NCBI RefSeq assembly: GCF_017183135.1
Contig: NZ_JADDXW010000003.1
Location: forward strand, 62,001 to 126,000
Source: Aurantimonas marina
GTDB taxonomy: Bacteria > Pseudomonadota > Alphaproteobacteria > Rhizobiales > Rhizobiaceae
Length of the DNA: 64,000 bases
Direction: 5' to 3'
Both the position numbers and the translations under genes were made by a program. The notes under the pieces are model-generated. The model did not search any database, was not told where the DNA came from, and saw only the letters and a program-made list of their open reading frames with translations. Positions 1 to 64,000 of the stretch are shown one piece after another (position 1 is the stretch's first letter; every line of letters begins with the position of its first letter).

Positions 1-1
1 G

Positions 2-1033
2 CTGAACGAGGCGACCAATGCGGGTTTCGAGACCGAAACCGCGCTCGTCGGTGGTTCGGCCTATGATGATTGCGGCAAGCCGGTGTCGGATGCGACCATG
101 GATCTGGCGATGCAAGCCGACGCGATCCTGTTCGGCGCGGTCGGCGGGTCGAAATGGGACGGGGTCGCCTACGGTCTGCGGCCCGAGGCCGGGCTGTTGC
201 GCCTGCGCAAGGACATGGAGCTGTTCGCCAATCTGCGCCCGGCGATCTGCTATCCGGCGCTGGCCGGCTCGTCCTCGCTGAAGCGCGAGGTGATTGAGGG
301 GCTCGACATTTTGATCGTGCGCGAGCTGACCGGCGGCGTCTATTTCGGCGAGCCGAAGGAAATCATCGATCTCGGCAATGGCCAGAAACGCGCCATCGAC
401 ACCCAGATCTACGACACCTATGAGATCGAGCGCATCGCCCGTGCCGCCTTCGACCTCGCCAAGACCCGCCGCGGCAAGGTGACGTCGATGGAAAAGCGCA
501 ATGTAATGAAGTCGGGGCTCTACTGGAACGAGGTGGTCACGCGAATCCACCGGGACGAATATGCCGACCTTGAGCTCGAACACATGCTGGCCGACTCCGG
601 CGGCATGCAGCTGGTGCGCGCACCGAAGCAGTTCGACGTCATCGTCACCGACAATCTGTTTGGCGACATGCTGTCGGACATCGCGGCGATGCTGACCGGC
701 TCGCTCGGCATGCTGCCCTCGGCCTCGCTCGGCGCCGTCGACGCCAAGACCGGCAAGCGGCGCGCGCTCTACGAGCCGGTCCACGGCTCGGCGCCGGACA
801 TCGCCGGCCAGGGCATCGCCAACCCGCTGGCGATGATCGCTTCTCTCGCGATGTGCCTGCGCTATTCCTTTGAGATGATCGCTGAGGCCGACGCGCTGGA
901 GGCCGCGATCGCCGAGGTGCTCGGCAGGGGCATCCGGACCGGCGACATCATGGCCGACGGTTGCCGGAAGGTCGGCACGGCCGAGATGGGCGACGCGGTC
1001 CGCGACAGTTTCCGGAAGAAGCTCGCCGCCTGA
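2..1033 (+). CDS. leuB: 3-isopropylmalate dehydrogenase (5' end outside the window)
   Basis: LeuB oxidises and decarboxylates 3-isopropylmalate with NAD+ in leucine biosynthesis (cytoplasm). The frame is already open at base 2, so the first residues lie upstream of the window; 343 residues are visible. The substrate and metal region is intact ([10 protein letters not shown] followed by [11 protein letters not shown]) and the NAD-binding signature [14 protein letters not shown] is present near the C-terminus. The visible length is close to the whole family length of about 360-370, so only a short N-terminal piece is missing. Leucine synthesis fits the neighbouring asd gene only in the broad sense of amino-acid biosynthesis; they are not one operon because a strong terminator lies between them. 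Isocitrate or tartrate dehydrogenase relatives share the fold, but the sequence pattern is that of LeuB. Confidence 0.95.
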
Positions 1034-1097
1034 GCCGGACATGCAACCATCTGGCTGCATCAGTCATTGTATGCTCAATAAGTCGAAGGAGAGCACG

Positions 1098-1196
1098 ATG
1101 ATTAGAGGTATCCTGAAAGCCGTCTTTGTCGGCTGGGTGGCCAAGAAGTTCCTGAACCGCGACAGCGAGCCCAAGCGCGACCCGCGTCGGGTCTAG
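1098..1196 (+). CDS. small ORF, 32 residues, basic with a hydrophobic core
   Basis: A short ORF starts with ATG 64 bases after the leuB stop. It is preceded by a good ribosome binding site (AAGGAG at 1086-1091, seven bases before the ATG). The product begins MIRGILKAVFVGWVAKKFLN and ends with a charged tail rich in Arg, Lys and Asp. The first 18 residues form a possible amphipathic helix. A strong terminator follows at 1264-1296, so leuB and this ORF could share one transcript. I recognise no family. The RBS and position make translation plausible, but the ORF is too short for coding statistics to prove it. Confidence 0.5.
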   Translation: MIRGILKAVFVGWVAKKFLNRDSEPKRDPRRV

Positions 1197-1263
1197 CTTC
1201 GCTCCCCGTTTCTGTGATCGCGGACCGTCGGGCGACGCTGGCCGTTGCGTCCCCGGAATGAAC

Positions 1264-1296
1264 GGCCGGCCTTCCGAAAGGGGGGCTGGCCTTTTT
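1264..1296 (+). terminator. intrinsic terminator after leuB and the small ORF
   Basis: A 12-bp stem (1264-1275 with 1280-1291, all positions paired if three G-U pairs are allowed) closes a GAAA tetraloop and is followed directly by five T residues (1292-1296). This is a classic rho-independent terminator reading on the plus strand. It separates leuB and the 32-residue ORF from asd. Confidence 0.85.
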
Positions 1297-1313
1297 CCTT
1301 TCGGACGGCCTGA

Positions 1314-1342
1314 TTGACAAGCGCGGTGTCTCCGCGCATATC
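1314..1342 (+). promoter_or_regulatory. possible sigma70-type promoter of asd
   Basis: A perfect TTGACA (-35) lies at 1314-1319, 17 bases before a weak -10 (CATATC, 1337-1342). It sits just downstream of the leuB terminator and about 130 bases upstream of asd. Only the -35 box is convincing. Confidence 0.35.
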
Positions 1343-1469
1343 GCAGGCCATGTTCGCGCGCTCCACGATCAAAACGTCGATTATCTGACGCCGTCTGCCC
1401 CGCTTGTCTCCCCCGGGGCGGTAGACGAGCGTGCAATGATCGGACGGGGAGAGCGAAGGATTGCATCCC

Positions 1470-2501
1470 ATGGGTTACAAGGTCGCTATCGTCGGCGCCA
1501 CCGGCAATGTCGGGCGCGAAATGCTGAACATCCTCGCGGAGCGCGGCTTTCCGGCGGACGAGGTCGTGGCGCTCGCCTCGCGCCGTAGCCTGGGAACCGA
1601 GGTCTCCTTCGGCGACAAGACGCTGAAGACGAAGCCGCTCGACCAGTACGACTTTACCGGAACCGACATCTGCCTGATGTCGGCAGGTGGCGGCGTTTCC
1701 AAGGAATGGTCACCGAAGATCGCGGCCAAGGGCTGTGTGGTGATCGATAATTCCTCGGCCTTCCGCTACGATCCCGACGTGCCGCTGATCGTTCCGGAAG
1801 TGAACGCCGACGCCATCACGGGTTTCACCAAGAAGAACATCATCGCCAATCCGAACTGCTCGACCGCGCAACTCGTCGTCGCGTTGAAGCCGCTGCACGA
1901 TCATGCCAGGATCAAGCGCATCGTGGTCGCGACCTACCAGTCGGTCTCGGGCGCCGGCAAGGACGGCATGGACGAGCTGTTCACCCAGAGCCGGGCGGTC
2001 TTCGTCGCCGACGAGATCGAGCGCAAGAAATTCACCAAGCGCATCGCCTTCAACGTCATTCCCCACATCGACGTCTTCATGGAGGACGGCTCCACCAAGG
2101 AAGAGTGGAAGGTGATGGCCGAGACCAAGAAGATGCTCGATCCGAAGATCAAGGTCACCTGCACGGCGGTGCGCGTGCCGGTCTTCATCGGCCATTCCGA
2201 GGCGGTGAACATCGAGTTCGAGAATCCGATCACCGCCGACGAGGCGCGCGCGATCCTGCGCGAGGCGCCGGGCTGTCTGGTAATCGACAAGCACGAGGAT
2301 GGCGGCTACATCACGCCGTATGAATCGGCCGGCGAGGACGCCACCTACATTTCCCGCATCCGCGAGGACCAGACGCTGGAGAACGGCCTCAACATCTGGA
2401 TCGTCTCCGACAATCTGCGCAAGGGCGCGGCGCTCAACACGGTCCAAATCGCTGAACTGCTGATCAATCGCGGCCTTCTGGAAAAACAGCGAGCCGCCTG
2501 A
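1470..2501 (+). CDS. asd: aspartate-semialdehyde dehydrogenase
   Basis: Asd reduces aspartyl phosphate to aspartate semialdehyde with NADPH, the branch point to lysine/diaminopimelate, threonine and methionine. The product is 343 residues, normal for the family. An N-terminal Rossmann motif (VGATGNVG, about residues 8-15) binds NADP. The catalytic cysteine is in NPNCSTAQ (Cys130 by my count). The start is placed at ATG 1470 because GAAGGA ends nine bases upstream; an in-frame TTG at 1461 would have no spacing to that RBS. It appears monocistronic: a terminator lies upstream and the next gene is 228 bases away. Confidence 0.96.
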   Translation: MGYKVAIVGATGNVGREMLNILAERGFPADEVVALASRRSLGTEVSFGDKTLKTKPLDQYDFTGTDICLMSAGGGVSKEWSPKIAAKGCVVIDNSSAFRYDPDVPLIVPEVNADAITGFTKKNIIANPNCSTAQLVVALKPLHDHARIKRIVVATYQSVSGAGKDGMDELFTQSRAVFVADEIERKKFTKRIAFNVIPHIDVFMEDGSTKEEWKVMAETKKMLDPKIKVTCTAVRVPVFIGHSEAVNIEFENPITADEARAILREAPGCLVIDKHEDGGYITPYESAGEDATYISRIREDQTLENGLNIWIVSDNLRKGAALNTVQIAELLINRGLLEKQRAA

Positions 2502-2519
2502 GCCAGCCCAAATCAAAGG

Positions 2520-2556
2520 ATGGCCGGTGTCGCTCCGCGAGGCCGACCATTCTTTC
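2520..2556 (+). terminator. weak terminator candidate after asd
   Basis: An imperfect inverted repeat of 14 bases per arm with two mismatches (2520-2533 and 2537-2550) is followed by a T-rich run TCTTTC. It begins 18 bases after the asd stop. Position supports a terminator; the imperfect stem keeps confidence low. Confidence 0.4.
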
Positions 2557-2729
2557 TGTGTACCAACAGGGTCACGCACGTTCCGTCTGTTACCTGTGGG
2601 TAACGCCGGGAGGGAATTGCGGTGGCCATCTGGTCGGCCGTATTTCAGTCATCTGTAGTCATTAACGCCGACCGCGAATGGACACGAAGCGGGCCGTGAA
2701 GGCCCCGAAGTCAACACTGGATATCGCTC

Positions 2730-3392
2730 ATGAAAAAGCTCGCCCTCGTCCTTGCGCTGACCACCGCCGTCGCCGGCTGCACCACCGACCCGTATACGGG
2801 TGAAGCCAAGCTCTCCAACACCGTCGGCGGCGCCGGCATCGGCGCCGGCGTCGGCGCGCTCGGCGGCTATCTCGTCGGCGAGGCGACGGGCGCCGATTCG
2901 GGCCGCGCCGCGCTGATCGGCGCCGGCGTCGGTGTGCTGGCTGGCGGCAGCGTCGGCGCCTATATGGATTCGCAGGAAGACAAGCTGCGCCGGCAGCTCC
3001 AAGGCACCGGTGTCTCGGTCACCCGGGCCGGCGATCGCATCATTCTCAACATGCCGTCGAACATCACCTTCCCGAGCGACCAGTCGTCGATCCTTCCGGC
3101 CTTCTATCCGACGCTCAGCTCGGTGGCGCTGGTTCTCAAGGAGTTCGACAAGTCGATCGTCGACGTCTACGGCCACACCGACAGCCAGGGCTCCGACGCA
3201 TACAATCTGCAGCTGTCGCAGCAGCGCGCGACCTCGGTCAGCCAGTTCCTGGCAAGCCAGGGTGTCAACCCGCGCCGCCTCAACACCCAGGGCTTCGGCG
3301 AAAGCCAGCCGGTCGCCACCAACGCGACCGAGCAGGGCCGAGCTCAGAACCGCCGCGTCGAGATCGCGATCTCGCCGCTGCGGGCCGGCTAA
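2730..3392 (+). CDS. OmpA-family lipoprotein with glycine-zipper region
   Basis: The product is 220 residues. It starts with a lipoprotein signal (hydrophobic stretch ending AVAGC, predicted lipidation at Cys17), continues with a Gly/Ala-rich glycine zipper (about residues 30-80) and ends with an OmpA C-terminal peptidoglycan-binding domain (VYGHTDSQGSDAYN, then LSQQRA, then NRRVEIAI). Such proteins sit in the outer membrane and hold the peptidoglycan. The arrangement resembles the YiaD/Pal-like group. It lies alone on the plus strand, 228 bases after asd, and is followed by a perfect hairpin. Exact physiological role cannot be told from the sequence. Confidence 0.9.
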   Translation: MKKLALVLALTTAVAGCTTDPYTGEAKLSNTVGGAGIGAGVGALGGYLVGEATGADSGRAALIGAGVGVLAGGSVGAYMDSQEDKLRRQLQGTGVSVTRAGDRIILNMPSNITFPSDQSSILPAFYPTLSSVALVLKEFDKSIVDVYGHTDSQGSDAYNLQLSQQRATSVSQFLASQGVNPRRLNTQGFGESQPVATNATEQGRAQNRRVEIAISPLRAG

Positions 3393-3422
3393 AGCCGCGC
3401 CAGCAACGACCGATACACGCGA

Positions 3423-3456
3423 TGAGGGCCGCGCTCCGACGGGAGCGCGGCCCTCA
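3423..3456. terminator. bidirectional hairpin terminator between two lipoprotein genes
   Basis: A perfect 15-bp inverted repeat (3423-3437 with 3442-3456, loop GACG) lies between the convergent lipoprotein genes. There is no proper T-run on either side, but the stem is very strong and the position suits termination in both directions. Confidence 0.7.
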
Positions 3457-3512
3457 CGCTGTTCTCAACAGGTTACGTCCGGGCCGAAGTTGCGCCCGCC
3501 GCCGGCTCTGCA

Positions 3513-3725
3513 TTATCTTAGATTGCGCCCGACCGCGCCGCCGGCAACCGCGCCCGCGACGCCACCGACCACGGCGCCGCCGGTTCCCGCGACCGCGTCG
3601 CCCAGAACCGCCCCGCCGACACCGCCGACGACGGCGCCGCCGACCGTCTTCTGCGTCGTGGTGCAGGCCGAAACGCTCATGGTCGCGACGATGAGTGCGG
3701 TCATGGTGGCAAGTTTGATGGTCAT
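3513..3725 (-). CDS. small glycine-zipper lipoprotein
   Basis: The product is 70 residues: a lipoprotein signal peptide ending VSAC (lipidation at Cys21), then TTTQK and repeated GGAV/GGV units through the rest of the protein, a glycine-zipper pattern of the kind found in SmpA/YMGG-type outer-membrane lipoproteins. ATG at 3725 is preceded by GAAAGG eight bases upstream. A longer reading of the same frame runs up to 4319, but its extra part has no protein-like character and overlaps the next gene. It faces the OmpA lipoprotein across a shared hairpin. Function is unknown beyond an envelope location. Confidence 0.8.
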   Translation of the reverse strand: MTIKLATMTALIVATMSVSACTTTQKTVGGAVVGGVGGAVLGDAVAGTGGAVVGGVAGAVAGGAVGRNLR

Positions 3726-4049
3726 GGAAATAGCCTTTCGCTGCGCCGCCGCTCGCGGCGGAATGGATGTCCTTCCAACAGGAAATTGGAACCGTGACGA
3801 GGGAAGGCAAGACGAGGACTTCGCCGCCCGCAAGACCCCATCGCGGTATCCTCGGCACCGGGCTTCGAGAAGGCCTCGACCGTGGAGCCGAAGCCTGTCA
3901 AGCTCTGCGAGGCAATGACCTTCATATTCGAAACCCGCTTCCCCGGAATCTGACCCGCACTGCCGCGCAAACCCGGCAGGGCAACCATAAGATTCGCGGG
4001 GCGGGACCGAACCAGCGCCTCCACGGCACATCCGAGGAAAGTGGGACTG
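3726..4049. other. intergenic region between divergent genes
   Basis: This 324-base stretch must hold the promoters of the minus-strand lipoprotein and of the plus-strand FAH-family gene. I see the ribosome binding sites at both ends but no convincing promoter hexamers, RNA gene or repeat. Confidence 0.4.
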
Positions 4050-5066
4050 ATGAAACTTGCGACGCTCAAGGACGGCAGCCGCGACGGGCGACTCGTCGTC
4101 GTGTCCCGCGACCTCACGCGGATGACGGACGCCTCGTTCCTCGCGCCCACCTTGCAACGGGCGCTCGACGACTGGGCGCGCATCGCCCCGCATCTGCAAG
4201 CGCTCGCCGACAGCCTCGATCGCGGCTCGGTGCCGGTCGAGCGGTTTCACGAGCATGACGCCATGAGCCCGCTGCCCCGCGCGTTTCAGTTCGCGGCCGG
4301 TACAGCCTACAGCAGCCACATCGCGATGACAGGCAGGGCACGCGGCGCCGAGATGCCGGAGAGCTTGCGAAGCGACCCGCCAATCCGGCAGGGCGGCTCA
4401 GATGCCTTCCTCGGTCCGCGCGATCCCATTCCCCTCGCGGACGAAAGCTTCGGCCTCGACATGGGGGGTGGGATTGCCGTGATCCTCGGCGATGTGCCGA
4501 TGGGCGCGAGCGTCGACGAGGCGCGCGCCGCCATCCGTCTGGTCATGCTGGTCAACGACGTCTGGTTGCGCGGCCTGATCCCGGCGGAAGGCGACGACGG
4601 TTTCGGCGTCTTCCAGTCGAAGCCGCCCTCGGCCTTCTCGCCGGTCGCGGTGACCTCCGCCGAACTCGGCGAAGCGTGGGATGGCGGTAAGCTGCATCTG
4701 CCGCTTGCGGTGGACTACAATGGTAAACCGTTTGGCCGGGCCAATGCCGGTATCGACATGACCTTCGATTTCCCGACGTTGATCGCCCATGCCGCCAGGA
4801 CGCGGCCACTCTCGGCTGGCACGATCATCGGCTCGGGCACGGTTTCCAACAAGCGCGATGGCGGACCCGCCAAATCGATTGCGGATGGCGGCGTCGGCTA
4901 TGCGTGCATGGCGGAGTCGCGCGCCGTCGAGACGATCGCGGGCGCTGCGCCGAAAACGCCGTTCCTGCATTTTGGTGACACCGTGCGCATCGAGGTGCTC
5001 GACGACAAGCACCGGTCGATCTTCGGCGCCATTGAGCAGACGGTCGCCCGATATGAGCACGAGTGA
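4050..5066 (+). CDS. fumarylacetoacetate hydrolase family protein
   Basis: The 338-residue product has the fumarylacetoacetase C-terminal fold. Visible pieces are GGGIAVILGDVPMGAS, the NDVWLRGLIP helix, the metal region around FQSKPPSAFSPVAV, and SAGTIIGSGTVSNK, which is the usual oxyanion/active-site loop. Members split C-C bonds in fumarylacetoacetate or decarboxylate/hydratase-type acylpyruvates. This two-domain type with an N-terminal extension is often annotated as FAH in aromatic amino-acid degradation, but no homogentisate gene is nearby, so the substrate is open. The start is set at ATG 4050 behind GAGGAAAG; a GTG at 4041 is possible but too close to the RBS. It converges with the sugar kinase gene. 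Confidence 0.88.
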   Translation: MKLATLKDGSRDGRLVVVSRDLTRMTDASFLAPTLQRALDDWARIAPHLQALADSLDRGSVPVERFHEHDAMSPLPRAFQFAAGTAYSSHIAMTGRARGAEMPESLRSDPPIRQGGSDAFLGPRDPIPLADESFGLDMGGGIAVILGDVPMGASVDEARAAIRLVMLVNDVWLRGLIPAEGDDGFGVFQSKPPSAFSPVAVTSAELGEAWDGGKLHLPLAVDYNGKPFGRANAGIDMTFDFPTLIAHAARTRPLSAGTIIGSGTVSNKRDGGPAKSIADGGVGYACMAESRAVETIAGAAPKTPFLHFGDTVRIEVLDDKHRSIFGAIEQTVARYEHE

Positions 5067-5121
5067 TCTCCGCACCGAACGACACACCTGAGTCCGCCGC
5101 CACGACGGGCACGGACGCCGG

Positions 5122-6459
5122 TCAGGCTTCAACCCGCTCCATGCCGCGCCGCGCCAACAGCGCCATGCCGACCGAGGCTTCGGCTTGGGGCGCCTTCTCG
5201 ACGGGACAGCCGAGGGTCCTGCGCCGGATCGCCGTCCAAGCCTCGTTCCGCGCGCCGCCGCCGGCGGTCAGAACGCGTTTCGGCGTCGGCGCCCCGAGCG
5301 TGGCAAGGGCTGCGTAGCCCTTGCCCTCGATCCGGGCCATCCCCTCCAGCATGCCTTGCAGAAACACCGCATCGTCGTTGGGACGCGGCTCAAGCCGTGG
5401 GGCGAGCGCGGGATCGTTGACGGGAAACCGTTCGCCGGCTCGCGCCAGCGGATAATAGTCGAACCCGGTCGGCCGATCCGGATCGATCTGCTTGGACAGC
5501 GCCGCAATGGTCTCGGCGGAAAAGTGATGCAGCAGCGCGCCGCCGCCAGTGTTCGACGCGCCGCCCGCGAGCCACCGGTCTCCGAGTCGATGGCTGTAGA
5601 TACCCCGCGCCGCGTCGTCCACCCGCACGTCCGACAAGAGCTTGATCGCCAGCGTGGTGCCGAGCGACGTCACTGCTTCGCCGATCTCCGTCGCGCCCGA
5701 CGCGAGAAAGGCGGCGACGCTGTCGGTGGTGCCAGCGAGAAGCTTCAGGTCGCGCGAGAAGCCGAACCGCTCGGCCATTGATGCTGTCACCGATCCGGCG
5801 ACCGCGCCGACGCACAAGACGTCCGGAAGCAGATCCATCCGCGTGCCGCAGGCTGCAAACCAGTCTGGCCATGTGTTGCGTTCGAGGTCGTAACCGAGCT
5901 TCAGGACATTGTTTTCGTCGGACAGTCCCGGCTGCCCGGTCAACCGCGCCAGGATGAAATCGGCCTGATGGCAAAGGTGGCGCGCCCGCTGATCGGGGTC
6001 ATAACTTTGCAACCGCAGCATGCGCGCAAGTGCCGAACCGCTACCTCGGGCGATCGAACCCGTCGGCGCGCAAGCCGCGATACGCGTCGCCTCGTCGTCG
6101 AAACCGGAGGAATCATACATCAGCGCCGGCGTCACCGGCCGCGCGTTGTCGTCCACGAGAACCATCGTACCGGACGTGCCGTCGATCGCGACGGCGCGAA
6201 TCGCCGCCATCGAACCGCCCTGGTTGGCGAGAGCCTTCGCCTGGGCGTCGAGGCAGGCGGAGACCGTCTTCCACCAGCTTTCAGCAGAAACGCCATACTC
6301 CTCTGCCGCGTGCATCGGCTCGCGAACGCTCGAGACCAGGTTTTTGTCCGAATCGACGATAGCGCTGCGCACACCGGAGGTGCCGATGTCGAGACCCAGG
6401 TAAAGCGGGTCACGACCCAAGCGCGCCGACAGCGCCAGAACATCAGGATCGAGCGTCAT
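5122..6459 (-). CDS. FGGY-family carbohydrate kinase (xylulokinase-like)
   Basis: The 445-residue product phosphorylates a sugar or polyol with ATP. The N-terminal ATPase motif YLGLDIGTSGVRSAIVD is intact, DGTSGTMVLVD follows at about residue 95, and the C-terminal adenosine motif LTAGGGARNEAW is present. It is slightly shorter than typical xylulokinases (about 480-500). The ATG at 6459 lies inside the end of the HAD phosphatase gene (17-base overlap), so the two are surely co-transcribed and probably translationally coupled. The open frame extends upstream to 6906 only as a shadow of the phosphatase gene. The natural substrate cannot be told; xylulose, ribulose or erythritol are all used in this family. 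Confidence 0.88.
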   Translation of the reverse strand: MTLDPDVLALSARLGRDPLYLGLDIGTSGVRSAIVDSDKNLVSSVREPMHAAEEYGVSAESWWKTVSACLDAQAKALANQGGSMAAIRAVAIDGTSGTMVLVDDNARPVTPALMYDSSGFDDEATRIAACAPTGSIARGSGSALARMLRLQSYDPDQRARHLCHQADFILARLTGQPGLSDENNVLKLGYDLERNTWPDWFAACGTRMDLLPDVLCVGAVAGSVTASMAERFGFSRDLKLLAGTTDSVAAFLASGATEIGEAVTSLGTTLAIKLLSDVRVDDAARGIYSHRLGDRWLAGGASNTGGGALLHHFSAETIAALSKQIDPDRPTGFDYYPLARAGERFPVNDPALAPRLEPRPNDDAVFLQGMLEGMARIEGKGYAALATLGAPTPKRVLTAGGGARNEAWTAIRRRTLGCPVEKAPQAEASVGMALLARRGMERVEA

Positions 6460-7330
6460 GGCTAGCCCATTGCAGCATGCCGATCGTGTAATCGGGCAGC
6501 GGCGCGCCGTCCTTGCTCGCGAGCTTTTCGATTTGCGCATCCAGGTCACCGCCGCGCTTGTCGGCCAGGGATTGCGCGTGGAGACCGTCGCGGACGAAAA
6601 GCGTCCGCCAGCCAGCGGCACTGGCGCCCGCCACGTCATGTTGCAGCGAATCTCCGACCATGAGAATGCGGTCGTGCTGCGGATTTCCCAAAGCCTCGGC
6701 CGTCGCCTCGAAGACCCGCGCATGCGGCTTGCCGTACCAGATGACGCGCCCACCGGCCGCCTCGTAGCGCGCCGCCAGGGCGCCCGGCGCCACCACCAGT
6801 TTGCCGCCCGGTCGCGGCGAGGCACGATCGGGGTTGGCGCACAGGACCGGCACGCGACGAGCCAGCGCTTCGTCGACAAGCCCCTGATAGGACGACAGCT
6901 CGGCATTGTCCGGCAGGCCCATCATCAGGATTGCATCCGCCGTCGACAGTGAGTCGGCGAGTGCAATCCCGTCGAGACCATCGATCCAGGCTTCGGCGTC
7001 TTCCGGGGTCGCCGCGACGGGAAACAGGCGATCGAAACCCTTCACGACGCCGTTCGCCAGATCATCCCAAAGCACTTCACCGGAGGTCACGATGCACGTC
7101 ATCCCCTCGACCGGAATGCCGAAGCCGGCGAGGCGGTCGCGATTCGGCGCGGCCCTCTTTCCCGAATTCGACAGAAGCGCGATCGTCTTGCCGGCATCCG
7201 CCAGCCGCTCCAGCGCCTCCAGAACACCTGGATAGAGGGCGTCGCCGTCATGCAGCACGCCCCATTGATCGAGGACGACGGCATCGAAGGTATCGGCGAT
7301 CTGCTCCAAGCCAGTAACGTGTTCGTCCAA
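6443..7330 (-). CDS. HAD-superfamily class IIA phosphatase
   Basis: This is a HAD IIA hydrolase, about 295 residues. Motif I is DAVVLDQWGVLHDG (nucleophile Asp, acid/base position two residues later replaced by Trp, as usual for this bacterial subgroup). Motif II is ALLSNSGKR, and motif III/IV is RILMVGDSLQHDVAGA. Members of this subgroup dephosphorylate small phosphosugars or nucleotides. The start is ambiguous: TTG at 7330 has GGAG seven bases upstream and is preferred; TTG at 7375 would add 15 residues. It overlaps the following FGGY kinase by 17 bases. A kinase/phosphatase pair suggests a sugar-phosphate salvage or detoxification unit, but this is inference. Confidence 0.85.
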   Translation of the reverse strand: MDEHVTGLEQIADTFDAVVLDQWGVLHDGDALYPGVLEALERLADAGKTIALLSNSGKRAAPNRDRLAGFGIPVEGMTCIVTSGEVLWDDLANGVVKGFDRLFPVAATPEDAEAWIDGLDGIALADSLSTADAILMMGLPDNAELSSYQGLVDEALARRVPVLCANPDRASPRPGGKLVVAPGALAARYEAAGGRVIWYGKPHARVFEATAEALGNPQHDRILMVGDSLQHDVAGASAAGWRTLFVRDGLHAQSLADKRGGDLDAQIEKLASKDGAPLPDYTIGMLQWASHDARS

Positions 7331-7557
7331 CTCAAGTCTCCGTTCGATGCCAATATCCGAGCGAGCGCGAGGCAAGCGACCGCCCGCGTGTCCGCGACTG
7401 TGCAGATACGCGAAATGAGATTCGCTGTATTCACCGATGCCCCGTCCGGCAACCTAGGATAACCGGACCCTGCTTGTCGATTTTGGGCCTTCCCACCCCG
7501 ATCACCTCCCGGCAATCCTGCGCGAACCTCCGCAAATCCCCAGAAACAAGGTATACA

Positions 7558-7586
7558 TTGACACGCCGCTTAGCGCGCCTGATAGT
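7558..7586 (+). promoter_or_regulatory. predicted promoter of the tctCBA operon
   Basis: TTGACA (7558-7563), a 17-base spacer and GATAGT (7581-7586) form a good sigma70-type promoter about 110 bases before tctC. It lies in the 364-base divergent region between the HAD phosphatase and tctC; I see no other feature in that region. Confidence 0.6.
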
Positions 7587-7694
7587 CACCCTGGGAGACG
7601 AGATCGCATGATCGCTGGCGCGGCACCAAGGTGCGGTCCCGTGGTCGCTGGTCTTCGCATCGCACTCTTGCGAACAAGCCATCTGGGAGGAAAT

Positions 7695-8681
7695 ATGCGC
7701 AGACGTTCCATCATTGCCCTCGCTGCCGCGCTCATGGCGTCCAGCGTTCTTGGCACCGGCGTCGCTTCGGCGCAATCGGCCTATCCCGAGCGACCGATCC
7801 AGATGATCGTGCCCTGGGGCGCGGGCGGCGGCACCGACGCGGTCGGCCGCATCCTCGCCTCGCTGCTGCAAGAAGAGCTTGGCGTGCCGGTGAATGTGGT
7901 GAACCGAACCGGCGGTTCCGGCGTCGTCGGCCACAGCGCGATCGCCAATGCGGAACCGGACGGCTACACGCTGGGCATCATGACGATCGAGATCGACATG
8001 ATGCATTGGCAGGGCCTTACCGAGCTCACTTACGAGGATTTCGACATCCTCGCCCTGGTCAATGCCGATCCCGGCGGCATCATGGTTTCGGCGGACTCGG
8101 AGTACGAATCGCTGGAGCAACTGCGCGACGCCATCAAGTCGCAGCCGAAGGGCACCTTCAAGGCGTCCGGCACCGGTCAGGGCGGCATCTGGCATCTGGG
8201 CCTTGCCGGCTGGCTGCTGTCGGAGGATCTGCCGCCGGATCAGGTGACCTGGGTTCCGAGCCAGGGCGCGGCGCCGGGAATCACCGATATGGTGGCCGGC
8301 GGCGTCGACATCGTACCGTCGTCGCTGGCCGAGGGCCGCGCGATGATCGAGGCGGGTCGGGTCCGGCCGCTGGCATCCATGTCCGCCGAGCGCCAAGCGA
8401 TGTTCCCTGACGTGCCGACGCTGAAAGAGGGGGTCGATTCCGACTGGACGCTGGCGGTCTGGCGCGCCGTCGCCGCGCCGAAGGGCCTGCCGGACGAGGT
8501 CAAGACCAAGCTGACCAGCGCCATCGAAAAAGCCTATAACAGCGACCAATATCAAAGCTTCATGAAGGACCGTGGGTTCGGCGTGCGCTGGGCTGCGGGC
8601 GATGAGGCGACGAAGATCGTCGCCGACGACGACGCCAGCCTTGGCGAGGTGATGAAAGAGGCCGGCCTGGCGAAGAACTGA
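7695..8681 (+). CDS. tctC: tripartite tricarboxylate transporter, periplasmic binding protein (TctC family)
   Basis: The 328-residue product is the substrate-binding part of a TTT transporter. It starts with a Sec signal peptide (MRRRSIIALAAALMASS, cleavage near ASAQS), followed by the family hallmark YPERPIQMIVPWGAGGGTDA. The TctC/Bug fold is complete to the C-terminus. ATG 7695 is preceded by GGGAGG at 7685-7690; longer readings from 7608 would bury the signal peptide. It is the first gene of tctC-tctB-tctA. Bug proteins bind varied carboxylates (citrate, nicotinate, terephthalate and others), so the ligand is open. Confidence 0.93.
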   Translation: MRRRSIIALAAALMASSVLGTGVASAQSAYPERPIQMIVPWGAGGGTDAVGRILASLLQEELGVPVNVVNRTGGSGVVGHSAIANAEPDGYTLGIMTIEIDMMHWQGLTELTYEDFDILALVNADPGGIMVSADSEYESLEQLRDAIKSQPKGTFKASGTGQGGIWHLGLAGWLLSEDLPPDQVTWVPSQGAAPGITDMVAGGVDIVPSSLAEGRAMIEAGRVRPLASMSAERQAMFPDVPTLKEGVDSDWTLAVWRAVAAPKGLPDEVKTKLTSAIEKAYNSDQYQSFMKDRGFGVRWAAGDEATKIVADDDASLGEVMKEAGLAKN

Positions 8682-8786
8682 GGCAGCCAAGAGGCGTCCG
8701 GCCGCGCGCCGGACGCCTGCCCCTATCGCCAGCGCGCGGAGCGCGATTCGCCACGCCGATCATTTCCGGTCCAAAAGAGCGCGTCG

Positions 8787-9260
8787 ATGAAGCTCAATGA
8801 TCTCACCCTCGGCGTCCTGCTTCTGGCCGGCGCTATCGCGATCTTTCTCTCAGCAACGCAATTCTCCGCGATACCGGGTCAGGCCTATGGCGCCGCGACG
8901 ATGCCCAAGACGATCGCGCTGCTGACCTTCGGGCTTGGACTGTACATGACCGGGCGCAGCGTGGCCGCCGGCGCGCGGCGGCCGGCCATCGTCATCGCCG
9001 ACTGGGCGCGCTCGCCCGCATCCGTCATCGGCCTCCTCGTCTCGCTCGCGCTGATCGTCATCTACATCCTCTTCTCCGACCTTATCGGGTTTGTGCCGAT
9101 GGCGTTCGCGGTGATGGTGACGCTGATGCTGACGCTCCGCGTAAAGCCGCTGACCGCGGTCCTCATCTCGCTCTTCGCCGCTGTCGTGGTTCAACAAGCG
9201 TTCGGGCGGCTCTTGCTGGTGCCGCTGCCCCGCAACGCCTTCCTCGGCTTTCTCTGGTAG
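8787..9260 (+). CDS. tctB: tripartite tricarboxylate transporter small membrane subunit (TctB family)
   Basis: The 157-residue product has four hydrophobic segments (about residues 8-25, 42-60, 78-97 and 103-135) and matches the TctB family in length and position between tctC and tctA. The motif FSAIPGQAYGAATMPK is the usual N-terminal periplasmic loop. It forms the membrane complex with TctA and uses an ion gradient to import the carboxylate bound by TctC. Four bases separate it from tctA, which suggests coupled translation. Confidence 0.88.
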   Translation: MKLNDLTLGVLLLAGAIAIFLSATQFSAIPGQAYGAATMPKTIALLTFGLGLYMTGRSVAAGARRPAIVIADWARSPASVIGLLVSLALIVIYILFSDLIGFVPMAFAVMVTLMLTLRVKPLTAVLISLFAAVVVQQAFGRLLLVPLPRNAFLGFLW

Positions 9261-9264
9261 CCCC

Positions 9265-10782
9265 ATGTCCTTCGTCATCGAGGCCTTCGCCCTCGTTTTC
9301 CAGCCATACGTGCTTCTCGTCATTCTCGGCTCGGCCTGCTTCGGCATGTTCGTCGGCGCCATTCCGGGGCTGACCGCGACCATGGCAACGGCGCTGCTGG
9401 TGCCGGTCACCTTCTTCATGGAACCGGTGCCGGCCATCGCCGCGATCGTCACCGCGACGGCGATGGCGATCTTCGCCGGCGACATTCCGGGCGCACTCTT
9501 GCGGATGCCCGGAACGCCGGCCAGCGCGGCCTATGTCGAGGATGCCTACCGGATGACCCGTCAAGGCCGGTCGGAAGAAGCCTTGGGCGCGGCGCTGGTG
9601 TTCTCGGCGCTCGGCGGCATCTTCGGGACGATCGTGCTCGTCACCGCCTCGCCGGCGCTGGCGGACATCGCGCTGAAATTTTCGTCCTTCGAATATTTCT
9701 GGCTGGTCGTGCTCGGCCTGTCCTGCGCGATCTTCGTCTCGCCCGGATCGGTTCCGCGCGGCCTGATCTCGCTGTTGATCGGCCTCTTCGCCGCAACGGT
9801 CGGCATCGACAACCCGGCCGGGGAACCACGCTACACCTTCGGCATCGTCGATCTCCTGGCGGGAGTGCAGTTCATTCCGGCTATGATCGGCCTCTTCGCC
9901 GTGTCGGAGGTGCTTCGCTCGGTCGTCACCCGTCAGGAACGCCCGCATATAGAACGGTCCGGCCGGTCCGGCATCTTTCGTGGCCAGTGGGTGAATTTGC
10001 GCCGCTATCCGATGCAGGTGGTGCGCGGCAGCGTCGTCGGCACCGCCATCGGCGCGCTGCCGGGAGCCGGCGCCGACATCGCCGCCTGGATCTCCTATGC
10101 AATCAGCAAGCGGTTTTCGAAGCAAAAGGAGAAATTCGGCACCGGCCATGTGGAGGGGCTCGTCGAGGCCGGCGCCTCCAACAACGGCGCGGTCAGCGGC
10201 GCCTGGATTCCGGCACTGGTCTTCGGTATTCCCGGCGATTCGATCACCGCGATCGTCATCGGGGTCCTCTACGTGAAGGGGATCAATCCGGGACCGACGG
10301 TCTTCATCACCAACCCGCAGATGATCTATGCGGTGTTCATCGTGTTTTTCCTGGCCAACCTCATCATGCTGCCGCTCGGCTGGGTGGCGATCAAGGCCGC
10401 TGGCACGATCCTATCGATCCCGACCCGGGTCCTGATGCCGATCATTCTGATGTTCTGCATCGTCGGCTCGTTCGCCATCAACAACTCGATCTTCGGCGTC
10501 ATCCTGATGCTGATCTTCGGCGTCCTCGGTTTCGTGATGGAGGAGAACGACATTCCGATTGCCCCGGCGATCCTCGGCCTGGTCCTCGGCCCGATGCTGG
10601 AGCAGAACTTCATCACCTCGATGATCAAGGCGGACGGCAGTTTCCTGGCTTTCTTCGAGCGGCCGATCGCCGCCGGCCTCGGCCTCTTCACCATCGCGAT
10701 CTGGTGCATTCCGCTGATCGTCTGGGCGGCGAGCCGGCGGGGCGGCCAGGGGACTCCCGGCGAGAATATCGCTTCCGGTTGA
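9265..10782 (+). CDS. tctA: tripartite tricarboxylate transporter large membrane subunit (TctA family)
   Basis: The 505-residue product has about 12 membrane segments and the TctA signature motifs: FVGAIPGLTATMATALL near the N-terminus, GDIPGALLRMPGTPASAAY, and GALPGAGADIAAWISYA in the middle, with VFGIPGDSITAIVIG in the second half. The repeated GxPG loops indicate two inverted repeats. It is the main translocator subunit of the transporter. It ends the operon; the next genes are on the opposite strand. Confidence 0.94.
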   Translation: MSFVIEAFALVFQPYVLLVILGSACFGMFVGAIPGLTATMATALLVPVTFFMEPVPAIAAIVTATAMAIFAGDIPGALLRMPGTPASAAYVEDAYRMTRQGRSEEALGAALVFSALGGIFGTIVLVTASPALADIALKFSSFEYFWLVVLGLSCAIFVSPGSVPRGLISLLIGLFAATVGIDNPAGEPRYTFGIVDLLAGVQFIPAMIGLFAVSEVLRSVVTRQERPHIERSGRSGIFRGQWVNLRRYPMQVVRGSVVGTAIGALPGAGADIAAWISYAISKRFSKQKEKFGTGHVEGLVEAGASNNGAVSGAWIPALVFGIPGDSITAIVIGVLYVKGINPGPTVFITNPQMIYAVFIVFFLANLIMLPLGWVAIKAAGTILSIPTRVLMPIILMFCIVGSFAINNSIFGVILMLIFGVLGFVMEENDIPIAPAILGLVLGPMLEQNFITSMIKADGSFLAFFERPIAAGLGLFTIAIWCIPLIVWAASRRGGQGTPGENIASG

Positions 10783-10803
10783 TCCGGCGCGCCGGGAATC
10801 ACG

Positions 10804-11181
10804 TCAGGCGAGCGACACGTCGTATTTGGCGAAGTCGCGGTCGACCGTCAGGATCGTCAGCCTTTCGAGTCGGGCCTGGGCGATCAGCATGCGGTCGAAG
10901 GGATCGCGATGGTGGAGCGGAAGCATGGCGGCCGCGCGCGCGTGCGCCGTGTCGATCGGCAGGAATTGGTGGCCGGTTTGCGCGCACTGTTCCCAAATCT
11001 TGTCCGGCACGGGAAGCGCGCCGTTCTTCTTCTTGATCTCCACTTCCCAGACGGTCGCGGCGCTGATGAATGTCTGGGCGCTCCCGGCAAGAACCGTCCG
11101 ATAGCGCTCGGGCAGCTTGGCGCTTTCGTAGAGAGCCCCTAGGAGCACGTGCGAATCGAGCAGATATGCGTCCACCGTCAT
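10804..11181 (-). CDS. vapC: VapC-type PIN-domain toxin
   Basis: The 125-residue product is a PIN-domain ribonuclease. All acidic positions are visible: Asp in AYLLDSHVLLG, Glu in VWEVEIKKK, Asp in DPFDRMLIAQA and Asp in LTVDRDFA. Such toxins cleave tRNA or rRNA and are neutralised by the antitoxin encoded just upstream. The gene overlaps the antitoxin by four bases (ATGA), a normal toxin-antitoxin layout. It belongs to the subgroup usually paired with Phd/YefM-type antitoxins. Confidence 0.9.
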   Translation of the reverse strand: MTVDAYLLDSHVLLGALYESAKLPERYRTVLAGSAQTFISAATVWEVEIKKKNGALPVPDKIWEQCAQTGHQFLPIDTAHARAAAMLPLHHRDPFDRMLIAQARLERLTILTVDRDFAKYDVSLA

Positions 11182-11405
11182 TCCATGTACTGCTCGAATC
11201 CGGTCGCGATATCGTCCCAGTTATCCGGAACTTGAAACTGGCCGTCAAAAGCACCGACCCGTGGCAATGTCGGCCGTTCCGGCCGGGCAGGTCCGAGACG
11301 GACATACGGCTTGCCGTGCCGGGTCACCTGGACTTCCGCGCCGGCGGCGGCCTTGCGCAGAACGTTTGACAGGTTGGCCTTCATCTCAGCGACCGTGACG
11401 TCCAT
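11178..11405 (-). CDS. Phd/YefM-family antitoxin
   Basis: The 75-residue product starts MDVTVAEMKANLSNVLRKAA and continues with VQVTRHGKPYVRLGP, a typical Phd/YefM DNA-binding fold. The C-terminal tail (PRVGAFDGQFQVPDNW and beyond) would bind and block the PIN toxin. Translation starts at ATG 11405 with GAGGTG upstream. Antitoxins of this class also repress their own operon, and direct repeats lie in the promoter region. Confidence 0.9.
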   Translation of the reverse strand: MDVTVAEMKANLSNVLRKAAAGAEVQVTRHGKPYVRLGPARPERPTLPRVGAFDGQFQVPDNWDDIATGFEQYME

Positions 11406-11419
11406 GGGAGCACCTCGTT

Positions 11420-11438
11420 ATTATGGCTATAATTATGG
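11420..11438 (-). promoter_or_regulatory. possible promoter/operator of the Phd-VapC operon
   Basis: Upstream of the antitoxin gene the sequence ATTATGG occurs twice (11420-11426 and 11432-11438), 12 bases apart in the same orientation. Read on the minus strand each copy gives CATAAT, a good -10 hexamer. This AT-rich patch in a GC-rich genome suits both a promoter and the antitoxin operator. Confidence 0.45.
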
Positions 11439-11516
11439 TCTTAATCTCCCTGGAAACAAGTGGGCGGAAATGGCTGTTGCCGGCCGGGAGGATCCGACGC
11501 GCGCCTGAATCATGCC

Positions 11517-11666
11517 TCAGTCTGCCTCGTCGTCGTCCAGAAGAATCCGCTCGGCAGCACCGTCGAGATCGTCGTACTGGCCGCTTTTCAGGCTCCACAG
11601 GAACGCGACGAGGCCGAGCATCCCGAGCCCGAGCGCGACTGGCAATAGGTAGATCAGTACGTTCAT
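11517..11666 (-). CDS. ccoS: cbb3 oxidase assembly protein CcoS
   Basis: The 49-residue product has one N-terminal membrane helix (MNVLIYLLPVALGLGMLG) followed by FLWSLKSGQYDDLDG, the hallmark of CcoS/FixS, and an acidic tail. CcoS is needed for cofactor insertion into cbb3 oxidase. It overlaps the end of ccoI by four bases (ATGA). It is the last gene of ccoGHIS. Confidence 0.93.
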   Translation of the reverse strand: MNVLIYLLPVALGLGMLGLVAFLWSLKSGQYDDLDGAAERILLDDDEAD

Positions 11667-13981
11667 GCCACGCCCTCCCTGGCGAGCCGCTCGGGCGAAA
11701 GCCGCGGTGTGCTCGGCGCCAAAGCGCCCTCGAGCCGCCGGCCCATCTTGCCGCCACGGGCCAAACGCAGGGAGTTGGCGACGACGACAATGGAGGAAGA
11801 GGACATGGCGATGGCGGCGACAAGCGGGGTGATATAGCCGGCCATCGCCAACGGAACGGCGATGCAATTGTATAGAATCGCCAGCGCGAAATTCTGTTGC
11901 ACCAAACGCTTCGCCTTGACCGCAACCCGGTGGGCGAAGGGCACGGCCAAAAGGCTGTCCCGCGTGAAAACGAAGTCGGCCGCCAGCCGCCCGGCGTCGC
12001 AGGCGGACGCCGGCGCCATCGACACGTCGCCGGCTGTCAGGCAGGGCGCGTCGTTAAGGCCGTCGCCGACCATCAGAACCTTTGCCCCGCGCGCCTGCAA
12101 GTCACGCAAGTGGCCGATCTTCATGCCGGGCGTCTGGCCCGACGCCATTGCGGCAACGCCGAGTTCGTCGGCGATCCGGCTCACGGGCTTGGCCGCGTCG
12201 CCCGACAGGACCTCCACCGCCAGGCCGTCTTGCTTCAGGTTGTCGATCGCCGCCGCGGCATCACCGCGCAGCGTCTCCGCCAGTTGGAAACCGAACAGAC
12301 GACCGCCTTCCAACGCGAAGGCGACGCCGTCGGGGCGTGCCCCCGACCATCCATCGCCGGATGCGATGGCGCCGACCCAATCGGAGCGCCCGAGACGGGC
12401 GCGGCGACCGTCGACTTCACCCTCCACGCCGCAGCCCGGCACCTCGTGAACCGCCGTGAGCGCTCCAGCGGATGCGGCGGGGAGAAAAGCGAGGATCGCC
12501 CTGGAGGCCGGATGCGTCGAATGGGCGGCCAGCGCGCGCGCGGCCGCCGCTGCGTCGCCCTCGACATCCGACGCAATCACGCGGGGGACGCCCGTCGTCA
12601 GCGTCCCGGTCTTGTCGAAGACGACGTGGTCGGCCTCGGCGAGACGCTCCAGCGCCGAGCCGTCCTTCATCAGGATGCCGTTCTCGAACAGCCGCGCCGC
12701 GCCGATGACGTGAACGACGGGAACCGCCAGTCCGAGCGCGCAGGGACAGGTGATGATCAGGACGGCGATGGCGGCGTAAGTGGCCGTGTACCAGTCGCCG
12801 CCCGTCGCCACCAGCCAGCCGAGGAAGGTGGCGGCGGCCAGGATGTGGACCGCCGGTGCATAGATCCGCGCCATGCGGTCGGCGACGCGCACATAGCGTC
12901 CACGCCCATTCTCCGCGGCTTCCATCATCCGGATGATGTCGGCGAGGAAGGAGTTTTCGGCCGTCGCCAGCGCTTCGATGTCGATCGAACCGGCCAGGTT
13001 CAGCGTCCCCGCCTCGACCCGGTCGCCGCAGGACGCGGCAAACGGCGCGCTCTCGCCGGTGACGAGGGAGCGGTCGAGATCGCTCGTCCCCCGCACCACC
13101 GCACCGTCGACGGGGACCCGCTCGCCAGCGGCGACACGCAGGATCATGCCGGGCAGGACCTCGTCGAGCGGCACGTAGGAGAGCTCGCCGTCTTCCACCC
13201 GGCTCGCCCCCTTCACCGCCAGACGGCTGAGGCCGGTGACGGCGGTTCGCGCTCGCTCACGCATGCGCTGGTCGAGATAGCGCCCGATCAGCAGGAAGAA
13301 GAGCAGCGTCACCGCGGCGTCGAAATAGGCCTCTTCTCCACCCGTCATGCTCTCGAAGACGCTCATGGCGAGCGCCAGCACCACGGCGAGCGAGATCGGA
13401 ACATCCATGTTGAGGCGTCCGGCCCTGAGCGCGCCAAATGCGGAACGGAAGAAGACCTGGCCGGAATAGGCCACCGTCGGCAATGCGATCAGCGCCGAGA
13501 TTAGATGGAACAGGCCGCGGGTGGCGGCGTCGGCCCCGGACCAGACCGACACCGACAAGAGCATGATATTGCCGGCCGCGAAGCCGGCGACGGCCAACGC
13601 CTTGAGCAGGCCGGCCGATTCCCGCTGGCGGCCAAGGTCGTCCAGATCGCCAATGTCGACCGGCGGCGCGCCATAGCCAAGGCGCTCCAGGGCATCGCTG
13701 ACGACGAGTGGTGAACGGTCCGCGGCATCGAGAACCACGGTCACCCGGCGCATCGTCAGATTGACACGGGCCGAGACGACGCCGTCGAGCGGCGCCAGCG
13801 CCGTTTCGATCGTGGCCATGCAGCGGCCGCAGGAAATGTCCGGAACCGAGAAGACATACTGGACCGTGCCGTCTTGGTTGGCGCGTCCCGACCGCCTCAG
13901 TTCCTCGGCCCGCAGCGCGCTCGCCGGGTCGGAGGTTTCGAGCGCTAGATCCGTGGCCAGCACCCCACCACAACAGGTCAT
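11663..13981 (-). CDS. ccoI: copper-exporting P1B-type ATPase CcoI (FixI)
   Basis: CcoI pumps copper needed for the CcoN active site. The 772-residue product has a Cys-rich N-terminus (MTCCGG), a heavy-metal-associated domain with the SCGRC motif at about residue 50, an A-domain TGES loop, the transmembrane CPC motif (ITCPCALGLAVP), the phosphorylation motif FDKTGTLTTG and the hinge GDGLNDAP. These are all parts of a complete P1B ATPase, and its place between ccoH and ccoS identifies it as the CcoI rather than a general copper exporter. The start at 13981 is seven bases after the ccoH stop. Confidence 0.95.
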   Translation of the reverse strand: MTCCGGVLATDLALETSDPASALRAEELRRSGRANQDGTVQYVFSVPDISCGRCMATIETALAPLDGVVSARVNLTMRRVTVVLDAADRSPLVVSDALERLGYGAPPVDIGDLDDLGRQRESAGLLKALAVAGFAAGNIMLLSVSVWSGADAATRGLFHLISALIALPTVAYSGQVFFRSAFGALRAGRLNMDVPISLAVVLALAMSVFESMTGGEEAYFDAAVTLLFFLLIGRYLDQRMRERARTAVTGLSRLAVKGASRVEDGELSYVPLDEVLPGMILRVAAGERVPVDGAVVRGTSDLDRSLVTGESAPFAASCGDRVEAGTLNLAGSIDIEALATAENSFLADIIRMMEAAENGRGRYVRVADRMARIYAPAVHILAAATFLGWLVATGGDWYTATYAAIAVLIITCPCALGLAVPVVHVIGAARLFENGILMKDGSALERLAEADHVVFDKTGTLTTGVPRVIASDVEGDAAAAARALAAHSTHPASRAILAFLPAASAGALTAVHEVPGCGVEGEVDGRRARLGRSDWVGAIASGDGWSGARPDGVAFALEGGRLFGFQLAETLRGDAAAAIDNLKQDGLAVEVLSGDAAKPVSRIADELGVAAMASGQTPGMKIGHLRDLQARGAKVLMVGDGLNDAPCLTAGDVSMAPASACDAGRLAADFVFTRDSLLAVPFAHRVAVKAKRLVQQNFALAILYNCIAVPLAMAGYITPLVAAIAMSSSSIVVVANSLRLARGGKMGRRLEGALAPSTPRLSPERLAREGVA

Positions 13982-13988
13982 AACCGTC

Positions 13989-14471
13989 TCACTCCACCAC
14001 GAAGCGCACCGCTTTGTCCCAGGGCGGCTCGTCCTTTGCCGTCACGGCAATGGCGGCCTCCCAAAGCCCCGTGCCGAGCTCGGTCGGAGCGGCGTAGGTT
14101 CCGCCCAGGCCGGGTTTCAACTGGAGGATGCGATCCTCCCGCTCGGTCGTCGGTCGGCCGATCGTCGCCTCGACGGACACGTTGCGAATGGCGCGTCCCT
14201 CGGCGTCGGCGAGACTGACCGCGAAGACCCCGTCCTCGTAAGACGTATGCACGGTCCAGCCGAGCGCCGCCTGGCGCCGCTTCACGGCCGTTTGCGCATT
14301 GAAGCGCTGGCTCTCGACATAGGAGTTCTGGACAACGAGGCCGCTCCAGCTGGAATTGGCGAAATAGGCAAGCACGAGATTCACCGAAATGATCGTCCCG
14401 AAGAACAGGGCCATCACGGCAACCATGTGCCAGCCGGTGAATTCACGCGGTCGAAACAGGCGAGCCAGCAT
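13989..14471 (-). CDS. ccoH: cbb3 oxidase assembly protein CcoH (FixH)
   Basis: The 160-residue product has one N-terminal membrane helix after REFTGWHMVAVMALFFG and a periplasmic FixH domain containing NSYVESQRFNAQT. CcoH assists assembly and stability of the cbb3 oxidase. The start is ATG 14471, seven bases after GGAGG; a TTG at 14477 is also open but less likely. It lies two bases after the ccoG stop, so the genes are tightly coupled. Confidence 0.93.
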   Translation of the reverse strand: MLARLFRPREFTGWHMVAVMALFFGTIISVNLVLAYFANSSWSGLVVQNSYVESQRFNAQTAVKRRQAALGWTVHTSYEDGVFAVSLADAEGRAIRNVSVEATIGRPTTEREDRILQLKPGLGGTYAAPTELGTGLWEAAIAVTAKDEPPWDKAVRFVVE

Positions 14472-14473
14472 GG

Positions 14474-16048
14474 TCAATCCTCCAGAACTTCGAAGATCGC
14501 CGCATAGGTGTCCGTCTCTTCCGATGCCCGATCCTTGACGACGAAGCGGAAATCGGTCGCGCCCGGTTTGACGGTCTCGGGCGGCTGCGAAACGAAGACA
14601 CGCAATGTGCGCAGTTTATCGGGTTCCACCGGCACTGAGAAGCTGGTCCCGGCCGGTTGCTCAATCTCGTTGATGCTCATGGTCGCACCGGGGAGACCCT
14701 CGATACCGAGCGTGATCACGCGGGGCTCCGGGATCATGTTGAGCAGCTTGACCGTGTAGCCGTTGCGGATCGAGCCGTCGCTCAACGTCACGGCGACCGG
14801 ATTGCGGTCGTGCTGGACGTTGATCTCGAGCCTGTCGCGCGCCATCAGCGCGATGAACAAGGCGGCGCCGATTGCCGCCCATACAGTGGTATAGATCAAC
14901 GTCCGCAGCCGGAAGATGATCCGCCAGTCGAAGTGGCGAAGATTGTCGCGGAAGCGACCGTTCTCGTCCCGCACCCGGGACGGGTCGATCATCCCGCTCA
15001 CCGGATCGGTCGCGATCGCGAGATTGGCGTCGTAATCGCGCAGCGTCGCGTAGGAAATCAGCCCGCGCTCCCGGCCGAGCCGGTCCATCACCGAATCGCA
15101 GGCATCGATGCACAACGCACAGGTGATGCAGCCCAGCTGTTGCCCGTCGCGGATGTCGATGCCGGTTGGGCAGACCGCGACACAGGCATTGCAGTCGACG
15201 CAGTCGCCGACCGCAAGTCCGGCCGCCGCCGCCTTCTTGGCCCCGCGCGTGCGCGGTTCGCCGCGCCAGTCGTTGTATGTAACGGTGAGTGAGTCCTCGT
15301 CCAGCATCGCCGCCTGGATGCGCGGCCAGGGGCACATGTAGATGCAGACCTGTTCGCGCATGAGACCACCAAACACATAGGTGGTGGCAGTTAGAATGCC
15401 GACGGTGGCGTAGGCGACGAAGGGCGCTTCCCCGAGGATGAAGCTGGTGAGCAGTTTCGGCGCGTCGGCGAAATAGAAGATCCAGGCGCCGCCGGTGGCC
15501 AGGGCGATCGCCAGCCACGTGGTGTGCTTGAAGACGCGCTTGCGGATCTTGTCGGCGCTCCACGGTGCCTTGTCCAGCCGGATGCGGGCGTTGCGGTCAC
15601 CCTCGAAGAATCGCTCGACGACGAGAAATAGGTCGGTCCAGACCGTCTGCGGACAGGTATAGCCGCACCAGGCCCGTCCGACGACGGAGGTGATCAGAAA
15701 CAGGCCGACGCCGGCCATGACCAGCAATCCGGCGACGAAGAAGAATTCCTGCGGCCAGATCTCGATGAAGAAGAAATAGAACCGGCGATTGGCCAGATCG
15801 ACGAGGACCGCCTGGTCGGGAGCGTAAGGCCCGCGATCCCATCGCAGCCATGGCGTGACGTAGTAGATGCCGAGCGTGATCGCCATGACGATCCATTTCA
15901 AGCGGCGGAAATTGCCTTCGGCACGCTTGGGAAAGATCTTCTGACGCGGCGCATACAGAGGCTGGCTCTGCTGGCGCCCGCCGGCATTGACGGCCTCGAC
16001 GTCGATTGGCGTTATTTCGGTGGGTTGGTCCAAAATCCACTCCTGCAT
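14474..16048 (-). CDS. ccoG: cbb3 oxidase maturation ferredoxin-like protein CcoG (FixG/RdxA)
   Basis: CcoG is a membrane copper(II) reductase that takes part in cbb3 assembly. The product has several membrane helices in its N-terminal half, the Cys motif GRAWCGYTCPQTVWTD, and two 4Fe-4S clusters (CVDCNACVAVCPTG and CITCALCIDACD). A C-terminal FixG Ig-like domain follows. The frame is open up to 16120, but that end falls inside the FNR box at 16107-16120, so the mRNA must begin later; ATG 16048 (MQEWILDQPTE) is therefore preferred, giving 524 residues. ATG 16078 is the alternative. Confidence 0.92.
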   Translation of the reverse strand: MQEWILDQPTEITPIDVEAVNAGGRQQSQPLYAPRQKIFPKRAEGNFRRLKWIVMAITLGIYYVTPWLRWDRGPYAPDQAVLVDLANRRFYFFFIEIWPQEFFFVAGLLVMAGVGLFLITSVVGRAWCGYTCPQTVWTDLFLVVERFFEGDRNARIRLDKAPWSADKIRKRVFKHTTWLAIALATGGAWIFYFADAPKLLTSFILGEAPFVAYATVGILTATTYVFGGLMREQVCIYMCPWPRIQAAMLDEDSLTVTYNDWRGEPRTRGAKKAAAAGLAVGDCVDCNACVAVCPTGIDIRDGQQLGCITCALCIDACDSVMDRLGRERGLISYATLRDYDANLAIATDPVSGMIDPSRVRDENGRFRDNLRHFDWRIIFRLRTLIYTTVWAAIGAALFIALMARDRLEINVQHDRNPVAVTLSDGSIRNGYTVKLLNMIPEPRVITLGIEGLPGATMSINEIEQPAGTSFSVPVEPDKLRTLRVFVSQPPETVKPGATDFRFVVKDRASEETDTYAAIFEVLED

Positions 16049-16106
16049 CGCCGGACGGCCCCCGGCATGAACGACCATCTTTTCGCTGCAACGGCTCGCC
16101 TTATCC

Positions 16107-16120
16107 TTGACCCAGATCAA
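16107..16120. promoter_or_regulatory. FNR-type box (FnrL) between ccoG and the DUF2270 gene
   Basis: TTGACCCAGATCAA matches the alphaproteobacterial FnrL/FixK dyad TTGAY-N4-RTCAA. Its centre is about 65 bases from the preferred ccoG start and 82 bases from the DUF2270 start, distances that would place class II transcription starts correctly for both genes. It is therefore a candidate activator site for ccoGHIS and perhaps for the divergent gene. Confidence 0.85.
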
Positions 16121-16195
16121 CCACCCGTTTTGACCGCCGTATTCGAGCGTGAGACACTTTGCGTCAAACGCCTGCCGTCAGGCAGGGAGGAAGCA

Positions 16196-16879
16196 ATGGA
16201 TTCCGGTCCGGACAAGGCTTGCACGCGCGATTTCAGCAACGCGGAAATGGGCGTCCTCGCCCATCTCTATCGCGGCGAAATCTATCGCTCCACGATCTGG
16301 CGGACCCGGCTCGACACCACGACGAACTGGGCGGTGGTCACGCTCGGCATCGCGCTATCGATTGCGTTTTCATCGCCCGATGCCTCACCGCTGCCGCTGG
16401 TTCTGGTCGGCATCCTGATTCTGTTCTTTCTGCTGCTGGAGGCCCGCCGCTACCGCTATTTCAACGTCTGGCGTGCGCGAGCGCGCTGGATGGAAAACAA
16501 TTTCTACGCGCCGATGCTGCGGGACGGCAATCTGCACACCGAAAGCGGCTGGGCGCAGGTTCTCGCCGACAACTATCTGCACCCGGTCTATCATATCAGC
16601 CAGGCCACTGCGATCGGCCGGCGGATTCGCCGAAACTACCTCTGGATCCTGCTGATCCAGACCGCCGCCTATGTCGGAAAGCTGATGGTGCACCCCACCG
16701 CCGTCGGCTCCCTGACAGAGTTCGTCGAACGGGCCGATATCGGCCCGTTCCCGGGCGAAGCGGTGCTCGCCATCGGCGTTTTCTACGTCGTCAGCTGGAC
16801 GACGATCGCGATCTGGATCGCCCGCAGCGACGCGGCGAAATTCAGATCTCGGGGATCGTCATCCAGTTCGATGGGTTGA
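16196..16879 (+). CDS. DUF2270 family membrane protein
   Basis: The 227-residue product belongs to the DUF2270 family by the pattern LAHLYRGEIYRSTIWRTRLD then TTNWAVVTLGIALSIAF and LEARRYRYFNVWRARARW. It has about four membrane segments (two near residues 45-85, one near 150, one near 200). Function is unknown. ATG 16196 is preceded by GGGAGGAA at 16185-16192. It is transcribed away from ccoG with an FNR box between them and converges with ccoP, so it sits inside the cbb3 cluster. This suggests a role in low-oxygen respiration, but that is inference from location. Confidence 0.85.
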   Translation: MDSGPDKACTRDFSNAEMGVLAHLYRGEIYRSTIWRTRLDTTTNWAVVTLGIALSIAFSSPDASPLPLVLVGILILFFLLLEARRYRYFNVWRARARWMENNFYAPMLRDGNLHTESGWAQVLADNYLHPVYHISQATAIGRRIRRNYLWILLIQTAAYVGKLMVHPTAVGSLTEFVERADIGPFPGEAVLAIGVFYVVSWTTIAIWIARSDAAKFRSRGSSSSSMG

Positions 16880-16894
16880 GTGCGGCTTTCCCCT

Positions 16895-17767
16895 CTATTC
16901 GCCGCCGCCAAGGCTATGGACATAGACGGCGAGTTGCTTGGCGGTCAGATCGCCCAAGCGATCGCCCCAGCCGGGCATGACGCCATGCCGTGGCAAAGTG
17001 ATCTGCGCGATGATGTCCTTCTCCTCGCCGCCATAGAGCCAGAGCGCATCGTTGAGGCGTGGCGCCCCGAGTTCACGAACACCCTCGCCCGCCTCGCCAT
17101 GGCAGGCGGCGCAATTGTCGGCATAGACCGTCGCGCCGTTCTCGGCCGCCGCGGCGTCAGCCTCCTGGCCCGAGAGCTTGCGCACATAGGCAGCGGCTGC
17201 GGCGATCTGCTCGCGATCGAGGATTCCGTCCCGGCCGAACGCCGGCATTTCGGACACTCGGGTCTCGTCGTCCTCGCCGTAGCGCACGCCATGAAGGATC
17301 GTCGTGTAGATATCCTCCACGCCGCCGCCCCAGAGCCAGGCGTCATCATTGAGGTTGGGATAGCCGACGCTGCCGGCCGCGCCGGACCCGTGACACTGGA
17401 CGCAGTTGACCTTGAAGGCTGCGCTGCCCGCAGAGATCGCGAGCTGGCGCAGATTGTCGTCGGCCGCAATATCCGTCACGGAGGATGCCTTGATCGCCTC
17501 GATGCGATCGATATTCTGCGCTTCGGCGCGCGCCATCTCCGCGCGCAGATCAGCACGGCTCGACCAGCCCAGCACACCCTTCGTCGCCGAATTGACCAGC
17601 GGCCAGGCCGGATAGAGCACCATGTAGACCAAGGCAAAGGCGATCGAGGCGTAGAAGGTCCACAGCCACCATCGCGGCATCGGGTTGTCGAGTTCCTTGA
17701 TGCCGTCCCAGGAATGGCCGGTGGTGTCGACTCCCGTCACCGCGTCGATGTCTTTTTCTTCCGCCAT
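16895..17767 (-). CDS. ccoP: cbb3 cytochrome c oxidase subunit III (dihaem CcoP)
   Basis: The 290-residue product has one N-terminal membrane anchor (RWWLWTFYASIAFALVYM) and two c-type haem sites, CVQCH and CAACH, each with its downstream Met region (SEMPAFG and GVMPGWG). It passes electrons from cytochrome c to CcoO/CcoN. The gene lies three bases after ccoQ in the order N-O-Q-P. Confidence 0.96.
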   Translation of the reverse strand: MAEEKDIDAVTGVDTTGHSWDGIKELDNPMPRWWLWTFYASIAFALVYMVLYPAWPLVNSATKGVLGWSSRADLRAEMARAEAQNIDRIEAIKASSVTDIAADDNLRQLAISAGSAAFKVNCVQCHGSGAAGSVGYPNLNDDAWLWGGGVEDIYTTILHGVRYGEDDETRVSEMPAFGRDGILDREQIAAAAAYVRKLSGQEADAAAAENGATVYADNCAACHGEAGEGVRELGAPRLNDALWLYGGEEKDIIAQITLPRHGVMPGWGDRLGDLTAKQLAVYVHSLGGGE

Positions 17768-17770
17768 CGA

Positions 17771-17926
17771 TCAATCCTCCTTGAACGGAATGCGTGCGGC
17801 TTCGTCAGCCGCCTTGCGAGCCCCTGGTCTCAGGACCCAGACGACGACGGCGACGAAGACGAGCGTCAGGTAGAGGAGCCCCCAGCTGTCGGCGAAGGTG
17901 CGCATACTCTGGTATTCGAAATCCAT
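17771..17926 (-). CDS. ccoQ: cbb3 oxidase subunit CcoQ (FixQ)
   Basis: The 51-residue product has one membrane helix (WGLLYLTLVFVAVVVWVL) and a basic tail ending RIPFKED. Length, the R-x-F-ADSWG start and position between ccoO and ccoP identify CcoQ, which stabilises CcoP binding. ATG 17926 is used; upstream open frame is only overlap with ccoO. Confidence 0.92.
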   Translation of the reverse strand: MDFEYQSMRTFADSWGLLYLTLVFVAVVVWVLRPGARKAADEAARIPFKED

Positions 17927-17936
17927 CTTTCGCCCC

Positions 17937-18683
17937 TTACCGGTCGTTGAGTTCAGGCTTGTAGGCCGAGAAGTCGACCAGCGTTCCAAGCATTTGCAGG
18001 TAGGCGACGAGCGCGTCCATTTCGGTCAGCTTTTGCCGATCGCCGTCGAAATTGCTGACCACGGCCTTGGGATAGCGCTCGAGAAGCGCCGACGTGTCGG
18101 CCTCCGGGTCCGCCTGGGCGCGCAAGTCGGCCTTGGCGTTCTCGATCATCGCATCGGTGTAGGGCACGCCGACACGGCGGTTGGCGACCAGATGGCCAGC
18201 CGGATCCTCCACCACCAGTTCCTTCCGCAGGAAGGCGTAGGTCGGCATGACCGATTCCGGCACGACCGAGCGTGGATCGGTCAGGTGCTGCACCTGCCAC
18301 TCGTCCGAATAGCGGCCGCCGACGCGGGCCAGATCCGGCCCCGTTCGCTTCGACCCCCACTGGAACGGATGATCGTACATCGACTCCGCCGCCAGACTGT
18401 ACGGGCCATAGCGTTCCACCTCGTCGCGGAACGGCCGGATCATCTGGCTGTGGCAGGTGTAGCAACCCTCGCGGATATAGATGTTGCGGCCTGCCAGCTC
18501 GAGCGGGGAGTAGGGCCGTACGCCGTCCACCTTCTCGATCGTGTTCTCGAGATAGAAGAGCGGCGCGATCTCGACGACGCCGCCGACGCTGACGACGAGG
18601 AGGGACAGAACCAGCAGAAGACTGGCGTTGCGTTCGATCTTGCCGTGATGCCTGAACAGCAGTTTGTGGTGCGGAAGTGCCAT
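17937..18683 (-). CDS. ccoO: cbb3 cytochrome c oxidase subunit II (monohaem CcoO)
   Basis: The 248-residue product has an N-terminal membrane helix ([20 protein letters not shown]), the haem motif GCYTCHSQM and the conserved [18 protein letters not shown] segment. The Met ligand region is ESVMPTYAF. It carries electrons from CcoP to CcoN. It follows ccoN after 12 bases. Confidence 0.96.
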
Positions 18684-18695
18684 TGCCGCGTCTCC

Positions 18696-20336
18696 TTACT
18701 TGGCCGTCGCGAGAGCGGGCGCAGAGCCACCCATCGGGGATTCCTGGCGGATGTCGCCACGGATCGTCTTGTAGACGTTGAACGCCATGACCAGCCCGCC
18801 GGTGAGGTAGAGCAGGCCGCCCACCATGCGCAGCACGTAGTAGGGATACATGGCGGCGACGGTTTCGGCGAAGGAGTAGACCAGATATCCCTGGTCGTCG
18901 TACTCGCGCCACATCAGGCCCTGCATGATGCCCGACACCCACATCACCGCCGCGTAGACCACGATGCCGAGCGTCGCGAGCCAGAAGTGCCAGTTGACGA
19001 GGCGCATGCTGTAGAGCCGCTCGCGGTGCCAGAGTTTCGGCACGAGGTGATAGACCGCTCCGAAGGAGATCAGGCCGACCCAGCCGAGCGCGCCGGAATG
19101 CACGTGACCGATGGTCCAGTCGGTGTAGTGCGACAGCGAGTTCACCGTCTTGATCGACATCATCGGCCCTTCGAAGGTCGACATGCCGTAAAAGGCCACG
19201 GAAACGACGAGCATCCGCAGGATCGGGTCGGTGCGCAGCTTGTCCCAGGCGCCCTGCAGGGTCATCAGGCCGTTGATCATGCCACCCCATGAGGGCATCC
19301 AGAGCATGATCGAAAACACCATGCCGAGCGTCTGCGCCCAATCGGGCAGCGCGGTATAGTGCAGATGATGGGGACCGGCCCATATGTAGAGGAAGATCAG
19401 CGACCAGAAGTGGACGATCGACAACCGGTAGGAATAAACCGGGCGGTTCGCCTGTTTCGGGATGAAATAATACATCATCCCGAGGAAACCGGCGGTTAGG
19501 AAGAAGCCGACGGCGTTATGCCCGTACCACCACTGGGTCAGCGCGTCCTGCACGCCGGCGAACGCCGAATAGCTCTTGGCGCCGAGAAGCGAGACCGGCA
19601 TCGACAGTCCGTTGACGACGTGCAGCATCGCGACGGTGACGATGAAGGCCAGATAGAACCAGTTGGCGACGTAGATGTGCGGTTCCTTGCGCCTGATCAG
19701 CGTGCCGAGGAACACCGCGAGATACGCGACCCAGACGACGGTGAGCCACAGATCCACATACCATTCGGGCTCGGCGTATTCCTTGCTCTGGGTGATGCCG
19801 AGCAAATAGCCGGTCGCCGCCATGACGATGAAGAGCTGATAACCCCAGAATACGAACCAGGCGAGGTTGCCGCCCCAGAGCCGTGCCTGGGTGGTGCGCT
19901 GGACGACATAGAATGACGTTGCGATCAGCGCGTTGCCTCCAAAGGCAAACACCACCGCGGACGTGTGCAGCGGGCGAAGCCGGCCGAAATTAAGCCACGG
20001 CTCGAAGTTGAGCTCAGGCCAGGCGAGTTGGGACGCGGCGAGAACACCGACCAGGAATCCGGTGACCCCCCAGAACACGGTGGCGATGACGCCGTAGCGC
20101 ACGACCTCGTCCGCATAGCCGGCCTCGCTTGCCTTCAGCGGAATCTGTTTCGCTTCGGCAAGGGCTTGTTTGTCAACGAATTCGATACGCCGCAGCAAGA
20201 TGACAGTGGCGACGGCCAGCACGAAAAACAGCACCCAGGCATGAGCCTCGAACAGCGCATCCCTGGCGAAGGCCGCGCCGAGCAACGCCAGTAGCGCCGC
20301 CAGGCCGACCAGGATCGCCTCAACCTGATTCTTCAT
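18696..20336 (-). CDS. ccoN: cbb3 cytochrome c oxidase subunit I (CcoN)
   Basis: CcoN is the catalytic haem-copper subunit of the high-affinity terminal oxidase. The 546-residue product has about 14 membrane segments. Haem and copper ligands are recognisable in [41 protein letters not shown] and [17 protein letters not shown] 20336 (MKNQVEAIL) is chosen; two extra helices precede the usual core, as in alphaproteobacterial CcoN. The FNR box at 20434-20447 lies about 100 bases upstream. Confidence 0.96.
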
Positions 20337-20433
20337 GACCAATGTTCTCCAATATCCCTCACGGCGCAACGAAACCCGGCCGATTGCGCAGCGACGCCCG
20401 CTCGCTCTTTGCCAGCGTCCAAAAGCCTTCGCT

Positions 20434-20447
20434 TTGACCTGGATCAA
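20434..20447. promoter_or_regulatory. FNR-type box between ccoN and the hemerythrin/hemN operon
   Basis: TTGACCTGGATCAA fits the FnrL/FixK dyad with one difference from the TTGAT-N4-ATCAA consensus. It sits in the divergent promoter of ccoNOQP and of the hemerythrin-hemN pair. The distance to the hemerythrin ATG (20511) is consistent with activation. Confidence 0.85.
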
Positions 20448-20510
20448 GGAGACTGGCAGCCGCCGACCTCTATGAATGGTCCGGACGATGACCGCCGCCG
20501 GAGTCGAGAC

Positions 20511-21044
20511 ATGCGATCCAGAGCACAAGCCAGACGCGCGATCGGGCGTGGAGCCGCCTCATTGCGGTCGGTCGGTGCCGGCGCTTTCGTGGGCGGCGAG
20601 AGCCTCGTCGGCCGGCTCAACGGTCATTTCCGGGTTCTTTCGGACCTGTGCGACCGCCTGGAGGAGATCGCCGACCGCCTCCCCGACAATGTGAATCGGC
20701 AGGACGCGCTGCATGTCGCGCGAAGTGTATGCCCGACCGTGCGCCGCGCGCATGATTTTGAGGAAACTCTTCTTTTCCCACTGCTGAAATCGTGCTTTGC
20801 CAAGGACACCGCCATCGGCGAAGCGCTGAACAACCTTCATTTCGAGCATTGGGAAGACGAGATGTTTGCCGAGGAATTGGCGGAGGGGCTCGTCAGCTTC
20901 GTCAGTGGTCTCGAGCCGCGCAACCCGGAGGCCCTCGGCTATATGCTGCGTGGATTTTTCGGAGGCATGCGGCGCCACATCACCTTCGAGAGGGCACACA
21001 TCGTTCCGCTTGTGCAACAGATCGAAGGGAGCGGCCATGCGTGA
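20511..21044 (+). CDS. hemerythrin HHE domain protein
   Basis: The 177-residue product contains a helical hemerythrin-like domain: His in [15 protein letters not shown], His-Asp-Phe-Glu in [13 protein letters not shown], His and Glu in [18 protein letters not shown], and a final [12 protein letters not shown]. These would bind a di-iron centre that reacts with oxygen or nitric oxide. ATG 20511 has GGAG seven bases upstream; the frame is open to 20409 but that would overlap the FNR box. It overlaps hemN by eight bases, so the two are coupled. A role in oxygen/NO protection or iron supply under low oxygen is inference. Confidence 0.82.
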
Positions 21045-22392
21045 TTCGGCAACGATCCTGGCCCGCCACAGCGAGCCCGTTCCCCGCTATACGAGCTATC
21101 CGACAGCGCCGCATTTCCAATCGGATCTCGGCGCGGGCTTGCTGCCCACGATGCTGGCCGGGATTACCGGCGACAAGCGCGTTTCACTGTACATCCACGT
21201 TCCCTACTGCGACCGGCTGTGCTGGTTCTGCGGCTGCCACACCAAACATACTCGCCAGTACGCACCAGTGGCCGATTATGTGGATTCGCTGCTGCGCGAG
21301 ATCGCGCTGGTCTCGCGAGCGGTCGGCTTTCCCGCACCGGTGGCGCAGCTCCATTTCGGCGGCGGCTCCCCCAGTCTGATGCGCTCCGGCGACTTTCAAC
21401 GCCTGTCCGATGCGCTTCGCGAGGCCTTTACGATCGACCAGGCGAGTGAAATCAGCGTCGAGATCGACCCGTCCGATGTCACGGACGATACGCTGGACGG
21501 TCTCAAGGCGCTGGGCATGACGCGAGCCAGCATCGGCGTTCAGGATTTCGATCCCGCCGTGCAGACCGCCATCAACCGACCGCAGAGCTTCGAACTGACC
21601 CGTGACGTCGTCGCCAGCCTGCGTTCGATCGGCATCGACTCGTTGAATATCGACGCCCTATACGGCCTGCCGTTGCAGACCGAACAGCGGCTTGCGACAA
21701 CCTTGGATAAGGTCGTCGATCTCGCACCGGACCGCATCGCGCTGTTCGGTTATGCCCACATGCCGTGGCTGAAGAAGCACCAGACGATGATCCGGGACGA
21801 GGACCTGCCAGATCAGGGGGAGCGATTCGGCCAGGCGCGCCTCGCCGAGGCGGCACTGGTCGCGGCCGGCTACGCGGCGATCGGCATCGATCACTTCGCG
21901 CTGCCCCACGACACGCTCGCCGAAGCCGCGCGGACGGGCAGGCTGCATCGCAATTTCCAGGGCTACACAACAGATGCCTGCGAGACGCTGATCGGGCTCG
22001 GCGCCTCTTCGATCGGCCGGTTTCGCGACGGCTATGTGCAGAACATCGTTCCGACTGCAACCTATCGCGCCGCACTGGAAGCCGGCCTCCTTCCCGTCGG
22101 ACGCGGCTACCGGCTGAGCGATGATGATCGCATCCGCGCTCATCTGATCGAACGGCTGATGTGCGACTTCACGGTCTCGTTTGCGGATATGGAAGCGCGA
22201 TTCGGCGCCGCGGCCGCGCCCTATATCGCGGAAGCTCGCCAGATCGCCGCGAGCGACGCCGACCGGCTCTGCCGCGTCGAGGCCGACCGCTTCGTCATCC
22301 CGGACGACGCCCGGCCATTCACACGCATCGTCGCGGCCCGGTTCGACGCGCATCTGCAGACATCGGCATTCCGGTATTCCAAGGCGGTGTGA
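21037..22392 (+). CDS. hemN: oxygen-independent coproporphyrinogen III oxidase
   Basis: HemN is a radical-SAM enzyme converting coproporphyrinogen III to protoporphyrinogen IX without oxygen. The 451-residue product carries the cluster motif CDRLCWFCGC (CX3CX2C), preceded by SLYIHVPY, and the RYTSYPTAPHF start and the C-terminal HemN domain are typical. ATG 21037 follows GAAGGGA by six bases. It gives haem for the cbb3 oxidase when oxygen is scarce. Expression is probably driven from the FNR box upstream of the hemerythrin gene. Confidence 0.94.
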   Translation: MRDSATILARHSEPVPRYTSYPTAPHFQSDLGAGLLPTMLAGITGDKRVSLYIHVPYCDRLCWFCGCHTKHTRQYAPVADYVDSLLREIALVSRAVGFPAPVAQLHFGGGSPSLMRSGDFQRLSDALREAFTIDQASEISVEIDPSDVTDDTLDGLKALGMTRASIGVQDFDPAVQTAINRPQSFELTRDVVASLRSIGIDSLNIDALYGLPLQTEQRLATTLDKVVDLAPDRIALFGYAHMPWLKKHQTMIRDEDLPDQGERFGQARLAEAALVAAGYAAIGIDHFALPHDTLAEAARTGRLHRNFQGYTTDACETLIGLGASSIGRFRDGYVQNIVPTATYRAALEAGLLPVGRGYRLSDDDRIRAHLIERLMCDFTVSFADMEARFGAAAAPYIAEARQIAASDADRLCRVEADRFVIPDDARPFTRIVAARFDAHLQTSAFRYSKAV

Positions 22393-22425
22393 AGCGGGCG
22401 ACCTGACCGGCCGAGACGCCGACCC

Positions 22426-23187
22426 TCAGCGGTCGACTTCGCAGCAATCCCGCAACCGGCGCAGATCGGGCACGGTGATGGTCCTGTTGTGCTCGACGAC
22501 GATCGTGCCGGCCTTTCGCAGCTTGGTGATCTGGCGGCTGACCGTCTCGATGGTGAGACCGAGGAAATCGGCGATGTCGGCACGCTTGAGCGGCAATTCG
22601 AAGCAGATGGGACCGTCCTTGGCCTTATGCTCAGGGTCGATATGGGATGCGATCAGGTACAGGAAGCTTGCGACCTTCTCCGTCGCGGACTTGCGGCCGA
22701 GCGTCAGAAGCCAGTCGCGGGCCTCATCGAGTTCCTTCAGAGCCTGTTCGTGCAGCTTGTGCCCGAGTTCCGGCGATCCGTCGATCATGTCTTCGATCAC
22801 GCTCTTGGGAAACGAACAGAGGGTCACGTCCGTCGCCGCTTCGGCCGAGACGTCGCTTCGGCTCTTGAAGGGGCGGCCCAGAAAATCGGGCGCGAACTGT
22901 AATCCGACGATCTGCTGCCGTCCGTCGGCCATCAGCCGCGTCAATTTCACGACCCCGCTCAAGATGTTGGAATAGCGGCGAACGTCGTCTCCGGTCGCAG
23001 TGAGTTCCTCGTCGCTGCCATAGGCATGTTTGGACGTATGCTTGCTGAGCTTGACCAGTTGATCCGGCTTGAGCGCGCCGCAGACGCCGCGATGGCGGGC
23101 CTCGCAGGCGCGGCAGAGCGCCGGGACCTCGGAATTGTGAATGTCCTGCCGCTCAACTCGGGAGGTCTGGGCCATCGTTTTTGTCAT
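22426..23187 (-). CDS. fnrL: FNR-family oxygen-sensing regulator FnrL
   Basis: The Crp/Fnr-type product carries a cysteine cluster LCRACEARHRGVCG near the N-terminus and a further Cys in VTLCSFP, the ligands expected for an oxygen-labile 4Fe-4S cluster. The C-terminal HTH has ETVSRQITKLRK, with the E..SR residues that read TTGAY-N4-RTCAA. It is the likely regulator of the two boxes in the cco cluster. Start is placed at ATG 23187 (254 codons incl. stop); ATG 23175 is an alternative and a longer frame to 23274 has no support. It converges with hemN. Confidence 0.93.
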   Translation of the reverse strand: MTKTMAQTSRVERQDIHNSEVPALCRACEARHRGVCGALKPDQLVKLSKHTSKHAYGSDEELTATGDDVRRYSNILSGVVKLTRLMADGRQQIVGLQFAPDFLGRPFKSRSDVSAEAATDVTLCSFPKSVIEDMIDGSPELGHKLHEQALKELDEARDWLLTLGRKSATEKVASFLYLIASHIDPEHKAKDGPICFELPLKRADIADFLGLTIETVSRQITKLRKAGTIVVEHNRTITVPDLRRLRDCCEVDR

Positions 23188-23251
23188 CCGCGCTGTTCCC
23201 CCCAGCGCAGTGTTAAAGAAGATGGGCGGCCGATTCAAACCCTGTTTGACG

Positions 23252-23374
23252 TCAGCAGGCCTGCCAACCGGCATCGACCGGAATTACGGCTCCATGAACG
23301 TATCGCGCCGCCTGCGAGGCGAGGAACACCGCCGCTCCGCCGGTGTCGGACGGCGCGCCCCAGCGCCCCGCCGA
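23252..23374 (-). pseudogene. kduD: 3' remnant of kduD (2-deoxy-D-gluconate 3-dehydrogenase family SDR)
   Basis: On the minus strand the frame ending at TGA 23252-23254 reads [20 protein letters not shown] and then [18 protein letters not shown]. This is the conserved C-terminus of KduD-type short-chain dehydrogenases. The homology stops at about 23374; beyond it the frame has no SDR character, so roughly five sixths of the gene (catalytic Ser-Tyr-Lys included) is missing. The break coincides with the start of the opposite-strand kdgK remnant. The fragment cannot be functional. Confidence 0.75.
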
Positions 23375-23375
23375 A

Positions 23376-23741
23376 ATGCACCGCGCGATCGAAGCGGCGG
23401 CCAGCGCCGCGACCATCTGCCTGCCGAGCTTTCCGGACGTGGAAGCCGCCTTCGACGACGCTTCGCCGGCCGCGACGGCGGAGCGCTATCTCGGGCTCGG
23501 TGCCGGCGAAGTCGTGGTCAAGGACGGTCGCGATCCGGCTCTCGTCGCCTATGCCGACAAACGCCAGGACGTCGCCGCCGAAACGGTCACACAGCCACTC
23601 GATACGACCGGCGCCGGCGACAGCTTCAGCGCGGCCTATCTCGCCGCCCGCCTCAGCGGTCTGCCGCCGGTCGAGGCCGCGCGCAAGGGCCATGCGCTGG
23701 CCGCGCAGGTCGTACGGCACTACGGCGCCTTGATGCGATAG
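23376..23741 (+). pseudogene. kdgK: 3' remnant of a PfkB-family sugar kinase (2-keto-3-deoxygluconate kinase type)
   Basis: The frame starting [20 protein letters not shown] covers only the C-terminal third of a PfkB/KdgK kinase. The catalytic motif DTTGAGDSFSAAYLAA is intact, but the N-terminal sugar-binding two thirds are absent. Upstream of 23376 the sequence is the opposite-strand kduD remnant, so the gene lost its 5' part and promoter. An in-frame ATG makes a 121-residue product possible, but it would lack the substrate-binding part. Confidence 0.72.
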
Positions 23742-23913
23742 CGGTTGGCGAGGCTGGCGAATTCCCTCTCGCCGGACTTTCTGCGACGCGGAAGAAATTC
23801 GGCCGTTGCGGTTCATGTTGCGGGCTGCTGCCTATATGGTCTTCGATCAGGAAGTTCCGCCCGAGGGTCATTTTTCAGACTGGCGGCGCGTGACGTGACG
23901 GTTCGGAGGCACA

Positions 23914-25689
23914 ATGTGCGGCATCTGCGGTGAAATCCGGTTCGACGGGCAAAAGGCCTCGGCCGAGCGGCTTCAGCGCATGGGCGACTGCCTGGCTCCG
24001 CGCGGCCCGGACGGCTCCGGACAGGTGATGCGCGGCCGGGTCGGCCTGGGCCACCGGCGGTTGAAGATCATCGATCTGTCCGACAAGGCCGAGCAACCGA
24101 TGGTCGATTCGGAACTCGGGCTGACGATCGCCTTCAACGGCTGCATCTACAATTATCCTGAGCTACGCAAGGAGCTTGAAGGCAAGGGCTATCGCTTCTT
24201 CTCGCATGGCGACACGGAGGTCATCCTCAAGGCCTATCACGCCTGGGGGCGCGATTGCGTCAAGCACTTCCACGGCATGTTCGCCTTCGCCATCCACGAG
24301 CGCGATAGCGGCCGGGTTCTGCTCGCCCGCGACCGCTTCGGCATCAAGCCGCTCTATCTGTCGCAGAACGCCGAACGCCTCTATCTCGCCTCCTCACTAC
24401 CGGCGATCCTGAAGACCGGCGACGTCGATACGTCGATCGACCGCGAGGCGCTGCACCACTACATGACGTTCCACGCCGTGGTGCCGCCGCCCCTGACCAT
24501 CGTTAAGGGCGTGCGCAAGCTCCCCCCGGCGACGACCCGGCTGATCGAGGCGGACGGCAGCTTCGACGACGATATGTACTGGGCGCCCGAATTCGGACCG
24601 CGCCCCGGCGACGACAAGTTGTCCTCCGACGACTGGCGCGACATGGTGCTGGAATCGCTCAAGACCGCGGTCGCCCGCCGCATGGTCGCCGACGTTCCGG
24701 TCGGGGTGCTCCTGTCGGGCGGCGTCGATTCCTCGCTGATCGTCGGGCTTCTCGCCGAGGCCGGGCAGAAGGACCTCAACACCTTCTCGATCGGCTTCGA
24801 GGACGCCAATGGCGAGGTCGGCAACGAGTTCGAATTCTCCGACCTGATCGCCAATCACTACGGCACCGAGCACCACAAGATCTTCGTGCCCGGCTCGGAA
24901 CTGATGGAGCATCTGCCCGGCACCATCGCGGCGATGTCGGAACCGATGGTCTCCTACGACAATGTCGGCTTCTACCTCCTGTCGCGCGAGGTCTCCAAGC
25001 ACATCAAGGTGGTCCAGTCCGGCCAGGGTGCCGACGAAATCTTCGGCGGCTATCACTGGTATCCGCCGATGGTCGGCGCCAATGATTCGCTCGCCGCCTA
25101 CAGCCATGCCTTCTTCGACCGCTCGCATGAGCGGCTGCTGAGCCACATTTCGCCGGAATGGCACACCGAAACTGACGTCAGCCGCGAATTCGTCGAACGG
25201 CATTTCGCCATGCCGGGCGCGGAAAACCCCGTCGACAAGGCGCTGAGAATCGACGCCCACGTCATGCTGGTCGACGATCCGGTCAAGCGGGTCGACAACA
25301 TGACCATGGCCTGGGGATTGGAAGCGCGGGTGCCCTTCCTCGACCACGAACTGGTGGAACTCGCGGCGCGCGTTCCGGCGGCGGAGAAGCTGAAACAGGA
25401 CGGCAAGGGCGTCCTCAAGGAAGTCGCCCGTCAGGTCGTCCCGTCCGCTGTGATCGACCGCAAGAAGGGCTATTTCCCGGTTCCCCAGCTCAAATACATC
25501 TCCGGGCCCTATCTCGACATGGTACGCGACACGCTGACATCCGAAAGCGCCAAGTCGCGCGGCTTGTTCCGCGGCGACTATCTCGAGACGCTGTTCGCCG
25601 ATCCGGCGGCCCACATCACGCCGCTACGCGGCTCGGAACTCTGGCAGGTCGCGCTTCTCGAATTGTGGCTCCAGCAGCAAGGGATCTAG
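23914..25689 (+). CDS. asnO: N-acetylglutaminylglutamine amidotransferase (asparagine synthase-like)
   Basis: This makes the terminal amide of the osmolyte N-acetylglutaminylglutamine amide. The 591-residue product starts MCGICGE, so Cys2 is the glutaminase nucleophile of a class II amidotransferase. The synthetase domain has the PP-loop LLSGGVDSSLIVG and a QGADEIFGGYHWYP segment. It differs from ordinary asparagine synthetase B by its partner genes: ngg starts eight bases later and an M42 peptidase follows. In Sinorhizobium meliloti the asnO-ngg pair is known to make this dipeptide under salt stress. Confidence 0.93.
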   Translation: MCGICGEIRFDGQKASAERLQRMGDCLAPRGPDGSGQVMRGRVGLGHRRLKIIDLSDKAEQPMVDSELGLTIAFNGCIYNYPELRKELEGKGYRFFSHGDTEVILKAYHAWGRDCVKHFHGMFAFAIHERDSGRVLLARDRFGIKPLYLSQNAERLYLASSLPAILKTGDVDTSIDREALHHYMTFHAVVPPPLTIVKGVRKLPPATTRLIEADGSFDDDMYWAPEFGPRPGDDKLSSDDWRDMVLESLKTAVARRMVADVPVGVLLSGGVDSSLIVGLLAEAGQKDLNTFSIGFEDANGEVGNEFEFSDLIANHYGTEHHKIFVPGSELMEHLPGTIAAMSEPMVSYDNVGFYLLSREVSKHIKVVQSGQGADEIFGGYHWYPPMVGANDSLAAYSHAFFDRSHERLLSHISPEWHTETDVSREFVERHFAMPGAENPVDKALRIDAHVMLVDDPVKRVDNMTMAWGLEARVPFLDHELVELAARVPAAEKLKQDGKGVLKEVARQVVPSAVIDRKKGYFPVPQLKYISGPYLDMVRDTLTSESAKSRGLFRGDYLETLFADPAAHITPLRGSELWQVALLELWLQQQGI

Positions 25690-25696
25690 CGCCGCG

Positions 25697-27505
25697 ATGG
25701 CAGACCACCGGCCCAGGACCCAGCCCAATATCGACCACCGCCTGAGGCGGATGCGGACCGATGGCATCAAGGCGCCGATCGGCAAGCACGATCCAAATGT
25801 GCCCGCGGCCGAGAAAAATGCCTATCTCGATTGCGGCTGGGGACGGCTGGTCTTCGCCCAGACCTTCGAGGACCCGACGGAACTGGTGCGCAGCCTGCGC
25901 GAGGAAGGTCCCGACCGCCGCGATATCGCGTTCTACGCGCGCGACCCGCATGTGCTTTTGAGCCACGCGCCCCAGGAGCTGTTCCTCGACCCCTCGCACA
26001 CCTACCGGCTGGACCTGTCGACCTATCGCAGCGATCCGCGCCGGCCGCGCGGCTATTTCATCCGCCGCCTGTCCTCCGAGCAGGACGCCACCGAGGTCAA
26101 CCGCATCTACCAGAGCCGCGGCATGGTGCAGGTGCATCCGTCCTTCTTCTGGTCCAACCGCGACAACAGGGCGCTGACCTATTTCGTCGCCGAGGACGAA
26201 ACCACCGGCGCCATCCTCGGTACCGTGACGGGCGTCCACAACCGGCGCGCCTTTGCCGACCCGGAGAATGGTTCCTCGCTCTGGTGCCTCGCGGTCGACC
26301 CCCAGGCAACGCATCCGGGTATCGGTGAGGCGCTAGTGCGCCGGCTGGCCGAGCATTTCCAGGCACGCGGCTGTGCGTTCATGGATCTCTCGGTCATGCA
26401 TGACAACGAGCTGGCGATCGGGCTCTATGAGAAGCTCGGCTTCTACAGGGTTCCGTATTTTGCCGTGAAGCGCAAGAACGAGATCAACGAGAAGCTGTTC
26501 ACCGGCCCAGGCGCCGATTACGACAGCCTGAACCCTTACGCCCGCATCATCGTGGACGAGGCGCGGCGGCGGGGCATCCATACCGAAGTAACGGACGCGG
26601 CCGGAGGCTTTTTCCGTCTGACCCAGGGCGGCCGCACCATCCATTGCCGCGAGAGCCTGTCAGAACTGACGTCTGCCATCGCGATGTCGATCTGCGACGA
26701 CAAATCGGTGACCCGCCGCATGGTCGAGGCCGCCGGCGTCGCGGTACCCGATCAGATCGATGCCGACGGCGACAACAAGGCGCTCGCGGCCTTCATCGCT
26801 CGGCACGGACAGATCGTCGTCAAGCCGGCGCGGGGCGAACAAGGACGCGGCATCGCCGTCGGAATCGAAACCGTCGAGGACGCTGAGCGCGCGATCACGG
26901 TGGCGCGCGAGCAATCGGAACGGGTGCTGCTGGAATCGTGCTTCGACGGCCACGACCTCCGGCTGATCGTCATCGACTATCGCCTGGTCGCCGCCGCCCT
27001 GCGCAAGCCGCCGCAGGTCACCGGCGACGGCCGCTCCAGCGTCCGCGAACTGATCGAACATCTGTCCCGGCGCCGGGCGGCTGCGACAGCCGGCGAAAGC
27101 CGGGTGCCGCTCGACGCCGAGACCGAGCGCTGCATTAAGAATACAGGTCATGCCCTGGACGACGTCCTGGCGAAGGGCGAGCGCATCGCCGTGCGCAAGA
27201 CCGCGAATCTTCACACCGGCGGCACCATCCACGACGTGACCGGCGAAGTGCATCCGGTTCTCGTCGAGGCAGCGATCGCCGCCGCCCGGGCGATCGAGAT
27301 TCCGGTGACGGGCATCGATCTGATGATCAAGGCGCCGCAATTGCCGGACTATGTCTTCATCGAAGCGAACGAACGGCCGGGGTTGGCCAATCACGAGCCG
27401 CAACCGACGGCCGAGCGCTTCATCGATCTCTTGTTTCCGCTGTCAATTCCGTTTTCAGTGCGCGCCGCCAGAACGCGTAAACATAAATCCAGGAAGGACG
27501 GCTAG
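25697..27505 (+). CDS. ngg: N-acetylglutaminylglutamine synthetase (GNAT plus ATP-grasp fusion)
   Basis: The 602-residue product has an N-terminal region, a GNAT acetyltransferase domain at about residues 115-270 (with CLAVDPQATHPGIGEALVRR) and a C-terminal ATP-grasp ligase (IVVKPARGEQGRGIAVGIE, VLLESCFDGHDLR and FIEANERPGL). It acetylates glutamine and joins it to a second glutamine. The next gene starts right after its stop (GTG following TAG), so the operon is tightly packed. Confidence 0.93.
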   Translation: MADHRPRTQPNIDHRLRRMRTDGIKAPIGKHDPNVPAAEKNAYLDCGWGRLVFAQTFEDPTELVRSLREEGPDRRDIAFYARDPHVLLSHAPQELFLDPSHTYRLDLSTYRSDPRRPRGYFIRRLSSEQDATEVNRIYQSRGMVQVHPSFFWSNRDNRALTYFVAEDETTGAILGTVTGVHNRRAFADPENGSSLWCLAVDPQATHPGIGEALVRRLAEHFQARGCAFMDLSVMHDNELAIGLYEKLGFYRVPYFAVKRKNEINEKLFTGPGADYDSLNPYARIIVDEARRRGIHTEVTDAAGGFFRLTQGGRTIHCRESLSELTSAIAMSICDDKSVTRRMVEAAGVAVPDQIDADGDNKALAAFIARHGQIVVKPARGEQGRGIAVGIETVEDAERAITVAREQSERVLLESCFDGHDLRLIVIDYRLVAAALRKPPQVTGDGRSSVRELIEHLSRRRAAATAGESRVPLDAETERCIKNTGHALDDVLAKGERIAVRKTANLHTGGTIHDVTGEVHPVLVEAAIAAARAIEIPVTGIDLMIKAPQLPDYVFIEANERPGLANHEPQPTAERFIDLLFPLSIPFSVRAARTRKHKSRKDG

Positions 27506-28660
27506 GTGCCAAGGCTTGCCATCGATGCGCAGTATCTAACGGACCAGCTGAAGGCGCTTCTCGATATTCCCAGCCCCACCGGCTATACGGACACCGTCGT
27601 TCGCCATGTCGCCAAGGAGCTTGAGCGCCTCGGCCTGACGGTCGAACTGACCCGGCGCGGCGCGATCTCGGCGCTCAGGCAAGGCTCCCGGCGCGCCTCG
27701 GCCCGGGCGATCGTCAGCCATCTCGATACGCTCGGCGCCCAGGTCAAGCGACTGAAGGAGAACGGCCGCCTTGAACTCGTGCCGATCGGCCACTGGTCGG
27801 CGCGCTTCGCCGAGGGCGCGCGCGCCACGTTGTTCACCGACTCCGGCACCTATCGTGGCACGATCCTGCCGCTGAAGGCCTCCGGCCATACCTATAACGA
27901 CGAGATCGACACCATGCCGGTCGGCTGGGATTACGTCGAGCTGCGGGTCGACGCGCTCGGCCGTGATACCCGCGAACTGCAAGCCCTCGGCATCGAGATC
28001 GGCGATACGGTGGCGATCGATCCGCAGCCTGAGTTTCTCGACAACGGCTTCATCGTCTCGCGCCATCTCGACAACAAGGCCGGCGTCGCGGTCATGCTCG
28101 CCGCGATCGAGGCAATGGAGCGCGCCGAGGCGTCGACGCCCGTCGACATGCACTGGCTGTTCACCATCGCCGAGGAGGTCGGCGTTGGCGCCGCCTCGAT
28201 CCTGACGCCCGACGTCGCCTCGATGATTGCGGTCGACAACGGCACCTCGGCGCCCGGCCAAAACTCGTCGGAGTTCGGCGTCACCATCGCCATGGCCGAC
28301 CAGACCGGCCCGTTCGACTATCATCTGACCAAGAAGCTCGTCCGGCTCTGCCAGGAAGAGGACATCCGCTACCAGAAGGATATCTTCCGCTTCTATCGTT
28401 CCGATTCGGCGTCCGCGATCGAGGCCGGCCACGATGTGCGTACCGCACTGATCACCTTCGGTGTCGACGCCTCGCATGGCTACGAACGCATCCACATGCA
28501 TGCGCTGCGCTCGCTCGCCGAGCTCGTCACGGCCTACGCCACATCCCCGGTCGAGATCGAGCGGGATCGCAACCAGCATGCCGGAATCAAGGGGTTCACC
28601 CGGCAGCCGGCGGTCGAGGCGGAGCAGGAGCTTGCCGAGGATTCCGACCCGGCCGAGTGA
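27506..28660 (+). CDS. M42-family peptidase of the NAGGN operon
   Basis: The 384-residue product is a metallopeptidase of the M42/M20-like clan that always accompanies asnO-ngg. Metal ligands are in AIVSHLDTLGAQVK (His, Asp), SRHLDNKAGVAVML (Asp), TIAEEVGVGAAS (Glu-Glu) and the final DASHGYERIHMHAL (His). It starts with GTG 27506 behind AGGAAGG. It may degrade or recycle NAGGN when osmotic stress ends; this role is inferred from the conserved linkage. Confidence 0.9.
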   Translation: MPRLAIDAQYLTDQLKALLDIPSPTGYTDTVVRHVAKELERLGLTVELTRRGAISALRQGSRRASARAIVSHLDTLGAQVKRLKENGRLELVPIGHWSARFAEGARATLFTDSGTYRGTILPLKASGHTYNDEIDTMPVGWDYVELRVDALGRDTRELQALGIEIGDTVAIDPQPEFLDNGFIVSRHLDNKAGVAVMLAAIEAMERAEASTPVDMHWLFTIAEEVGVGAASILTPDVASMIAVDNGTSAPGQNSSEFGVTIAMADQTGPFDYHLTKKLVRLCQEEDIRYQKDIFRFYRSDSASAIEAGHDVRTALITFGVDASHGYERIHMHALRSLAELVTAYATSPVEIERDRNQHAGIKGFTRQPAVEAEQELAEDSDPAE

Positions 28661-28790
28661 GGGCCCGCCGTCCCGCCGGATCTGGGAGGGCGTCGAACCT
28701 TCCTCTGTTCATAAGATCGCCCGACCGCGATAATAGGGAACATCGCGGTTCGGTGTGGAACTGCGCCGTCGACAACAGGGGATGACTGGC

Positions 28791-29207
28791 ATGACATCCG
28801 AAAAGATCCTGGCGCTGGCCGAGGCGTGGTGGCGCGATATCGAGGCGACCGCCGCGGCCCATCCCTCCATCGCGGTCATGGGTCTGGTGCTCGCCCTTTT
28901 GTCGCTTCTTCTGTCGCGAAGCCTGCTTGTGTTCGTCGCCGCGGCGTTTCTAGCCGTTGCCGCCATCCTCGTTACTGAGCCGGTCGTCGACCCGCTCAGA
29001 CGCGAGACCCTCGTCGCCGGATTCTTTCTGGCGATCGTTGCCGTCTCCTTCGTGGCGATGATGCTACGGCTGCGCTTGCGTCAGGCATGCATCGACCTGC
29101 GCCGCGCGGCGGCGGAAGCAAACGAATGGCAAGCCCTCTATCAGGATGAAGTGCGCTGGCGGCAGGCCGGCGGCGACTCGCGAGACCGACTGCCGCCGGG
29201 CGGCTGA
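28791..29207 (+). CDS. small membrane protein with C-terminal coiled coil, end of NAGGN operon
   Basis: The 138-residue product has three hydrophobic segments (SIAVMGLVLALLSLLLS, LLVFVAAAFLAVAAILV and LVAGFFLAIVAVSFVAMML) and a charged, Ala/Glu-rich cytoplasmic tail. I recognise no family. ATG 28791 has AGGGG nine bases upstream; ATG 28782 would be too close to that RBS. It lies 130 bases after the peptidase gene on the same strand, so it may belong to the same transcript, but the gap leaves room for its own promoter. Confidence 0.65.
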   Translation: MTSEKILALAEAWWRDIEATAAAHPSIAVMGLVLALLSLLLSRSLLVFVAAAFLAVAAILVTEPVVDPLRRETLVAGFFLAIVAVSFVAMMLRLRLRQACIDLRRAAAEANEWQALYQDEVRWRQAGGDSRDRLPPGG

Positions 29208-29245
29208 GCCCAATCGCCGCGTCGAGATCCGCTCCAGTCATCGGG

Positions 29246-30538
29246 TCAGGTTTCGGCAGAGACCTCGGCGCGATCGATCGCATCCGTTGCATCGCCCGCC
29301 GCAGCCTCGCTTTCGACCAGTTTCGTCGCCACCGTCGAGGATGCCTTGAGCGTGCGGTGAACCGGGCATTTGTCGGCGATTTCCAGGAGCTTGGCTTCCC
29401 ATTCCTCCGGCACACCACCCTCGATGTGGATGCGGCGGGTGAACTGATCGATCTTGCCGTCGCGCACCCGCTCATCCTCGGTGCAGGTTTCGCAGTCCTT
29501 GAAGTGTATCTTTCGATGCGCGACATCGACCGTGATCCGGCCGAGATCGAGCTTCTTGCGATCGGCGTACATGCGCAGCGTCATCGAGGTGCAGCTCGCG
29601 AGCGCAGCCGACAGGAAGTCATAGGGCGAGGGGCCGCTGTCGAGCCCGCCGACGCTTTCCGGCTCGTCGGACAAGAGCCGATGACGGCCCGCATGCACCG
29701 CGTTCTGAAACTTGCCGCCGAAGGTCTCGCGCACCCCGACATGCTCGATCGCCGTCTCGCCCTGCGGTTGGTCCGGACCGATGTAACGGGTCACCCAGCC
29801 GGCGACGACCTCAGCCGCGAACTCGGCATCGGCGCGCTTCGTCAACAGATGATCGGCACCGTCCAGTGAGACGAAGCTCTTCGGGTGCCGCGCGGCGGTA
29901 AAGATCGCGCTGGCATTGTCGATGCCGACGAGCTCGTCGACCGGCGAATGCATGATCATCAGCGCCTTGCGCATCGTCGCGATGCGATCCGTCAGTTGCG
30001 TGCCGCGGATGTCGTCGAGAAACTGCCGGCGGATCGTGAAGGGACGGCTGGCCAGTTTCACAGCAACCGCCCCCTCCGCCTCGATGTCGTCGACATGGGC
30101 CGCGAACTGTTTTTCGACATGGCTCGCATCGGCGGGCGCCGCGATCGTGACCACCGCCTTGACCTCGGGAATATCCCCGGCGACGGCAAGTACGGCGGCA
30201 CCTCCCAGCGAATGACCGACCAGGATCGCCGGTGCCGCGAAATTGGCCCGGAGGTAATCGGCTGCGCTCTTCAGATCGGCGACGTTGGAGGAAAAGTTGG
30301 TGGAGGCGAATTCGCCCTCGCTGGAGCCGAGACCGGTGAAATCGAAGCGCAGCACGGCGATGCCCTGTCCGGCCAAGCAATTGGCGATGGTCCGAGCCGC
30401 CTGAAGGTCCTTGGAACAGGTGAAGCAATGCGCGAACAGCGCATAGGCGCGCACCGGGCCGAGCGGCAGATCGAGCCGCGCCGACAGGGCGTTGCCGGAA
30501 TGACCTTTGAAATCGAGGCGCAGAATCGAATTTGTCAT
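29246..30538 (-). CDS. alpha/beta hydrolase-OsmC fusion protein
   Basis: The 430-residue product joins two domains. Residues about 1-255 form an alpha/beta hydrolase (nucleophile motif VGHSLGGAA, acid/His regions HSPVDELVGID and LDGADHLL). Residues about 270-410 form an OsmC peroxiredoxin-like domain, with the catalytic Cys in SALASCTSMTLRMYA and a C-terminal Cys in ADKCPVHRTL. OsmC domains reduce organic hydroperoxides; the hydrolase may supply or process an ester substrate. This fusion architecture occurs in many proteobacteria. ATG 30538 is used; the open frame upstream has no domain. Confidence 0.88.
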   Translation of the reverse strand: MTNSILRLDFKGHSGNALSARLDLPLGPVRAYALFAHCFTCSKDLQAARTIANCLAGQGIAVLRFDFTGLGSSEGEFASTNFSSNVADLKSAADYLRANFAAPAILVGHSLGGAAVLAVAGDIPEVKAVVTIAAPADASHVEKQFAAHVDDIEAEGAVAVKLASRPFTIRRQFLDDIRGTQLTDRIATMRKALMIMHSPVDELVGIDNASAIFTAARHPKSFVSLDGADHLLTKRADAEFAAEVVAGWVTRYIGPDQPQGETAIEHVGVRETFGGKFQNAVHAGRHRLLSDEPESVGGLDSGPSPYDFLSAALASCTSMTLRMYADRKKLDLGRITVDVAHRKIHFKDCETCTEDERVRDGKIDQFTRRIHIEGGVPEEWEAKLLEIADKCPVHRTLKASSTVATKLVESEAAAGDATDAIDRAEVSAET

Positions 30539-30769
30539 GTCGGCGAGGTCCCCTCTCTTGCCTTGAACAACGTGAGACGATAGCCGCTTTTCGACCTGAC
30601 CGGCAGGGCGGCTGCGATCACAGGATGCGGAAAACCCGTTTGCTCGCAGATGCGCGCCGCACCTGATCAGACAGGCAGCTCTGTCGCTCGGCCCGCGCGC
30701 TCGATGCACCGTCGGCCGATGCACCTACATGGCTCAGGTCCGCACAAATCTCTCCGATTGGAGGCCACA

Positions 30770-31231
30770 ATGGTCCAACCCGACGATCTCTCCCAGCTCG
30801 GCCATGAGGCCCGACCGGCCTCCTCTCCCGACGAAGCCGTGCTTGAGACCGTGCCTTACGCGCGCGGAGCTGGCGCGCCGGCCATCGTCCGCTTCACCTG
30901 CCCGGAATTCACCTCGCTCTGCCCGGTCACCGGGCAGCCGGATTTCGCCCATCTCGTTATCGACTACGCCCCGGACGAAAAGCTGGTGGAATCGAAATCG
31001 CTGAAGCTGTTCCTGACCAGTTTCCGTAACCATGGCGCCTTCCATGAAGACTGCACCATTGCCGTCGGGCGCCGCATCGTCGAGGCGACGAAGCCGCTCT
31101 GGCTCAGGATCGGCGGCTATTGGTATCCGCGCGGCGGCATCCCAATCGACGTGTTCTGGCAGACAGGCCCCGCTCCCGAAGGCGTCTACCTCCCCGATCA
31201 GGGCGTGCCGTCCTATCGCGGCCGCGGCTGA
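30770..31231 (+). CDS. queF: NADPH-dependent 7-cyano-7-deazaguanine reductase
   Basis: QueF reduces preQ0 to preQ1 in queuosine biosynthesis. The 153-residue product is the short, single-domain type. The catalytic Cys lies in [14 protein letters not shown], and [15 protein letters not shown] followed by HEDC is the QueF signature. ATG 30770 has GGAGG five bases upstream; an upstream open frame to 30650 has no support. Confidence 0.95.
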
Positions 31232-31293
31232 GCGGCCGGCCTATCGCCATTGAACGGCGCGCCGCTTCGGCTTAGGACGCCTCAACGGACGCA

Positions 31294-32418
31294 ATGGGGC
31301 AAGGCATGGAACTCGACAGCATCGAAGACGCGATCGCGGCGATCGCGGCGGGAGAACCAGTCGTCGTCGTCGACGACACCGACCGGGAGAACGAAGGCGA
31401 TTTGATCATGGCGGCGTCGAAGGCGACGCCCGAGCGGATCGCCTTCATGATCCGCCACACCAGCGGCATCATCTGCGTGCCGATGACCGCGGAACGGGCC
31501 GACAAGCTGAATCTGCCTCCGATGGTCGCCAACAATCTCGACCCGATGCGCACCGCCTTTACCGTCTCGGTCGACTACAAGATCGGCATGACGACGGGCA
31601 TCTCCGCCGAGGAACGCACGAACACCGTGCGGGCGCTGGCCAACGACAATTGCGCCGGAACCGACTTTCTCAGGCCTGGCCACATCTTCCCGCTGATCGC
31701 GCGGGACGGCGGCGTTTTGACCCGCTCCGGCCATACCGAGGCCGGCACCGACCTTGCCAAGCTCGCCGGGCTGGAGCCAGCCGGCGTGCTCGCCGAGGTC
31801 GTCAACGACGACGGCACGGTCAAGCGCCTCACCGAGCTCGTTCCCTTCGCGCGGGAACACGGGCTGAAGATCATCTCGATCGAGGATCTCATCTCCTATC
31901 GCATCCGGCGGGAATCCTTCGTCACCTGTGTCAAGCAGGAAGCAATGACCGTCGGCGGCATGGCCGCCCAGGTGCGGATCTACGAGACCCCCTTCGACCA
32001 GATGCAGCATGTTGTCGCCGTCTTCGGCGACGTGCGCGACGGCGAGAAGGTGCCGACCCGCATCCACCGCGAGCAGCCGGTGCTCGACCTGTTCGGCCGC
32101 ACCCGCGAGGCAAAGACCTGGGTGGAGGTCGCCGTCGACCAGTTGAAAAGCCACGGGCGCGGCGTGCTGATGCTGCTCAGGACCCCCAATGTCGACGATT
32201 TCGAGACCAGCGACGCCGTGGCGGACCACGCCGACGGCGAGCGCCACGGCAGCGCGCTGAAACGCCAGCAGCGCTGGCGCGAGATCGGCGTCGGTGCCCA
32301 GATCCTGCGCGATCTTCACATCCGGTCGATTTCGGTCCTGGCGACGCACGAACGCGCCTATGTCGGCCTTACCGGCTTCGGCATCGAGGTCGCCGGCACG
32401 ATCCTGGTCGAGGATTGA
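31294..32418 (+). CDS. ribB: 3,4-dihydroxy-2-butanone-4-phosphate synthase with degenerate GTP cyclohydrolase II domain
   Basis: RibB makes the four-carbon precursor of riboflavin from ribulose 5-phosphate. The N-terminal domain (about residues 1-205) has the catalytic DDTDRENEGDLIMAA and RPGHIFPLIARDGGVLTRSGHTEA. The C-terminal part has the GTP cyclohydrolase II fold (EKVPTRIHREQPVLDLFG) but none of the cysteines that bind zinc, so it should not have cyclohydrolase activity. This degenerate RibA-like tail is common in alphaproteobacteria. Start may be ATG 31294 or 31306. Confidence 0.92.
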   Translation: MGQGMELDSIEDAIAAIAAGEPVVVVDDTDRENEGDLIMAASKATPERIAFMIRHTSGIICVPMTAERADKLNLPPMVANNLDPMRTAFTVSVDYKIGMTTGISAEERTNTVRALANDNCAGTDFLRPGHIFPLIARDGGVLTRSGHTEAGTDLAKLAGLEPAGVLAEVVNDDGTVKRLTELVPFAREHGLKIISIEDLISYRIRRESFVTCVKQEAMTVGGMAAQVRIYETPFDQMQHVVAVFGDVRDGEKVPTRIHREQPVLDLFGRTREAKTWVEVAVDQLKSHGRGVLMLLRTPNVDDFETSDAVADHADGERHGSALKRQQRWREIGVGAQILRDLHIRSISVLATHERAYVGLTGFGIEVAGTILVED

Positions 32419-32518
32419 CCGGCGCTCGCGACCAACTCGGCCGGTCGGGCCGAGCCGGCCCGCTGCCCGTGCGCACCGCCTCGATGAACAGCCGCAGCGC
32501 CGACCGACGGAGCGTTGC

Positions 32519-33700
32519 ATGAGACCTATGGAGCGCACCCGCGTCGCCATCATCGGCGGCGGCCCCGCCGGGTTGCTGCTGGCGCTCATCCTTCACCGGG
32601 CGGGGATCGACAGCGTCGTCCTGGAACGCGGGAGCCGCGACGACGTCTTGTCGCGCATGGGCGCCGACATGCTGGAAAAAGCCACCACGGACATCTTGCG
32701 GACAGCCGGCGTCGGCGGCCGTCTCGACCGCGAGGGGCTCGTCCATGACGGGTTCGACATCGCGTGGCGCGGCGAAGTGCTGCACATCCCGCTTCGCGAT
32801 CTGACCGGCAAGACCGTCACCATATACGGCGAAACCGAGCTCACGCACGACCTTTACGACGCGCTCGACGAAGCCGGCGTTCCCGTCATCCACGAGGCCG
32901 AGGACGTCCGGCTGTGGGACATCACGACCGACGCGCCGTTCGTGACCTTCCATACCCAGGACGGCGAGCACAGCCTCGAATGCGATTACGTCGCCGGCTG
33001 CGACGGCTTTCACGGCGTTTGCCGCCAGACCATTCCGGCCGATCTGCTGCGGACCTTCGAACGGGTTTATCCGTTCGGCTGGCTCGGCATCTTCACCCGG
33101 ACGCCGCCGATCCAGGACGAGCTGATCTACGCCCATCACGCGTGCGGCTTCGCGCTCTGTTCGCTCAGAAGTCCGCAATTGTCGCGCTACTACCTCCAGT
33201 GCGACGCCGCCGACGCCATCGCCAACTGGCCGGACGAACGCTTCTTCGACGAGCTTGAGGCGCGTCTGCCGTCGCGGGTTGCCGCTCATCTCAAGCGCGG
33301 TCCGTCGATCGAGAAATCGATCACGCCGCTCAGATCCTTCGTCGCCGAGCCGATGGGCCACGGCCGGCTGTTCCTGGCCGGGGACGCGGCGCATATCGTG
33401 CCGCCGACCGGCGCCAAGGGGCTGAATCTCGCCGTTTCCGACGTCCATTATTTGTCGCGGGCGCTGATCGCCCATTACCGCGACAAGGACGACCATCTCC
33501 TCGACACCTATTCCGAGACGGCGCTCGCCCGGGTCTGGAAGGCCGAGCGCTTTTCCTGGTGGTTCACCTCGATGATCCACATGTTCGAGGCGGATGGCGC
33601 CTTCTCCCAGCGCATCCAGGACGCCGAATTCGACTATCTCGCCGGCTCGCAAGCGGCGCAGACGGCGCTGGCGGAGAATTACGTGGGGCTGCCGTATTAG
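32519..33700 (+). CDS. pobA: 4-hydroxybenzoate 3-monooxygenase
   Basis: The flavoprotein converts 4-hydroxybenzoate to protocatechuate with NADPH and O2. The 393-residue length matches the family (394). Visible are the FAD-binding VAIIGGGPAGLLLALIL, the mid-region CDYVAGCDGFHG and the second FAD motif GRLFLAGDAAHIVPPTGAKG. ATG 32519 is six bases after GGAG. No protocatechuate ring-cleavage genes or PobR lie in the window. Confidence 0.94.
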   Translation: MRPMERTRVAIIGGGPAGLLLALILHRAGIDSVVLERGSRDDVLSRMGADMLEKATTDILRTAGVGGRLDREGLVHDGFDIAWRGEVLHIPLRDLTGKTVTIYGETELTHDLYDALDEAGVPVIHEAEDVRLWDITTDAPFVTFHTQDGEHSLECDYVAGCDGFHGVCRQTIPADLLRTFERVYPFGWLGIFTRTPPIQDELIYAHHACGFALCSLRSPQLSRYYLQCDAADAIANWPDERFFDELEARLPSRVAAHLKRGPSIEKSITPLRSFVAEPMGHGRLFLAGDAAHIVPPTGAKGLNLAVSDVHYLSRALIAHYRDKDDHLLDTYSETALARVWKAERFSWWFTSMIHMFEADGAFSQRIQDAEFDYLAGSQAAQTALAENYVGLPY

Positions 33701-33895
33701 CGACGGTCGTCGCCGCTTCGCTCCCATTCGGGTCTCCGACAACGACGCACGATATCGCCCGCGCCACGTTTGCGGCCGGCGTATGCATTCCCCGACACTG
33801 GCTCCTCCTTCCGCTTCGTTTTGATTCTCTGTCCCGCCCTTAAGCTCCTCGCGAAGCTCGTCGCTGGCGGGCCCCTGCTGCCGCTCTCACGAGCG

Positions 33896-33959
33896 GCGGG
33901 ACGCCGGAGGCGAACCCTCCGACTGTTTTACGTCATACGGTCCGCCTCCGGCATCCCGC
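33896..33959. repeat. intergenic inverted repeat, 17 bp arms
   Basis: Arms at 33896-33912 and 33943-33959 pair with a single mismatch around a 30-base loop that itself holds an ACGTCAT. It lies about 200 bases after pobA. It resembles the mobile palindromic units common in rhizobial genomes; copy number cannot be seen from this window. The surrounding 33701-34704 stretch otherwise holds no convincing gene. Confidence 0.55.
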
Positions 33960-34350
33960 GCGGCGTTTGACCAACCCTTCGACACGGGCGCCCTTGCCTT
34001 GAGTGGGCTCCCGTGCGCTGCCGGCTCTTCGGCCCTTGCGGGGCCTCAAGCGGACCGATCCGCAGACCCCTCATTAGTGGGGGACGGTCCGGCGGAGCAA
34101 AGGGTCGTCCGGGCCGGATGCTTCTCCGGAAGAAGCCCCGTCGCGGACACCGCACCGCCAGGGATTTCTCCCCTTGGCCCAACGAACGATCCCGGTGATC
34201 ATTCGCGCCCGTTCCGTGGGCCGGCGGTGAGGGAAGTATGCGGGAGGGGAAAAGGGTGGGGAGAAAATTTTTGGAGAGGGAGGCTTCTTCCGAAGCTGCG
34301 CAGGCCCTTTGTTCACCATCGACGATGAGGGGCGCCGGCATCCAAACCTC

Positions 34351-34464
34351 GTCATCCCGGCCTTGAGCCGGGACCCATGCCGCGACCTTTATCCCCATCA
34401 AGTCCGTCGACGGATTGGCGGCTTCAGCGGCTTGGAATGGGTCCCGGCTCAAGGCCGGGATGAC
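34351..34464. repeat. palindromic repeat element with 28-bp perfect inverted arms
   Basis: The 28-base arm at 34351-34378 is repeated exactly, in inverted orientation, at 34437-34464. Each arm carries its own hairpin (CCCGGC-N5-GCCGGG). The 58-base middle carries no gene. This kind of doubled palindrome is a REP/RIME-like element of alphaproteobacteria, probably mobilised in trans. Open frames across it on both strands are by-products of the repeat. Confidence 0.7.
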
Positions 34465-34704
34465 GACCACGTTAGACGGTTTCGCCAATCGCCAAGGCTG
34501 AGGATGCCGAGGTGCGAGGCTCGGCGCTTCTCTCCCTTTGTGGGCGAGAGGGGGCATAACCGCCCTTATGTAGCAGATGCACCAAACGGTGCTCGACGCT
34601 GCAAAGGGCTAGACGAAGGGTTCTTCGATGAACCGTCTAGCATTTCGTTCGCAAGGTAGGCTCGCGACTCCACAACCGGGCGCGAGTTCGGTTAGGTGGC
34701 GGGT

Positions 34705-35310
34705 ATGGGCTTCTTCATACGTATAATTCTTGGCGCTGTGGCGCTTTTGTTTGTCGCGCCATTTGCTGCCATGCTGGCAGAACCGTTCTTCGCCGCCTTC
34801 CTTAGTGAAATGGGCATCGACACCGCCCTTTGGGGAAGGCCGGTAGCGATGCTGATTTCCCAGCTTTGGTTTCAACTTCTGGCCGCCGGCGCGACTGGTG
34901 CCGCTATGGGCACATGGCTTCACTGGGGTGCAACTCGCTACGATCGTAAGAAGACCCCCATTCTTACCCAAACGGAACGTGCGGCTCGTTCGGTTTTGAG
35001 GCTTCGATTTTCTGGTCGAACGGAAGCCCCAACAGCCGTTTTTGAAGAAAATATAGCTTCTTGGTTTGCTTACTGGTCTCCGAGCGCTCGCATACACGAC
35101 CAACATGGAAAGCCGCTTCTGGAGGTGCCGGCTTCATGGGCACTCTTCATAGTTTTTGAGCGTGAAGTCGACTATCGTCAAGCTACCGTTTCAGCATCCG
35201 GGGCTTCAGTTGAGCATTGGGAAATTAGGCAGGGTTTACCGTCGTCACTTGTGGTAACTTTCGCACAGACGCTGCCCCCGTGCGATGTCGAGATTGCTAC
35301 GAAATTATAA
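34705..35310 (+). CDS. hypothetical membrane-anchored protein
   Basis: The 201-residue product has two membrane helices near the N-terminus (FFIRIILGAVALLFVAPFAA and LWFQLLAAGATGAAM) and a soluble C-terminal half (from about residue 85) with mixed beta-like sequence ending LPPCDVEIATKL. I recognise no family. The coding sequence is clearly AT-richer than the neighbours, which suggests recent transfer, and it lies between a palindromic repeat and a VapBC pair. The start may be GTG 34696 or ATG 34705. Confidence 0.65.
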   Translation: MGFFIRIILGAVALLFVAPFAAMLAEPFFAAFLSEMGIDTALWGRPVAMLISQLWFQLLAAGATGAAMGTWLHWGATRYDRKKTPILTQTERAARSVLRLRFSGRTEAPTAVFEENIASWFAYWSPSARIHDQHGKPLLEVPASWALFIVFEREVDYRQATVSASGASVEHWEIRQGLPSSLVVTFAQTLPPCDVEIATKL

Positions 35311-35555
35311 TCGGATCACGTCTGAACCGATTGTCTCATAGCACGCTGCCATAACCACCGCCATAAACTTGCCTCGCGATAGCTTGTTCGCGATGTTTGC
35401 TTCTCTTTCCTTTACGCTGATTGCCGCCAGCTTCTCGGCTGGCTGGGCACGGGTCACGCCCTTCCGCGTCAACTCAACCGGCGCGATTGCGTGCCTTGAT
35501 GCAGCAATTGCCCTGGTGGGAACGCATGTCGGCTCGCCATGGCGGCGACCCTTCC

Positions 35556-35948
35556 TCAACTCTCCCAATCTTCCAGTTGGAGGCCTTCGACGCGTTCGAA
35601 CTCGCGCCGGTTGTGCGTGATGAGCGTCAACGATCGCGCCATCGCCTGACCCGCGATGAGGACGTCATAGGGGCCGATCGGCAAACCCACGCCTGCGAGT
35701 TTCGCCCGAATCCTCGCGGCCTGTCGCGCGTCCTCATGATCGAGTTCGAGGATCTGGAACCGCAACTGCTCTACCCGAGCGAGGTTTTCCGCGGCCCGAC
35801 GGCTTTTGTATGCCCCGAAATAGAGTTCATGCGCGACGACGACGGAGATGGCATAACGATGCGGCGGGTGCCGCTTGAGCCTCGCATGAACTTCGGCGTG
35901 GCCTTTCAACGCCGCGATGACCGCGTTGGTATCGAGCAGGAATTTCAT
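35556..35948 (-). CDS. vapC: VapC-type PIN-domain toxin
   Basis: The 130-residue PIN ribonuclease has Asp in [13 protein letters not shown], Glu in [13 protein letters not shown], Asp in [10 protein letters not shown] and the C-terminal [13 protein letters not shown] typical of MvpT/VapC toxins that cleave initiator tRNA. It overlaps vapB by four bases. It is unrelated in subgroup to the other VapC at 10804. Confidence 0.93.
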
Positions 35949-36187
35949 TCGAAGACGCTGAAATCGCGTTCCTGTTCCTCTGTCGGGCGCGCCTTCGCCG
36001 CGCTCTCGAAATCACCGTCCACGGGGCCGATCAGATCGTCGAGCCACTTCCAGTCCTGCTCCACGGGTTCCAGGATGACGGCGCTGCCGTGCCGCCGGAT
36101 ACGCACGGTCTCGCCGGCGAACCGAAACTCCTTGGGAAGCCGGACCGCCTGGGAACGACCCGACCAGAAGACTTTCGCCGTGCTCAT
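35945..36187 (-). CDS. vapB: VapB-type AbrB-fold antitoxin
   Basis: The 80-residue product begins [20 protein letters not shown], the standard VapB/AbrB swapped-hairpin DNA-binding domain, and has a toxin-binding C-terminus ([16 protein letters not shown]). ATG 36187 lies just downstream of an AT-rich dyad that is probably its operator. The longer frame to 36316 would cover that operator. Confidence 0.93.
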
Positions 36188-36205
36188 TCCAAACCTCCTA
36201 ATGGT

Positions 36206-36224
36206 ATATATCAAAAAGATATAT
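36206..36224 (-). promoter_or_regulatory. operator dyad of the vapBC operon
   Basis: ATATATC-AAAAA-GATATAT is a perfect 7-bp dyad starting 19 bases upstream of the vapB ATG. VapB/VapC complexes repress their own promoter through dyads like this. Confidence 0.6.
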
Positions 36225-36457
36225 TGACTGAGCGATGGCGACAAGCGCCACGACGTCATGGCGAGGAATTTTGGGCCGACCGTCTCGGTAAGAGAAGAGG
36301 CGGCCGCTGAGAGCACACCATCTTGCCGCGCAGGACCTCACATGACGAAAGACTGACCTCTTTTCAGCTTAGAATGCGCAAAATTTCGCCTCGCCTTGTC
36401 GCCGGCTCACGGCTTATGCAGAGTGACTGCAAGCTGTACCTCAACGAGGACGACCAT

Positions 36458-37975
36458 ATGGCCGAGCGCCCGTTCATCCTAGACGACGCCCGTTCCGACG
36501 ACGGGATCGGCGCGCGCGAGCCTTCGCGTCCGGCGCGCATGGGGGAACTCGCCAGCCTGCCGGTGTTCTTCGACCTCGGGGCCAAGCGCGTCGTCATGGC
36601 GGGCGGCTCGGATGGCGCGGCCTGGAAGGCGGAATTGCTGGTGTCGGCCGGGGCGCATGTCGACCTCTATGCGCCGGCCGACGATCTCGACGAGGAGATG
36701 GCCGAGCTTCTGGCCGTTCCGCCGGCTGCGGGCCGCATCCTTCATCACGACCGGCCGTGGTCGGCCGACATTTTCGCCGGCGCGGCGATCGCTGTCGGCG
36801 ATGTGGAGAGCGAAGCCGAGGCGCAGGCCTTTGCCTGCGCCGCGCGAGCGGCGGGGGTTCCGGTCAACGTCGTCGACAAGCCGGCCTTCTGCGATTTCCG
36901 CTTCGGCTCGATCGTCAATCGCTCGCCGGTGGTCATCGGCATTTCCACCGACGGCGCCGCGCCGATCCTCGGCCAGGCGATCCGCCGGCGCATCGAGACC
37001 TTGCTGCCGCCGGCGCTCGCCGGCTGGGCGGCGCTCGCGTCGAAGCTCCGTGCCGACGTGGTCGACCGCCTCGCGCCGGGGCCGCTGCGCCGCGCCTTCT
37101 GGGAACGCTTTTCCGACAAGGCTTTCACCACGAAGGCGCCAGACGCGAACGCCGAGAGCGACGCGCAACGATTCGTCGCCGACCTCGCCCGTTCGCCCGA
37201 GGCCGGCGGCCGCGTCACCCTGGTCGGCGCCGGGCCGGGCGAAGCCGAACTCCTGACGCTGAAGGCCGTGCGCGCCCTGCAGGCCGCCGACGTCATCCTG
37301 TTCGACGACCTGGTATCCGACGAGATTCTGGAACTGGCCCGCCGCGAGGCCAAGCGGATGCTGGTCGGCAAACGCGCCGCCCGCGAGAGCTGCCGCCAGG
37401 AAGACATCAACCGGATGATGGTGCAGTTCGCCAAGGCGGGCAAACACGTCGTGCGGCTGAAATCCGGCGACGTGTCGGTGTTCGGCCGAGCCGGCGAGGA
37501 ACTCGACGAGCTGCATCGCGAGAACATCCCGGTGGCGATCGTGCCGGGCATCACCGCCGCCTCGGCGCTGGCGGCGACGTTCGGCGTCTCGCTGACCCAC
37601 CGCGACCGCGCCCAGCAGGTGCGCTTCGTCACCGGGCACTCCAGAAAGGGCGACCTGCCGGAGGATCTCGACTGGCGGGCGCTGGCAGACGATCACGCCA
37701 CCACGATCTTCTATATGGGTGGCCGGATGGCGCCGAAGATCGCCGCGCGGCTGATCGCCAATGGCCTGCCGGAGACGACGCCGGTGGCGGTCGCGGCGAA
37801 TCTCTCCCGCGACGACGAAACCCGGGCCGCCGGCACGCTGGCCGGCCTCGGCGCGATCGTCGCTCAGATCGGCGTTGACCGGCCGATCCTCATCGGCGTC
37901 GGCCGGGTGTTCGCCGCGCATGCGCGGGCGGCGGCGAACGGGCCGACGGACGTCGCCGAAGTGGCCGCAGGCTGA
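36458..37975 (+). CDS. cysG: sirohaem synthase (CysG)
   Basis: The 505-residue product has two parts. An N-terminal dehydrogenase/ferrochelatase domain (residues about 20-230; AKRVVMAGGSDGAAWKAELL, NVVDKPAFCDFRFGSIV) and a C-terminal SUMT methylase (VTLVGAGPGEAELLTLKAVR, VRLKSGDVSVFGRAGEE and GITAASALAA). It turns uroporphyrinogen III into sirohaem for sulfite or nitrite reductases, or feeds cobalamin synthesis. ATG 36458 has GAGGA seven bases upstream; the frame is open upstream without homology. No cysIJ or nir gene is present here. Confidence 0.94.
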   Translation: MAERPFILDDARSDDGIGAREPSRPARMGELASLPVFFDLGAKRVVMAGGSDGAAWKAELLVSAGAHVDLYAPADDLDEEMAELLAVPPAAGRILHHDRPWSADIFAGAAIAVGDVESEAEAQAFACAARAAGVPVNVVDKPAFCDFRFGSIVNRSPVVIGISTDGAAPILGQAIRRRIETLLPPALAGWAALASKLRADVVDRLAPGPLRRAFWERFSDKAFTTKAPDANAESDAQRFVADLARSPEAGGRVTLVGAGPGEAELLTLKAVRALQAADVILFDDLVSDEILELARREAKRMLVGKRAARESCRQEDINRMMVQFAKAGKHVVRLKSGDVSVFGRAGEELDELHRENIPVAIVPGITAASALAATFGVSLTHRDRAQQVRFVTGHSRKGDLPEDLDWRALADDHATTIFYMGGRMAPKIAARLIANGLPETTPVAVAANLSRDDETRAAGTLAGLGAIVAQIGVDRPILIGVGRVFAAHARAAANGPTDVAEVAAG

Positions 37976-38005
37976 GAGGCGGCGATCGCCCAGTTCGGCC
38001 GACGC

Positions 38006-38479
38006 TTACACGCCCGGGTCGATCCGCACCGTCGAGCGATCGAGGACTTCGCGCAGTGCGAAGGACGAGTTGATCCGAACGACATGGGGAAACGCCGACA
38101 GATGGGTCTTGTGGATGCGCTCGTAATCCTCGAGATCGCGGGCCGCGATCCGCAGGAGATAATCGTATTCGCCGGACATCAGAAAGCAGACAATCACGTT
38201 CGGGCAGCGCTTCGCCGCCGCCTCGAACTCGGCCAGTTGGCGCTCGCTCTGACCGGACAGGGAGATATGCACGACGACGGTGATCGGATGACCAAGGACG
38301 TGGTTGGACAGGCGCGCGTGATAGCTGAGAATCGCGCCGGCCGCCTCCAGCCGGTCGAGCCGGCGCGAGCAGGCCGACGGCGACAGGCCGACCCGCTCGG
38401 CCAGGGTGTTGTTCGCCAGTCGCCCTTCACGCTCCAAAGCCCGCATGATGGCAAGGTCGAATCGATCGATCGGTTCCAT
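38006..38479 (-). CDS. Lrp/AsnC-family regulator
   Basis: The 157-residue product has an N-terminal HTH (LAERVGLSPSACSRRLDRLE) and a C-terminal RAM amino-acid-binding domain (VVVHISLSG and FLMSGEYDYLLRI). It lies divergently from ald, 133 bases apart, the usual arrangement for an AldR-type regulator that senses alanine and activates alanine dehydrogenase. ATG 38479 is the start; upstream frame is non-coding. Confidence 0.92.
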   Translation of the reverse strand: MEPIDRFDLAIMRALEREGRLANNTLAERVGLSPSACSRRLDRLEAAGAILSYHARLSNHVLGHPITVVVHISLSGQSERQLAEFEAAAKRCPNVIVCFLMSGEYDYLLRIAARDLEDYERIHKTHLSAFPHVVRINSSFALREVLDRSTVRIDPGV

Positions 38480-38612
38480 GCGCGGGATTTTTGCGCCGGA
38501 CGTGCTCTCGGTGCAAGTTCCTTGTAGCCGCCGTGGTGGAGCCATCCCATTTCGACAGGACATTGCGGCCAGCTCGCGGCTCAATCGCGCGATCGCCCCG
38601 AGGAGGACCATC

Positions 38613-39728
<1,116 letters not shown>

Positions 39729-39743
39729 CGCGGCAAACGACCG

Positions 39744-40631
39744 TCAGGCGGCGGGCACCGACGCCGTCATCTGCCGCTGGCGCTCGCGGAGCGCCGCGGC
39801 CTTCTCGTCGGTAAGCCGGTCGATGCAATGCGGGCAGGAGACGCCGTCCTCGAAGGCCGGCGAAGCCTGATCAGCGGGCGAGAGCGGTGCGCCGCAGCCG
39901 AAACATGCGGTCCAGTCGGTCGCTTCCAGTCCGTGGCCGACGGCGACCCGCCCGTCGAAGACGTAGCAATCGCCCCGCCAGCGGCTAGCCTCTTCCGGTA
40001 CCTCCTCAAGATATTTCAGGATGCCGCCCTTGAGGTGGAAGACGCTCTCGAACCCCTTCGACAGCATGTAGGCCGACGCCTTTTCGCAGCGAATGCCGCC
40101 GGTGCAGAACATCGCGACCTTGCGATGGGCCTTCGGGTCGAGGCTGGCCGCGACGAAATCCTTGAAGTCGGTGAAATTGTCGATGCCGGGATCGATCGCC
40201 CCCTCGAATCCGCCAACCTTTGTCTCGTAGCGGTTGCGCGTGTCGACAAGGATGACATCCGGGTCGGCGATCAGCGCGTTCCAGTCCGGCGCTTCGACAT
40301 AGGTGCCGACTTGCAGCGACGGATCGGCCTCGGGGGCGCGCATGGTGATGATCTCGGGACGGATACGAACCTTCATCCGCGCGAAGGGCCAGGCATCGGC
40401 TTCGGAGAATTTGACCTCGCCGCGCCGGATGCCGCAGCGCCGGTCGAGTTCGTCGACGATCGCGGCGATCGCGTCCTTCGATCCGGCGATCGTGCCGTTG
40501 ACGCCCTCGGGCGCAATCAGGATCGTGCCGCGTATGGCGCGCTCGGCACAAAAGGCCGCTAGCGCCGTCTTGAGCGTGGGCAGGTCATCGAGCGGAACAA
40601 AGCGGTAGAAGGCAGCGACGGTGTAGGCCAT
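39744..40631 (-). CDS. trhO: tRNA uridine(34) hydroxylase (rhodanese-fold TrhO)
   Basis: TrhO hydroxylates uridine 34 in tRNA anticodons. The 295-residue product has an N-terminal UPF0176 domain (GTILIAPEGVNGTIAGS), a rhodanese domain with catalytic Cys in FCTGGIRCEKASAY, and a C-terminal Cys-rich zinc-like motif (CFGCGAPLS, CPHC). ATG 40631 is the start. It converges with ald. Confidence 0.93.
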   Translation of the reverse strand: MAYTVAAFYRFVPLDDLPTLKTALAAFCAERAIRGTILIAPEGVNGTIAGSKDAIAAIVDELDRRCGIRRGEVKFSEADAWPFARMKVRIRPEIITMRAPEADPSLQVGTYVEAPDWNALIADPDVILVDTRNRYETKVGGFEGAIDPGIDNFTDFKDFVAASLDPKAHRKVAMFCTGGIRCEKASAYMLSKGFESVFHLKGGILKYLEEVPEEASRWRGDCYVFDGRVAVGHGLEATDWTACFGCGAPLSPADQASPAFEDGVSCPHCIDRLTDEKAAALRERQRQMTASVPAA

Positions 40632-40811
40632 GGCGCCTCATAACGCCGTGGGCGGCGCCTGACAAATCCCGCCGGCCGGACCCCTACGGTGCCCGGCGCC
40701 CCGTCGCTCGACCAACACCTCCCGCAGGCTTTGGCGTGACGCATGGCCGGAAAATGGTAAGAGAGGAAAACGAATCCCTGCCGCTCGCCAAATTCCGGAG
40801 TTTCGCCGCAC

Positions 40812-42194
40812 GTGATCGACCGTGTCATCGGGGTCGTGCTGATCGTCACCGCCTTCGCCATCCTCCTGCGGGAGTGGACCGGCAGCGAAATGGCGGCGAT
40901 CGTCGCCTCGGCCGGGAGCGTCGCCTTCCTCGCCCTTGCCGCGCCCCGCGCGCGCCTGTCGCGGCAGGCCTTCGTCGTGGCCGGTCTCGGTCTCGTCGCG
41001 GCCACCATCGCCCTTAGGCCCGACTGGCAGGAGATCACCATGCGCGGCCTTGAGCAAGGCGCCTTCATCGCCGCGTTCTTCATCGCCCTCGCCTCGCTAC
41101 GCAACCCGGCCGCGACTTCGCCGGCGATCGCGCGCTGCGGCCAGTATCTGGCCAGTCAGCCGCCGGGCAAGCGCTACCTGGCGCTGACCGTCGGCGGGCA
41201 CCTCTTCGCCCTGATCCTCAACTATGGCGCGATCCCCCTGCTCGGCGGCCTGACCGAAAGCATCGCCAGCCGCGAGACCAACGTCGAAATCCGCGAGATC
41301 CGCAACCGGCGGATGCTACTGGCCATCCAGCGCGGCTTCGTCGCCACCCTGGCGTGGTCGCCGCTGGCCTTCGCCATGGCGATCACCACCTCGATCATCC
41401 CGGGCTCCTCCTGGAGCGGCGCGGCGGGCTTCGCGATCCTCAACGCCGCCCTGGTGACCTTCGTCGGCTGGGCGCTGGATTCGCTCTACAAGCCAAAACT
41501 GTCGCAGCCGGCACCACGGCGCACCGGTCCGATCGGCAGCTGGCGGGACCTGAAACCGCTGCTGGCGCTGCTCCTTCTCTTGTTCGGCGGCGTCGCCTCC
41601 CTCGAACTTTTGACCGGCCTTCGAATGATCGCCGTCGTCATGCTGCTGGTTCCGGCGATCGCCGTCGCCTGGCTGTTCATCCAGGCGCGGGGGCCGGAAG
41701 GCGCGAGCCGGCGCACGCTCGCCCATCTGCGAAACTTTGCGCTTGGCGAAGTGCCGTCCTACCAGTTTGAGCTCGTCCTCCTGGTGATGGCGGGATTCAT
41801 CGGCACGGTCGGCAGCGCGCTGCTGCAGCCATTGATCGAAAGCCAGCCGATCGGCCTCGACGCGGTGGCCGGGCCGCTGATCCTGGTGTCGCTGGTCTGG
41901 ATCATCCCGCTGCTCGGCCAGATCGGCATGAACCCGATCCTGTCGGTGTCGCTGTTCGCGCCGCTGCTTCCCTCCGCGGCGGCCATGGGCGTTTCGCCGA
42001 ACGCGATCATCGTCGCGCTGACCGCCGGCTGGGCGCTCACCGGTGCCTCCTCGCCCTTCACCGCCACGACACTGATCGTCGCCCGGCTCGGCCATACGAG
42101 CGCGCATCGCGTCGGGCTGGTCTGGAACCGGGGCTTCAACCTCGTCGCGGGGCTGGCGCTGTCGCTGTCCGTTCTGGTTGCGGCGGTGCTGTGA
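40812..42194 (+). CDS. polytopic membrane protein, ion-transporter-like permease
   Basis: The 460-residue product is nearly all membrane segments (about 12). It resembles permeases of the ion transporter superfamily: two halves each with a broken helix, LTVGGHLFALILNYGAIPLLG in the first and TAGWALTGASSPFTATTLI in the second. I do not recognise a named family and the substrate is unknown. The start is GTG 40812 with GGAG 11 bases upstream. A hairpin terminator follows at 42331. Confidence 0.75.
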   Translation: MIDRVIGVVLIVTAFAILLREWTGSEMAAIVASAGSVAFLALAAPRARLSRQAFVVAGLGLVAATIALRPDWQEITMRGLEQGAFIAAFFIALASLRNPAATSPAIARCGQYLASQPPGKRYLALTVGGHLFALILNYGAIPLLGGLTESIASRETNVEIREIRNRRMLLAIQRGFVATLAWSPLAFAMAITTSIIPGSSWSGAAGFAILNAALVTFVGWALDSLYKPKLSQPAPRRTGPIGSWRDLKPLLALLLLLFGGVASLELLTGLRMIAVVMLLVPAIAVAWLFIQARGPEGASRRTLAHLRNFALGEVPSYQFELVLLVMAGFIGTVGSALLQPLIESQPIGLDAVAGPLILVSLVWIIPLLGQIGMNPILSVSLFAPLLPSAAAMGVSPNAIIVALTAGWALTGASSPFTATTLIVARLGHTSAHRVGLVWNRGFNLVAGLALSLSVLVAAVL

Positions 42195-42330
42195 CTGTTC
42201 CATTCATACCCGGATAGACGGCTCGTGCTTTCCCGCGCAGCGGCCTCGGCGCACTCTGCGAGGCGGGTCGCCGAGGCGGGGAAACATGGCTCATCATGAA
42301 TTTATTTGCCTTTAAGATTTCATCCGACCG

Positions 42331-42359
42331 AAAACCGCGACGCGATTCGGCGCGGTTTT
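42331..42359 (+). terminator. intrinsic terminator after the permease gene
   Basis: AAAACCGCG (42331-42339) pairs with CGCGGTTTT (42351-42359) across an 11-base loop, giving A-run/stem/T-run symmetry that can end transcription in both directions. It lies between the permease and comM, in a 279-base gap that otherwise holds the comM leader. Confidence 0.6.
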
Positions 42360-42473
42360 GTTCGAATGATGTTCTTGTTTCATTCTAAATTTCATGCTTA
42401 CCTAAAGGCATTCTTGGTCAAGGCAGCCGTCTCCCCGTGGTGAGAACAGGCCGCCGGTTCGGGGGGTGACGCC

Positions 42474-44006
42474 ATGGTGTCGCGCGTCAAGACCGTCGCG
42501 TTTCAGGGGATCGAGGCCGTCCCGGTCGACGTCCAGGTCATGGTCGCGCCCGGCAAGGTCGGCATCCAGATCGTCGGCCTGCCCGACAAGGCCGTCGCCG
42601 AAAGCCGGGAACGGGTTCAGGCGGCGCTGCACGCCTCGGGCCTGTCGATGCCGCCCAAGAAGGTCACCGTCAACCTCGCGCCGGCCGATCTACCCAAGGA
42701 AGGCAGCCATTACGACCTGCCGATCGCGCTCGGACTGATGGCCGCGCTCGGCGCGATCCCCTCCGATGCGCTCGCCGGCTACGTTGTCCTTGGGGAACTC
42801 TCGCTCGACGGCATGCTGACCGCGGTGGCCGGGACGCTACCGGCGGCGATCGGCGCCAACGCCATCGGCCTCGGGCTGATCTGCCCGGCCGATTGCGGCG
42901 CGGAGGCGGCCTGGGCGAGCGGCGACATGGACATCGTCGCGGCCCGCAGCCTGATCCAGATCGCCAATCATTTTCGCGGCACGCAGATCGTCGCGCGACC
43001 GGAGCCGGCCGTCAGAGCCGCCCCGGCCAATCTTCCCGATCTTTCGGAGATCAAGGGGCAGATCGTCGCCAAGCGCGCGCTGGAAATCGCCGCCGCCGGC
43101 GGACACAATCTCCTGATGGTCGGGCCTCCCGGCTCCGGAAAGTCGATGCTCGCCCAGCGGCTGCCGTCCATCCTGCCGGCGCTGACCGCCAAGGAACTCC
43201 TCGAAGTCTCCATGATCGCCTCGATCGCCGGTGAACTCTCTGGCGGCAAGCTCTCCGACCGGCGCCCGTTCCGCGCGCCGCATCATTCCGCCTCCATGGC
43301 CGCGATGGTCGGCGGCGGCTTGCGCGCCCGCCCCGGCGAGGTCTCGCTCGCTCATCGCGGTGTTCTCTTTCTCGACGAGTTCCCGGAATTCCCGCCGGTC
43401 GTCCTCGACTCGCTGCGCCAACCGCTCGAGGCGGGGGAGAGCGTTATCGCGCGGGCCAATCACCGCGTCACCTATCCGGCCAAGATGCAGCTGGTCGCGG
43501 CGATGAACCCCTGCCGCTGCGGCATGGCCGGCGAGCCCGGCCGGTCCTGCGCGCGCGGGGCTCGATGCGCGGCCGATTATCAGGCGCGAATCTCGGGCCC
43601 GCTGATGGACCGGATCGACCTGCGCGTCGACGTGCCGGCCGTCACCGCCGCCGACATGATCCGGCCGCAGCCGGCCGAGACCTCCGAAACCGTCAAGGCG
43701 CGGGTGGCGGCGGCCCGCGCGCTCCAGATGGAGCGCTACGAGGCCGCGGGCCTGTCCGGGGCGACCGTCAACGCCCATTGCTCAGCCGCCCTCATCGAGA
43801 CGATCGCCGAACCGGACGCCGAGGGCCTGAAGCTGCTCAGGGACGCGGCCGAGCAGATGAAGTTCTCGGCCCGCGCCTATCACCGCATCCTGAAGGTCGC
43901 GCGCACGCTGGCCGATCTCGACCAGGATGAAACCGTGCGGCGCATCCATCTCGCCGAGGCGATCTCCTACCGCGTCGCCGGCGACCGGCTGGCGGCGGCG
44001 GCATGA
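42474..44006 (+). CDS. comM: YifB/ComM family Mg-chelatase-like ATPase
   Basis: The 510-residue product has the N-terminal subunit-ChlI domain (FQGIEAVPVDVQVMVAPGK and GLPDKAVAESRERV), an AAA+ core with Walker A LMVGPPGSGKSMLAQRLP and Walker B LFLDEFPEF, and the Cys-rich MNPCRCGMAGEPGRSC region. ComM is a hexameric helicase that promotes branch migration during natural transformation. Its presence is not proof of competence. It converges with pheT. Confidence 0.94.
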   Translation: MVSRVKTVAFQGIEAVPVDVQVMVAPGKVGIQIVGLPDKAVAESRERVQAALHASGLSMPPKKVTVNLAPADLPKEGSHYDLPIALGLMAALGAIPSDALAGYVVLGELSLDGMLTAVAGTLPAAIGANAIGLGLICPADCGAEAAWASGDMDIVAARSLIQIANHFRGTQIVARPEPAVRAAPANLPDLSEIKGQIVAKRALEIAAAGGHNLLMVGPPGSGKSMLAQRLPSILPALTAKELLEVSMIASIAGELSGGKLSDRRPFRAPHHSASMAAMVGGGLRARPGEVSLAHRGVLFLDEFPEFPPVVLDSLRQPLEAGESVIARANHRVTYPAKMQLVAAMNPCRCGMAGEPGRSCARGARCAADYQARISGPLMDRIDLRVDVPAVTAADMIRPQPAETSETVKARVAAARALQMERYEAAGLSGATVNAHCSAALIETIAEPDAEGLKLLRDAAEQMKFSARAYHRILKVARTLADLDQDETVRRIHLAEAISYRVAGDRLAAAA

Positions 44007-44059
44007 TGAACGGGGCGCGCCATTGCCGGCAGACGCCGTCGCCCGGTGGCGGTGCCGCG

Positions 44060-46474
44060 TCAGGCGCGCAGGGCGCCGCCGGTCGCCTTTTCCACCTGTG
44101 CCACAATCTTTTTCGAGACCTCTTCGAGGTCCTCGTCGGTCAGTGTCCGATCGGTCGGATTGAGCGTCACCTCGATGGCAAGGGACTTCTTGCCTTCCCC
44201 CAGCGCCGCGCCCGAAAAGACGTCGAAAACACGAACCTCGCCGACCAGCTTCCTGTCGGCGCCCTCGGCCGCGCGGACGAGCTTGAGCGCCTCCACATCG
44301 GCATCAACAACGAAGGCGAAGTCGCGACGCACCGGCTGGAACGGCGACAGGGTCAGCACCGGCTTGGTACGGGTGGCCTTGCGCTTGGGCTCCGGGATGG
44401 CGTCGAGGAACACCTCGAAGCCGCAGAAGGCGCCAGCGACATCGAGCTGCTTCAAGGTCTTGGGATGAAACTCGCCGAATTCGGCGAGGACCACTTTCGG
44501 GCCGAGCTTGATGCGGCCGGACCGGCCGGGATGATACCAGTCGCTCGCCGGCGCCTCGATCATCAGCCGGTCGACGGGCGCGCCAGCCGCTTCCAGCGCA
44601 GCAATGGCGTCGGCCTTGGCGTCGTAGACGGAAACAGCCGGGGCATTGCCCTGCCAGGACCGACCCGCGCCGATCGAAACCGCCGTGCCGCGCCGCACGC
44701 CGCCGGCGACGCGCTTCTGCCCCTCCGGCTCGTCGGAGACGTAGACCGCCGCCACCTCGAACAGGGCGGTATCGCCATAGCCACGAGCGGCGTTGCGGCT
44801 TGCGGCGGCGATCAGGCCCGGCAGCAGCGAGGGCCGCATATCGGACATGTCGGCGGAGATCGGATTTTCCAGCTTCAGCGATGGCGCGCCGCCGCCGAAG
44901 GCTTCGGCGTGGTTTTCGGGAATGAAGCTGTAACTCACGGTCTCGACCATACCCCGCGCGGCAAGCGCCCGGCGTGCGGCGCGGTCACGGATCTGCGGGG
45001 TCGTGAGAATGCGGGTGTTGACGGAGGCCGCCGCCGGCAGCGGTTGCGGTTCGATCGTCTCGACGCCGGTGAGGCGCATGATTTCCTCGACGAGATCGGC
45101 CTTGCCGTCAATCTCGGGGCGCCAGCTCGGAGCCGTCACGCTCGCCGCGTCACTTTCGTGCGAAACGCCGAAGCCGAGCCGCTCCAGGATCGCCGCCTGC
45201 GCGTCCGGCGTGACATCCAGCCCTGTCAGCCGCTCGACTTCGCCGAAGGGCAACGGTATCGACCGCGTCTCACGAGTCGCTTCCTTGACGACGATGCGCC
45301 GCGAGGGCGTGCCGCCACAAATATCGAGGACCAGTTGGGTCGCGAGGTCCAGCCCCGGTTCCATGAAGGCCGGGTCGACGCCGCGCTCAAAGCGGTAGCG
45401 GGCATCGGTGATGATGCCCAGCGCCCGCCCAGTGCGGGCTATATCCCTCGGCTCCCAGAGCGCCGATTCGATGAGGACGTCGGTGGTCGTCTCGTCGCAG
45501 CCGGAGTGCTCGCCGCCCATGATGCCGGCAATCGATTCCACGCCCTTGTCGTCGGCGATGACGCACATGCCGTCGGCGAGCATATAGGTGCGCCCGTCCA
45601 GCGCCAGCACCTCTTCGCCGGGCTTGGCGTCGCGGACGACGAGGTCGCCCGTCACCTTGGCGGCGTCGAAGACGTGCAGCGGCCGGCCGCGGTCGAAGGT
45701 GACATAATTGGTGATGTCGACAAGGGCGTTGATCGGGCGAAGGCCGATCGCGCGCAGGCGCTTCTGCATCCAGTCCGGCGAGGCGCCGTTGGCGACACCG
45801 GACATCTTGCGCAGCGCGAAACCGGTGCAGGTGGTGCTGTCGACCCGGACGGCAACCGGGCAATCGCCCTCGCCCTCAATCCGCTCGGGCACCTGCGTCT
45901 TCAGTGTGCCGAGGCCGGAGGCGGCGAGATCGCGCGCGATGCCGGCAACGCCGGTCGCGTCGGGGCGGTTCGGCGTCAGATTGATCTCGATGATCGGGTC
46001 GGCGAGATCGGCATAGTCGGCGAATTTCTCCCCGACCGGCGCGTCCTCCGCGAGATCGATGATCCCGTCGTGGCTGTCGGAGAGTTCCAGCTCGCGCTCC
46101 GAGCACATCATGCCGTGGGATTCGACGCCGCGAATGCGGCCGATCGACAGCGTCGTGTCGATGCCGGGAACATAGGTGCCGGGGATCGCGAGGACGCCGA
46201 CGAGCCCGGCCCGCGCGTTCGGCGCGCCGCAGACGATCTGGACCGGCTTGCCGCCGTTGATCTCCGGCCCCGCCTCGACGCTCAGCACTTTCAGCTTGTC
46301 GGCGTCGGGGTGCTTTTCGGCGGAGAGTACGCGCGCGATCCGGAACGGCGCGAACATCGCGCGATCGTCGACGGCCTCGACCTCGAGTCCGATCATGGTC
46401 AGGCGTTCGCAGATCTCGGCCAGCGACGCGTCGGTGTCGAGGTGGTCCTTGAGCCAGGAGAGGGTGAATTTCAT
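44060..46474 (-). CDS. pheT: phenylalanyl-tRNA synthetase beta subunit
   Basis: The 804-residue product matches bacterial PheT in length. It starts [20 protein letters not shown], has a tRNA-binding B1/B3/B4 editing region ([20 protein letters not shown]), and a C-terminal FDX-ACB domain ([14 protein letters not shown]). Together with PheS it forms the alpha2-beta2 enzyme. A small membrane protein gene lies between pheT and pheS. Confidence 0.97.
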
Positions 46475-46654
46475 GGAAAGCGATCGTCGGTTGGGTTGGG
46501 AACGGGCCTTGCGGTACGAAGGGTCAATATCTCGAAGGACGGAGCCGGCGCTCGGCGCAAGACATCCGCCGGGTCCTGCCCTGCTGCGTAGGACGCGGAT
46601 GTCGCCTGCGTCAACGGAAAGGTCGCCAGCGGAGAACCATCGGCAGCGCCCATT

Positions 46655-47065
46655 CTATGGGTTCGGGCCGTCGGAGGAGGTGATTTCGCCGGCCACCCGG
46701 CGCACGGCGGCGTTGGCGTGGACGAAGCGATAGGTGAACAGGGCGACGACCGCGAAGACCGCATAGAGGAACAACAGCGTTCCCCAGGAGAGCGGGGAGT
46801 CGAAGCCGAACTTGTCCAGAACCGCCGGCAGACCGACGCCCGTGAAGAAGGAGGCGAGCGCGGCCGGCGTCGGCGGCATCGAGCGATAGTAGAAGGCGAA
46901 CAGGCCGACCGTCACCAGCGCCACGACAATGCGGCCGAGCGAGGTCAGCAGCGCGAAGAAGGCGCCGTCGGCGAACAGCCAGTGGAAGACATCGACGACC
47001 AGCAAGCCGATGATCGCGCCGGCGACGACGGCGATGACTTCGAGGACGATCATGCGCGGGGACAT
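46655..47065 (-). CDS. hypothetical membrane protein between pheS and pheT
   Basis: The 136-residue product has four hydrophobic segments (about residues 6-32, 38-60, 66-90 and 96-116) and no catalytic motif that I can see. It sits between pheS (72 bases before) and pheT (180 bases after) on the same strand. No family recognised. The position suggests co-transcription with pheST, but nothing ties it to tRNA charging. Confidence 0.7.
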   Translation of the reverse strand: MSPRMIVLEVIAVVAGAIIGLLVVDVFHWLFADGAFFALLTSLGRIVVALVTVGLFAFYYRSMPPTPAALASFFTGVGLPAVLDKFGFDSPLSWGTLLFLYAVFAVVALFTYRFVHANAAVRRVAGEITSSDGPNP

Positions 47066-47137
47066 GGCGGGGTTCCGTTGTTTCCTTGAAAGCGGATGCT
47101 TCTCAGCGACGCGTAGACTATCACCGCGACGGTCGTT

Positions 47138-48223
47138 CTAGGTCGACAATCCCCCGAACAGGGTCGGCATGTCGAGCGGCCGGAAGCCGTAATGTTCGAG
47201 CCAGCGGATGTCGGCGTCGAAGAAGGCACGCAGATCCGGCATGCCGTATTTCAGCATGGCGAGACGATCGATGCCCATGCCCCAGGCAAAGCCCTGATAT
47301 TCGTCGGGATCGAGCCCGCCGGAACGCAGGACGTTCGGATGCACCATGCCGCAGCCGAGAATCTCCATCCAGTCCGAGCCCTCGCCGAATCGCACCTCGC
47401 CGGGCTTGGAGCGGTCGCACTGGATGTCGAGCTCCAGCGAAGGCTCGGTAAAGGGGAAGAAGGACGGCCGGAAGCGCATGTTCAGCGACGGCACTTCGAA
47501 GAACGTCTTGCAGAACTCCTCCAGCACCCACTTCATGTTGGCGACATTGGCGGTTTTGTCGACGACCAACCCCTCGACCTGATGGAACATCGGCGAATGG
47601 GTCGCATCGGAATCCTGCCGATAGGTCTTGCCCGGAATGACGATGCGGATCGGCGGCTTCTGGCTCTCCATGGTGCGGATCTGGACGGGCGAGGTGTGGG
47701 TGCGCAGCACCTTGCGGTTACCCGCCGCGTTCGCTTTCAGGAAGAAGGTGTCGTGCATTTCACGGGCCGGGTGGCCTTCGGGAAAATTCAGCGCGGTGAA
47801 ATTGTAGTAGTCGGTCTCGATGTCCGGACCTTCGGCGATGGCAAAGCCCATGTCGGCGAAGATCGCGGTGATCTCGTCGATGACCTGGCTGATCGGATGG
47901 ATGCGCCCCCGCGCCGCCGGGCTCGGCCGCACGGGCAAGGTGACGTCGACCCGCTCGGCGGCCAGCCGCGCCGCGATCGCCACGTCCGCCAATTGCTCGC
48001 GCCGCTTCGCGATCGCGGCCTGGACACGGTCGCGCAACCCGTTGAGCCTCGGACCCGCCTCGCGGCGCTCCTCCGGGCTCATCTTGCCGAGGCCCTTCAG
48101 CATTTCGGAAATGCGGCCCTTCTTACCAAGTTCGGCAAGGCGGATCGCCTCCAGCGCGGCCTCGTCGCCGGTCGCCGCGATATCGGCCTCGAGCCGTGCT
48201 TCGAACGCTTCAGTGTCGCTCAC
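47138..48223 (-). CDS. pheS: phenylalanyl-tRNA synthetase alpha subunit
   Basis: The 361-residue product has an N-terminal coiled coil and class II aminoacyl-tRNA synthetase motifs: [19 protein letters not shown], the motif 2 segment and the C-terminal motif 3 [19 protein letters not shown]. Phenylalanine binding residues are expected in the [12 protein letters not shown] region. Translation begins at GTG 48223 with GGAG six bases upstream. It lies 158 bases after rplT, separated by a hairpin. Confidence 0.97.
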
Positions 48224-48322
48224 CTGTTACTCCATGCTTTGCCGCGCCGCCGACGTCGCTGTCCGATTAGCGGTGTGGCGCGTCAAATGAAAGCCGCGGC
48301 CAGAACGCTGGCCCAAACACAC

Positions 48323-48358
48323 AAAGGCCCGCGCGGCGATAACGCCACGCAGGCCTTT
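48323..48358 (-). terminator. hairpin between rplT and pheS
   Basis: A 16-bp stem with two G-U pairs (48323-48338 with 48343-48358) closes a 4-base loop, 23 bases after the rplT stop. There is no U-run on the minus strand, so it may be a partial terminator or attenuator between the ribosomal-protein genes and pheST. Confidence 0.55.
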
Positions 48359-48381
48359 TACGCAAAGACTGCAGCGTGGCC

Positions 48382-48801
48382 TCAGGCCGCGCGCTTCTCG
48401 CCGACGGCGCGCTCGTAGGCGCCGTCGAATTCGCTGTCCTTGAGATAGGCCAGCGCCGACTTCGCCTGCTCGCAGAGCACGCCGAAGGCCTCCGGCTCGT
48501 GGATCGCGATATCGGACAGAACCTTGCGATCGACCTCGATCCCCGCCTTGCCCAGACCGTCGATGAAGCGGCCATAGGTCAGGCCATGCTCGCGGACGGC
48601 GGCGTTGATGCGCTGGATCCACAAAGCGCGGAAGTTGCGCTTCTTCACGCGGCGGTCACGCGTGGCGTACTGCTTCGACCGGTCGACCGCGGCCTTGGCG
48701 GCGCGGATGGTGTTCTTGCGGCGACCGTAAAAGCCTTTCGCCTGCTTCAGAACCTTCTTGTGCTTGGCATGGGACGTGACGCCCCGTTTCACTCTCGCCA
48801 T
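48382..48801 (-). CDS. rplT: 50S ribosomal protein L20
   Basis: L20 is an early 23S rRNA assembly protein; in enterobacteria it also represses translation of its own operon. The 139-residue product starts [20 protein letters not shown] and contains [21 protein letters not shown]. Length is slightly longer than the usual 117 because of an extended C-terminus ending VGEKRAA, common in alphaproteobacteria. It follows rpmI by 38 bases. Confidence 0.97.
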
Positions 48802-48839
48802 GATCTTGCTCCTGGAATTCTAGAAATGCGCGACGCCGC

Positions 48840-49040
48840 TCAGCGGTCGTAGGGCATGTAGGTCTTGACGATCCGCTCGTCGGGCTTCGACAAAATCATC
48901 GTGCCGCGCGCGTCGCGAAGGAAGTCGTTGGAGCGTTTGATCATGCCATGGCGCTTGCCGGCGGCACCCGCCTTCACGCGGCCGGAGGCCGTCATTCTGA
49001 AGCGCTTCTTGGCGCTCGCCTTGGTCTTCATCTTGGGCAT
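48840..49040 (-). CDS. rpmI: 50S ribosomal protein L35
   Basis: The 66-residue product [20 protein letters not shown] onward is L35. It is the first gene of rpmI-rplT here. In most bacteria infC lies directly upstream, but here infC is about 1.5 kb away. A promoter of its own lies at 49181-49209. Confidence 0.96.
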
Positions 49041-49180
49041 TTTGCTCTCCTAACGTGAGGATCACGACTGAACGGGCCACCGTTTCCGGCCTGCTCCGCT
49101 CCGATCTCATTCGGATTTGTCGCGACAGCATTGAGAACCGCCACGGCATGCCCTGCCGGTCGGTTCGCTTGGACGACGGG

Positions 49181-49209
49181 CTTATAGGGCGCCTCGCAGG
49201 CGGACGCAA
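49181..49209 (-). promoter_or_regulatory. predicted promoter of rpmI-rplT
   Basis: On the minus strand TTGCGT (49209-49204), a 17-base spacer and TATAAG (49186-49181) form a plausible promoter about 140 bases before rpmI. This would serve the ribosomal genes now that they are cut off from infC. The remainder of 49041-49354 (314 bases) holds the rpmI leader and the palindrome described separately; I see no gene in it. Confidence 0.55.
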
Positions 49210-49212
49210 GAG

Positions 49213-49232
49213 CTCACACGCGCGCGTGTGAG
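49213..49232. promoter_or_regulatory. 20-bp perfect palindrome between rpmI and the LuxR-like gene
   Basis: CTCACACGCG-CGCGTGTGAG is self-complementary over 20 bases and has no spacer. It lies directly upstream of the rpmI -35 box and 122 bases before the LuxR-like gene. It could be an operator for a dimeric regulator. The protein that reads it is unknown. Confidence 0.4.
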
Positions 49233-49354
49233 AGTTGTCCGGGTCGATGTCTCACCGTTTCCCAATTTCCGACGACTTCCACAACGCGGAATTGGTGCCT
49301 TGCCATCCGACACACTCGATGAAAAGATGCTGATGGGGCAAGAAATGGAGAGCA

Positions 49355-50287
49355 ATGGCGCTCATTCAATTTCCGGGGCGACTCGGCGATGTCCGGGAGA
49401 AAACCGCCCTCGCCTCAATTTGCCCCTCTCACTGGGCTGCGGTTCTGACCTCGCTGGAGCGACTTTTTCCCGGTGCCTCTGCCGTACTGGAATGCGTCGG
49501 CCTCGGCGCGGCCGAGAGCGGGATATTCTCCTCCGCAGGCAATCGGTCGCTGCGCCGAATCATCGGCGCGCGATGGGATGCCCAGGGTCTCGATTACCTT
49601 TCGGTCGGTACGACCTTTCGGATGAGTGAATTGCCGGAGACCAGCCTGCCGTCATCCCGGCAACGAGACGACGGCATCGCCCACGGCGGGGCGGGGATCG
49701 TCCTTCACCGGCGAGACTCCCGCCTCTGGGTTCTGTCGGTTCAGGTTCCGCTGTCGCTCGGTGATCGATACGACGCGGCAATCGCGACGCTGCTGCGCCG
49801 GTTGGCGCCGGATCTGCGGCGGTCGTTTCTGATCTCGTATGGCCTCGGCACCACCGAGCAGCCCGACCGGGCGACGATCGAGTCAAGCTGGGACGAATTG
49901 TCCGTCGGGGTCGTTTGGCTGTCGGCAGGTCTGAGGCCGCTCGCCGCGAACATTGCGGCGGAAGAGATCGTCACGACCCGCAGGTTCTTCGCTCCGCTAG
50001 GGTGCCGCGGCTCCTTGCGCGCAGCCGTCAACAACGACAATGAACGCCTGCGACTGGCAGCCGGCCGCATCGTATACGGCGAGAGCGACGTGGAGACCAT
50101 CGACCTCAAAGGGGTTCGATGCACCGCGCCGCTGCCGGTCACGCTTCGCACCGTGGGGCGCAGGAACGGAAGCGGACGGTTCAACGCCTTGGCCAAGACC
50201 GACGAGGAAACCCTCGTGGCGATCATCGGAGCTTGCGACCCATATGGGGGCACGGATGCACGTCGCACCTCGGCGGCAAATCGATAG
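49355..50287 (+). CDS. LuxR-like sensory protein lacking the HTH domain
   Basis: The 310-residue product resembles the N-terminal sensory half of a family of rhizobial LuxR-type regulators: a domain around VGTTFRMSELPETSLPS and GIVLHRRDSRLWVLSVQVP, then a PAS-like segment AANIAAEEIVTTRRFFAPLG and the LRLAAGRIVYGES region. In full-length relatives a LuxR HTH of about 60 residues follows here, but this protein stops after DPYGGTDARRTSAANR. It is either a truncated pseudogene or a sensor acting without DNA binding. It is inserted on the opposite strand between infC and rpmI. The family assignment is by pattern only. Confidence 0.55.
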   Translation: MALIQFPGRLGDVREKTALASICPSHWAAVLTSLERLFPGASAVLECVGLGAAESGIFSSAGNRSLRRIIGARWDAQGLDYLSVGTTFRMSELPETSLPSSRQRDDGIAHGGAGIVLHRRDSRLWVLSVQVPLSLGDRYDAAIATLLRRLAPDLRRSFLISYGLGTTEQPDRATIESSWDELSVGVVWLSAGLRPLAANIAAEEIVTTRRFFAPLGCRGSLRAAVNNDNERLRLAAGRIVYGESDVETIDLKGVRCTAPLPVTLRTVGRRNGSGRFNALAKTDEETLVAIIGACDPYGGTDARRTSAANR

Positions 50288-50426
50288 ACCGCAGAGACGA
50301 GAGGCCGGCGCTCAACACGGCAGGACACACCCGGAGGCGACGGGCGGTCTGCATAGATCCCGCCCGGTCGGTCCGCCAGTCGGGCTAAAGCGCCGCCGCC
50401 CATCCGGACGCTCCAGCACTCTGATC

Positions 50427-50476
50427 GAGCATCGGAATCATCCAAAAAACTGATTCCGCCTCTTGGTCCGATGCTC
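50427..50476. repeat. nested inverted repeat downstream of infC
   Basis: GAGCATCGGA (50427-50436) pairs with TCCGATGCTC (50467-50476), and inside it CGGAATCA (50433-50440) pairs with TGATTCCG (50451-50458). The two structures exclude each other. It lies 66 bases past the infC stop. It may end infC transcription or be a copy of a rhizobial GAGCAT...ATGCTC palindrome. Confidence 0.5.
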
Positions 50477-50541
50477 TGGCGACATGGGGGTTTCACATCG
50501 TCCGCGCCGCAAGGTGCGTCCGGCGAACCCGGATGAGCTGT

Positions 50542-51081
50542 TCAGCCTCGCGGCGCCAGAACCATCATCATCTGGCGGCCTTCCAGCTTCGGTTCGGCTT
50601 CGACCTTCGAGATTTCGGCCGTTTCCTCGCGAACGCGGTTGAGAAGCCGCATGCCGAGCTCCTGATGGGCCATCTCACGTCCACGGAACCGCAACGTGAC
50701 CTTGACCTTGTCGCCGTCATCGAAGAAGCGACGAACCGACTTCATCTTGGTCTCGTAGTCGTGCTCATCGATGTTCGGCCGCATCTTGATTTCCTTGACC
50801 TCGATGGTCTTCTGACGCCGTCGCGTCTCAGCGGCCTTCTTCTGACTTTCGTATTTGAGCTTGCCAAGGTCGAGAATCTTGCAGACCGGCGGATTGGCGG
50901 TCGGCACGATCTCGACGAGATCCAGTCCCGCGTCCTCGGCCATCGTCAAAGCGTCCTGCGTCGCCACAGGCCCGAGGTTCGTTCCCTCGGCATCGATCAG
51001 CTGAACCTGCGGAACGCGAATCTCCTTGTTGGAGCGCGGCCCCTCTTTCTGGGTCGGCGGTGCACGAAATGGTCTGCGAAT
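50542..51081 (-). CDS. infC: translation initiation factor IF-3, AUU start codon
   Basis: IF-3 keeps the 30S subunit free and checks the start codon. The common AUG/GUG/TTG starts give only 141 residues beginning inside the conserved N-terminal domain. Reading on upstream gives the missing part ([20 protein letters not shown]) back to ATT 51081, nine bases after AGGAG at 51091-51095. This makes 179 residues, normal for IF-3. An AUU start is the known autoregulatory feature of infC. The C-terminal domain ([22 protein letters not shown]) is complete. Confidence 0.93.
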
Positions 51082-51207
51082 GGTCGTTGTCTCCTGTTAT
51101 TGACGATTCCGGACGGGCCGTGAAAAAACGCCAGCGGCGGCCGGATTTCCCTGCCTTAAGGGAAAACCGTACGTCGACATTCATCACTCGCCCAATCAGC
51201 GGCGTCC

Positions 51208-51236
51208 TCTATAGCATCGTCATTGGCGAATGGCAC
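51208..51236 (-). promoter_or_regulatory. possible promoter of infC
   Basis: On the minus strand GTGCCA (51236-51231), a 17-base spacer and TATAGA (51213-51208) lie about 130 bases before the infC AUU. Both hexamers match four of six consensus bases. The rest of the 326-base gap to the hydrolase gene shows nothing further. Confidence 0.4.
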
Positions 51237-51407
51237 GCCCACGGCGACAAAAAGCTGCCCTAACGGTTGCAGCGACCCTTATGCCAGCTGGTTTCTCGCG
51301 CCACCCGCGGGTAGGCGGTCGCCACCCGACACCATCGAACATGGAACCCGCCGACCGGTTTCGCCAGTCCCAGCCGACAGCGCGGCAACGAAAGGACCTC
51401 GACGACC

Positions 51408-52214
51408 ATGCCCTTTGAGACCAGCGAAGAGCAACTCCGCCGCATCACCGTCGGCGCCGGCCCGCAAGGCCGCACGATCGCCTTCCGCAACCGAGCGGGC
51501 GACGCGCCGACGCTCGTCTGGCTCGGCGGCTACCGCTCGGACATGCGCGGGACCAAGGCGGAACGCCTGTCGCAACTGGCCGAAAAACAGGCGCTCGGTT
51601 TCTGCCGGCTGGATTACTCCGGCCACGGCGAGTCCGGCGGCCGGTTCGAGGACGGTACGATCAGCCGCTGGACCGAGGAAGCCGCCGCGGTCATCGACGC
51701 CGCGATCGACGGTCCGGCGGTCCTGGTCGGCTCGTCGATGGGGGCGTGGATCGCGCTCCGTCTTGTCCAGGTGGCGCTGGCGGCTGGCAAGCCACCCAAG
51801 ATCGCGGGCCTTCTGCTCCTGGCCCCGGCGCCGGATTTCACGCATCGGCTGATGGAGCCGAAGCTGAGTCCGGATCAACGCGCCGCGCTCGCGCGGGACG
51901 GCTTCATCGCCGAGCCCTCCGACTATTCGCCGGAGCCGAACATTTATACCCGGGAGCTGTTTGAGGACGGCGCGGCGAATCTGGTCATGGAGGGACTGAT
52001 CGAGACCTGGTGTCCGGTCACGATCATCCAGGGCATGGCCGATCCGGACGTGCCGTTCGAGCACGCGCTCGAACTGGTGACCCATCTGCCGTCGGCGGGC
52101 GTCATCGTGACGCTGGTCCGCGACGGCGACCATCGCCTGTCGCGGCCGCAGGACCTCGAACTCATCGAGCGCGCGGCGCTCGATCTGGTCGCCGCGACGC
52201 GCGACGGCAACTGA
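51408..52214 (+). CDS. alpha/beta hydrolase, ABHD10-like
   Basis: The 268-residue serine hydrolase has LVWLGGYRSDMRGTKAERL, a typical N-terminal loop of the ABHD10 (depalmitoylase-like) group, LDYSGHGESGG, the nucleophile elbow VLVGSSMGAWIAL, the acid in IIQGMADPDVPFEHA and the His in VRDGDHRLSRPQDL. Human ABHD10 removes S-acyl groups and cleaves acyl glucuronides; the bacterial substrate is unknown. It is a single gene. Confidence 0.87.
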   Translation: MPFETSEEQLRRITVGAGPQGRTIAFRNRAGDAPTLVWLGGYRSDMRGTKAERLSQLAEKQALGFCRLDYSGHGESGGRFEDGTISRWTEEAAAVIDAAIDGPAVLVGSSMGAWIALRLVQVALAAGKPPKIAGLLLLAPAPDFTHRLMEPKLSPDQRAALARDGFIAEPSDYSPEPNIYTRELFEDGAANLVMEGLIETWCPVTIIQGMADPDVPFEHALELVTHLPSAGVIVTLVRDGDHRLSRPQDLELIERAALDLVAATRDGN

Positions 52215-52504
52215 CCGAAGGTTCCACCGGAATCCCACGCCATGAAGGATCGCGAGCGGCTGTCATATTTTTGCCACTTGCGCCGCGACCCGCCGCAGCA
52301 AATCCCTTTCATTCCCTCGACTTAGCCGGCTTGGCTTTCGCGCGAGCCGCGCCGCGGGTCGCGGGAAAATCCTCGCCATCGACGATGAGCCTTGAGCGAG
52401 GCTGCCCATCGATGCTCCCGCAACTCCCTGAATGTGTTGACAGTTTTCACGATTGCCTCAACCATGAGCCATCAACACATTTTTCGTACAAAGGGGAGTA
52501 CGAA

Positions 52505-53116
52505 ATGGGGGCATTTCGCGCGTTCGGCGCCACGCTACTGCTTTGTCTGTCGGTCATCGCTTCGGCTCGCGCGGAGACGCGCGGCGCCTTCATGACCCTC
52601 GGCACCGCAACCACGCAGCCGATCGGCCATCTGCTCTTCTGCCAGGAAAATTCGCGCGAGTGCGCGCCGCCGGTCGACCGGATCACGCCCGCCCCGCTGG
52701 AACTCGATCGTTCCACCATCCTGTCGGTGGCTGCCGTGAACACGACCATCAATGCCCGCATCGAAGCCCGATCCGATAAGGACATCTACGGCGTCGAGGA
52801 GCGCTGGGCCTACCCCGCCGCCGAGGGCGACTGCGAGGATTTTGTCCTCTTAAAACGCCGTGTGCTCTCACAGAAAGGCATCGATCTCGCCAACCTGTTG
52901 ATCACGGTCGTCCTCAGACCGGATGGCGAAGGCCATGCCGTGCTGACGCTGCGAACGACCCAGGGCGACTTCATACTCGACAATCTCGAATGGCGTATCC
53001 TGGCTTGGGCGGACACACCCTACACATATCTCAAGCGGCAAAGCAGCGCCGACCCCGGCGGCTGGATCGACATCGGCCATGGCCGGGACGTGATCGTCAG
53101 CTCCGTCGAGCAATGA
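52505..53116 (+). CDS. transglutaminase-like cysteine protease (BTLCP family), exported
   Basis: The 203-residue product has a signal peptide (AFGATLLLCLSVIASARA) and the BTLCP/LapG-like fold: the catalytic Cys in AAEGDCEDFVLLKRRVL, His in EGHAVLTLRT and Asp in DFILDNLEWRI. LapG-type members cut periplasmic adhesin linkers; this short DUF920 type is common in rhizobia with unknown substrate. ATG 52505 follows GGGGAG. The frame is open to 52010 without homology. The 290 bases before it hold no feature I can name. Confidence 0.87.
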   Translation: MGAFRAFGATLLLCLSVIASARAETRGAFMTLGTATTQPIGHLLFCQENSRECAPPVDRITPAPLELDRSTILSVAAVNTTINARIEARSDKDIYGVEERWAYPAAEGDCEDFVLLKRRVLSQKGIDLANLLITVVLRPDGEGHAVLTLRTTQGDFILDNLEWRILAWADTPYTYLKRQSSADPGGWIDIGHGRDVIVSSVEQ

Positions 53117-53128
53117 CGGCCAGCGCCG

Positions 53129-54112
53129 TCAGGCGTTGCCGATGAGAACGCCGGCCGCGAAGACCAGCGCTCCGCCAAGGACCACCTGCAGCGCCGCCCG
53201 CAGGAAGGGTGTCTCCATGTACCGGTTTTGAATGAAGGCGATCGCCCAAAGCTCCACGAAGACCACCGCGATGGCGATCGACGTCGCGGTCCAGAAGTCC
53301 GAAATCAGATAAGGCAAGGCATGACCAAGACCGCCCAACGCGGTCATCACGCCGGAGGCGATACCGCGGCGCAGGGGAGAGCCGCGTCCCGACAGCACGC
53401 CGTCGTCGCTGGCCGCCTCGGTAAAGCCCATGGAGATGCCGGCGCCGATCGAGGCGGCGAGCCCGATCAACAGCGTCTGCTGGCTGTCGTGGGTCGCAAA
53501 GGCGGCGGCGAAGATCGGCGCGAGGGTGGAGACAGATCCATCCATCAACCCCGCAAGACCGGGCTGCACATAGGTCAGGATAAACGCCCGCCGTTCGGTC
53601 TCGGCCTCCTCGGAGCGAACGCCTTCGGTGATCGTCTCATCCACGAGCGTGTGAGCGGTCCGCTCATGCTGCGCTTCGGCGGCGGCGAGATCGCCGAGTA
53701 ATTGTCGAACGCCCGCGTCCTGGCTGCGCTTGGCCGCCTCCCGGTAGAAGGTCGCCGCCTGCCGTTCCATGTCGGCTGCCGCCTCACGCGCCCGCTCGAT
53801 CCCGAGCGGGCGAACCAGCCAATCAGGCTTGCGCTGATAAAAACCGCGAATATCGGAGCGACGCACCAGCGGAATCCGCTCCCCAAACTTTTCGCGGAAC
53901 AGCGCGATCAACTGGCGCCGGTGGCCGTCCTCCTCTTCCGCCATTGCCTCGAAAACCGTGGCCGATGCCGGGTACGCATCGCGCAGACCATCGGCGTAGG
54001 CACGGTAGATCCGCCCATCCTCCTCTTCCGCGCCGATCGCCAGCGCCAGGATTTCGGCTTCCGACAGATCGTCGATGGTCTTACGGGTAAACGCTGTCAT
54101 ACGGCTGAGCAT
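53129..54112 (-). CDS. mbfA: membrane-bound ferritin / iron exporter MbfA
   Basis: The 327-residue product has an N-terminal rubrerythrin-like ferritin domain (EEEDGRIYRAYADG, MAEEEDGHRRQLIALF, then AAAEAQHERTAHTLVD with Glu/His iron ligands) and a C-terminal VIT1-type transporter (DGSVSTLAPIFAAAFAT, GLAASIGAGISMGFTEA). MbfA exports iron and protects from peroxide in Agrobacterium and Bradyrhizobium and is repressed by Irr. ATG 54112 is chosen because GGGG lies six bases upstream; upstream ATGs at 54115 and 54133 exist, the latter inside the ICE motif. Confidence 0.92.
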   Translation of the reverse strand: MLSRMTAFTRKTIDDLSEAEILALAIGAEEEDGRIYRAYADGLRDAYPASATVFEAMAEEEDGHRRQLIALFREKFGERIPLVRRSDIRGFYQRKPDWLVRPLGIERAREAAADMERQAATFYREAAKRSQDAGVRQLLGDLAAAEAQHERTAHTLVDETITEGVRSEEAETERRAFILTYVQPGLAGLMDGSVSTLAPIFAAAFATHDSQQTLLIGLAASIGAGISMGFTEAASDDGVLSGRGSPLRRGIASGVMTALGGLGHALPYLISDFWTATSIAIAVVFVELWAIAFIQNRYMETPFLRAALQVVLGGALVFAAGVLIGNA

Positions 54113-54123
54113 CATGATCCCCT

Positions 54124-54138
54124 TTAGAATCATTCCAA
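54124..54138 (-). promoter_or_regulatory. iron control element (Irr box) at the mbfA start
   Basis: TTAGAATCATTCCAA differs by one base from the perfect dyad TTAGAAT-N-ATTCTAA, the ICE motif read by Irr in rhizobia. It lies 12 bases before the mbfA start and would block the transcription start or early transcript when Irr is bound under iron limitation. Confidence 0.65.
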
Positions 54139-54343
54139 TCTAGGCTGTCTGCCACCTTGCCTCAAGTGCGGCACCGCGGCGATTGCCTGCGCTCGCGACT
54201 TCTTTCCTCAGCCGCGGCGCATAAGGGCACCGCGTTCAGCCGACATTCATTAGGCCGACAGATATATGACCACTTAAAAATGACACGGAGGGTGTCTGAG
54301 TTAGGCTTGGTACACTGGTCGCTCGTCGGAAGGAGGGTGGTTG

Positions 54344-54610
54344 ATGCCTGTCGACGACGACGTGCAACTCGCCGAGGATGTCGAAGCCGCCCTCAATGCG
54401 CTGGGGATCGCCCGTCTGCGTTCGCGATCGACGGGCCTCGTCCAGCCCTATGTCTTGGAACTGAGCGGGGCGAAGCGGACCGAGACGGCGTCGGCAGAGG
54501 CGCAGACACGCCAGTCCGAAACCGATTCGTCGACGCCGGCCAGGCAAGACCGAGCTAGTCGGCATCTCCGGCTTGCGGATCCGAGGGCTCTTCCTCCGAC
54601 GCCGGAATGA
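54344..54610 (+). CDS. possible small protein with a perfect Shine-Dalgarno
   Basis: An 88-residue frame begins at ATG 54344, seven bases after AGGAGG (54331-54336). The first 45 residues ([20 protein letters not shown] onward) look like a short folded protein. The rest is low complexity and its last 56 bases overlap the 3' end of yacG on the other strand. No family recognised. The RBS is the main support. Confidence 0.4.
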
Positions 54611-54758
54611 CGTAGCTTCCGCTCAGCCAACGATGCAGGTCGACCGCCTTGCAGCGCGCCGAACAGAATGGATAGTTTTCGCGCTCCGCCGGGCGGCCGC
54701 ATTCGGGACAGCGGCGCCTGGGGCGGAGCGGCGTCACCGTTGCGGACCCGCCGCTCAT
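54555..54758 (-). CDS. yacG: DNA gyrase inhibitor YacG
   Basis: The 67-residue zinc protein has [20 protein letters not shown] with CxxC and a CxxxC second pair ([22 protein letters not shown]), the YacG signature. It binds GyrB and blocks DNA gyrase. Its ATG overlaps the maf stop (ATGA at 54755-54758), showing translational coupling in infA-maf-yacG. Confidence 0.93.
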
Positions 54759-55396
54759 GCGTCCTCCGTTGCGACCGTTGCGGCCTTCCACCGGGCATGG
54801 ATGTCGTAGCCTTCACCCGTCAAAAGCGCGAGCGTTTCGTAGAGCGGCAGACCCACAACATTGGTATAGGAGCCGACAAGCCGGACGACAAAGCTGCCCG
54901 CAAGCCCCTGGATGGCATAGCTGCCGGCCTTGCCACGCCATTCTCCGGACGCGATGTAGCTGTCGATGTCCTGGCGCGACAACCGCTTGAAGCGGACCCG
55001 AGTCTCGACCAGGCGCTGGCGCGGAGTGCCTTTCGGGCTGATCAGGCAGACGCCGGTATAGACGCGATGGGTGCGGCCGGAGAGCGTGCGCAGATTGGCA
55101 ATGGCGTCCTCGACGAGTTCGCCCTTGGGCATGATCTGTCGACCCACGGACACGACCGTGTCCGCCGCGACGATGTAGGACGGGTCGCCGATTTCGAGTT
55201 CATCGAGCGCTTTCGCCGCGACCTCGGCCTTCGCCTTTGACAGGCGCTTGGCAAGCGAGCGCGGATGCTCGTTGCGCTGCGGGGTTTCGTCCAGATCGGC
55301 GGGCAGCAGGCGATCCGGCTCGATCCCGGCCTGATTGAGAAGCTCGAGCCGGCGGGGCGAACCCGAGGCGAGCACCAGCAGGGGGCGCGCTGTCAT
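54755..55396 (-). CDS. maf: Maf-like nucleotide pyrophosphatase
   Basis: The 213-residue product starts [20 protein letters not shown] and has [17 protein letters not shown] and [13 protein letters not shown], hallmarks of Maf. Maf enzymes hydrolyse dTTP, UTP or modified nucleotides. It lies 21 bases after infA and overlaps yacG. Confidence 0.94.
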
Positions 55397-55417
55397 GAGG
55401 GCTGTCCGCTCGCCGGG

Positions 55418-55636
55418 CTATTTGAAGCGATAGGTGATGCGACCCTTGGTCAGGTCGTAAGGCGTCATCTCGACCAGCACCTTGTCGCCGGTCAGGACGC
55501 GGATGCGGTTCTTGCGCATCCGGCCCGCGGTGTGGGCGATGATCTCGTGTTCGTTTTCCAGCTTGATGCGGAACGTGGCGTTGGGCAGCAACTCGGTGAC
55601 CGTACCTGGAAATTCGAGAACTTCTTCTTTTGCCAT
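55418..55636 (-). CDS. infA: translation initiation factor IF-1
   Basis: The 72-residue product [20 protein letters not shown] onward is IF-1, with the S1/OB fold region [19 protein letters not shown] and the ending KGRITYRFK. The start is ATG 55636; an in-frame upstream extension to 55690 is not part of IF-1. It leads the infA-maf-yacG operon. Confidence 0.97.
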
Positions 55637-55757
55637 ATGGTGTAAAGCCTTGAGCGATGTCGGAGCGGGAAGCGGAGGCTTCGCGGCCAAGAGGGAGCCG
55701 CCCCCGATCGGGCGGCGACGAACTGGAAATTCGCGCCATAAATCGGGGCAAACGGCC

Positions 55758-55791
55758 GAAAAAGCAATATGCCGCCGAGATTTGGCGGCAT
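55758..55791 (-). terminator. intrinsic terminator of murA
   Basis: Read on the minus strand, ATGCCGCC (55791-55784) pairs with GGCGGCAT (55776-55769) around a 7-base loop and is followed by ATTGCTTTTTC. It lies about 100 bases after the murA stop and before infA. Confidence 0.65.
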
Positions 55792-55888
55792 CGGTGAGCG
55801 GTTGGGCGAAACGCCGCGAGCCTGGCGGCGGTCGTACGGCTCTTCTCCTACGCCGTTTTGGCGGCCGGATCGAGTCCCCGCCGTCGTG

Positions 55889-57178
55889 TCAGCCGGAAAT
55901 GCGCTCGATATCCGCGCCGCAGGCCCCGAGTTTTTCCTCCAACCGCTCGAAGCCGCGATCAAGATGATAGACGCGGTTGACCGTGGTCTCGCCTTCGGCC
56001 ACGAGGCCGGCGATGACCAGCGAGACCGAGGCCCGCAGATCCGTCGCCATCACCGGCGCCCCGGCCAGACGCCGCACGCCCTCGATCGTCGCGACCTGTC
56101 CGGACAGGGAGATCTTCGCGCCGAGCCGGGCGAGTTCCTGAACATGCATGAAGCGGTTCTCGAAAATCGTCTCGGTAATGTGCGAGGTGCCTTCCGCGCA
56201 GGTCATCAACGCCATCAACTGCGCCTGCAGATCGGTCGGAAAGCCCGGATAGGGATCGGTGACGACATCGACAGGGGCGATCCCGCCGCCATTGCGGTAG
56301 ACCCTGATCCCGTCCTCGACCGGGTCGACCGTGATGCCGGCGTGCCGCAGCGTCCCGAGCGCCGTCTGCAACAGTTCCACGCTGGTTCCGGTCAAGGTCA
56401 CGTCGCCGCCGGTCATCGCCACCGCCATGGCGTAGGTGCCGGTTTCGATCCGATCGGGCAACACCCGATGACGGGCGCCGGACAGGATCGGCACGCCCTG
56501 GATGGTGATCGTCGACGTCCCGGCGCCTTCGATCCTGGCCCCCATGGCATTGAGGCAGTTGGCGAGATCGACGACTTCGGGTTCGCGGGCGACGTTCTCC
56601 AGAACCGTTTCGCCCTTGGCCAGGCTGGCCGCCATCAACATGACATGGGTGGCGCCGACCGAAACCTTCGGAAAGGCGAAGCGATTGCCGACGAGGCCGC
56701 CCCTGGCCTCGGCGATGGCATAACCGGCCTCGATGTCGATCTTGGCGCCGAGCGCGCGCAGGCCTTCGATGAACAGATCAACTGGCCGGGTGCCGATCGC
56801 GCAACCGCCCGGCAGCGATACCTTGGCCTTGTGCATGCGGGCGAGCAGCGGGCCGATCACCCAGAAGCTCGCGCGCATCTTCGAGACGAGTTCATAGGGC
56901 GCGGTGGTATCGACGATGTTCCGGGCGGTGAAGTGGATCGTCCGCCCGAGGCTCGCCTCCTGCCGCAGCCGCTTGCCCGTCACCGAATAGTCAACCCCGT
57001 GATTGCCGAGAATGCGGATCAGCTGCTCGACATCGGCGAGATGCGGAACGTTTTCCAGCGTCAGCGTGTCGTCGGTGAGGAGCGACGCGATCATCAATGG
57101 CAGCGCCGCGTTCTTGGCGCCCGATATCGGTATCGTGCCGCTCAATTCGTTGCCGCCGCGAATGCGAATGCGATCCAT
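55889..57178 (-). CDS. murA: UDP-N-acetylglucosamine 1-carboxyvinyltransferase
   Basis: MurA catalyses the first committed step of peptidoglycan synthesis, the target of fosfomycin. The 429-residue product has the N-terminal [20 protein letters not shown] and the active-site loop [20 protein letters not shown] with the catalytic cysteine. ATG 57178 (MDRIRIRGG) matches the usual start; upstream frame is not conserved. Confidence 0.97.
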
Positions 57179-57326
57179 GAAGATTCCGTTCAGCCTGTGT
57201 GCGTCCCCCGCAACGCGCGTCTCTACACGAGGGGGCCGCACGATTCAAATGCTGCGCGCGGCGTGAGGCCGGCTCCAACGTCCCTTGGCGCCGTTGCGCA
57301 GGTTGCGGGCCTGTCCGAATGAATGC

Positions 57327-57353
57327 TTGACATCATCGTAAGTTTCCACTTAC
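57327..57353 (+). promoter_or_regulatory. promoter and operator of the ArsR/SRPBCC pair
   Basis: A perfect TTGACA (57327-57332) is followed by the dyad GTAAGT-TTCC-ACTTAC (57338-57353), which overlaps where the -10 and transcription start should be. A perfect 6-bp dyad in a promoter is what an autoregulating ArsR dimer would bind. Confidence 0.6.
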
Positions 57354-57361
57354 CGTTAGCT

Positions 57362-57700
57362 GTGGCTTACGAAAAAATCCTGACGGCGTTCGCCGATCCG
57401 ACCCGTCGCGCTCTGCTGGAAGACCTGCGCGCCGGGCCGATGCCGGTGGCGCGATTGGCCGAGCGGCATCCGGTGAGCCGGCCAGCGGTCTCGCAGCATC
57501 TCAAGGTGCTCGAGGCTGCGGGGCTGGTCACCGCCGAGGCCCGAGGGACGGCGCGGTTCTACCGCGTGCGGCCGCAAGGCCTCGCGCCATTGCGGGCGTA
57601 TCTCGATGAGATCTGGGGCGATGTCCTGCAAGCCTTCGCCGATGAAGTAGACAAACAGATGGAGCAAGATGATGCCGGAACCCGTGATCAAGACAATTGA
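57362..57700 (+). CDS. ArsR-family regulator
   Basis: The 112-residue winged-helix protein has ILTAFADPTRRALLEDLRAG and the recognition helix HPVSRPAVSQHLKVLEAAGLVT. It lacks the metal-binding cysteines of ArsR/SmtB, so it belongs to the group paired with SRPBCC (AHSA1) proteins. The ATG at 57323 lies before the promoter/operator dyad; GTG 57362 is therefore the likely start, possibly on a nearly leaderless mRNA. It overlaps the next gene by 29 bases. Confidence 0.82.
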   Translation: MAYEKILTAFADPTRRALLEDLRAGPMPVARLAERHPVSRPAVSQHLKVLEAAGLVTAEARGTARFYRVRPQGLAPLRAYLDEIWGDVLQAFADEVDKQMEQDDAGTRDQDN

Positions 57701-58133
57701 CGTGCCCTGCGACCAGACGACCGCCTTTCGCATCTTCACGCACAACATGGATGCTTGGTGGCCAAAGGACCGTCACTCGATCTCGGCCAAGACCGGCGAT
57801 ACCGCTCGATCCGTATCGATGGAACCGAGATCCGGGGGCGCAGTGACCGAGATCGGGCATGACGGAACGCACCATCATTGGGGGTCGGTGCGCGAATACG
57901 AGCCGTATTCCCGACTCTCGCTCCTGTGGCACATCAATCTGCCCGTGGAGCAGGCGACCTTGGTCGATATTGCTTTCGAGCCGCAGGGCGCCGGCACGCG
58001 CGTGACCCTGCGCCATCACGGCTGGGAGGCGATGGGCGAGGCCGCGCAGACGATGCGCGACGGCTATGATGGCGGCTGGGTCGGCGTGTTCGAGACCGCG
58101 TTCGCCGGAGCCTGTCGCGCCGAGGCTGCCTGA
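57672..58133 (+). CDS. SRPBCC (AHSA1-like) domain protein
   Basis: The 153-residue product has the AHSA1 hot-dog-like START fold: IKTIDVPCDQTTAFRIFTHN at the N-terminus, WWPKDRHSI, and GTRVTLRHHGWEAMG in the C-terminal helix entry. Such proteins bind hydrophobic ligands and are often encoded with ArsR regulators. ATG 57672 has GGAG seven bases upstream (ATG 57669 is also possible). Ligand and role unknown. Confidence 0.87.
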   Translation: MPEPVIKTIDVPCDQTTAFRIFTHNMDAWWPKDRHSISAKTGDTARSVSMEPRSGGAVTEIGHDGTHHHWGSVREYEPYSRLSLLWHINLPVEQATLVDIAFEPQGAGTRVTLRHHGWEAMGEAAQTMRDGYDGGWVGVFETAFAGACRAEAA

Positions 58134-58172
58134 GGCCGAGGTCGGCCGGCTGAAAGGTGGCGGTCGCGCGCC

Positions 58173-59570
58173 TCAGATATGAATCGCGTGACCGAGCGCC
58201 TTGAAGGCGGCTTCCTGGAAGCCTTCCCCTTGCGTCGGATGGGCGTGGATCGTGCCGGCGACATCCTCCAGGCAGGCACCCATTTCCAGCGCCAGCGAAA
58301 ACGCCGCCGACAGTTCGGAAATGCCGACCCCGACCGCCTGGATGCCGAGCACGAGATGGTTGTCGGCGCGCGCGACGATCCGCACGAAGCCGTCGTCGCG
58401 GTCGAGCGTCATCGCCCGGCCGTTCGCCTGAAAAGGAAAGCTGCCGATCTTGATCTCCGTGCCCGACGCCTTTGCCTCTTCGGGCGACAGGCCGACGGTG
58501 ACGATTTCGGGATCGGTGAAGCAGATCGCCGGAATGGCGCGCTTGTCCCAGCTCCGGCGCGAATCGGCTACGATCTCCGCCACCATCTCGCCCTCGGCCA
58601 TCGCCTTGTGGGCGAGCATCGGCTCGCCGGCAACGTCGCCGATGGCGTAGACGCCGCGCATCGCCGTGCGACAGGTCTCGTCGATCTTGAGAAACGGCCC
58701 GTCCATCTCCAGCACCAGTTCCTCGCGGCCCCATCCCTCGGTCAGCGGCTTGCGGCCGACCGTGACGAGGACGCTGTCGGCGCCGATCCGCCGTTCCGAG
58801 CCGTCGGCCAACTCGACCAGAAGGTCGCCATCCCCGCCGGCTAGTCCCTTCGCCTTGGCGCCAGTGAGGATCTCGACGCCGAGCGCCTCGAGCCGCGTCC
58901 GCACCGGCCGCACCAGATCGGCGTCGTAGGTCGGCAGGATCCGATCCGTCGCCTCGACGATCGTCACAGCCGACCCCGCCTTGGCGAAGGCGGTGCCGAG
59001 TTCGAGGCCGATATAGCCGCCGCCGACGACCGCCAGCCGCTTTGGCGGCTCGGCGAGGCTCAACGCTTCTTCCGAGGAGATCACCTTGCCGCCGAAGGGC
59101 AGCATCGGCAGTTCGACGGGAATGGAGCCAGTGGCGATGATCACATTCTCGGCGGCGATGCGCTGGGTCGCGGTCTCGCTGGTCACCTCGACCGTCTTGC
59201 CGTCGAGAAAGCGGGCGCGGCCGGGCACGAGCTTGACCCGCGCCTTCTTCAGCAGGCCGGTGACGCCGTTGGTCAGCCGGTTGACGATGCCGTCCTTCCA
59301 GCCGACGATTTCGGCCCAGTCGAGGTCCGGTTCGGACGCCAAAATGCCGGGAATGCCGCGCTTCGCGGCTACCTCGCGCATCGCGAAAAATTCGTCGGCG
59401 GCGTGGATCAGCGCCTTCGACGGGATACAGCCGATGTTGAGGCAGGTGCCGCCCGGCTTGCGATCGTCGACGATGACGGTGTCGACGCCGAGTTGTCCGG
59501 CGCGGATCGCCGCGACATAGCCCCCCGGCCCGGCGCCGATGATGAGAAGCTGGCAGGAAATGTCGGCCAT
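58173..59570 (-). CDS. lpdA: dihydrolipoamide dehydrogenase (E3) of the branched-chain 2-oxoacid complex
   Basis: The 465-residue flavoprotein reoxidises lipoamide with NAD. It has the FAD motif LLIIGAGPGGYVAAIRAGQL, the redox-active disulfide GGTCLNIGCIPSKAL, an NAD motif VVGGGYIGLELGTAFAKAG and the C-terminal His-Glu dyad in HAHPTQGEGFQEA. It lies one base after the E2 stop in the operon. An E3 for pyruvate dehydrogenase would be elsewhere. Confidence 0.94.
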   Translation of the reverse strand: MADISCQLLIIGAGPGGYVAAIRAGQLGVDTVIVDDRKPGGTCLNIGCIPSKALIHAADEFFAMREVAAKRGIPGILASEPDLDWAEIVGWKDGIVNRLTNGVTGLLKKARVKLVPGRARFLDGKTVEVTSETATQRIAAENVIIATGSIPVELPMLPFGGKVISSEEALSLAEPPKRLAVVGGGYIGLELGTAFAKAGSAVTIVEATDRILPTYDADLVRPVRTRLEALGVEILTGAKAKGLAGGDGDLLVELADGSERRIGADSVLVTVGRKPLTEGWGREELVLEMDGPFLKIDETCRTAMRGVYAIGDVAGEPMLAHKAMAEGEMVAEIVADSRRSWDKRAIPAICFTDPEIVTVGLSPEEAKASGTEIKIGSFPFQANGRAMTLDRDDGFVRIVARADNHLVLGIQAVGVGISELSAAFSLALEMGACLEDVAGTIHAHPTQGEGFQEAAFKALGHAIHI

Positions 59571-59571
59571 T

Positions 59572-60936
59572 TCAGCGCCCCTCCTCGACGAAGATCATCG
59601 CCGGGTTTTCCAGAAGCGCCTTGATGCGCTGGACGAAGCGGGCGGCATCCCAGCCGTCGATCACCCGGTGGTCGAAGCTCGACGACAGATTCATTCGTTT
59701 ACGCGGAATGAATCGGCTGCCGTCCCAGACCGGACGAATTTCCATCTTGTTGACCCCGACGATGGCCACTTCCGGGTGGTTGATCACCGGCGTCGTCGCG
59801 ATGCCGCCGAGCGCGCCGAGCGAGGTGATGGTGATGGTCGAGCCGGACAGTTCGTCGCGTTTGGCGTTGCCGGCCTTCGCCGCCTCGCCAAGCCGCGCCA
59901 GTTCGGCCGCGCAGCTCCAGATGTCGCGCGCCTCGGCATGGCGCACCACCGGCACGACGAGGCCGGAATCGGTCTGCGCGGCAATGCCGATATGGACGCC
60001 GCCGTGCTGGTGCAGGATGCCCGCCTCGTCGTCATAGAGCGCGTTCAGCGCCGGCTGGTCGCGGATGGCGATCACCATGGCCCGCATCAGAAAGGGCAAA
60101 AGCGTCAGTTTCGGTCGCTCCTCCGCTTGACCCTCATGGCGGTTGCGGTTGAGCGCGGCGCGCAGTTCTTCCAGCGCCTCGACGTCGATCTCCTCGACAT
60201 AGGTGATATGGGCGATGCGGCTCTTGGCGAGCGCCATCTTCTCGGCGATCTTGCGCCGCAGCCCGACGATCCTGACAACGGTGAGGGAGGCATCGGCGAA
60301 GAGGCCCCGTGTCGTCGAGGGCTGCCCTCCGCCTTCGAGATACGCTTCGAGGTCGGCCTGCGAGATCCGCCCCGCCGGACCGGAGCCGGCGACACGCCGT
60401 AGATCGACACCGGCCTCCATGGCGCGGCGCCGCACGGCGGGGGAAGCCAGCGGCTTTTCGCCCGGCTTGCGGCTCGGGCCGCCGCGCCCCACCGAGGAAA
60501 CAGGACGGCTTTTGGGGGCGGCCCCGGCTTGGCCTTCCGGCTGTCTGGCGGGTTGCGGCGTGGCGGGCGCCGTGACCACCGCCGCGCGATCATCGGGACT
60601 TGGCGCCTGATTTTCCGAGGGCGTTTGCGGTTCGCTGTCGGACTTTGCCACGAGATGGTCGGGGCTCTCGTCAGCCTCGTCGGTGCCGCCCTCTCCCGCG
60701 ACCTCCAGCTTGACCAGCGCCGAGCCGACGGCGAGCGTATCGCCGACCTCACCGCCGAGCCACTTGACCGTGCCTTCCACCGGCGAGGGCACGTCGACCG
60801 TCGCCTTGTCGGTCATCACCGCGGCGAGGATCATGTCCTCCTGGACCGGATCGCCGATCGCAACATGCCATTCGACGAGTTCGGCCTCGGCGACGCCCTC
60901 GCCGACATCCGGCAGCTTGATCGTGTAAGTGCCCAC
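59572..60936 (-). CDS. bkdB: branched-chain 2-oxoacid dehydrogenase E2 (lipoamide acyltransferase)
   Basis: The 454-residue product has an N-terminal lipoyl domain (lipoyl Lys in AVMTDKATVDVPSP), an Ala/Pro-rich linker, an E3-binding domain (SPAVRRRAMEAGVDLRRV) and a C-terminal acyltransferase with the catalytic SFDHRVIDGWDAARF. GTG 60936 follows GGAGGG by six bases and lies two bases after the E1beta stop. Confidence 0.94.
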   Translation of the reverse strand: MGTYTIKLPDVGEGVAEAELVEWHVAIGDPVQEDMILAAVMTDKATVDVPSPVEGTVKWLGGEVGDTLAVGSALVKLEVAGEGGTDEADESPDHLVAKSDSEPQTPSENQAPSPDDRAAVVTAPATPQPARQPEGQAGAAPKSRPVSSVGRGGPSRKPGEKPLASPAVRRRAMEAGVDLRRVAGSGPAGRISQADLEAYLEGGGQPSTTRGLFADASLTVVRIVGLRRKIAEKMALAKSRIAHITYVEEIDVEALEELRAALNRNRHEGQAEERPKLTLLPFLMRAMVIAIRDQPALNALYDDEAGILHQHGGVHIGIAAQTDSGLVVPVVRHAEARDIWSCAAELARLGEAAKAGNAKRDELSGSTITITSLGALGGIATTPVINHPEVAIVGVNKMEIRPVWDGSRFIPRKRMNLSSSFDHRVIDGWDAARFVQRIKALLENPAMIFVEEGR

Positions 60937-60938
60937 CG

Positions 60939-61952
60939 TCAGCCCTCCATCACCTGCTTGAGGGCGCCGCCGACCCGGGCAGGGCCGGGGAAATAGTCCC
61001 ACTCCTGGGCGTGCGGATAGGGCGTATCCCAACCGGCGACGCGCAGGATCGGGGCTTCGAGGTTATAGAAGCACGCCTCCTCGACCAGCGCGCAGAGTTC
61101 GGCGCCGAAGCCCGAGGTCATCGTCGCCTCGTGGACGACGACGCAGCGGCCGGTCTTCTTCACCGACGTCTCGATCAGTTCCAGATCGAGCGGTACCAGC
61201 GTCCTGAGGTCGATGATTTCGGCGTCGACCTCGGTCATCCGCGCCGCTTCTTTCGCGACATGCACCATGGTGCCGTAGGCCAGAACGGTGACGGCGGCGC
61301 CCTCCCGCCTGACGACCCCCTGGCCGAGCGGCACGCTATAGCGGCCTTCCGGCACCTCACCCAGCGGATGCTTCGACCAGGGCGTGATCGGCTTGTCGTG
61401 ATGGCCGTCGAAGGGGCCGTTGTAGAGCCGTTTCGGCTCCAGGAAGATCACCGGGTCGTTGTCCTCGATCGCCGCGATCAAGAGGCCCTTGGCGTCATAG
61501 GGGTTGGAGGGGACGATGGTCTTCAGGCCGGAGACGTGGGTGAACAGGGCTTCGGGCGACTGCGAATGGGTCTGGCCGCCGAAAATGCCGCCGCCGGTCG
61601 GCATTCTGACGACGAGCGGGGCCGTGAAATCGTTGGCCGAGCGATAGCGCAGCCGCGCAGCCTCCGAAACGATCTGGTCGTAGGCCGGATAGACGTAATC
61701 GGCGAACTGCATCTCGACGACCGGGCGAAGCCCGAAGGCGGCCATGCCGATCGCCGTGCCGACGATGCCGCTTTCGTTGATCGGCGCGTCGAAGCAGCGG
61801 TTCTTGCCGAAGCGCTCCTGCAAGCCCGCCGTGCAGCGAAACACCCCGCCGAAATAGCCGACATCCTCGCCATAGACGACGACGTTGTCATCCTCTTCCA
61901 TCTTGACCGCGTGGGCATCCCGGATCGCCTCGATCATGGTCATGCGCGGCAT
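60939..61952 (-). CDS. bkdA2: branched-chain 2-oxoacid dehydrogenase E1 beta subunit
   Basis: The 337-residue product has VVVYGEDVGYFGGVFRCTAG, the thiamine-diphosphate region NESGIVGTAIGMAAFGLRPV and the C-terminal transketolase domain (VVVHEATMTSGFGAEL). It pairs with E1alpha to decarboxylate 2-oxoisovalerate and relatives from Val/Leu/Ile degradation. In most genomes E1alpha lies directly upstream; here two accessory genes intervene. Confidence 0.95.
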   Translation of the reverse strand: MPRMTMIEAIRDAHAVKMEEDDNVVVYGEDVGYFGGVFRCTAGLQERFGKNRCFDAPINESGIVGTAIGMAAFGLRPVVEMQFADYVYPAYDQIVSEAARLRYRSANDFTAPLVVRMPTGGGIFGGQTHSQSPEALFTHVSGLKTIVPSNPYDAKGLLIAAIEDNDPVIFLEPKRLYNGPFDGHHDKPITPWSKHPLGEVPEGRYSVPLGQGVVRREGAAVTVLAYGTMVHVAKEAARMTEVDAEIIDLRTLVPLDLELIETSVKKTGRCVVVHEATMTSGFGAELCALVEEACFYNLEAPILRVAGWDTPYPHAQEWDYFPGPARVGGALKQVMEG

Positions 61953-61988
61953 AGCATTCCTCCGACACTTCAGGCGACGAAGGCCATC

Positions 61989-62759
61989 CTAGAACAAGCT
62001 GCCCTGTTGGATTTGGTCTAAGCGGATAACGCCGTTAACAAGCCATACATCTGGATATAGGGAATGCGTTCCCATCGCCAAAAGCATTCCCCGCTCGGGG
62101 TACTCTTCACCGAAGACCCGGCAAATCTCGGCAAGTGCTTTTTTCTCCCCATACTCCCGTGACCACTTGAAGAATGTTGCCTCCACCTCCCAGTCTTGAC
62201 AGGTGCCTTCCCGCAAACCGTCCTGAGTACGATAGCGATAACGGAAGAAATATGGGCACGGGTGGTAAGGCGTGACTTCCTTGGCAAACATATCGGACTG
62301 CGATCGGATCACATCGAAGCGACTTTGCTCTTTGGCGAGTTCGGTCTCAGTTTTCTTATCGGCTCTGAATTCGAGAACTTCGGGCTTGAGTAGCGCGAGA
62401 CTACGCCCCTCTTCTCGCTCTTTTGCAAGGCTATGGACAATTGCGTTGGCGAGGAATTTTCCGCGCTCGGAGTGTCGGAGCTTTCCGACAACCTCTAACG
62501 ACTGCTGATCAACGCGGCGGCTCTCGGTTCGTGAATCGTCTGGCGGTCTCCGCCATTTGAAGCGTATGCGATCCCACCGACCGAATTTTTGCCTCTCTTC
62601 CAAATGCCTGAACGAGACAGGATAAAGGCGCAACCACCTACCGTAGAGGTCTAGGCCCGCGCAGCAGACCGTCTCTCCATGCCGCTTCCCAACCTGCGGA
62701 GCAGCCTTGATTATCACTATTGCCTCGTCACTCCCCGAGTTAGCGGCTTGCTCCCCCAT
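61989..62759 (-). CDS. protein of unknown function, partner of a DUF488 protein
   Basis: The 256-residue product begins MGEQAANSGSDEAIVIIKAA and is soluble, rich in charged residues. Conserved-looking stretches are VCCAGLDLYGRWLRLYPVSF, WDRIRFKWRRPPDDSRTESR and the C-terminal GMLLAMGTHSLYPDVWLVNG. I recognise no domain. The ATG overlaps the end of the DUF488 gene by 20 bases, so the two are translated together. It is visibly AT-richer than the flanking bkd genes. Upstream frame to 63047 is the shadow of DUF488. Confidence 0.75.
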   Translation of the reverse strand: MGEQAANSGSDEAIVIIKAAPQVGKRHGETVCCAGLDLYGRWLRLYPVSFRHLEERQKFGRWDRIRFKWRRPPDDSRTESRRVDQQSLEVVGKLRHSERGKFLANAIVHSLAKEREEGRSLALLKPEVLEFRADKKTETELAKEQSRFDVIRSQSDMFAKEVTPYHPCPYFFRYRYRTQDGLREGTCQDWEVEATFFKWSREYGEKKALAEICRVFGEEYPERGMLLAMGTHSLYPDVWLVNGVIRLDQIQQGSLF

Positions 62760-63243
62760 TCGCTCTCCCTGCAACCGGCCGCGACTTTCCGCGATCTTCC
62801 ACAACTGCAATATGCACAATATTGAAGCCACCTTCACGCGCCAAGTGGTTAGCCACGATGCTGCGATGGCAATTTTCATGATGCTTCTCGAAGCAAAGCA
62901 GGGTGGCCGTCCTACCAGAGGCCACTTCAATGCATTTACGCATATCTGCCTGCGCCCTATCCGAACGGAGATGATCTGCGAAGATTGCTCGGAATTCCCC
63001 GTACCGGCCGGCGCGAGCAGCCTCGCGTCCAGGCTTTGGATCTCCAAGGCCCTTTAAATGGAGATATTCGATCGATTTTTCCGCAAGACGGTCGGAGAGC
63101 GCCTTCTTTGAAAAGCCACGCTTACGAGAAATGGGCACATCGCGAACATCTATGAGGAGGTCGACGCCTGCATACCCCAAAGATTCGAGGAAGCTTTCAA
63201 TCGAAACTCCCTCATATCCGATCGTGAAAAGCTGATCAGCCAT
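62740..63243 (-). CDS. DUF488 family protein
   Basis: The 167-residue product has the DUF488 pattern: LFTIGYEGVSIESFLESL, LLIDVRDVPISRKRGFSKKA, YLHLKGLGDPKPGREAARAG and the C-terminal LLCFEKHHENCHRSIVANHL, whose Cys and His residues form the family signature. Function of DUF488 is not established. It is inserted between E1alpha and E1beta with the partner gene, same strand, with AT-richer sequence. ATG 63243 follows GAGGA. Confidence 0.88.
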   Translation of the reverse strand: MADQLFTIGYEGVSIESFLESLGYAGVDLLIDVRDVPISRKRGFSKKALSDRLAEKSIEYLHLKGLGDPKPGREAARAGRYGEFRAIFADHLRSDRAQADMRKCIEVASGRTATLLCFEKHHENCHRSIVANHLAREGGFNIVHIAVVEDRGKSRPVAGRANGGASR

Positions 63244-63364
63244 AAATCCTCGCTCAACATGCCAATGTCCCAGTTATTTCCGGTGGACCATTAGCAAGAC
63301 TGGATTTGATTCGTGGGGCACGCGAGCAACAGCGACAGAGCTGTTTATCAGCCTCAATGGTCGA

Positions 63365-64000
<636 letters not shown>

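Follow-up and report, generated by a model that had tools for sequence, protein, structure and literature searches.

The Gene Pair and Its Operon

The window, i.e., the whole 64,000-nucleotide stretch of Aurantimonas marina DNA that was analyzed, carries two adjoining genes inside a 2-oxoacid dehydrogenase operon. The upstream gene, A (62740-63243, minus strand), encodes a DUF488 protein of 167 residues (Pfam PF04343, E 1e-29; PF22751, E 1.7e-6), which is a short form resembling PDC-M19A. The downstream gene, B (61989-62759, minus strand), encodes a 256-residue protein with an AF2-predicted tandem OB fold, matched by the PADLOC model PDC-M19B and by PHROG phrog_25907. The two open reading frames overlap by 20 bp (62740-62759, minus strand). 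Upstream lies the C-terminal part of E1α (63365-64000, minus strand), which runs past the window end and, when read on a locus extended beyond the window, is intact with 410 residues; downstream, after a gap of 36 bp from B, follows the likewise intact E1β (60939-61952, minus strand). This arrangement agrees with the preliminary description, which had placed a DUF488 gene and a 256-residue protein, overlapping by 20 bases, on the same strand between the two subunits. Its assignment of the surrounding genes to a 2-oxoacid dehydrogenase operon stands, whereas the branched-chain type is a plausible reading, with E1 and E2 scoring below the NCBIfam pyruvate-dehydrogenase cut-offs.

The whole insert, from the E1β start to the E1α stop (61953-63364, no strand assigned), is delimited by the E1 spacing in relatives and by its base composition. 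Its 1412 bp have a GC content of 0.538, compared with 0.65 for the window, and an equally low value is found in a fraction of 0.0008 of 1252 sliding 1412-bp windows. The GC3 values follow the same trend (0.52 for A and 0.60 for B vs 0.87 for E1β), so that the AT-richness noted earlier is borne out. Neither a sigma-70-like promoter nor a terminator-like site was detected on scanning 61900-63450, which fits read-through from the operon; the pair is presumably transcribed from the operon promoter. Transposition or site-specific insertion was considered as the route of entry and rejected: the insert is not bounded by direct repeats, and apart from A and B it has no open frame, so that none suggests a recombinase.

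Empty Site in Related Genomes

A search with E1β in 29 genomes returned 19 matches at E 1e-90, the window's own among them. In all 18 other genomes the E1α end lies 4 to 304 bp (measured between match ends) ahead of E1β, and the pair is absent there because this spacing is short in every case. The closest two relatives are G006, whose E1β is 97% identical over its full length, and G004, whose E1β lies at a contig end and is 98% identical over 283 residues. The E1α-E1β spacer of G006 measures 232 bp, and B was found nowhere in either of these two genomes. The comparison with the empty operon called for at the outset thus identifies A and B as an insertion in this operon, and the pair would have been acquired once this lineage had diverged from its close relatives, probably being read with the operon since.

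B is scarce around the window's own genome. A search of 60 genomes, this one included, gave eight matches, two of them merely at E 3.6e-4, and within the genus B occurs in one of the seven other genomes (G005), in a copy 35% identical that begins about 150 bp past a tRNA-Thr gene.

Coupling of the Two Genes

Relatives of B were collected as the best 80 of 133 in genome contigs together with 32 viral contigs, giving 112 alphaproteobacterial or viral loci. Profile searches place A immediately upstream of B, in the same orientation, at 109 of these 112 loci, which are not fully independent (L096/L140 and L059/L121 share gene order and seem to be the same element). A match to A is missing at L064, L065 and L079, and the B gene of L065 is broken over two frames. 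At L005/L009 (G048:C2:34192-34925) B is likewise split over two frames, with a recombinase and a DNA-methylase-like gene nearby as judged by eye.

In a class-wide sample of 241 genomes, the window's own included, B occurs in nine, and A adjoins it in 9/9. The A profile gives 58 matches in 53 of the 241 genomes, and nine of the 58 adjoin B. Among the strongest B-less matches (at least 149 bits), 15 of 17 were fetched; A was recovered in 11 of them, none adjoining B, and not recovered in four. B is therefore rarely found without A, whereas DUF488 mostly occurs without B, and the question whether the two families live mostly apart has a different answer for each partner.

A tblastn search with B also found 25 plasmid records and seven Gordonia phage records, of which 16 plasmids and one phage were opened. 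A adjoins B in 14 of these 17 loci, from Proteobacteria, Actinobacteria, Cyanobacteria and Archaea, in four arrangements. The two genes are convergent in nine (Gordonia phage, Rhizobium pRL8, Massilia, Burkholderia, Streptomyces, Arthrobacter, Pseudochrobactrum, Pseudomonas and Paraburkholderia), ordered A-then-B in two (Sulfitobacter and Azospirillum) and B-then-A in two cyanobacteria, and in one Saccharolobus plasmid a fused A (ParB_N, HTH_ParB and DUF488) adjoins B. The three loci without A comprise two truncated B genes (L186 and L192) and pSOG2. The partnership is thus kept while the gene order changes among lineages, which argues for a joint function. Collectively, these counts uphold the earlier claim that the coupled pair moves as a unit.

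The fused gene of the Saccharolobus plasmid pBEU9E1 (L177:2927-3976), directly upstream of B, is labeled a ParB/RepB/Spo0J family partition protein. The gene right after the archaeal B (L177:4852-5343 and L190:4840-5346) looks by eye like a PD-(D/E)XK nuclease and has no Pfam match. A search for archaeal-type ParB-DUF488 fusions in the viral contigs matched three stretches, none of which was confirmed.

Protein A

Protein A passes the PF04343 gathering score with 104 bits against a cut-off of 22.2. Across 87 rows, 21 alignment columns are invariant, among them Y10, D32, R34, K46 and the cluster C117, E119, C125, H126 and R127, which forms a C-x-E-x5-C-H-R stretch (residues 117-127; 62863-62895, minus strand). 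In the predicted model, an alpha/beta structure with a pLDDT of 91.7, several of the invariant residues fall at strand ends and helix starts, a placement that suggests an active site. A tetrapyrrole-methylase-like fold was considered for A (Z 9.6, rmsd 3.1, 115 aligned residues; best Foldseek E 1.3e-3) and set aside as a guide to function, the chemistry not being readable from the fold. Sequence searches gave no solved relative of A or B at meaningful E-values, and an established DUF488 activity was not found in the literature searched.

Protein B

No Pfam or NCBIfam family matches protein B at an E below 0.098, in line with the earlier statement that it lacks a recognizable domain; that statement falls short on structure and motifs, where B has a predicted tandem OB fold and clamp-motif-like peptides. 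Its matches are to PADLOC PDC-M19B (E 1.7e-32) and to phrog_25907, a family of unknown function (E 8.8e-31). The AF2 model, built from 91 sequences, has a mean pLDDT of 91.9, and its strand pattern fits two OB barrels. Foldseek returned seven matches at E ≤0.001 (the best at 1.1e-4), all of them CST or telomere-end-binding OB proteins; their TM-scores are low (0.13-0.31). By VIA-align, the N-terminal part resembles RecO (Z 8.4, rmsd 3.4, 87 aligned) and archaeal RPA (Z 8.4, rmsd 2.6, 81 aligned), and residues 103-252 resemble RMI1 (Z 7.8, rmsd 4.0, 112 aligned), all with middling Z values near the background of 7-8. Two divergent members match the Pfam Dual OB family (DuOB, PF22557) weakly, at E 0.002 and with 18.6 and 18.7 bits, below the cut-off of 27; the B of the window has no match to this family.

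Clamp-Motif-like Peptides

Residues Q154, Q252 and L255 of B are at least 90% conserved in 91 sequences and mark two short peptides that resemble clamp-binding motifs. One, QSDMF (residues 154-158; 62286-62300, minus strand), lies in a flexible loop, its block having a pLDDT of 73; the other, QGSLF (residues 252-256; 61992-62006, minus strand), forms the C-terminus, with a pLDDT of 55. In excerpts of PMC11139829, the clamp-binding motif is given as Q-phi-x-[L/M]-[F/L] or the hexamer Q-phi-x-[L/M]-x-[F/L], with phi aliphatic, located in tails or loops, and its second position is described as tolerant with Leu favored.

Both peptides were counted in 104 distinct B proteins, the window's included, which are related by descent, so that the counts are not independent. 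In a loose form, Q-x-x-[LMI]-[FL] or a hexamer at the tail, the motif is present at the tail of 90 of the 104 proteins (72 pentamers and 18 hexamers) and in the loop (positions 135-190) of 82, with seven pentamers elsewhere. Shuffled sequences gave a mean of 1.3 (maximum 6) at the tail and 5.0 (maximum 11) in the loop, and 6 of 810 neighboring open reading frames carry the loose tail form. It is missing from 14 tails and 22 loops, and the two Sulfolobales B proteins have neither peptide. The filler residues differ (QLSLF, QPTLF, QSSLF, QPDLF) around constant Q, L and F, and an exact QADMF is found in four B homologues.

The strict form is less frequent. With A, V, L, I or M as phi, it occurs in 39 tails and 18 loops of the 104 (shuffle maxima 3 and 6), and 46 proteins have at least one strict motif in tail or loop (shuffle maximum 8). 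With L, I or V alone, the counts fall to 22 tails and 5 loops (shuffle maxima 2 and 6), the loop count being no better than that of shuffled sequences. The tail signal is therefore strong, and the loop signal is strong in the loose form only. The B of the window shows the loose form at both places and no strict motif, because Ser and Gly occupy the second position of its peptides; this protein would be a weak clamp binder, if it is a binder at all. The lack of a strict motif in the window's B, together with a loop count at the level of shuffled sequences, slightly lowers the confidence in the clamp-docking module preferred below and in its extension to a new mechanistic class.

Genomic Context

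Recurrent phage genes occur within eight genes of the pair in 34 of the 112 loci (10 of 80 genome loci and 24 of 32 viral ones). The recurrent families, each named from one representative, are ParB-like/DNA-methylase (31 loci), the small and large terminase subunits, portal and a RuvC-like resolvase, and in many phages the pair sits between the ParB/DNA-methylase gene and the terminase. Elsewhere, single housekeeping genes adjoin the pair, such as those for ThiC, phosphoglucose isomerase, a FHIPEP-family protein and PmbA/TldD. Of the Pfam domains matched by the nearest neighbors, the PmbA/TldD metallopeptidase domains are the most frequent (6 of 129 genes); judged by gene size, they seem to flank the pair at L093, L101 and L109 (a MAG and two Methylocystis). 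In the Gordonia phage, the immunity repressor gene lies on the same strand as B and shares 1 bp with it, with an integrase near; genes at such positions are generally expressed in lysogens, and B may be as well.

The pair is present on phages and plasmids alike. Plasmid neighbors include RadC with SSB, SSB, a toprim protein, and RecT with a LexA-family regulator, and other plasmid copies sit among metal-resistance genes. On a Pseudomonas plasmid, a HEPN/Toprim protein (L188:5437-6732; Pfam E 3e-54) adjoins the convergent pair. According to an excerpt of PMC9674854, a DUF488 protein also lies near RadC and helicases on Methanoperedens plasmids. In the B tree, the set that contains the window is supported (96/81) and has 46 rows, of which 24 are chromosomal and 20 phage-context; the five rows closest to the window by path are all phage-context.

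A comparison of near and far neighbors by PADLOC at E 1e-15, with crude gene calls and with near genes defined as the nearest ones of 130 to 1000 residues on each side, matched 58 families among 129 near genes against 8 families (4 names) among 130 far genes. Each of the 25 near-gene families listed was matched in one member; they carry eight different system names, which may represent fewer than eight proteins. Defence models are thus not clearly enriched near the pair in this test. Control by the SOS response was examined as a further candidate and rejected: in the 300 bp preceding A, GTTC-N7-GTTC is present at 1 of 110 loci (shuffle mean 0.88), two palindromic variants in 0 of 110, and CTG-N10-CAG in 6 of 110 against a shuffle mean of 9.

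Relation to Catalogued Systems

The preliminary description regarded the pair as a good candidate for an undescribed system. This view needs correcting, since PADLOC-DB already lists PDC-M19, a candidate two-gene phage-defence system whose M19A and M19B models match the adjoining A and B of the window as well as divergent phage, plasmid and archaeal members. The match of A (E 1.3e-31) covers positions 149-289 of the 294-position profile, i.e., its C-terminal half, and the window protein lacks about 150 N-terminal residues of the model. These residues are present in a 303-residue form from G041 (L006:571-1479), which gives a full PDC-M19A match; frames of 303-304 residues containing A also occur in G080, G097 and G246. 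If full length is taken as the mark of M19A, which is a reading of the profile and not a stated PADLOC rule, the A of the window falls short of it. The PDC entries are described as unpublished candidates in PMC11811056 and as unvalidated in PMC12988326, and PDC-M19 was not found by name in the main text of the literature searched. The pair is therefore catalogued as a candidate, yet unexplained. A defence role, one of those suggested earlier, is a fair guess because PADLOC-DB lists PDC-M19A/B.

Several known proteins offer partial comparisons. The A of the window belongs to DUF488 (PF04343). An archaeal "DUF488-HTH" fusion bound CTP, according to PMC12704722; the Saccharolobus A is a fusion of similar kind, which may differ from the protein of that source, whereas the A of the window stands alone. 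Pol III alpha has an OB domain along with two clamp motifs, one internal (QADMF) and one at the C-terminus (excerpts of PMC11139829), and B is likewise motif-like at both places; unlike Pol III alpha, B is no polymerase, and the peptides of the window lack the preferred second residue. SocB and RipA, clamp-targeting accessory proteins in the excerpted descriptions of PMC12795458 and PMC9690074, would resemble B in their target, whereas B has DUF488 as its partner and is predicted to contain two OB folds. A clamp-binding motif joined with anti-phage activity was not found in the literature searched. The names DuOB and DUF488-N3a suggest an earlier domain classification, and a published prediction of the A-B pairing may therefore exist.

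Possible Function of the Pair

The reading that we tentatively prefer, and consider possible if somewhat short of probable, is that of a mobile two-protein module in which a single-strand DNA-binding B docks on the sliding clamp and brings the DUF488 enzyme to replicating DNA, perhaps to keep out rivals. As a tandem-OB protein, B would be a single-strand nucleic-acid-binding adaptor, docking on the bacterial clamp via its internal-loop and C-terminal peptides, and A would be an enzyme, recruited by B to clamp-loaded or single-stranded DNA at the replication fork. We infer clamp docking, catalysis, the DNA substrate and the exclusion of rivals from the predicted folds, conserved residues, peptides and gene context described above. 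On phages and plasmids the pair may handle replicating DNA, and in a chromosome or prophage it most likely would interfere with incoming elements as they replicate. An exclusion role of this kind is favored by the position in the immunity region and by the PADLOC listing, whereas the terminase/ParB position and some of the plasmid neighbors favor a role in replication or repair.

The latter observations are the core of a competing explanation that we regard as rather unlikely, in which the pair, instead of being a weapon, assists phages and plasmids in replication, repair or anti-restriction, and the copies in chromosomes are stranded cargo that is retained for DNA repair. The recurrent phage place between ParB/DNA-methylase and terminase, the plasmid neighbors RadC, SSB, toprim protein, RecT and LexA-family regulator, and the weak defence-island signal all point in this direction; the patchy distribution (9 of 241 genomes of the class), the immunity-region position in the Gordonia phage, the PDC-M19 listing and the plasmid copies among metal-resistance genes speak against it. 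Quite improbable is a toxin-antitoxin-like arrangement in which B (or A) would poison the clamp as SocB does, with the partner restraining it. The clamp-motif-like peptides of B are compatible with this idea, as are SocB and RipA themselves, clamp-targeting toxins in the excerpts of PMC12795458 and PMC9690074, and the submitter's note on the A gene of a Gordonia phage (gene 42: "HipA toxin, toxin-antitoxin system?"). The strongly conserved, enzyme-like residue set of A, the frequency of B-less DUF488 genes, and the three loci at which B, broken in one case, has no A argue otherwise. With regard to this gene 42 (phage Nymphadora, L176:5810-6262), it matches DUF488 at Pfam E 1.2e-29, and its HipA label is likely a misannotation.

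A neutral or metabolic insert, either serving the 2-oxoacid dehydrogenase or being chance cargo without a selected function, is highly improbable: the pair does lie inside the operon, on the same strand and with no terminator-like site between, but the operon of relatives lacks it, homologues occupy unrelated places, and frames and residues are conserved across large divergence.

An extension of the preferred clamp-docking module, unlikely as a whole, would make it a new mechanistic class in which a dual-OB protein hooks DUF488 to the clamp and thereby lets the replication machinery itself mark the target DNA; Sulfolobales would use a PCNA-box-like tail instead, and ParB-type DNA-loading proteins would be upstream partners. 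The tail of archaeal B, which we take to be PCNA-box-like from two 78%-identical sequences and the Dpo4 motif, is a lead at most.

Should the pair be a replisome-riding module, it would open a mechanistic approach to DUF488, a widespread family, and a B that is a clamp-docking single-strand binder would narrow the substrate question to DNA at replication forks. Docking would, moreover, be directly testable through the two five-residue peptides, and it would give a listed, unexplained defence candidate a concrete mechanism. As for other members of the DUF488 family, the DUF488-N3a subfamily is matched in 9 of 14 control genomes, above the cut-off in five. The window's own genome, in which B is single-copy, carries a second gene (L193, G000:C16:22952-23278) whose match to DUF488-N3a is stronger than that of A.
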